From a virus, in IMG/VR virus record IMGVR_UViG_3300020463_002082, positions 1 to 21,734 of that record: a DNA stretch of 21,734 nucleotides; one strand, given 5' to 3'. Of this stretch, positions 1 to 21,734 are shown one piece after another. The notes under the pieces were generated by a model, which did no database searches, was not told the origin of the DNA, and was given only the letters and a program-made list of their open reading frames with translations. Every line of letters starts with the position of its first letter. The stretch's first letter is position 1. The translations under genes were made by a program, and so were the position numbers.

Positions 1-103
1 CAGTAAAGTCACCATCTACTTTTTCTACGGTTTCTACATTACCGATTTTGTCGCCTTTGATCCACTGAAGATTCTTTGGTTCTTCTATTTTATTTTCTGG
101 CAT
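1..103 (-). CDS. 5' part of an unknown protein, cut by the window edge
   Basis: An ATG at 103 opens a reading frame that runs off the left edge after 34 codons. The visible N-terminus (MPENKIEEPKNLQW...) is hydrophilic, with no signal peptide, membrane segment or motif I recognise. The start is supported by an exact TATAAATA box 26 nt upstream (130-137) and by the lack of other coding sequence between here and the next gene upstream. Function unknown. Confidence 0.6.
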   Translation of the reverse strand, partial: MPENKIEEPKNLQWIKGDKIGNVETVEKVDGDFT

Positions 104-129
104 ATTTATACTATTTACCCTGGTTATAT

Positions 130-137
130 TATTTATA
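130..137 (-). promoter_or_regulatory. T4-late-type promoter box TATAAATA
   Basis: This is an exact minus-strand TATAAATA, 26 nt before the ATG at 103. In T4-like phages this octamer is the only -10 element of late promoters, usually with an AT-rich leader of about this length. A second exact copy (103-110) overlaps the start codon and is less likely to be used. The region is AT-rich, so chance occurrence cannot be excluded. Confidence 0.45.
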
Positions 138-156
138 TGCGAAAAAATTGATTAGT

Positions 157-507
157 TTAAAAATCACTAAGATTCTGTTCGTCAATAGCTTCTTGTATAT
201 CAGATATATCTTCTTCAATTTTAAATGATACATTTGCTTGCCATCTTTCTACTTCTTCTCCATCTTTAAAAAGAATTATTGTAGGAACAACTACAATCTT
301 GTGTTTCGTTTGAGCCTTTGGATTAGCTACAATATCTACTCTTACTATATTGCATTCCGAAACCTTTCCAATCCATGTTACCGCATTTGCGGAATTCCAT
401 TCGGCATTAAAATGTACTATCGTGACACCGTCACCAATCTTCTGTGCTTGTACAATAGAAGTAAATGTAAGTGCTAATAATAGTACGATTGATCTAAATA
501 GTTTCAT
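157..507 (-). CDS. secreted thioredoxin-fold protein lacking the CxxC active site
   Basis: The protein has 116 residues when started at the ATG at 507, four bases after the upstream stop. A longer frame begins 11 codons earlier, but that would bury the clear signal peptide (MKLFRSIVLLLALTFTSIVQ, cleavage near AQ21/22). The body follows the thioredoxin pattern: a beta strand with 'VHFNAEW' (31-37), 'VRVDI' (55-59), the cis-proline motif 'VVPT' (Pro75), then 'ILFKDGEEV'. The place of the WCGPC motif is taken by W-N-S-A-N (37-41), and only Cys52 remains, so disulfide redox chemistry is unlikely. It probably folds and binds in the periplasm or envelope, perhaps as a chaperone-like or structural factor. 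It is co-oriented with the envelope-type genes upstream. The fold call is good; the role is unknown. Confidence 0.75.
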   Translation of the reverse strand: MKLFRSIVLLLALTFTSIVQAQKIGDGVTIVHFNAEWNSANAVTWIGKVSECNIVRVDIVANPKAQTKHKIVVVPTIILFKDGEEVERWQANVSFKIEEDISDIQEAIDEQNLSDF

Positions 508-511
508 ATCT

Positions 512-796
512 TTATCTAAGTTTATCCAGCTTCTCCTCAATCCTTTTTATGTCTTCCTTAATTTCTTGTACATCTTCTTGAGTATTAAGGATCGTGTTTC
601 GGATCATCTGGTCTTTCATATCAAATTCCATTCTTGTGACATCTGGTGGTGGAGCAACAGGTAATTCTTTTGCTTCTTGGATGTCTGCTTGCAGAGCGAA
701 CCACATCCCAACAACCGTTGCAATACCAACGCCTATACCTGCCAACGTTTTGATACTGACCTTAAAACTGGTATCTTCATTTAACTCTTTAGCCAT
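512..796 (-). CDS. small single-TM protein with C-terminal coiled coil
   Basis: The protein has 94 residues. A short polar N-terminus is followed by one membrane segment (about residues 18-37, rich in Gly, Ala, Ile and Val), a Pro-rich linker ('VAPPPD') and a charged helix at about 56-94 with heptad-like spacing that should form a coiled coil. One TM plus a periplasmic or cytoplasmic coiled coil fits an inner-membrane spanin subunit, a holin-like protein or a virion-associated membrane protein; nothing decides between them. It lies 25 nt below the beta-barrel-like gene and 4 nt above the thioredoxin-like gene, so the three are probably co-transcribed. The box AATAAATA (816-823) lies 19 nt before the start. 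Confidence 0.7.
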   Translation of the reverse strand: MAKELNEDTSFKVSIKTLAGIGVGIATVVGMWFALQADIQEAKELPVAPPPDVTRMEFDMKDQMIRNTILNTQEDVQEIKEDIKRIEEKLDKLR

Positions 797-815
797 TATT
801 TCTAATTTTTTGATT

Positions 816-823
816 TATTTATT
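816..823 (-). promoter_or_regulatory. late-promoter-like AATAAATA
   Basis: This box matches TATAAATA at 7 of 8 positions and lies 19 nt before the ATG at 796, overlapping the stop of the upstream gene. It is supported only by resemblance and by the spacing, which is similar to boxes at 130, 4980, 7818 and 9503. Confidence 0.25.
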
Positions 824-1889
824 AAAGTATTATGAAGTTAGCTCCAATGGAAAAATTATGCCAACGTCTATTCCAATACTTATTATATGTTCCTTCTGCA
901 AAAACTCCTAAACTTTTTGTAAGTTTCCAACCAAATATCAAACCTCCTGAATAATCTACCCATTGTCCATCATTATAGTTGTGGAAAGAAAATTCAGTTT
1001 TTGTATCATAATGATACGGCATTACATTACCAAAACCATGTACCCAAAAATCTTTAGTATAATGATAATAATCAAAACCTAATACTAAAGAATAATTCCA
1101 TTGCACTGGTGCAGCATTAACTTTCTTTTCTACATAATCTGCTAATACTTGTGGTATTACTACACCTTCCCATATTTGAGTATTTTCAGCTACCAAAGAT
1201 CCACCTGGACTATAATAAGCTTCTCCACCCATACCATCAAATTCTACAGAGTAGCCTTCTTGTAAAGCCAAATAAGTATAGTGTAAATTTCCATTTGATA
1301 ATAACCATTCTTCTAATGGATCATATCCATAAGGTTGCGAAAACCTTTCTACAGCTCCAACATTTAATGAAAACTTTCTACCAAATTTATGTCTATATCT
1401 TTGTGATGCTTCAAAGAATTCAATATCAGCAAAACCATCTGTAAGATATTCTGTTTTGACAATCCAGTCATTTGCAACATATCTTAAGAAATGATGTTGA
1501 TTAAAAAATGATTTACCTTGCTGTCTTCTCCAATCAGCTTCAAATAAAAATTCAAAACCATTTACCTTTCCAACATTAGCATCATCACTAATTGTATTCT
1601 CTGAACCGTCATAAAATACATCTGATCTATTTTCATATCCAAATCTTGCAATTTTTCTAACACCAACAGCAAGAGAATAATCAAAAGGAGTTTCTACCTT
1701 TGTTGTTTGTAAACCACTAGTAACAGAATAAACATTTGCATCTGAAAGAGAATTACCTCCATTAGCGGCTGCATAAAAAGTGGAGTATTTAAAAACCTTT
1801 TTTAACTCCTTCTTAAATTTAGAAGGTTCATTATCTTGACCGAATGTCAAAAACGGAACAAGAAGAAATAAGATTAATAACTTTTTCAT
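822..1889 (-). CDS. secreted beta-barrel outer-membrane-like protein
   Basis: The protein has 355 residues. Its N-terminus is a flavobacterial-type signal peptide (MKKLLILFLLVPFLTFGQ, cut after Q18). The mature part is rich in aromatic residues alternating with polar ones (for example 'FEFLFEADW', 'YSLVLGFDYYHY', 'YSGGLIFGW') and ends in 'NFSIGANFIIL', a C-terminal strand typical of outer-membrane barrels. I see no enzymatic motif. Its ATG overlaps the stop of the T9SS cargo gene by one base (TAATG at 1887-1891), which implies coupled translation and a shared role. It could be a phage-encoded outer-membrane protein that alters the host surface, or a partner that holds the 1021-residue cargo. 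Compared with ordinary phage genes it is unusual in looking like a host envelope protein. Confidence 0.7.
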   Translation of the reverse strand: MKKLLILFLLVPFLTFGQDNEPSKFKKELKKVFKYSTFYAAANGGNSLSDANVYSVTSGLQTTKVETPFDYSLAVGVRKIARFGYENRSDVFYDGSENTISDDANVGKVNGFEFLFEADWRRQQGKSFFNQHHFLRYVANDWIVKTEYLTDGFADIEFFEASQRYRHKFGRKFSLNVGAVERFSQPYGYDPLEEWLLSNGNLHYTYLALQEGYSVEFDGMGGEAYYSPGGSLVAENTQIWEGVVIPQVLADYVEKKVNAAPVQWNYSLVLGFDYYHYTKDFWVHGFGNVMPYHYDTKTEFSFHNYNDGQWVDYSGGLIFGWKLTKSLGVFAEGTYNKYWNRRWHNFSIGANFIIL

Positions 1890-4800
1890 TATTCTTTAAT
1901 TATTTTATTACGATATTTTTTACCGTCATGCCAAATTTCTAAAAGATAAATTCCATTAGATAATTTAGTTAAATCAACTTGAGTACCATTAGATCTTTGT
2001 ATAAGTGTTTTACCAGTAAGATCATATAATACAAATTCAACACCATCTAATCCTGATACTATGTTTAGTATATTCTTAGTAGGGTTAGGATAAATTGCTA
2101 TAGAAGATTCTAATCTTCGAGTTTCCCAAATGTCCATTCCATCAGGCCAACCATTTTCACAGTAGTTATACATCTCTTGGCAAATAGCATCCCATTCATT
2201 TTCACAACAATAACTATCTACATCAATTACCCATGCATAACATTGATCATTTAACCAATATGGATTTCCTGGTCCTGTTATACACCCTGCATCAATTACA
2301 CAACTGCCATCATCTGTATTAACATCTAATTGAGGATTTCCTGAAAGTATGTTTGCTATCCCATCTCCGTCATAATCATTATAGTTATATGCAAGTGGAT
2401 TAGTACATCCTAGTATTTCGCCATAACATGTACCGTCATCTGTATTCGCCAATGGGTTAAAATTAAATGCATCTGGATCAGTACATCCTAATATAATAGG
2501 TTCACAACTTCCGTTATCAGTATTGGCAGTAGGATCATAATTATATGCAGTAGGATCTGTACATCCATAAATATAAGGTTCACAGCTTCCGTCATCAGTA
2601 TTTGCATTTGGATCAAAATTAAATTGAGTAGGATCTGTACAACCTAATACCACAGGAATACAACTGTTATCATCTGTATTGGCATTAGGATCATAATTAA
2701 AGGCAGTTGAATCAGTACATCCGTAAACGATAGGAATACATGTTCCATCGTCATCGGTAGCCTGTGGGTTAAAGTTTATAGAAAGAGGATCTGTACAACC
2801 GGCTATTTCTAACTCATCACAAACACCATCACCATCAGTATCATTTATACATACATTATTACAATCATAGTATTGGTCTGGGAATACACAACCACCATTA
2901 TCTACATTAGCAGTAGAATCATAGTTACATGCATTAACATCCATACATCCTAAGTAGATACAACTTCCATCGTCTACATTAGCATTAGGATTGTAATTAT
3001 ATGCATTAGGATCCATACAGCCTTGAACTGTTGCTACACAAGTTCCGTCATCAACATTTGCATTAGGATCATAGTTAAAAGCAAGTGGGTTAGTACAACC
3101 TAATACCACAGGTATACAACTACCATCATCTGTATTAACATCAACTAAAGGATCTCCTGTTGGTGGTATATAATTAAATGCAGTAGAATCAGTACATCCT
3201 AAAATTACAGGAATACATGTACTACCAAAAGTAGGTAAAGAATCAGCTTCTAAAATAAAAGGAAACGGTAAAGCATCCCAGTATCCTACATCTATTATTA
3301 CATCTCCATCAGGACCTGTTAGCGAATATGCAATTTGATTAATAGAAGTAATTGATTGTGGTGTAGTAAATAAGTAAGCATAAACAGGTTGATATATGTT
3401 TAAGTTAACTTGGAAAGAAATACTACTTCCATCAGCTGCACCCATTTTATATTGAGGCGATATCCAGTTACCTTGTTTTAAACCTAACCAAGTTCCACCC
3501 CAACCATCGGCAGCACCATCAAAAATTTCTAAGGTATATTGACCTTCCATTACTTCTGAGGTATTTGCATTAGCATCATAATTAAATGCAGTTGGATCTG
3601 TACAACCTTCTACTCTAGGTGTCCCACACGCAATTCCAAGATGTACTGTAGCAAGAGGATCATATTCTAAATAGAAAGGGTTTGTACAACCAGGAACAGG
3701 TGGTGTTGGAGTACACTCAGCCGGTTCAAACTGTGGAGATGTAGCTAAGTAATTAAAATTTCCATCAGGATAATCATCTTGTAAATTGTAAAGAATGTTT
3801 CCATCACAATCTACAACTTGAACATTTCCATTAACAGTACCACCAAAACATGTACCACATAAACCATCTCCATAACTATCTTCAACAATAATATCATATA
3901 ATTGGCCTGTATCAACACAAGCAAATGTAGAAATAGGTACACCTGGTTGAGCACCTTGATAAGTTCCTTGTGGAGCTTCTGCTATTAAACCATAATCTCC
4001 AAATAATTTCCAGCTTGATTCACCACCATAATTATCAGGAGTAAAAATAATTTCTATTGAAGTTTGTCCTGGTCCACAATTGGCAGTAGTAATACAACTT
4101 CCGTTATCTATGTTAGCCCATGGATTAAAGTTTGCAGAGGTTGGATCCATACAGCCTAAAATAGCCCCACACGGTAAACATGATTCCCAACATACTGGTG
4201 GTAAACTAATAGGTAATGTATCAACAGTTAAAGTTCTATTAATAAAACCTTGACCATCTGGTTGAAAACATCCAGTATTTGGTCCTAATTGAGGCAATTC
4301 TTGAACTGCCCAATTGTCTAACATATATTTCCAAAGATAATTTCCTGATGGTAAATCTAATGTTGCTTCCCAAACATTATCACCGTCAGGATCCATCATT
4401 GGCATAGAATCTGTCCAGTTATTAAATGTACCACTAACATAAGGAGTAGAAAAAGTATCTGGATATACATTCATATCCAAAACAAAATCTACTGCATATG
4501 TACATGACCCATCGTCAATAACAGCAGTAGAATCATAATTACTTGAATTAGGATCTGTACACCCTGTAGGTGGCGGTGGGCATGGTAATAGATTAACCAC
4601 TGTATCATATTGGGAAAATGCAAAATTAGCATCTAAATCTAATATAATACCTTGGCAATCATTTTCCATTAATATATTAGATGGGGTATTAGCAGCGTCT
4701 ATCCAACCGTCACCGAATGAATCATATAAAGAAATAGCAACATCACCAGAATCGGCATATACTATTGTCTCTAAAAATTCGTAAGGTACAGATGGTTGAT

Positions 4801-4954
4801 AATTTACTAAGGTATCTCCGTCTTGTGTCATTAAAACAAAAGATTCATCCGATGCCCATTGATCAAATTGTACTTCCAGGTTAAACCATGAATTTTGACC
4901 ATACAATAAACTACTGCATAATAATAGAAACGAGAATAGAAAATTCTTAATCAT
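1889..4954 (-). CDS. T9SS cargo protein with repeated Cys/Asp motifs and type A sorting domain
   Basis: The protein has 1021 residues. It begins with a signal peptide (about 1-20, ending 'LLYGQ'). About 14 copies of a motif of the form GC(T/M)(D/N)P...NYDP.AN.DDGSC follow, a few dispersed over 131-460 and the rest dense over 587-885; such Asp/Asn-Cys units are common in secreted flavobacterial proteins and may bind calcium. Residues 172-212 ('SGTFNNW...DPDGDNVWE...GNYLWKY') resemble the AMPK/CBM48 carbohydrate-binding E-set domain. A Cys-rich motif 'CC..EWDAIC' lies at 916-925. Residues 951-1021 match the Por secretion system type A sorting domain: 'SIAIYPNPTKNILNI', 'LYDLTGKTL', 'LSNGIYLLEI' and a basic end. 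In Bacteroidetes this domain sends proteins through the T9SS to the cell surface. The gene is translationally coupled to the beta-barrel gene. It is likely a surface adhesin or surface modifier; the exact role is unknown. Confidence 0.85.
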   Translation of the reverse strand: MIKNFLFSFLLLCSSLLYGQNSWFNLEVQFDQWASDESFVLMTQDGDTLVNYQPSVPYEFLETIVYADSGDVAISLYDSFGDGWIDAANTPSNILMENDCQGIILDLDANFAFSQYDTVVNLLPCPPPPTGCTDPNSSNYDSTAVIDDGSCTYAVDFVLDMNVYPDTFSTPYVSGTFNNWTDSMPMMDPDGDNVWEATLDLPSGNYLWKYMLDNWAVQELPQLGPNTGCFQPDGQGFINRTLTVDTLPISLPPVCWESCLPCGAILGCMDPTSANFNPWANIDNGSCITTANCGPGQTSIEIIFTPDNYGGESSWKLFGDYGLIAEAPQGTYQGAQPGVPISTFACVDTGQLYDIIVEDSYGDGLCGTCFGGTVNGNVQVVDCDGNILYNLQDDYPDGNFNYLATSPQFEPAECTPTPPVPGCTNPFYLEYDPLATVHLGIACGTPRVEGCTDPTAFNYDANANTSEVMEGQYTLEIFDGAADGWGGTWLGLKQGNWISPQYKMGAADGSSISFQVNLNIYQPVYAYLFTTPQSITSINQIAYSLTGPDGDVIIDVGYWDALPFPFILEADSLPTFGSTCIPVILGCTDSTAFNYIPPTGDPLVDVNTDDGSCIPVVLGCTNPLAFNYDPNANVDDGTCVATVQGCMDPNAYNYNPNANVDDGSCIYLGCMDVNACNYDSTANVDNGGCVFPDQYYDCNNVCINDTDGDGVCDELEIAGCTDPLSINFNPQATDDDGTCIPIVYGCTDSTAFNYDPNANTDDNSCIPVVLGCTDPTQFNFDPNANTDDGSCEPYIYGCTDPTAYNYDPTANTDNGSCEPIILGCTDPDAFNFNPLANTDDGTCYGEILGCTNPLAYNYNDYDGDGIANILSGNPQLDVNTDDGSCVIDAGCITGPGNPYWLNDQCYAWVIDVDSYCCENEWDAICQEMYNYCENGWPDGMDIWETRRLESSIAIYPNPTKNILNIVSGLDGVEFVLYDLTGKTLIQRSNGTQVDLTKLSNGIYLLEIWHDGKKYRNKIIKE
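1892..2104 (-). other. T9SS type A C-terminal sorting domain (coding segment)
   Basis: These are the last 71 codons of the cargo gene. The key residues are the 'YPNP' turn, a hydrophobic strand 'VEFVLYDLTGK', 'LSNGIYLLEI' and the final 'KKYRNKIIKE'. This order is diagnostic of the Por secretion C-terminal domain found in Bacteroidetes exoproteins. Confidence 0.85.
2300..3196 (-). repeat. dense array of Cys/Asp-rich protein repeats
   Basis: This segment codes for residues 587-885 of the cargo protein. The repeat unit is about 25-30 residues, with near-invariant first GC, a central N(Y/F)(D/N)P, then DDGSC or DDGTC, joined by short hydrophobic linkers such as 'IPVVL'. One unit carries a longer insertion 'DTDGDGVCDELE', which resembles a thrombospondin type 3 calcium loop. 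Nucleotide divergence between the units is high, so the array is not a recent tandem expansion. Confidence 0.8.
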
Positions 4955-4979
4955 TATTCTTACTTATTTTATTTTTTAA

Positions 4980-4999
4980 TATTTATCCAGAGAGGATAA
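4980..4999 (-). promoter_or_regulatory. hairpin and late-promoter-like GATAAATA before the T9SS cargo gene
   Basis: GATAAATA (4980-4987) lies 25 nt upstream of the ATG at 4954 and matches 7 of 8 bases of the T4 late box. It overlaps a small hairpin (TTATCC, loop TCTCT, GGATAA; 4983-4999) that starts 5 nt after the stop of the fibre gene. The hairpin has no T-run, so it is a weak terminator at best. Confidence 0.3.
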
Positions 5000-5004
5000 G
5001 CTTT

Positions 5005-7797
5005 TTAAGGCGTTGTAGGTTCTATCCAAGCCTTATAGGTAATATGACCTTCACCGTTAGCATTACTTAGAGATTCACCTACCGTCTTAGCACCAAACCC
5101 TACAACTAATTTATATGTTAGAGGATTGACGTTAGTGGATAGTACCCATTCAAATCTTTGTCTACCTAAAAGTACATCCGATGATCCAGAACCAGTCATC
5201 AGTGTGAGCGTCATCTCTGCATGTTCAGCACCAGATATTGCTCCAGCCGCGTCTAGGTTAAGTCTTATTGGTACGGCCGCATTGTCTGCCGTTCTACCAG
5301 AACCATCCCAAACTGCTGGTAGTATTATTAGTTTATCAGTGCTTGAAGTAGCAGCTATTTTTTTCACGGATGCAACTACATCTATTACAAGTTTATAGTT
5401 TCCAGAAGTGTATGTTGTATCTCCAGCAAAACTTCTTAACGCATGGAGACCTGAGACAACTAACTTATAGTAATAATCATCGGAAGCTGTAACATAATTA
5501 AATGTATTATGACTGGCAGAACCGGTAACAATAGAACCACCCCATTGGAAACTAGGTATTTGTGAACTAGCGAATTGAACCACCTCAGAAGTTTCTGTAG
5601 GTAAGCCTTTAGTAAAGTAAATAACATCTTGTGTAACAAAACCAAATTTTGAATCTTGCTGTCCTGTAGCCCCAGACGTACCTTGCGCACCGTTTTGATA
5701 TAAACATATTTTTGAAGCATTCGCTATAGAACTCCCAGATACTCCGGGTTGTATAGTAAATGTACCACTTATATATGTTAAACCAAATTGTCTATAGTTT
5801 GCAGCTGGTGGTGTAGTAGCTGCAACTTTATATAAAGCAGTTGAGGTTGCACTTTGTTGGAATGTGATATTATCTCCAATAGCTAAAAGCTCAGCAAATT
5901 GACTTAGTGTACCTAAGTTTGTTCCTATTCTTACTGACGTAACAGAAGACGCAGCAGCTGCATCAAATGTTACAGTATCATTTGCTGTACCTAATGTTGT
6001 ATCCACACCATAATTTAAGAATGAACCTGTGTAACAATTACCATCTTGGCCGCTAGTACCATCAAGTCCTTTCGTTCCTTGGATACCTTGGATACCTTGC
6101 AGTCCTTGGATACCTTGAATACCTTGTTCTCCCTGTGTACCTTGAATACCTTGGATACCTTGTTCTCCCTGAGTTCCTTGAATACCTTGTTCTCCTTGTA
6201 TACCTTGAATACCTTGTACACCTTGGATACCTTGAACACCTTGTTCTCCTTGTGTACCTTGCAGTCCTTGGATACCCTGTGTTCCTTGTATACCTTGAAT
6301 ACCTTGGATACCTAATAAACCTTGTATACCTTGTTCTCCTTGTGTACCTTGGATACCTTGAATACCTTGAACTCCTTTTTCACCTGTTGTAACAAATGAA
6401 AGTAAAATATCTTCATTAATAGTAAATGGGCTTGCAGTAGAAAAACCTACATTTGCAATTGTCAAAGTCCACCAACCACCATTATCAGTAGCATCGCTTA
6501 TTTGAAATAATAAAAATTGATTAGTATCAACTTTATTACTTATTCTTATATGTCCTTTTATTGCAGATGTAGAAGAAGCAATAGTTGCTAAGAAATTTGA
6601 TATATCTGTTCCACTTACACCAAAGTCATTTATATAAGCTTGTGTTGCTGTATTTTGTACAGCTTGATTTAAAGCAGCATAACTAAACCCTGGATCTGCT
6701 GTCGCATTAGTATCATTAAATTCATAATCAAATGTAGCACCACCAAATGCCCCTGTTTTTCCTTGTGCTCCGTTTGCCCCATCAAAACCTTGAGTTCCTT
6801 GGATACCTTGAATACCTTGATTACCAGGAGTACCTACAACCCCACCGATACCTTGTATACCTTGAATTCCTTGAATACCTAATAAACCTTGAATACCTTG
6901 GGTACCTTGATTACCTATTCCTTGAATACCTTGTGTACCTTGAATACCTTGGATACCTTGTTCTCCTTGGATACCTTGAGTACCTTGGGCACCTTGTGTA
7001 CCAGATACACTAGATAGTGGAACATTTGCCCAGTAACCACCAGACTGCCATTGTAATAAATCGGTAGTACTAGGTGTTGGTCCTGTATATTGAATATCTG
7101 AAAGATCACTAGTCTTAGGTGATCCTGCATTTAAATTTTGTAATTCTATATCAGCTTCATTAACTGATATCTTTACATTCTTATTTACTGTATCATCTAA
7201 AAGTGTAATTGCATTACCTTCGGATAAGCCTTTAAATGTAAGTGTGGTAGAAACCATACCAGCAAAGATATCTTGATGCGTACCTTGTCCTATATTATTA
7301 CCTACATTTACTTCTCCTGTAGAATTTGAGTTAATTATTTTTACTGTGTTAGTAGTACCATCATATTGTAATGTACAACCGGTACCACCCATCAGTCTTA
7401 AATTATCATTAGGAACAGAAGCTGAAAGAATAAAATCATTACCTGCTTGGAATGTACCTGTTGATCCTGTATAATTAACGGTTACTCTACCGAAACTATT
7501 TGATCCTTGTATTGTTAAGTCTCCTGTACCAACACCACCGATCATATCCCATTCGGTCAATTCAAATATACCTTGTGTCGTTCTCTTTTTTGCTCTAAAC
7601 CAAGCAAGAGCTTGTGTAGGTGAACCTGTAGCTGGTATTACTTCAACAGGATGATATACGATATGTCCGATTTCATATACTCTTGTACTTACCCATGGAT
7701 TAGAAACTGCTTTGAAGTTTTCATCAACTTCAGCATTAAAAAGTTCTCTTTTTATCTCCGTTCGGTAAAGAATATATTCTTTTAGGTTAAATGCCAT
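5005..7797 (-). CDS. collagen-like phage fibre or virion surface protein
   Basis: The protein has 930 residues. The N-terminal ~265 residues contain a likely virion-attachment region ('MAFNLKEYILYRTEIKRELF', 'WFRAKKRTTQGIFELTEWDM', a pattern seen in tail and baseplate-associated phage proteins) and a beta-rich part. Two Gly-X-Y arrays follow, dominated by G-(I/T/E/L)-Q: about 87 residues (nt 6740-7002) and 115 residues (nt 6040-6384). They flank a ~118-residue globular domain starting 'ATFDYEFNDTN'. A second globular domain ('NCYTGSFLNYG...') and a ~240-residue beta-rich C-terminal head follow. Phage Gly-X-Y arrays form collagen-like triple helices, so a trimeric fibre with a receptor-binding tip is the natural reading. 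It has no signal peptide and so is not exported like the two genes downstream. A CATAAATA box lies 20 nt before the start. Confidence 0.85.
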   Translation of the reverse strand: MAFNLKEYILYRTEIKRELFNAEVDENFKAVSNPWVSTRVYEIGHIVYHPVEVIPATGSPTQALAWFRAKKRTTQGIFELTEWDMIGGVGTGDLTIQGSNSFGRVTVNYTGSTGTFQAGNDFILSASVPNDNLRLMGGTGCTLQYDGTTNTVKIINSNSTGEVNVGNNIGQGTHQDIFAGMVSTTLTFKGLSEGNAITLLDDTVNKNVKISVNEADIELQNLNAGSPKTSDLSDIQYTGPTPSTTDLLQWQSGGYWANVPLSSVSGTQGAQGTQGIQGEQGIQGIQGTQGIQGIGNQGTQGIQGLLGIQGIQGIQGIGGVVGTPGNQGIQGIQGTQGFDGANGAQGKTGAFGGATFDYEFNDTNATADPGFSYAALNQAVQNTATQAYINDFGVSGTDISNFLATIASSTSAIKGHIRISNKVDTNQFLLFQISDATDNGGWWTLTIANVGFSTASPFTINEDILLSFVTTGEKGVQGIQGIQGTQGEQGIQGLLGIQGIQGIQGTQGIQGLQGTQGEQGVQGIQGVQGIQGIQGEQGIQGTQGEQGIQGIQGTQGEQGIQGIQGLQGIQGIQGTKGLDGTSGQDGNCYTGSFLNYGVDTTLGTANDTVTFDAAAASSVTSVRIGTNLGTLSQFAELLAIGDNITFQQSATSTALYKVAATTPPAANYRQFGLTYISGTFTIQPGVSGSSIANASKICLYQNGAQGTSGATGQQDSKFGFVTQDVIYFTKGLPTETSEVVQFASSQIPSFQWGGSIVTGSASHNTFNYVTASDDYYYKLVVSGLHALRSFAGDTTYTSGNYKLVIDVVASVKKIAATSSTDKLIILPAVWDGSGRTADNAAVPIRLNLDAAGAISGAEHAEMTLTLMTGSGSSDVLLGRQRFEWVLSTNVNPLTYKLVVGFGAKTVGESLSNANGEGHITYKAWIEPTTP
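6040..6384 (-). repeat. collagen-like Gly-X-Y array, distal block
   Basis: About 38 Gly-X-Y triplets made mostly from 'GIQ', 'GTQ', 'GEQ' and 'GLQ'. At DNA level it is a degenerate 9-nt repeat (plus-strand core ataccttg), which also creates long open frames with no meaning on both strands. Length is likely to vary between relatives by slippage or recombination. Confidence 0.9.
6740..7002 (-). repeat. collagen-like Gly-X-Y array, proximal block
   Basis: About 29 triplets of the same type as the distal block, with interruptions ('GIGNQG', 'GIGGVVGTPG') that would kink the helix. It shares long near-identical stretches with the distal block, so recombination between the two could delete the domain between them. 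Confidence 0.88.
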
Positions 7798-7817
7798 TCT
7801 ATAAATCTTTTTTTATT

Positions 7818-7825
7818 TATTTATG
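7818..7825 (-). promoter_or_regulatory. late-promoter-like CATAAATA
   Basis: This box matches 7 of 8 bases of TATAAATA and lies 20 nt before the start of the fibre gene, a structural gene expected to be late. The A-rich leader contains no Shine-Dalgarno match. Confidence 0.35.
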
Positions 7826-7844
7826 CAATATAAATCTTTTTCAT

Positions 7845-8492
7845 TTACTGAGGTGGACTTTTAGTTGCGGTATTTCCTAAGTAAGGAAACTCTCCTATAC
7901 CAGAAGTGTCTGTAAATGTTTTTCGCAGTTCATTAAGATACCAAGTACCTTGTGACCAACCAGGAACGGCATAACATGGAGAATAAATTCCAGTAACATA
8001 TATATGTTGCAATTCTCCAAAGTATTCTCTGTACTCTTCTACGGCTTTATCTATAAAACCTTTCTGTCTATCGGTTAATACCTTTCGTTGCTTATTTCTC
8101 TGTCCATCAAAACTAGAACCAGTAACCAAAGAATAATTACCTACTATATCTGATGCAATGTAATTAGTTTCAAAATCATATAAGTCGCTTGTTGCTCTAA
8201 AAAATTCTATACTTACAAGATCCCCTAAGAAACAAGGATCAATAGGAACATATGCTGAATCATAAAATTCCTGTAATGCATCAGGAGATGCATAAGTAAC
8301 AAATTCAGATTTACCTTGAACTTTATCTACAAACTTAAGACGAATATCTGATGTAGTTATTCGGTTCTTTTTAAGATAGAGAAAAAAGTCTAATGTTAGT
8401 TTAAATGTTAATGCTTCAATTATCAAAGTTGAACTACTTTTTGTTATATATTCAGTCTTTGATGTGTGGGTAGTGATTGATAAGATCTTCAA
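7845..8492 (-). CDS. unknown 215-residue protein with a non-ATG start
   Basis: The open frame ends at 7845 and can start at TTG 8492, 41 nt inside the deaminase gene; the next in-frame stop upstream is about 8504-8506. Apart from that start codon the translation contains no methionine, so no ATG start exists. TTG 8492 or an internal TTG near 8424 are the candidates. The sequence is mixed alpha/beta ('LDFFLYLKKNRI', 'YDFETNYIASDIVGNYSLVTG') with a C-terminal half containing 'YREYFGELQHIYVTGIYSPCY' style segments. There is no signal peptide, TM segment or motif I recognise. Its place between the fibre gene and the deaminase does not settle whether it is structural or metabolic. Confidence 0.65.
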   Translation of the reverse strand: MKILSITTHTSKTEYITKSSSTLIIEALTFKLTLDFFLYLKKNRITTSDIRLKFVDKVQGKSEFVTYASPDALQEFYDSAYVPIDPCFLGDLVSIEFFRATSDLYDFETNYIASDIVGNYSLVTGSSFDGQRNKQRKVLTDRQKGFIDKAVEEYREYFGELQHIYVTGIYSPCYAVPGWSQGTWYLNELRKTFTDTSGIGEFPYLGNTATKSPPQ

Positions 8493-8925
8493 TCTTACCG
8501 TTTGTTATTTTACATTGATTAAAAATTTCTAGGTGGTCCATATCTCTGTATTCTGTCATCCAATATACATGCTTAAAACCTGCATTAACTAGAATCTTGG
8601 TACACATTTTACATGGAGATAAAGTTAAAAGGATTATGTAATTCTCTGGATCATATTCTTTAAACTTGGCTATCATATTTACCTCAGCATGAATAAAGCC
8701 GCTTTCTCCTGGTACTAAACTGTCTTCTTCTGTTCCAGTTTCAGGATTGTCTTCAGCTCCACTATAAGATCCATTATATCCAAAGCTTGCAATTTTACTA
8801 AAATCTTTTCTTAATGCCATGCATCCAACTTTAGTAGTAGAAGAATTAGATAAGTCTCTAATGTTTTCTAATATATCCGTAAATGTTTGTAACTTTAACT
8901 GAAGTCGTCGAATCTTGGTATCCAT
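8452..8925 (-). CDS. deoxycytidylate (dCMP) deaminase
   Basis: The protein has 157 residues and carries the zinc-dependent cytidine/dCMP deaminase signature: His79-Ala-Glu81 ('FIHAEVN') and Pro104-Cys105-x2-Cys108 ('TLSPCKMC'). His79, Cys105 and Cys108 bind zinc and Glu81 shuttles the proton. The enzyme converts dCMP to dUMP, the substrate of the thymidylate synthase encoded at 20248-21273, so the two form the phage dTMP pathway. The first ~30 residues are a basic helix extension. It overlaps the HAD gene upstream by 31 nt and the unknown gene downstream by 41 nt, which indicates one transcript. The length is close to other phage dCMP deaminases. Family certain; dCMP specificity inferred from phage context. 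Confidence 0.9.
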   Translation of the reverse strand: MDTKIRRLQLKLQTFTDILENIRDLSNSSTTKVGCMALRKDFSKIASFGYNGSYSGAEDNPETGTEEDSLVPGESGFIHAEVNMIAKFKEYDPENYIILLTLSPCKMCTKILVNAGFKHVYWMTEYRDMDHLEIFNQCKITNGKIEDLINHYPHIKD

Positions 8926-9482
8926 TTCTGTTTGATTAAGGTTGCTTTCATTTTAACATTAGGCAATTCTTTATTAAGACTATTTGCAAGTTTAATGTTA
9001 TCTCTATCGTCATCAAAGAATTCAAAGTTAGTAAAGCCCATTTTTACAAATTTCATAAAGGCTGCTTTTTTCTTTTCGGCAGTAGATCCTTTAAAACCTA
9101 AAGAGGTATCATTGATTGCAAATATGTAATTAGGGTTGATGTTAATTCCATTGTGTGCTAAAAACTGTTGAATTAATTTAGCATCATCTCTTGCAGTGAT
9201 AATACCTACAGGCTTTCCTTTTCTAATACTTCTTCTAAGTATACTAAACACCCATTCAATAATTTTACCACCTTTAAGTATATCCAAATTTCTAAAATCA
9301 GAAAAATCAAATTTATCGTTCTTTCTACTTTTAAAGGTATTAAATTCTTGTGGTGTCAATTCGGTGCTAAAACCTGTAGCGGGATTTGAAACTTTAATCA
9401 TACTTCGAGTAACCACAAGAGTATCATCTACATCAAAAATGACGATGTCCTTTTTATTTCTTATGGCTTCTAATACTTTCAT
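8895..9482 (-). CDS. HAD-superfamily phosphatase
   Basis: The protein has 195 residues with HAD motifs: motif I 'IFDVDDTL' (nucleophile Asp17, acid/base Asp19), motif II 'IITARDD', a Lys-rich stretch 'TAEKKKAAFMKFV' supplying the motif III lysine, and motif IV 'FFDDDRDN'. It is most like stand-alone HAD phosphatases of phages related to the T4 polynucleotide kinase 3'-phosphatase domain; a nucleotide or DNA-end phosphatase role is plausible because it sits between DNA ligase and dCMP deaminase. The substrate cannot be read from sequence. It overlaps the deaminase by 31 nt. An AATAAATA box lies 20 nt upstream of the start. Confidence 0.8.
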   Translation of the reverse strand: MKVLEAIRNKKDIVIFDVDDTLVVTRSMIKVSNPATGFSTELTPQEFNTFKSRKNDKFDFSDFRNLDILKGGKIIEWVFSILRRSIRKGKPVGIITARDDAKLIQQFLAHNGININPNYIFAINDTSLGFKGSTAEKKKAAFMKFVKMGFTNFEFFDDDRDNIKLANSLNKELPNVKMKATLIKQKWIPRFDDFS

Positions 9483-9502
9483 TTACCCATTTCTTGTTTT
9501 AG

Positions 9503-9510
9503 TATTTATT
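9503..9510 (-). promoter_or_regulatory. late-promoter-like AATAAATA
   Basis: Seven of eight match to TATAAATA, 20 nt before the HAD gene start, in the 73-nt gap below the ligase gene. Weak on its own; listed because the spacing repeats that of the other boxes. Confidence 0.25.
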
Positions 9511-9555
9511 AATTTAACATTACTTTTATTCGGGCCTACCACAGGTGAGATATGG

Positions 9556-10878
9556 TTAACAGTCCCTCCCATTCTGGTATATGTGTTTCACAACAGGGAA
9601 TCTAAGTGAATATCCACCGTTTTGATTTTGGCTTTCTTCAAAGTATTGTACAGTTACAGTCTTACCAATCAATTCACTATGATTGTTAAGATAATGTTCC
9701 CTTTGTTCTTTTGAAAAGCCAGATCCTACACTTACTTTATTTCCTTTGTGTTCAATAATGATATTACTTAATCCTTCTTTTTCTATCTGCTTTCCATTTT
9801 CTGTCCACCTCATAGTACCATTAATACATTCCAATACAGTGTATTCTGCATCATGGAATTTTTTAACCTTAAGAAGATTGTGGCTTCTCTTACCTTCATA
9901 TCCGATATTCTTTCTAACCATGATTCCTTCAAACCCAGCCTCTTCGGCATCTTTAGCCATTTCTGTAAACTGCTCTTCGGTAGTTAATTGTTCTTGTGGT
10001 AAGAATTCCAACATCGTAGAATTAACATCTTCCGGTAAAATATCATAACCATTACGAAGTCTTTCTGTAAGAGGAGTTGTTCCAACCTTATTATCAAATT
10101 CTTCTAAAGTTAGATAATCAAATACAAAGAATTTAGGATTTTCAATTTGATGATTCTTTTTTCTGATTTGTTTCATGATTCCTTGGAAGTCTTCGTTACC
10201 ATCTTTATCCACCATACAGATTTCACCGTCTAGAATAAAGTCACCAGGAATCTTTAAAATTTCATTTTCTAAATTACCTAGAGTTTCAAATTCTTTACCA
10301 TTCCTTGAAAAGAATGTAATGGTATTCATTTCTTTTCTACAGATACATCTTACACCATCCAATTTTCTAGAGCCATACCAATCTCCACTCTGAAAATCTA
10401 CTCTCTTAGGATTGTAGGCATTTGCCAAAGCCACCTTAAAGGTAGGAATAAGATCTGGGTGAATTGCCTTGTTGATAGAGGTAGTACCACATCCCATATT
10501 TAAATCTCGGTTAAGAATAGAATAAATGATACCTTCCCATTGTGGCCACTCTTGTACAAATCTATTTACATTTGCGATAGCAGTATGACCAGTGCATACT
10601 CTGTTTCTAAGATCATCCAACAGAGTAAAGATACTACCGTAAGTATTAGGATGACCTAAAAGTTCTGAATTCTTTTTACAATTCTTTGGAGTAACATTAT
10701 ACTTATAGTATGGATTGTAAGTATAGAAGAAAACCTTTTGAAGAAATTCTCTATCTTCATTCTCTTCAGAATTATCAGCATATTTTTTAAGGGTTGCAAT
10801 TTTATGATTTCCTGATGAGGAAGATCGCATTTCATCCAAGAAGGATTGTAAGTAATTAAGATTTGTGTACTCAGTCAT
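9556..10878 (-). CDS. ATP-dependent DNA ligase
   Basis: The protein has 440 residues, slightly shorter than T4 gp30 (487). An N-terminal helical region (about 1-155, with 'LNRDLNMGCG', typical of T4-like ligases) precedes the nucleotidyltransferase core. There motif I is 'SRKLDGVR' with the AMP-accepting Lys172, motif III 'FFSRNGKEF', motif IIIa 'FFVFDYL', motif IV 'EGIMVRK' and motif V 'LLKVKKF'; 'FILDGEI' (214-220) holds a metal-binding Glu. The OB-fold follows (about 345-437) and ends with 'LRFPVV' as in other phage ligases. It seals nicks during replication and repair. The gene is preceded by the 42-bp repeated promoter-like element (10915-10956), shared with the PseT-like gene. Confidence 0.93.
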   Translation of the reverse strand: MTEYTNLNYLQSFLDEMRSSSSGNHKIATLKKYADNSEENEDREFLQKVFFYTYNPYYKYNVTPKNCKKNSELLGHPNTYGSIFTLLDDLRNRVCTGHTAIANVNRFVQEWPQWEGIIYSILNRDLNMGCGTTSINKAIHPDLIPTFKVALANAYNPKRVDFQSGDWYGSRKLDGVRCICRKEMNTITFFSRNGKEFETLGNLENEILKIPGDFILDGEICMVDKDGNEDFQGIMKQIRKKNHQIENPKFFVFDYLTLEEFDNKVGTTPLTERLRNGYDILPEDVNSTMLEFLPQEQLTTEEQFTEMAKDAEEAGFEGIMVRKNIGYEGKRSHNLLKVKKFHDAEYTVLECINGTMRWTENGKQIEKEGLSNIIIEHKGNKVSVGSGFSKEQREHYLNNHSELIGKTVTVQYFEESQNQNGGYSLRFPVVKHIYQNGRDC

Positions 10879-10907
10879 AAAGTCCGTTTTAAATTGTTAT
10901 TAATTAA

Positions 10908-10956
10908 ATATAATACAAATAATTGGGAATTGAAAATTTTTGGGAGACTTTTTTCT
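10908..10956 (-). promoter_or_regulatory. copy A of a repeated phage promoter-like element
   Basis: Bases 10915-10956 match 16851-16892 at 40 of 42 positions. On the minus strand the order is AAAAAAGTCT, three variable bases, AAAAATTTTC, then CAATTCCCAATTATTTGT and a -10-like TTATATTTA. The -10-like part lies about 29 nt upstream of the ligase ATG. Neither flank is coding here. The layout (upstream box, short spacer, TATATT) recalls activator-dependent middle promoters, but the box does not match the T4 MotA site. Confidence 0.6.
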
Positions 10957-11009
10957 CTGGAAATGTAAAAAGTTATTAACAATTTATTTACATTAAATTA
11001 ATATACAAA

Positions 11010-11025
11010 CTCCCATTTTTAGGAG
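11010..11025 (-). terminator. probable terminator of the DnaJ operon
   Basis: On the minus strand a 5-bp stem (CTCCT/GGGAG, one G-T pair, loop AAAAAT) is followed by TTTGTATATT. It lies 85 nt after the stop of the 82-residue gene. The G-T pair forms only in minus-strand RNA, where leftward transcripts need to end before the ligase promoter. The T-run is short. Confidence 0.4.
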
Positions 11026-11047
11026 ATCTTATCCATAAATAATTTAT

Positions 11048-11122
11048 ATGGAAAAGAAAATTGACATAAGCCCTATACTCTACATATTAATAATGGTAGC
11101 AGTATTTACATTAGGGCTCTAA
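11048..11122 (+). CDS. possible 24-residue membrane peptide
   Basis: A plus-strand ATG opens 24 codons starting MEKKIDISPI and continuing as an uninterrupted hydrophobic stretch to the stop, so it has the form of a small TM peptide. Its end overlaps the end of the convergent minus gene by 12 nt. CATAAATA precedes it by 6 nt, and AGGAG lies 22 nt upstream, too far for a ribosome site. In AT-rich DNA hydrophobic frames this short arise by chance, and it would lie opposite a leftward terminator. Low confidence. Confidence 0.22.
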   Translation: MEKKIDISPILYILIMVAVFTLGL

Positions 11123-11359
11123 AGTATCAACAAGCTCTTTGAGTCTTTGGCACTTTTCGTATTCTTCTTTTGATTCAAAATGTTTTATCATAGAAGCTAT
11201 GCTTGCTATTTTTACATCATCACCAACTGAATGATTTATAGCTTCATCTGGAAACATAATAAGTACATTGTAACATAGTATCATATACTCATCATAATTC
11301 TTTTTTTCTAAATTGGCTAGAACCAATTTAAAGAATTCATCTCTAAGATTCATTTTCAT
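11111..11359 (-). CDS. small helical protein of unknown function
   Basis: The protein has 82 residues (80 if the second ATG at 11353 is used) and appears all-helical and acidic. The C-terminal segment '[18 protein letters not shown]' has the look of a UVR-type helical hairpin, a protein-interaction motif, but only half of one is present. The start overlaps the end of the DnaJ gene by 17 nt, so the two are co-translated and it could be a DnaJ partner or a regulator. No signal peptide or TM segment. Confidence 0.65.
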
Positions 11360-12155
11360 CTGATATCTTTTTTATTTTTTGAACTAATTCTAATTGTTCA
11401 TCAGTTAATTTTTCTGGCATCTCTACAAAAACATTAACAAACAAATCTCCACATAAACCTGGATTGTTGTATATTGGAAAACCTTTACCTCTTATTCTGA
11501 GTATCTTTCCATGTTGAACGCATTTAGGAATTGTGTATCTAATTGTTTTGTCAAATAATTCAACAACACCAGTGCCTCCAAGTAATGCATCATATAAACT
11601 AATTCTTTTTATAGTATGCAATCCTTTTTGGTCTAAGAAAAGTTCTTCGGTATCTAATATATCTATCGTTAAGAGTAAATCTCCATTTAGTTCTTCAGTC
11701 ATTCCCTTCTGCCCTAACCCTTTTAACTTTATTCTTTGATTAGGCTTTACTCCAGCTGGTATATTAATTGAAACGGTTCTCATTCCAACTCGGAGTTCTC
11801 TCTTAGTTCCGTAAAAGGCTTCTTCTAAAGTTATTGTTACTTTACCATTAACATTTGATCCTTTGCCTGTAGAATATCCATACCTTGCATCAAATCCTCC
11901 AGCAAAACCACTTCGTTTTAAAAAGTCATCAAAGAAATCACTATCAAAATTACCAAATGGGTTACCTTCAAATTTTGCTTTCTTTTTAGGGTCGGTTAAT
12001 GTTTCATAAGCATCTGCAACTTCTTTAAACTTTTCTTCATTACCATCTGATTTATCTGGATGATATTTTTTAGCAAGTTTTCTATATGCTTTCTTTATGT
12101 CATTATCTGATGCAGTTCTATCTACTCCTAATATGTCATAAGGGCTTTTCATCAT
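11343..12155 (-). CDS. DnaJ/CbpA-type co-chaperone
   Basis: The protein has 270 residues (or 269 from the second ATG; the first makes an ATGA overlap with the gene upstream). The J domain spans about 4-62 with '[20 protein letters not shown]', the HPD tripeptide at 32-34 that stimulates DnaK ATPase, and 'DAYETLTDP'. A short Gly/Phe linker follows ('[11 protein letters not shown]'), then the C-terminal substrate-binding beta domains from about residue 102 ('[17 protein letters not shown]', '[20 protein letters not shown]', '[20 protein letters not shown]'). The Cys-rich zinc finger of class I DnaJ is absent, so it is class II like CbpA. No DnaK is in the window; it presumably recruits host DnaK for phage protein folding or virion assembly. 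Confidence 0.92.
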
Positions 12156-12313
12156 AATAAAGTACTTAAGTAGAATACTCCAAAAATTATGATAGCAACT
12201 ACCGAAGATACCGCAAGGCTAACTCCTAAGATTAGAGATAAACCTAAACCAAACATTTTTTTAAATTCGTCTTTTCTTTTTTCTTCTTGTAATTTTTCCC
12301 AGTTCCAATTCAT
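12152..12313 (-). CDS. small single-TM protein
   Basis: I take the ATG at 12313 (53 residues, start [14 protein letters not shown]), because it overlaps the upstream stop as ATGA, the overlap style used elsewhere here. A frame start at 12346 would add 11 residues and overlap by 37 nt. An amphipathic charged helix (about 1-20) is followed by a long hydrophobic segment (about 21-50). Function unknown; it sits between a four-TM protein and DnaJ. Residues could suit a membrane regulator or a holin-like role, with nothing specific to support either. Confidence 0.55.
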
Positions 12314-12654
12314 TTCCAAAATAGTTGTATTGCTATTAGGGTACATGCTAATATCAATGACACAATTGTTTTTGCCGTTATACCTTCACCTAATAACCAC
12401 CATGTTAAAAAGGCAAATGAAATAATTCCTGTACCAAATGCTATAAACCTACCAGGCCATAACAATCCATCATAATACTCTACTATGAATCTTGTACCAT
12501 AAATTAATATGTAACTAATTCCTGTACCAAATATAATTGATATAGCAAGAGGGTTCTTTTTAAACCAAGGCCATACAAATTGTCCATTCGTTTGTACCCA
12601 TATTGCAGTCTGCCCTAAAAAGAACAGAAAAAATGCTGCTAATAGTTTACTCAT
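12310..12654 (-). CDS. small four-TM membrane protein
   Basis: The protein has 114 residues with four predicted membrane helices (about 3-20, 36-53, 66-88, 94-112). The first may instead be a signal anchor. Conserved-looking features are 'WPWFKKNPL' after the first helix and 'YYDGLLWPGRF' before the third. The size and topology resemble small multidrug resistance or EamA half-transporters, but no family motif is clear. It overlaps the upstream gene by 8 nt and the downstream gene by 4 nt. An exact TATAAATA (12663-12670) lies 8 nt before the start, inside the upstream gene, probably too close to act as its late promoter. Confidence 0.6.
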   Translation of the reverse strand: MSKLLAAFFLFFLGQTAIWVQTNGQFVWPWFKKNPLAISIIFGTGISYILIYGTRFIVEYYDGLLWPGRFIAFGTGIISFAFLTWWLLGEGITAKTIVSLILACTLIAIQLFWK

Positions 12655-12916
12655 GTATATAGTATTTATAGCCTTGTCTTTCCATGAACGGTAAATGATT
12701 AGGAAGATCCTTTGCAGTTATCCATACAGATGGCTCTGGTTCAACTACACCATCCTTTCTTTGATCATATGCTTTATTGAGAAACCATTGATCTTTATCT
12801 TCCCACCAAAACCAGCACTTTTGCCAAGATCTAGGTTTTTTCATGTAACCTTTATTACCTGTATTTAAGTGAGCTACAAATTGCTCAAAGGTTATTTCTT
12901 TATTTTTCGTTGCCAT
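12647..12916 (-). CDS. unknown small protein
   Basis: The protein has 89 residues and is soluble, rich in Trp and Lys ('KPRSWQKCWFWWEDKDQWF', 'PSVWITAKDLPNHLPFM'). The first half of the sequence could bind nucleic acid, but no known motif is seen. It overlaps its upstream neighbour by 17 nt and the four-TM gene by 8 nt. Confidence 0.6.
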   Translation of the reverse strand: MATKNKEITFEQFVAHLNTGNKGYMKKPRSWQKCWFWWEDKDQWFLNKAYDQRKDGVVEPEPSVWITAKDLPNHLPFMERQGYKYYIHE

Positions 12917-13088
12917 TTGCCTCTCTTATTTGAAGCCTCTGTAGTTTTTCTTCTACTCTTCTTTTCTTTTCTCCTAACTCGTTTGCTTTTTCTAATTGTG
13001 TAGATATTTTTTGTAATGCTTCAATTAAGGCAGGTACGTCGCTTTCAAAGAAACGTCTACCTGCAGCTGTTCTATAAAAATCTTTCAT
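12900..13088 (-). CDS. unknown small coiled-coil protein
   Basis: The protein has 62 residues. 'MKDFYRTAAGRRFFESDVP' leads into a long charged helix (20-62) with heptad-like Leu/Ile spacing, a likely coiled coil. It is the first gene of the leftward DnaJ operon, and a 17-bp relative of the repeated promoter element lies 48 nt upstream (13137-13153). Function unknown. Confidence 0.6.
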   Translation of the reverse strand: MKDFYRTAAGRRFFESDVPALIEALQKISTQLEKANELGEKKRRVEEKLQRLQIREANGNEK

Positions 13089-13136
13089 AATACTATGTTT
13101 ATTATTATATGCTTATTTAAGGGTTTGTTTATGAAT

Positions 13137-13153
13137 ATATAAAACAAATAATT
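13137..13153 (-). promoter_or_regulatory. short relative (copy C) of the repeated promoter-like element
   Basis: On the minus strand AATTATTTGTTTTATAT is identical over 17 nt to part of copy B (16844-16860) and one base off copy A. The further CAATTCCC part is missing. It lies between divergent genes (starts 13088 and 13161). In the same orientation as A and B it would drive the leftward DnaJ operon. Confidence 0.4.
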
Positions 13154-13160
13154 TTTAATC

Positions 13161-13445
13161 ATGGCTAAGATTCCAGTTTTCGAAGATTTTTTACCTATGG
13201 GCTTTGGTATGGACCAAGGAGTTTCATATTCTTTGGCAGGTAGTAGAAGTCCAGGTACAGGTTACAATATGACTGCCTTTGGTGGCCCTTTACAAGAAAT
13301 GTCTAATTCAGTTGCTGAACAAGCAATTGCACACGATGACAATGATAACCCAGACCATACAGCAGAAGGTTATCTTGCTGAAGCTAAAAAGCATATCAAC
13401 GAACATATAGATAAAGCATACGAATCTTCGTGTGGTAAAAGATAA
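13161..13445 (+). CDS. unknown 94-residue protein with FEDFLP N-terminal motif
   Basis: This is the first gene of the only plus-strand block. The N-terminus 'MAKIPVFEDFLPMG' resembles those of the next two proteins (FDNFQPMNE, FDNFLNE). The middle is Gly/Ser-rich and the end helical and acidic ('TAEGYLAEAKKHINEHIDK'). There is no TM segment or signal peptide. If the N-terminal motif is a capsid-targeting tag like that of T4 internal proteins ('MKTYQEFIAE'), it would be a head-packaged protein, but its own copy lacks the L-x-E cleavage triplet. The start is preceded by an A/T-rich leader and no SD. Confidence 0.65.
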   Translation: MAKIPVFEDFLPMGFGMDQGVSYSLAGSRSPGTGYNMTAFGGPLQEMSNSVAEQAIAHDDNDNPDHTAEGYLAEAKKHINEHIDKAYESSCGKR

Positions 13446-13453
13446 ACCTTAAT

Positions 13454-13966
13454 ATGTCTTTAACTAATTTTGATAATTTTCAACCAATGAATGAGAAGCT
13501 TAATAAATCAGATGTTAAGTATTCTATGGAAATGGCTTTTGCTAACCAAGGTGGTAATTGGTATAAAGCTTTAAAAAGAGTTGAGGTAAAAGGAGATAAG
13601 ATTAAACTTAACATGTCTTCCTATATGGCACCCGGTGAATTACTCCAAAAAATCGTTGATGAATTTAATGATATTATGCTAACTGATTTTAAAATTGATA
13701 AAGACTCATTTCAAAAAGGAGGAATAACTAGTGTTATGTTAGAAGAATCAATAAATGAAGAATATGAATTTAATCCTAGTGAATCTGCTAGAAGATTAAA
13801 GGATAGAGAAAAGGAAAACATACAAAGATATAGAGCAGCTCAAGATAGAGGCGATAATTTTGCCGTTGCTTTATATGAACTAAAGATTAAGTTAGATAAA
13901 ATGGACCTTGAAAGATTAAAGGTTCAAACCGCTATCCATGATCTTAAAAAGAAAAATGGAAAGTAA
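13454..13966 (+). CDS. unknown 170-residue protein with FDNFQPMNE N-terminal motif
   Basis: The N-terminus 'MSLTNFDNFQPMNEK' shares the Phe-x-x-Phe pattern of its neighbours. An alpha/beta segment follows (about 20-100, 'MAFANQGGNWYKALKRVEV'), then a long charged helix from about 105 ('ESARRLKDREKENIQRYRAA') likely to form a coiled coil. It starts 8 nt after the previous stop and overlaps the next gene by one base (TAATG). Function unknown; the shared N-terminal motif hints at a head or scaffold-associated protein. Confidence 0.7.
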   Translation: MSLTNFDNFQPMNEKLNKSDVKYSMEMAFANQGGNWYKALKRVEVKGDKIKLNMSSYMAPGELLQKIVDEFNDIMLTDFKIDKDSFQKGGITSVMLEESINEEYEFNPSESARRLKDREKENIQRYRAAQDRGDNFAVALYELKIKLDKMDLERLKVQTAIHDLKKKNGK

Positions 13967-14289
13967 TGATAGTTAAGTTTGATAACTTCTTAAATGAAAA
14001 GGCACAAATAGTATTTCCTCATCCTGAGGATGGAAGTAGAGTTGCAAAATTTAAAGTAATAGCATCACCCACATCATTAAACAATGTGATTAGATTTATT
14101 GCAGCTTCAAGTAAAGACCTAGATCAATTAAATGGTGTAAGTAGAAAAGTTGTATTAGAAGCTATATTAACATATGCTAATAGACAATTTAGAGATATAA
14201 ACTTTGTACCTATTAAATACGATGATGATGGCGCAGGATATGGAATAAAGATTGACCTAGAACCAATAATAAAAAGATTGAACAAATAA
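13966..14289 (+). CDS. unknown 107-residue protein with FDNFLNE N-terminal motif
   Basis: The N-terminus 'MIVKFDNFLNEKAQ' is the best match in the block to a T4-type capsid-targeting sequence, including a Leu-Asn-Glu triplet that fits the L/I-x-E site of the T4 prohead protease. The rest is alpha/beta ('VIRFIAASSKDLDQLNG', 'YGIKIDLEPIIKRL') with no known domain. TAATG overlaps on both sides couple it to its neighbours. Confidence 0.7.
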   Translation: MIVKFDNFLNEKAQIVFPHPEDGSRVAKFKVIASPTSLNNVIRFIAASSKDLDQLNGVSRKVVLEAILTYANRQFRDINFVPIKYDDDGAGYGIKIDLEPIIKRLNK

Positions 14290-14681
14290 TGGACTCACAA
14301 GAAAGAAAAGATTTAAAAAGCATCAGATACTACAAAGGTAGTGTTAAACAATTTAAACAATTTTTTGATGACTTGGCTGGTCAAGACACTAATGCTTATG
14401 ATACCCCTGAATATCAAGGTTTTGATAATGTACATCCAACGAGAGGAGAAAATGATAGTGAACACTGGGATGAATCTAATGTAGAGACAAATGAAGCAAT
14501 GGTTCAGGTTGCTGGGAATAAGAAACCTTCAGGTGCTAAAGTCTTAGGAATGGTTATTGCAGATTACCTAATTGATAATGGTATGATAAATGCAATTGAA
14601 GGTAGAAACCCAAAGGGGAAAAGAGAAAGACAAATCCTAACAGATCAACTACAGAAACTTATTATGGATTCTACGTTTTAA
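14289..14681 (+). CDS. unknown 130-residue protein
   Basis: This is the last gene of the plus block, coupled to the previous one by TAATG. The protein is hydrophilic; residues 1-30 are basic with 'KQFKQFFDDLAGQ', then an acidic His-containing middle part, and a helical C-terminus ('GAKVLGMVIADYLIDNGMI'). It lacks the clean N-terminal motif of the others. Its stop overlaps the convergent M23 gene by 4 nt. No function recognised. Confidence 0.65.
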   Translation: MDSQERKDLKSIRYYKGSVKQFKQFFDDLAGQDTNAYDTPEYQGFDNVHPTRGENDSEHWDESNVETNEAMVQVAGNKKPSGAKVLGMVIADYLIDNGMINAIEGRNPKGKRERQILTDQLQKLIMDSTF

Positions 14682-15598
14682 GAACTGAATTCTTCTAAAT
14701 TGTAAATCTTAATATCATCATACTTATACTGATTAGTACCAATTGATTCTAAAAAATCAATTTGATTCTTTTTTCTTTTATGCATACAATCTCTAATTGT
14801 ATAAACACCGTCTTTATGAGTTCCTTCAATATAAACCTGGTCTCCGTATTCAAAAACTCCACCATTCTTTTTTAATAAGTCTTGGCTTACGGCAATCCAA
14901 TTCCATTCAGATACACTAATCGGACAGATTGTACTACCGTCTGCTGTGATAAGAGGATCACTATCACACTGAGCTTCTACTGGATGATACATTGTAGCCT
15001 TAACAGAAATAGGTTGCATTTTAATAAAAGGTTCTGGGTCAACTGCATTACCTTCAAAAAGAACTTCATAATGTAAATGTTGTCCGGTTACAGCACCAGT
15101 ACTTCCCATAGTTCCGATAGGTTGACCTTTTACTACACTGTCGCCTTTCTTAATGAATAATCTATCTAAATGAGCATACTTACTAGAATATCCATGAGCA
15201 TGGTTTAATGTTATACATTTTCCATAACCTGCATTCCAGGCTGCCATTGTAGAAATACCTGATGCGGTTGCATAAACCGTATCTTTGTAGGTATCAATTA
15301 AATCTATTCCGCTGTGAAGTTGCCAAGTTCCAAAGATAGGATGTTTTCTCGTTCCAAAACTATCCATAATAAGTAAGGTATCTAAAGGGTTACCCATCGG
15401 CAAAGAATCTAATGTTAATTCTAAATTCTCAATTTCTTGTGCTAAAGAGTCAACATAAAGTTGATGATCTTCTAAGTTTATTTGAATTTCTTCTTTGAGA
15501 TTTTCTATTTCGTTTTCATAATCTAAAAAGGCCCATAAACCAAAAGCCATAAGAATTACAACTAAGATGTAATTCAAATTTTGTTTAACTAAGTCCAT
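14678..15598 (-). CDS. membrane-anchored M23 peptidase with C-terminal 3D-like domain
   Basis: The protein has 306 residues: an N-terminal TM anchor (about 8-25), a coiled coil (28-65), then an M23 metallopeptidase domain (72-195). Zinc ligands are His95 and Asp99 ('HSGID') and His176 of 'HLHYEV'; His143 ('YAHLD') and His174 are the other conserved histidines. The domain cuts peptidoglycan cross-links. Residues about 198-305 ('TADGSTI', 'WIAVSQDLL', 'YGDQVYIEG', 'YTIRDCMHKRKKNQIDF') resemble the 3D/double-psi barrel domain of MltA/RlpA-type lytic transglycosylases. It is therefore a candidate two-activity lysin or virion-associated wall-opening enzyme; the TM anchor suggests action from the inner membrane into the periplasm. 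Confidence 0.88.
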   Translation of the reverse strand: MDLVKQNLNYILVVILMAFGLWAFLDYENEIENLKEEIQINLEDHQLYVDSLAQEIENLELTLDSLPMGNPLDTLLIMDSFGTRKHPIFGTWQLHSGIDLIDTYKDTVYATASGISTMAAWNAGYGKCITLNHAHGYSSKYAHLDRLFIKKGDSVVKGQPIGTMGSTGAVTGQHLHYEVLFEGNAVDPEPFIKMQPISVKATMYHPVEAQCDSDPLITADGSTICPISVSEWNWIAVSQDLLKKNGGVFEYGDQVYIEGTHKDGVYTIRDCMHKRKKNQIDFLESIGTNQYKYDDIKIYNLEEFSS

Positions 15599-15600
15599 AA

Positions 15601-15780
15601 TTATTTTTTTCGTTCAACAAAGATCCACATTAAAATGTAGATCCAAAATGCCCATCCACCAACGGCTAAACCGATGATGAAAATTATCCTCCATAGGGCG
15701 GGAGGAACTCCGCTCCATTCGGCAAGTCCTTTACAGACTCCACCGATGCAACCTTTTTCTCTATATAATTTTTTATCCAT
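15601..15780 (-). CDS. PspC-domain small membrane protein
   Basis: The protein has 59 residues. It starts 'MDKKLYREKGCIGGVCKGLA' and goes on 'EWSGVPPALWRIIFIIG' before a membrane helix ('WAFWIYILMWIFV') and a basic end. The G-G-V-C-x-G-L-A pattern, the following 'P..LWR..F', and the hydrophobic C-terminal half cover a complete PspC domain. Host PspC proteins sense or regulate envelope stress with the phage-shock response. It fits exactly between its neighbours (5 nt after the upstream stop, 2 nt before the M23 start). A role in damping the host response or tuning lysis is inference. Confidence 0.85.
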   Translation of the reverse strand: MDKKLYREKGCIGGVCKGLAEWSGVPPALWRIIFIIGLAVGGWAFWIYILMWIFVERKK

Positions 15781-15785
15781 GATTC

Positions 15786-16346
15786 TTATTTGTAAATTCT
15801 ACTGTTTCGCCAATTTCTGAAGGCATGTGATATTTCTTCATCTATCACTTCCTTTTTTTCTAAAACTTTTTTCTCTGGTGTAGGATTGAATACTTCAAGT
15901 ATTTGTAAAATCTGCTTATACTGCTTTTGTGAAATGACGTCATTTGTTAAATACCTATCTACAGTTTGTAGTGCATATTCTTTATCTGAGTCAATCCATA
16001 ATATAGCTTCTTTAAGTACCTTATCTAAATTTTCTTTAGTATAAGATTTAACAAAAGTCCTACAACTATTACCTCCTAGTTTAACTGAACTAGGTTGAGA
16101 TTCTGTTCTACTTCCACGATAAAGCATAGAACCAAAACCAGTCCTACCTTTACCTTCAAGTCTTTCAAGATATTCTTTTGTTTCTTTGTTTTTGACTACC
16201 TCCCATTCAGAATATGTTGTTTTACCTGTAATGATTGTTCTTACTAAGTTTCTTTCCTCAGAAGAACATGACACACATTCCTTTGTATTAGGTAAGGCTT
16301 TTAACCTAGCCTCAGGTATTTCATTATTGCAATGTTTACATTTCAT
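15786..16346 (-). CDS. DksA/TraR-type zinc finger protein
   Basis: The protein has 186 residues. The N-terminus has a four-Cys zinc finger (Cys3, Cys6, Cys24, Cys27) with 'IPEARLKALPNTKECVSC', the signature of the DksA/TraR family, which binds RNA polymerase in the secondary channel. Unlike classical DksA, the finger is at the very N-terminus and there is no preceding coiled coil with Asp-Asp tip. A basic middle ('RTGFGSMLYRGSRTESQ') and helical C-terminus follow, unrelated to anything I know. It could modulate host transcription or bind nucleic acid by another mode. The start is 2 nt after the PseT-like stop. Confidence 0.75.
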   Translation of the reverse strand: MKCKHCNNEIPEARLKALPNTKECVSCSSEERNLVRTIITGKTTYSEWEVVKNKETKEYLERLEGKGRTGFGSMLYRGSRTESQPSSVKLGGNSCRTFVKSYTKENLDKVLKEAILWIDSDKEYALQTVDRYLTNDVISQKQYKQILQILEVFNPTPEKKVLEKKEVIDEEISHAFRNWRNSRIYK

Positions 16347-16348
16347 AA

Positions 16349-16819
16349 TTAGAAATTTCCATCAGCAACCTGGAAGCAGCTTAAACCGTTGTCTCTCCAC
16401 ATTTTTACTACCTTATCTCTGTCATCAAAGATACAAAGAATACTATCCTTTTTATCACCAGGAAAGATATCATCCAACCACTTCTTTTTTAGTTTATCAT
16501 CCGGCATAAAATTCCAAGGATGGCCAGTTGGTCTCATCTTCATAACGAAGAAAGGTACATTGTGTTTATCCAACCAATCGGCAGTAACATCTTTTGTTGC
16601 TTTACTTCTTCCAGAAAAGATTACAATTTTAAACCCTTGGCTATCTAAGAGTTGAGCCATTTTAATTACTGGGTCATTTGGAAGATCTAATGAAATGTTA
16701 TCTGGGTCAAAGAAAATATCCCAGTCCATTTTACCATTATCTTTAGTTGCCTTGCTTCTCCTTGCATCTATATTGGCAAGTGTACCATCAAGGTCAAAAA
16801 TAACTACATTCTTTTTCAT
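16349..16819 (-). CDS. PseT-type HAD phosphatase (polynucleotide 3'-phosphatase-like)
   Basis: The protein has 156 residues, corresponding to the phosphatase half of T4 polynucleotide kinase/phosphatase without the kinase half. Motif I is 'VIFDLDGTLAN' (Asp9 nucleophile, Asp11), motif II 'VIFSGRS', the conserved 'MRPTGHPW', motif III 'DDKLKKKWL', motif IV 'IFDDRDKVV', and the end 'CFQVADGNF' is characteristic of the PseT family. T4 PseT removes 3'-phosphates from nucleic acid ends before ligation. The gene is preceded by the same 42-bp element as the ligase gene, so the two may be expressed together. Confidence 0.88.
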   Translation of the reverse strand: MKKNVVIFDLDGTLANIDARRSKATKDNGKMDWDIFFDPDNISLDLPNDPVIKMAQLLDSQGFKIVIFSGRSKATKDVTADWLDKHNVPFFVMKMRPTGHPWNFMPDDKLKKKWLDDIFPGDKKDSILCIFDDRDKVVKMWRDNGLSCFQVADGNF

Positions 16820-16843
16820 ATCCGTATTAATTAATTTATATAA

Positions 16844-16892
16844 ATATAAAACAAATAATTGGGAATTGAAAATTTTTTAGAGACTTTTTTCT
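16844..16892 (-). promoter_or_regulatory. copy B of a repeated phage promoter-like element
   Basis: Bases 16851-16892 match copy A (10915-10956) at 40 of 42 positions. The -10-like TTATATTTA lies about 24 nt upstream of the PseT-like start. The far end touches the stop codon of the bS21 gene. A 5-bp inverted repeat (AGACT/AGTCT) spanning the bS21 stop could act as a weak terminator just before this promoter. Confidence 0.6.
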
Positions 16893-17088
16893 AGTCTTTG
16901 TTTTCTTGAGTTCTAAGCCATTCTCTGTAAACAGCTTTTTGTTTAACTAATCTTTTTTTATCAGAAGGTTTAGTAAAGTGTTTATCTTCTCTAATTTTTC
17001 TAATAAGTTTAGTCTGTTTACATTTCTGCTTATACCTCTTAAGCATTCTATCAATGGAATCTTTTTCTCTTTTCTTTATTATTATCAT
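16891..17088 (-). CDS. rpsU: ribosomal protein bS21
   Basis: The protein has 65 residues, highly basic, with the S21 pattern 'DSIDRMLKRYKQKCKQTKLI', then 'REDKHFTKPSDKKR' and 'KQKAVYREWL', the form of the family found in Bacteroidetes. bS21 sits next to the 3' end of 16S rRNA and the anti-Shine-Dalgarno; in flavobacterial ribosomes it helps occlude it. Phage-borne S21 genes are known from several large phages and are thought to replace the host subunit on ribosomes. It is the gene directly below tRNA-Gln and the putative large ncRNA. A CATAAATA lies 6 nt before the start, too close to be a good promoter. Confidence 0.9.
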   Translation of the reverse strand: MIIIKKREKDSIDRMLKRYKQKCKQTKLIRKIREDKHFTKPSDKKRLVKQKAVYREWLRTQENKD

Positions 17089-17105
17089 ATACTTTATTTA
17101 TGGTG

Positions 17106-17176
17106 TTGCCTCACAAAGATTCGAACTTCGATCTCCTGGACCAAAACCAGACGTGCTGCCATTACACCATGAGGCA
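17106..17176 (-). tRNA. tRNA-Gln (anticodon TTG)
   Basis: The cloverleaf is complete: acceptor TGCCTCA/TGAGGCA, a D arm with GGTGTAATGGCAGC, an anticodon arm TCTGG-TTTTGGT-CCAGG giving TTG (reads CAA), and a T arm CGAAG-TTCGAAT-CTTTG. Discriminator A; CCA is not encoded directly after it. It lies 18 nt above the bS21 start. Confidence 0.93.
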
Positions 17177-17179
17177 AAA

Positions 17180-17785
17180 ATAAAAGGCTCTCGGTTGCTT
17201 CAATAAATCTTTCGATCAATGCGGATTTTGAAGACTTAACATTCTACACCACGTGAAGGTGGCCTTTTTAGTAGAACATGAGGAAGACGATACGGAAGGA
17301 TTTGAGAATACCTTCATCAATGCGAGCTGCTTTAAAATAGACTACCACTCTATGAACTGCCGTTCTATTACTTAATTATTCCGGCCGAGGTCTAATCATC
17401 GTAATTGGTTATCATAACCGTCAAGTGTACTTTACGCCACATACTCTTTGCGTTGTTCAGTCATTAACTAGGGTTTAGCGGTTTGCATACCTAGAAGTCT
17501 TTGCAAAATCTCTGTTAGATTTTTGTTGCATTGAACCTAAGTTCTGGTAATTACTCCAGTTCTGTTTCCTCATTTGAGTTATCAGCGAACCATCGTTCTA
17601 ACTTAGTGCCTTATTCCCTTTTGCTCAGGAATTTTTCGGCCACGCATCTACACATAATTAGAAATATCATTTAGGAGCTACCTAAAGTTTTCCGTTCTGT
17701 GCCTTCCATTAATTCAAAGAACTTATTCGCGGCATTACTTTCAGTTAATAGCCGATGTAATAAATTGATTTATTATTATATTGTA
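17180..17785 (-). ncRNA. candidate large structured noncoding RNA (GOLLD/ROOL-like size and setting)
   Basis: The 631 nt between tRNA-Gln and the hexapeptide gene hold no frame of 60 codons or more and look less AT-rich than the rest. Many hairpins fit minus-strand RNA: 17730-17754 (CGGC-ATTA stem, TGAAA loop), 17671-17685 (TTAGG/CCTAA), 17613-17632 (ATTCCT/GGGAAT), 17544-17559, 17505-17523 (7-bp stem), 17407-17419, 17240-17278 (9-bp stem enclosing CCAC/GTGG) and 17207-17216 (ATC-GAAA-GAT, a GNRA loop). G-U pairs in the 17613 and 17240 helices exist only in minus-strand RNA, which sets the strand. AATAAATC (17774-17767) and GATTTATT (17209-17202) can close the whole element. I see no tmRNA, RNase P or rRNA landmarks. 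Length near 600 nt and the place beside tRNA genes in a phage match the ROOL and GOLLD classes; membership is not shown. Ends are approximate. Confidence 0.65.
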
Positions 17786-17807
17786 ATTAAGTAAATTGGT
17801 TTAAGAA

Positions 17808-18248
17808 TTATTCAAGAATTATTGAACCACTAGGTATAACTGAATGTGGATCAAGTCTTACACCGTCGCCGATAACTACGTTATCACCTATTGTTGTATA
17901 ACTTCCAATCCATGTATTAATATCGATAGTACAGTTAGCTCCTACATAAACTTGATCGCCTAGAATTGCAGAAGTTCTAATTAAAGAACCTTCCCCAACT
18001 ACTAACCCAGCACCATGAGTAACGCCTTTAAGATCATCTAGTCCATGGAAGCATACATTAAACTTTGCTCCTTTAAGTGGACCTGTTGCAAGAGCTTCCC
18101 TAACAGAACCGTTTTCTTCTGCAATGATCCATTCATTCATTGCACGTGCACCATCATAATCAGCACCATCATATTGAGTATATGAATCTTCTAACATAGA
18201 GGTTATTTTAGTAGCCCATGCGTCTTTTCCGAAAATGTTTAAAGCCAT
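17808..18248 (-). CDS. left-handed beta-helix (hexapeptide-repeat) protein
   Basis: The protein has 146 residues. After a ~75-residue alpha/beta N-terminus ('MALNIFGKDAWATKITSML'), residues 78-146 show hexapeptide spacing with V/I every sixth position: 'GLVVGEGSLI', 'AILGDQVYVGANCTI', 'TWIGSYTTIGDNVVIGDGV', 'SVIPSGSIIL'. This folds as a left-handed parallel beta helix, as in acyltransferases and gamma-carbonic anhydrases. It is shorter than a typical enzyme domain and I see no full set of catalytic histidines, so a structural or sugar-modifying role are both open. It lies between tRNA-Arg and the ncRNA. Confidence 0.75.
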   Translation of the reverse strand: MALNIFGKDAWATKITSMLEDSYTQYDGADYDGARAMNEWIIAEENGSVREALATGPLKGAKFNVCFHGLDDLKGVTHGAGLVVGEGSLIRTSAILGDQVYVGANCTIDINTWIGSYTTIGDNVVIGDGVRLDPHSVIPSGSIILE

Positions 18249-18324
18249 AGTTAAATTGTATTTTGTTTATATATTCTCAGTCTTCATATTCACCATTCCA
18301 TTTCATAACATTATCTTTCTTCAT

Positions 18325-18401
18325 TGGTGAACCAGACAGGATTCGAACCTGTGACCGTCTGCTTAGAAGGCAGATGCTCTATCCAACTGAGCTACTGGTC
18401 C
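18325..18401 (-). tRNA. tRNA-Arg (anticodon TCT)
   Basis: Acceptor GGACCAG/CTGGTTC, D arm AGCTCAGTTGGATAGAGC, anticodon arm TCTGC-CTTCTAA-GCAGA giving TCT (reads AGA), and T arm ACAGG-TTCGAAT-CCTGT. The 3' end encodes discriminator A and CCA. AGA is a preferred Arg codon in the AT-rich genes of this window. The 5' leader AACGATAT is identical to that of tRNA-Leu. Confidence 0.95.
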
Positions 18402-18407
18402 ATATCG

Positions 18408-18788
18408 TTATGAATTAACCCAGTCTCTGAGTTCTTTCATTTTTTGCTTTTCAAATTTTTTGCAGTTCAGTTGTCTATTTCTTGGTGATGGGTGTGGCAT
18501 ATGTAAGTGGTAAATGCCTAGCCTTTTTAATGAATGAGATGCAACAGCTCCTAATGCTACAATTCTTTTGTATCCCTTAGTTACTTTTTCTACATAGTTA
18601 AGATCTACTTTAAAGTTATGACCTATGTCTTTACTTACATTATTAAAATCATAATCTTTAATGTTAGCAAAACTTAACCATGTAGATAACCGGTCAATAG
18701 AATTATTTTTAAATGCTTTAGCACCTGAAGGATTCTGTCCTAAAATTAATATGTCTTTAGTCGAGTTCGCCATTAGTCCAACATTCAT
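18408..18788 (-). CDS. uracil-DNA-glycosylase-superfamily-like protein
   Basis: The protein has 126 residues, or 121 from the ATG at 18773 ('MANSTKDILILGQNPSG'); the later start cuts the overlap with the upstream gene from 32 to 17 nt and I prefer it slightly. The pattern 'ILILGQNPSGAKAF' matches motif 1 of the UDG superfamily (GxNPS), 'IVALGAVASHSLKRLG' the central strand-helix, and 'HPSPRNRQLN' motif 2 (H-P-S-P). It is shorter than most UDGs (about 200), so it may be a minimal or non-catalytic relative. It could remove uracil from DNA or recognise modified bases; the first fits a phage that makes dUMP through dCMP deaminase. Confidence 0.7.
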   Translation of the reverse strand: MNVGLMANSTKDILILGQNPSGAKAFKNNSIDRLSTWLSFANIKDYDFNNVSKDIGHNFKVDLNYVEKVTKGYKRIVALGAVASHSLKRLGIYHLHMPHPSPRNRQLNCKKFEKQKMKELRDWVNS

Positions 18789-18996
18789 ATACGATTGCCA
18801 TTACTCCGTCTTCGGTATGTTGTTCAGTCCAACCACTTCCGTCTTCATACATATAAAATTCAGTACACTTAGGATTCTCTGCAATCCTAACTCTTACTAA
18901 GTTACCATCTACAAGAAGATCATATTCTTTAGTGGTTGCCCACCAAACTTCTTTGGAATCTTGTACTTCTACTGTGTATTCTTCTGGTGTACTCAT
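18757..18996 (-). CDS. unknown small acidic protein
   Basis: The protein has 79 residues, acidic, Trp- and Tyr-rich, probably all-beta ('YTVEVQDSKEVWW', 'YDLLVDGNLVRVRI', 'FYMYEDGSGWTEQ'). Its ATG overlaps the stop of the upstream gene by one base (TAATG). No family recognised; the strong negative charge would suit a DNA-mimic or protein-binding role, but this is speculation. Confidence 0.6.
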   Translation of the reverse strand: MSTPEEYTVEVQDSKEVWWATTKEYDLLVDGNLVRVRIAENPKCTEFYMYEDGSGWTEQHTEDGVMAIVYECWTNGELD

Positions 18997-19253
18997 TATA
19001 CTAAACTTAAACGATCTTCTTCAACAGTTCGGTCATAATACCTTTCTCCGCACATTGCATCTTTATATTGCTCTGCCCATTCAGGTCTTACTGAATAACC
19101 AGATGCATTTGTTCCGATTACTCTACCTTTAAATTCTTTGTCTCTAAATACTGGAAGTACTTCTCCTTTACGGTCAGTCTTTCCTTCTGGGTGTGGTACA
19201 ATAGTCATTGGTTCAATCCATTTAACTTTGTCTCCGGTTTTAAATTTACTCAT
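18996..19253 (-). CDS. unknown small protein with SH3-like start
   Basis: The protein has 85 residues. 'MSKFKTGDKVKWIEPMTIV' and 'FKGRVIGTNASGYSVRPE' fit a small SH3-like barrel such as occurs in phage and ribosomal-type proteins that bind nucleic acid or protein. It is co-translated with the acidic gene below (TAATG). It starts 31 nt after the tRNA-Leu gene on the same strand. Confidence 0.6.
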   Translation of the reverse strand: MSKFKTGDKVKWIEPMTIVPHPEGKTDRKGEVLPVFRDKEFKGRVIGTNASGYSVRPEWAEQYKDAMCGERYYDRTVEEDRLSLV

Positions 19254-19284
19254 TTTTTAATTTTTAGTAATTCTCAAATATGGG

Positions 19285-19370
19285 TACCGCTAGAGGGACT
19301 CGAACCCTCACTCACCGTTCGGCGAAACAGATTTTAAGTCTGTCGTGTCTACCAATTCCACCATAGCGGC
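19285..19370 (-). tRNA. tRNA-Leu (anticodon TAA)
   Basis: Acceptor GCCGCTA/TAGCGGT (one G-T pair), D arm with GGTGGAATTGGTAGACAC, anticodon arm ACAGA-CTTAAAA-TCTGT giving TAA (reads TTA), a long variable arm typical of class II tRNAs, and T arm GAGGG-TTCGAGT-CCCTC. Discriminator A is followed by CCC, so CCA must be added or repaired. Leader AACGATAT as for tRNA-Arg. Confidence 0.94.
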
Positions 19371-19379
19371 ATATCGTTG

Positions 19380-19604
19380 TTAGTCTTTCTTTATTCTTTT
19401 AGGTGTTGTTGAATTAAATAAAAGTGAGGCTAAAATAATTAAGCCTAACGATTGCCAAAATGTAATTGGGTTGACAGCATCAATTGCAGGAACTAAACAT
19501 ATGTTCCATAACCATTGAGTCGGCCATGCCAAAACTAACGCCATAACACATACACCTAAAAGGTATACAAATATAAAGGCGAAAGGTGCGGTAAAATTCT
19601 TCAT
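19380..19604 (-). CDS. small two-TM membrane protein
   Basis: I take the ATG at 19604 (74 residues, 'MKNFTAPFAFIFVYLLG'). A longer frame begins at a TTG within the upstream gene, but those 26 codons are untypical and overlap it. TM segments are about 6-30 and 47-66, followed by a basic tail 'TPKRIKKD', so the C-terminus is probably in the cytoplasm. The upstream gap holds TTGTTATATT, a weak relative of the promoter core. Function unknown; holin-like topology. Confidence 0.6.
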   Translation of the reverse strand: MKNFTAPFAFIFVYLLGVCVMALVLAWPTQWLWNICLVPAIDAVNPITFWQSLGLIILASLLFNSTTPKRIKKD

Positions 19605-19662
19605 ATTATTTGAATTTGTTATTATACTAAAAATATAACAAGTAAATGTATATTCTGAAAGA

Positions 19663-19854
19663 TTATTTGTTAAAACTTCCAAAAATAAAAATCAATACAA
19701 ATACAGGCCATAAAGTTATCCACATAATTCTCTCGTGGGTTTTTACTGGACCTGTTTCTTTTGTCTGACCTGTTGATTCCATTAAAATATCAAAACAGAA
19801 ACTACAAGCTACTCCTATAATTAAATAGAATAGTACGATATCCTTTGTTGTCAT
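19663..19854 (-). CDS. small two-TM membrane protein
   Basis: The protein has 63 residues with TM segments at about 5-24 and 43-60, joined by a polar loop ('STGQTKETGPVKTHER'). The start overlaps the SET gene stop as ATGA, implying translation from the same transcript. No family recognised; another holin-sized candidate. Confidence 0.6.
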   Translation of the reverse strand: MTTKDIVLFYLIIGVACSFCFDILMESTGQTKETGPVKTHERIMWITLWPVFVLIFIFGSFNK

Positions 19855-20246
19855 AATTCTTCTTTTCGTGGAAATTCATAATTTCCATAGTTAGTGAAAA
19901 TCTGTTCTCCCTTATTTATGTTCTTTATTGCTATGTAATCAAAAAACATTGGATATTTACTCATAACCCATTTTGCATTATTATCATCTGAATGATTGTA
20001 AACAAAACCATAACCTGAAGGTAAAACATAATACTGAGCACGTTCACCTTGTCCAGGTGGATATTGAAATGCATAATTCATTAAATCTGCTGGTATATCT
20101 TTTTCAAGATCACACATTTTTATACAATAGCATCTTTCTATAAGTTCGCCTTTTTCAAAATCTCTAGTTGCATATACACCATAACCCATTTCGGTAGTAT
20201 GCTTAATTTCAATACAAGCAAATTGTCTTGTGTAAACTATATCCAT
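19851..20246 (-). CDS. SET-domain protein (putative lysine methyltransferase)
   Basis: The protein has 131 residues and is a bare SET domain. 'GYGVYATRDFEKGELIE' (21-37) is the N-terminal S-adenosylmethionine-binding motif, 'FVYNHSDDNNAKW' (81-93) holds the invariant Asn84-His85-Ser86, and 'INKGEQIFTNYG' (110-121) the post-motif with catalytic-type Tyr120. These are the landmarks of protein lysine methyltransferases that use S-adenosylmethionine. There are no pre- or post-SET zinc clusters, as in the compact viral SET proteins. The target is unknown: a host ribosomal or chromatin-like protein, RNA polymerase or a phage protein. It lies 1 nt below thyA. Confidence 0.88.
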   Translation of the reverse strand: MDIVYTRQFACIEIKHTTEMGYGVYATRDFEKGELIERCYCIKMCDLEKDIPADLMNYAFQYPPGQGERAQYYVLPSGYGFVYNHSDDNNAKWVMSKYPMFFDYIAIKNINKGEQIFTNYGNYEFPRKEEL

Positions 20247-20247
20247 T

Positions 20248-21273
20248 CTAATTGTTTAAAGGTGCCTTGATTGTTGGATGACTTTCATAATTATGTAATT
20301 CATAACTAAAATTCCCATTCAGTATATCTACTTTACTTACTTCTAATTCAGGTAAACAATAAGGTTCTCTTTTTATTAGTTCATCGGCTTGCTCTAAATG
20401 ATTTAAATATAAATGACAGTCACCTAAATTTCCAATAAGTTGATCAGGTACCATATTTACTTCATCCGCGATAAGCTTAAGTAATAATGCATAACTTGCA
20501 ATGTTGAATGGTAATCCTAAAAATACATCAACAGATCTTTGATTCCACATTAAACTAATTTTTCTTTTAGGTACATTATCTTTATCTAAAAAGTCATGGT
20601 CTAAATTTTTAGCAAAATGAAGACTTTTTCCTAAACGATTACAAAAGATTTCCTTTCTTTCTTCTAGTGTTAGTTCAGTTGTGTAAATCTGAAAACCATA
20701 ATGGCATGGTGGAAGTTTCATATAAATTAATTCCGATACATTCCATGCATTAACCATTAGTCTTCTACTGTCTGGGTTTTCTTTAATGTTTTTGATGAGG
20801 TCTGCTATTTGATCTACTCCAGGTTTCTCTTCTCCCATTCTTTTAAGTCCACCCCAATCTCTCCATTGCTTTCCATATATAAATCCTAGGTTACCCCATT
20901 GTTTGCTGAAGTCATCATCTTCTAATATCCTTTTTTCAAAATCTTTAACATTAAGATAGTCATTATCTAATTCCCACATATGAGTTCTCTCATAAACATT
21001 GTAAGCATCACCAGTCCATATATGACAGTTGTTTTCTAACAACCATCTTAAATCGGTTCTTCCTTTTAAAAACCATCCTAATTCTGTTACCATAGATTTA
21101 AAGGCCATCTTCTTTGTAGTTAAAAGAGGATAACCTTGAGACATATCCCATCTGATAGTGTAACCAAAAATTGACTTGGTTCCTATACCAGTTCGGTCTT
21201 CTTTTTCTACTCCATGTCTAAGAATAGTTTCTAACAGATCTTTATACTGTTCATCTATGTTGTAATCTCCCAT
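20248..21273 (-). CDS. thyA: thymidylate synthase
   Basis: The protein has 341 residues. It is folate-dependent ThyA: 'EDRTGIGTKSIFG' (25-37), 'FIYGKQWRDW', the phosphate-binding arginines 'DSRRLMVNAWN' (168-178), the catalytic Cys190 in 'LPPCHYGFQIY', 'NQRSVDVFLGLPFNIASYA' (244-262), 'GDCHLYLNH' and 'REPYCLPEL'. It methylates dUMP to dTMP with methylene-tetrahydrofolate. It is longer than E. coli ThyA (264), mainly because of a charged insertion at about 199-236 in the hairpin after the active-site strand. With dCMP deaminase it forms a phage route from dCMP to dTMP. The start lies 4 nt below an AATAAATA; no SD. Confidence 0.97.
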   Translation of the reverse strand: MGDYNIDEQYKDLLETILRHGVEKEDRTGIGTKSIFGYTIRWDMSQGYPLLTTKKMAFKSMVTELGWFLKGRTDLRWLLENNCHIWTGDAYNVYERTHMWELDNDYLNVKDFEKRILEDDDFSKQWGNLGFIYGKQWRDWGGLKRMGEEKPGVDQIADLIKNIKENPDSRRLMVNAWNVSELIYMKLPPCHYGFQIYTTELTLEERKEIFCNRLGKSLHFAKNLDHDFLDKDNVPKRKISLMWNQRSVDVFLGLPFNIASYALLLKLIADEVNMVPDQLIGNLGDCHLYLNHLEQADELIKREPYCLPELEVSKVDILNGNFSYELHNYESHPTIKAPLNN

Positions 21274-21318
21274 GTCCTATTTATTATTATATGTAAAAAA
21301 GCAAGTTGGTTTAAAATA

Positions 21319-21345
21319 GAGAAGCCGGGCAAAACCCAGCTTCTC
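21319..21345 (-). terminator. hairpin terminator below the 75-residue gene
   Basis: On the minus strand GAGAAGC, a mismatch, GGG, loop TTTTG, CCC, GCTTCTC form a strong GC-containing stem of 10 pairs, followed by TATTTTAAA. It lies 24 nt after the stop at 21370. It is the strongest hairpin in the window outside the tRNAs and separates this gene from thyA. Confidence 0.75.
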
Positions 21346-21369
21346 AAAATAAAGTATATAATGTTTAAA

Positions 21370-21597
21370 TTACTTCTTGTCAGTAAAGAATGATACTACA
21401 ATAATTAAAACTATCAAACCAACAAACCCACCTTGACCGATAGCGGTAACTAAGTTTGTTAAGTTAGCAATTACGTCCATTCCAAATACCGTAGTACCTG
21501 TAAGAACTTGCCATAAGATAGTTAAAGGTAATACTGCCATTAAAAGACCACCTAGACCTTTTAAGAATCCTGTTACTAAATTGAATACATTTTCCAT
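21370..21597 (-). CDS. small hydrophobic two-TM protein
   Basis: The protein has 75 residues. A short amphipathic start ('MENVFNLVTGFLKG') leads to TM1 (about 13-34) and TM2 (about 55-71), with Gly-rich packing motifs ('GLGGLLMAVLP', 'GQGGFVGLIV') and a basic tail 'TDKK'. It has its own upstream region and strong terminator, so it may be highly expressed as a single gene. Size and topology suit a holin or a small virion membrane-like protein; I cannot tell which. Confidence 0.7.
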   Translation of the reverse strand: MENVFNLVTGFLKGLGGLLMAVLPLTILWQVLTGTTVFGMDVIANLTNLVTAIGQGGFVGLIVLIIVVSFFTDKK

Positions 21598-21628
21598 ATT
21601 ATTAATTTTTTTAGTTTTTACTATGTTC

Positions 21629-21667
21629 GGATAAAAGCCTATGTCCTAGAATATAGGACTTCTATCC
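21629..21667 (-). terminator. hairpin below the right-edge gene
   Basis: An inner perfect stem (GTCCTA, loop TATTC, TAGGAC; 21643-21659) is nested in an outer GGATA/TATCC pairing. On the minus strand it follows the stop at 21693 by 26 nt and contains CTTTTAT on its trailing side. It is probably the terminator of the edge gene, though the T-run lies inside the outer stem. Confidence 0.5.
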
Positions 21668-21692
21668 AAAACTATTTTCTGATTTGTTTTTC

Positions 21693-21734
21693 TTAAAACT
21701 TTAAGCCAACGCCTAACTGTAGATTAGTCGTTTT
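21693..21734 (-). CDS. 3' end of a gene cut by the window edge, possibly a beta-barrel protein
   Basis: The last 13 codons before a TAA at 21693-21695 read KTTNLQLGVGLKF. Alternating hydrophobic residues and a C-terminal Phe are typical of the last strand of an outer-membrane beta-barrel. The hairpin just downstream supports a real gene end. The call rests on very little sequence. Confidence 0.45.
   Translation of the reverse strand, partial: KTTNLQLGVGLKF

Follow-up and report, generated by a model that had tools for sequence, protein, structure and literature searches.

The window analysed here is the whole of a 21,734-nt stretch of viral DNA (IMG/VR record IMGVR_UViG_3300020463_002082), and its only gene-free gap of more than 300 nt lies at 17177–17807 (631 nt). 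That this gap stands alone had already been remarked in an earlier note on the sequence, and reading the list of open reading frames (ORFs) confirms it, the runner-up measuring about 232 nt (10879–11110). The gap is bounded by a tRNA-Gln (UUG) gene (17105–17176, minus strand), called by both ARAGORN and Rfam, and by a hexapeptide-transferase gene (17808–18248, minus strand), and a gene for ribosomal protein S21 (16891–17088, minus strand; Pfam Ribosomal_S21, E = 5e-11) lies downstream of the tRNA. ORFs in the gap all stay below 50 aa, the coding fragments there being at most 47 aa, and homologues of the gap RNA carry 1–2 nt indels; with only short fragments and frameshifting indels, protein coding is rejected, and the frameshifted conserved protein that the earlier note had named as a possible refutation is not seen. 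An Rfam scan of the whole window at gathering thresholds returns three tRNAs and nothing else, and a promoter and terminator scan of the window calls neither. The window also encodes a 1021-aa protein with a Por secretion system C-terminal sorting domain (1889–4954, minus strand), a tail domain that makes a Bacteroidota host likely, as the earlier suggestion of a Bacteroidetes phage would have it, and a probable fibre of 930 aa, marked by long collagen-like GIQGIQGTQG repeats (5005–7797, minus strand; read from the ORF list).

The minus strand of the gap encodes a real, conserved structured RNA with a core of about 430 nt (17281–17708), its 5′ end near 17708 and its 3′ end near 17281. The first homologue (L012, 88% identity over 449 nt) was found via the neighbouring S21 protein of a relative, and a 17-mer from a conserved part of the RNA then retrieved 20 IMG/VR stretches. 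Because two further patterns from different parts of the RNA recover the same contigs (one of them also gave stretches unlike the RNA), the homologue set should be near-complete for the IMG/VR collection. The core is 86–93% identical in about 20 IMG/VR contigs, which share its ends and differ in their flanks. In the main clade, homology reaches 17727 (span 17281–17727), with ends alike in almost every contig. The RNA proper is thus shorter than the roughly 600 nt (17180–17785) first proposed. On the contig carrying the 93% copy, the S21 protein is 69% identical to that of the window. L035, a more distant copy, shares 73% identity over 309 nt, and the DNA ligases of its phage and the window phage are 48% identical. 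A strict RNA pattern has no match in the species-genome (prokaryote) collection, and blastn of the RNA against 50,697 phage records gives only tRNA-Gln matches among the matches listed.

Two elements of the initial proposal fall outside the core and are missing from homologues: a hairpin with a GAAA loop (near 17728–17765, upstream of 17727) and a long helix at 17240–17278, which belongs to a window-specific 3′ tail running up to the tRNA (17177–17280, minus strand). Upstream of the RNA, an AT-rich ATATAATAATAAATC (17768–17782, minus strand), read by eye and present in homologues as well, is a possible promoter; the sigma-70 scan does not call it. Matches of 14–20 nt to the RNA occur elsewhere in related phages, several of them 14-mers at a single syntenic place, and these looked possible as target sites.

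In a relaxed Rfam scan (4227 families), the RNA matches manA (RF01745) on the minus strand at 17642–17468 (29.6 bits, E = 1.2e-5). In L035 the scan places manA on the second half of the RNA (E = 1.8e-5). Scanned separately, the second half of the window RNA also matches manA (18.4 bits, E = 0.0074), as does the first half of the L035 RNA (E = 7.9e-7), whose two units score 31.7 and 29.8 bits. Since both halves match in the window and in L035 alike, the RNA consists of two manA-like units in tandem: unit 1 at 17468–17648 and unit 2 at 17284–17491 (both minus strand), the latter at the matching place in L035. The Rfam match covers 17468–17642 of unit 1, and in the Rfam alignment of unit 2 the final hairpin of unit 1 serves as P1. 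A second covariance model, R1, was built from 22 relatives in other (marine) phages and is free of the Rfam seed. Run with filters off over 17177–17807, R1 gives two good matches only, at 17292–17469 in unit 2 (27.8 bits, E = 3.5e-7) and 17478–17648 in unit 1 (18.6 bits, E = 5.6e-5), with the next best at E = 0.69, all of these E-values being rough. Good covariance-model matches fall on the minus strand only, the same sense as the tRNA, as the earlier note had read it. R1 also matches both units in several main-clade contigs and matches cyanophage manA weakly; the three cyanophage manA copies scanned are single-unit.

The units share their architecture with manA, namely a signature internal loop with its hairpin, a three-hairpin junction, a long hairpin and a terminal GGUA...AAUCC hairpin, along with significant model scores for both window units and a phage habitat. 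Infernal aligns these core helices in both units with covariation support, the inner hairpins of unit 2 being less certain in assignment. We nevertheless class the RNA as manA-like rather than as a member, because the window and L035 units score 18–32 bits against an Rfam gathering cut-off of 55.2 and the manA outer helix is not recognisable in the window: the unit 1 match begins at model position 23, past P1 and the outer helix, and the window has no recognisable 5′ P1 hairpin (in L035, an AAUC-GACG-GAUU hairpin is P1-like by eye). The window RNA further differs from manA in being a tandem of two units, in having no mannose, nucleotide or chaperone gene downstream, in lying ahead of tRNA-Gln rather than in the 5′ UTR of a protein gene (the neighbours of other copies vary), and in coming from a Bacteroidetes rather than a cyanobacterial phage. 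Calling it a new class, as had been suggested, is too strong, as each unit has the fold of a known Rfam family, albeit in a diverged form and present twice.

The folding energy of the gap is not unusual relative to dinucleotide shuffles (z = −0.20 on the minus strand and +0.34 on the plus strand), so the eight good hairpins originally pointed out are, by energy alone, no more than chance and prove nothing by themselves; the proof is comparative. When 11 distinct homologues are aligned by MAFFT with no use of structure, the 80 proposed pairs (a structure itself drawn from these sequences) are standard in 95.9% of cells. Two-sided changes occur in 20 of the 80 pairs versus 8.4 in shuffles, none of 500 of which reaches 20, and sliding the partners by 1–3 columns lowers the two-sided pairs to 0–3 and the paired cells to 31–52%. 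With helix arms aligned by hand, compensatory changes appear in 27 of 82 pair columns, a count biased towards the structure, as that from the structure-blind MAFFT alignment is not. In 22 pairs both bases differ between the window and L035, and every one of these remains a pair (binomial P = 2e-8 for random replacement). The stems of this non-coding RNA therefore covary in the homologues collected from IMG/VR, as the earlier note had predicted.

From the 5′ end, the minus-strand RNA opens with one arm of a closing helix, P0 (GGAAGGC, 17701–17707), which pairs with a 3′ arm (GUCUUCC, 17282–17288). An end-joining pairing does exist, as first proposed, and its seven pairs are invariant in the 10 sequences that have P0, so that it is conserved rather than proven. 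A T-run follows the 3′ arm in homologues, not in the window. Next comes a 5′ hairpin (UUUAGG-UAGCU-CCUAAA, 17670–17686) that is kept in the main clade and not clearly present in L035. Within unit 1, P3 (17614–17631) corresponds to a hairpin picked out from the sequence at 17613–17632, and here that reading was correct: four of its four pairs are exchanged on both sides in L035. The junction helix P4 (17537–17606, with 17600–17606 pairing with 17537–17543) encloses three hairpins and has two-sided changes in five of seven pairs. The unit ends in P9 (CUAGG...CCUAG, 17468–17494), the equivalent of the manA GGUA...CC hairpin, in which two of five pairs change on both sides (CUAGG/CCUAG, CCAGG/CCUGG, UUAGG/CCUAA). 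Unit 2 begins with the signature UGACUGAACAA-hairpin-UAAAGUAC (17429–17463), which is almost invariant and common to manA. Its junction helix P4 (17370–17426) contains inner hairpins, of which P5 (17407–17419) shows two-sided changes in two of five pairs by MAFFT and four of five by hand alignment. P8 (GAAC-GGCA-GUUC, 17354–17365) varies among homologues as GAAC/GUUC, GGAC/GUCC, GAAU/AUUC and GAAA/UUUC, while the terminal P9 (GAAGG-UAUUCUCAAAU-CCUUC, 17295–17315), the counterpart of manA GGUA...AAUCC, occurs as GAAGG/CCUUC versus AAAGG/CCUUU.

The unit 2 signature is the source of a group pattern, UGACYGAAYAA-hairpin-UAAGGUAC, which is found in at least 120 IMG/VR stretches. With the Rfam manA model, 33 of 45 records match at E ≤ 0.01 per genome and nine exceed the cut-off, the scores grading continuously from 172 bits through the 29.6 of the window to lower values; R1 gives 98 matches in 100 sources. 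The signature retrieves at least about 90 relatives, and the majority of those with a score fall short of the Rfam cut-off. As these loci were picked by the signature, its score is not independent, and the full-length matches are the better evidence. This points to a manA-like group that is large in phages and mostly absent from listings. Most relatives are single units of 160–210 nt. A tRNA is present at 25 of 97 loci, and at all 25 the closest tRNA shares the strand of the RNA, within 150 nt at 16 of them and at 7–9 nt at seven. Among loci over the Rfam cut-off, L079, L099 and L119 are near a tRNA. The L088 form has a blast match in Prevotella Lak megaphages, flanked by same-strand tRNA-Thr and tRNA-Met, and 244 staphylococcal phage records contain the L103 form. 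L107, L105/L126 and L174 also have two or three manA-like units close together, in or near tRNA genes.

Some manA copies have been noted in passing to adjoin tRNAs, in work on a Bifidobacterium megaplasmid that combines a manA motif with a tRNA array and a tmRNA (PMC10832533). In the searchable literature, which takes in few subscription journals, we find no description of the tandem architecture or the divergent Bacteroidetes-phage branch, nor of the size of the group and its tRNA linkage. The unit itself is already known as manA.

We consider it somewhat more probable than not that this minus-strand RNA of about 430 nt, with its two manA-like units in tandem between the arms of P0, is a free-standing product of the phage and acts in trans. 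Such an RNA would be transcribed with or towards the downstream tRNA-Gln and trimmed like its tRNA neighbours. Once folded, it may act in trans in the phage takeover of translation, presumably by binding the ribosome or else a factor for translation or RNA processing, to which the two units would offer two equal or cooperative binding surfaces. Action on translation is our best, unproven inference from the neighbours, which include tRNAs, a tmRNA-like RNA and S21. For OLE RNA, sequestration of S21/RpsU has been proposed (PMC12286853), which lends interest to a possible link between the window RNA and the phage-encoded S21. That the nearest tRNA is invariably on the same strand, in some cases only 7–9 nt away and also for copies above the Rfam cut-off, argues for a free-standing, processed RNA and against a riboswitch. 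The varied neighbours likewise favour a free-standing, trans-acting RNA: tRNA-Gln in the window, a tmRNA-like RNA after the L035 copy, and eight unrelated clusters of downstream sequence among close pelagic copies. The abundant early lncRNA of phage K, which carries the group signature upstream of tRNA-Asp, also speaks for a free-standing RNA, and this part of the reading has support. Against it, neither a promoter nor a terminator is called in the window, a T-run closes the main-clade RNA some 30 nt ahead of a start codon, and several pelagic copies are found 27–29 nt before an ORF, like a 5′ UTR element.

It is this T-run and start codon after the main-clade RNA that make a tandem riboswitch or cis-regulator the main rival. 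Two aptamers in a 5′ UTR would then sense a metabolite and control the tRNA-Gln and S21 unit, possibly with cooperative sensing, as in the glycine riboswitches, which are tandem and sense cooperatively. To our knowledge, manA has been a candidate riboswitch since 2010 with no known ligand, and it was reportedly proposed as a cis-regulator by Weinberg 2010 and Rfam. Its annotation as cis-regulatory stems from copies that occupy potential 5′ UTRs (PMC2864571), and the pelagic copies just ahead of an ORF fit such a role. In the window, however, no protein gene lies directly downstream, the RNA being followed by 104 nt and then tRNA-Gln; close relatives have differing downstream genes, and many others sit inside tRNA arrays at 7–9 nt from a tRNA. 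We regard a riboswitch as unlikely, at perhaps one chance in a few.

GOLLD and ROOL are large structured phage RNAs that often lie near tRNA islands (PMC12286853), and the window RNA could by analogy be a self-assembling ornate RNA that forms an RNA-only cage, outside those two families. Its occurrence in phage genomes near tRNAs, its ROOL-like size and its intricate conserved structure would suit this reading, and the tandem units could serve as assembly interfaces. However, the signature motifs differ, the RNA has no sequence or model similarity to either family, and its relatives are mostly short single units; we judge a cage improbable. Membership proper, which the earlier note had entertained, is rejected for both GOLLD and ROOL, neither of which has an entry among the Rfam matches at E ≤ 10. 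Finally, a spacer without function or in decay, its hairpins due to chance, is a reading for which a folding energy no better than that of shuffles would speak; it is contradicted by the covariation, given sharp-ended conservation and compensatory changes across about 20 contigs, and can be set aside with near certainty.

Three further resemblances were considered and rejected. A hammerhead-like motif, CUGAUGA-CUCAAAUGAG-GAAAC, in unit 1 of some homologues is judged a coincidence, because other clades break the motif, it is accounted for by the manA pairing, and the window has no match to any hammerhead family. A weak HDV-like match in the relaxed Rfam scan (E = 2.6) is put down to chance. The stable RNAs C and D of T4 (rnaC, rnaD) lie in a phage tRNA cluster, and homology to them is rejected, the best R1 match in the T4 tRNA region having E = 0.53.

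Returning to the free-standing reading, the tandem form without a controlled protein gene, together with the many same-strand relatives in tRNA arrays, suggests that manA has perhaps been misread so far. More speculatively, and with distinctly less confidence than for the window RNA itself, manA might be the best-known branch of a widespread set of trans-acting, tRNA-linked phage RNAs that aid the takeover of translation and are not riboswitches, some of them tandem and perhaps able to assemble like GOLLD or ROOL. Whether a manA-like RNA is a discrete RNA made with tRNAs is now a direct and testable question. Directly downstream of the manA-like RNA of L035 lies a 117-nt tmRNA-like RNA (L035:4806–4922, plus strand) that scores 54.9 bits with Rfam tmRNA, over the cut-off. 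It has acceptor, D-like and T arms, but where a tmRNA normally has some 300 nt of tag and pseudoknot it has about 43 nt; inspection by eye shows no tag ORF ending in a stop, and ARAGORN makes no call.

The group is linked by blast to Prevotella Lak megaphages and perhaps also to a long non-coding RNA (lncRNA) of phage K, a therapeutic Staphylococcus phage in which experiments are easy. This abundant, early-promoter lncRNA lies between gp191 and tRNA-Asp, directly upstream of tRNA-Asp, -Phe and -Trp on the same strand (PMC9241854; the two phage K lncRNAs are numbered differently in the text and the table of that paper). Its region contains UGACUGAAUAA...UAAGGUACA, and the L103 form falls there. 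We take the lncRNA to be likely, if not proven, kin of the window RNA; as it is about 1.1 kb long and the match is limited to the signature part and pattern-selected, it serves as a lead only. The group signature stands at the start of the lncRNA (L180:2032–2065, minus strand; NC_005880.2). Its CUUAAGGUAGCUCCUUAA hairpin also resembles the window 5′ hairpin UUUAGGUAGCUCCUAAA.
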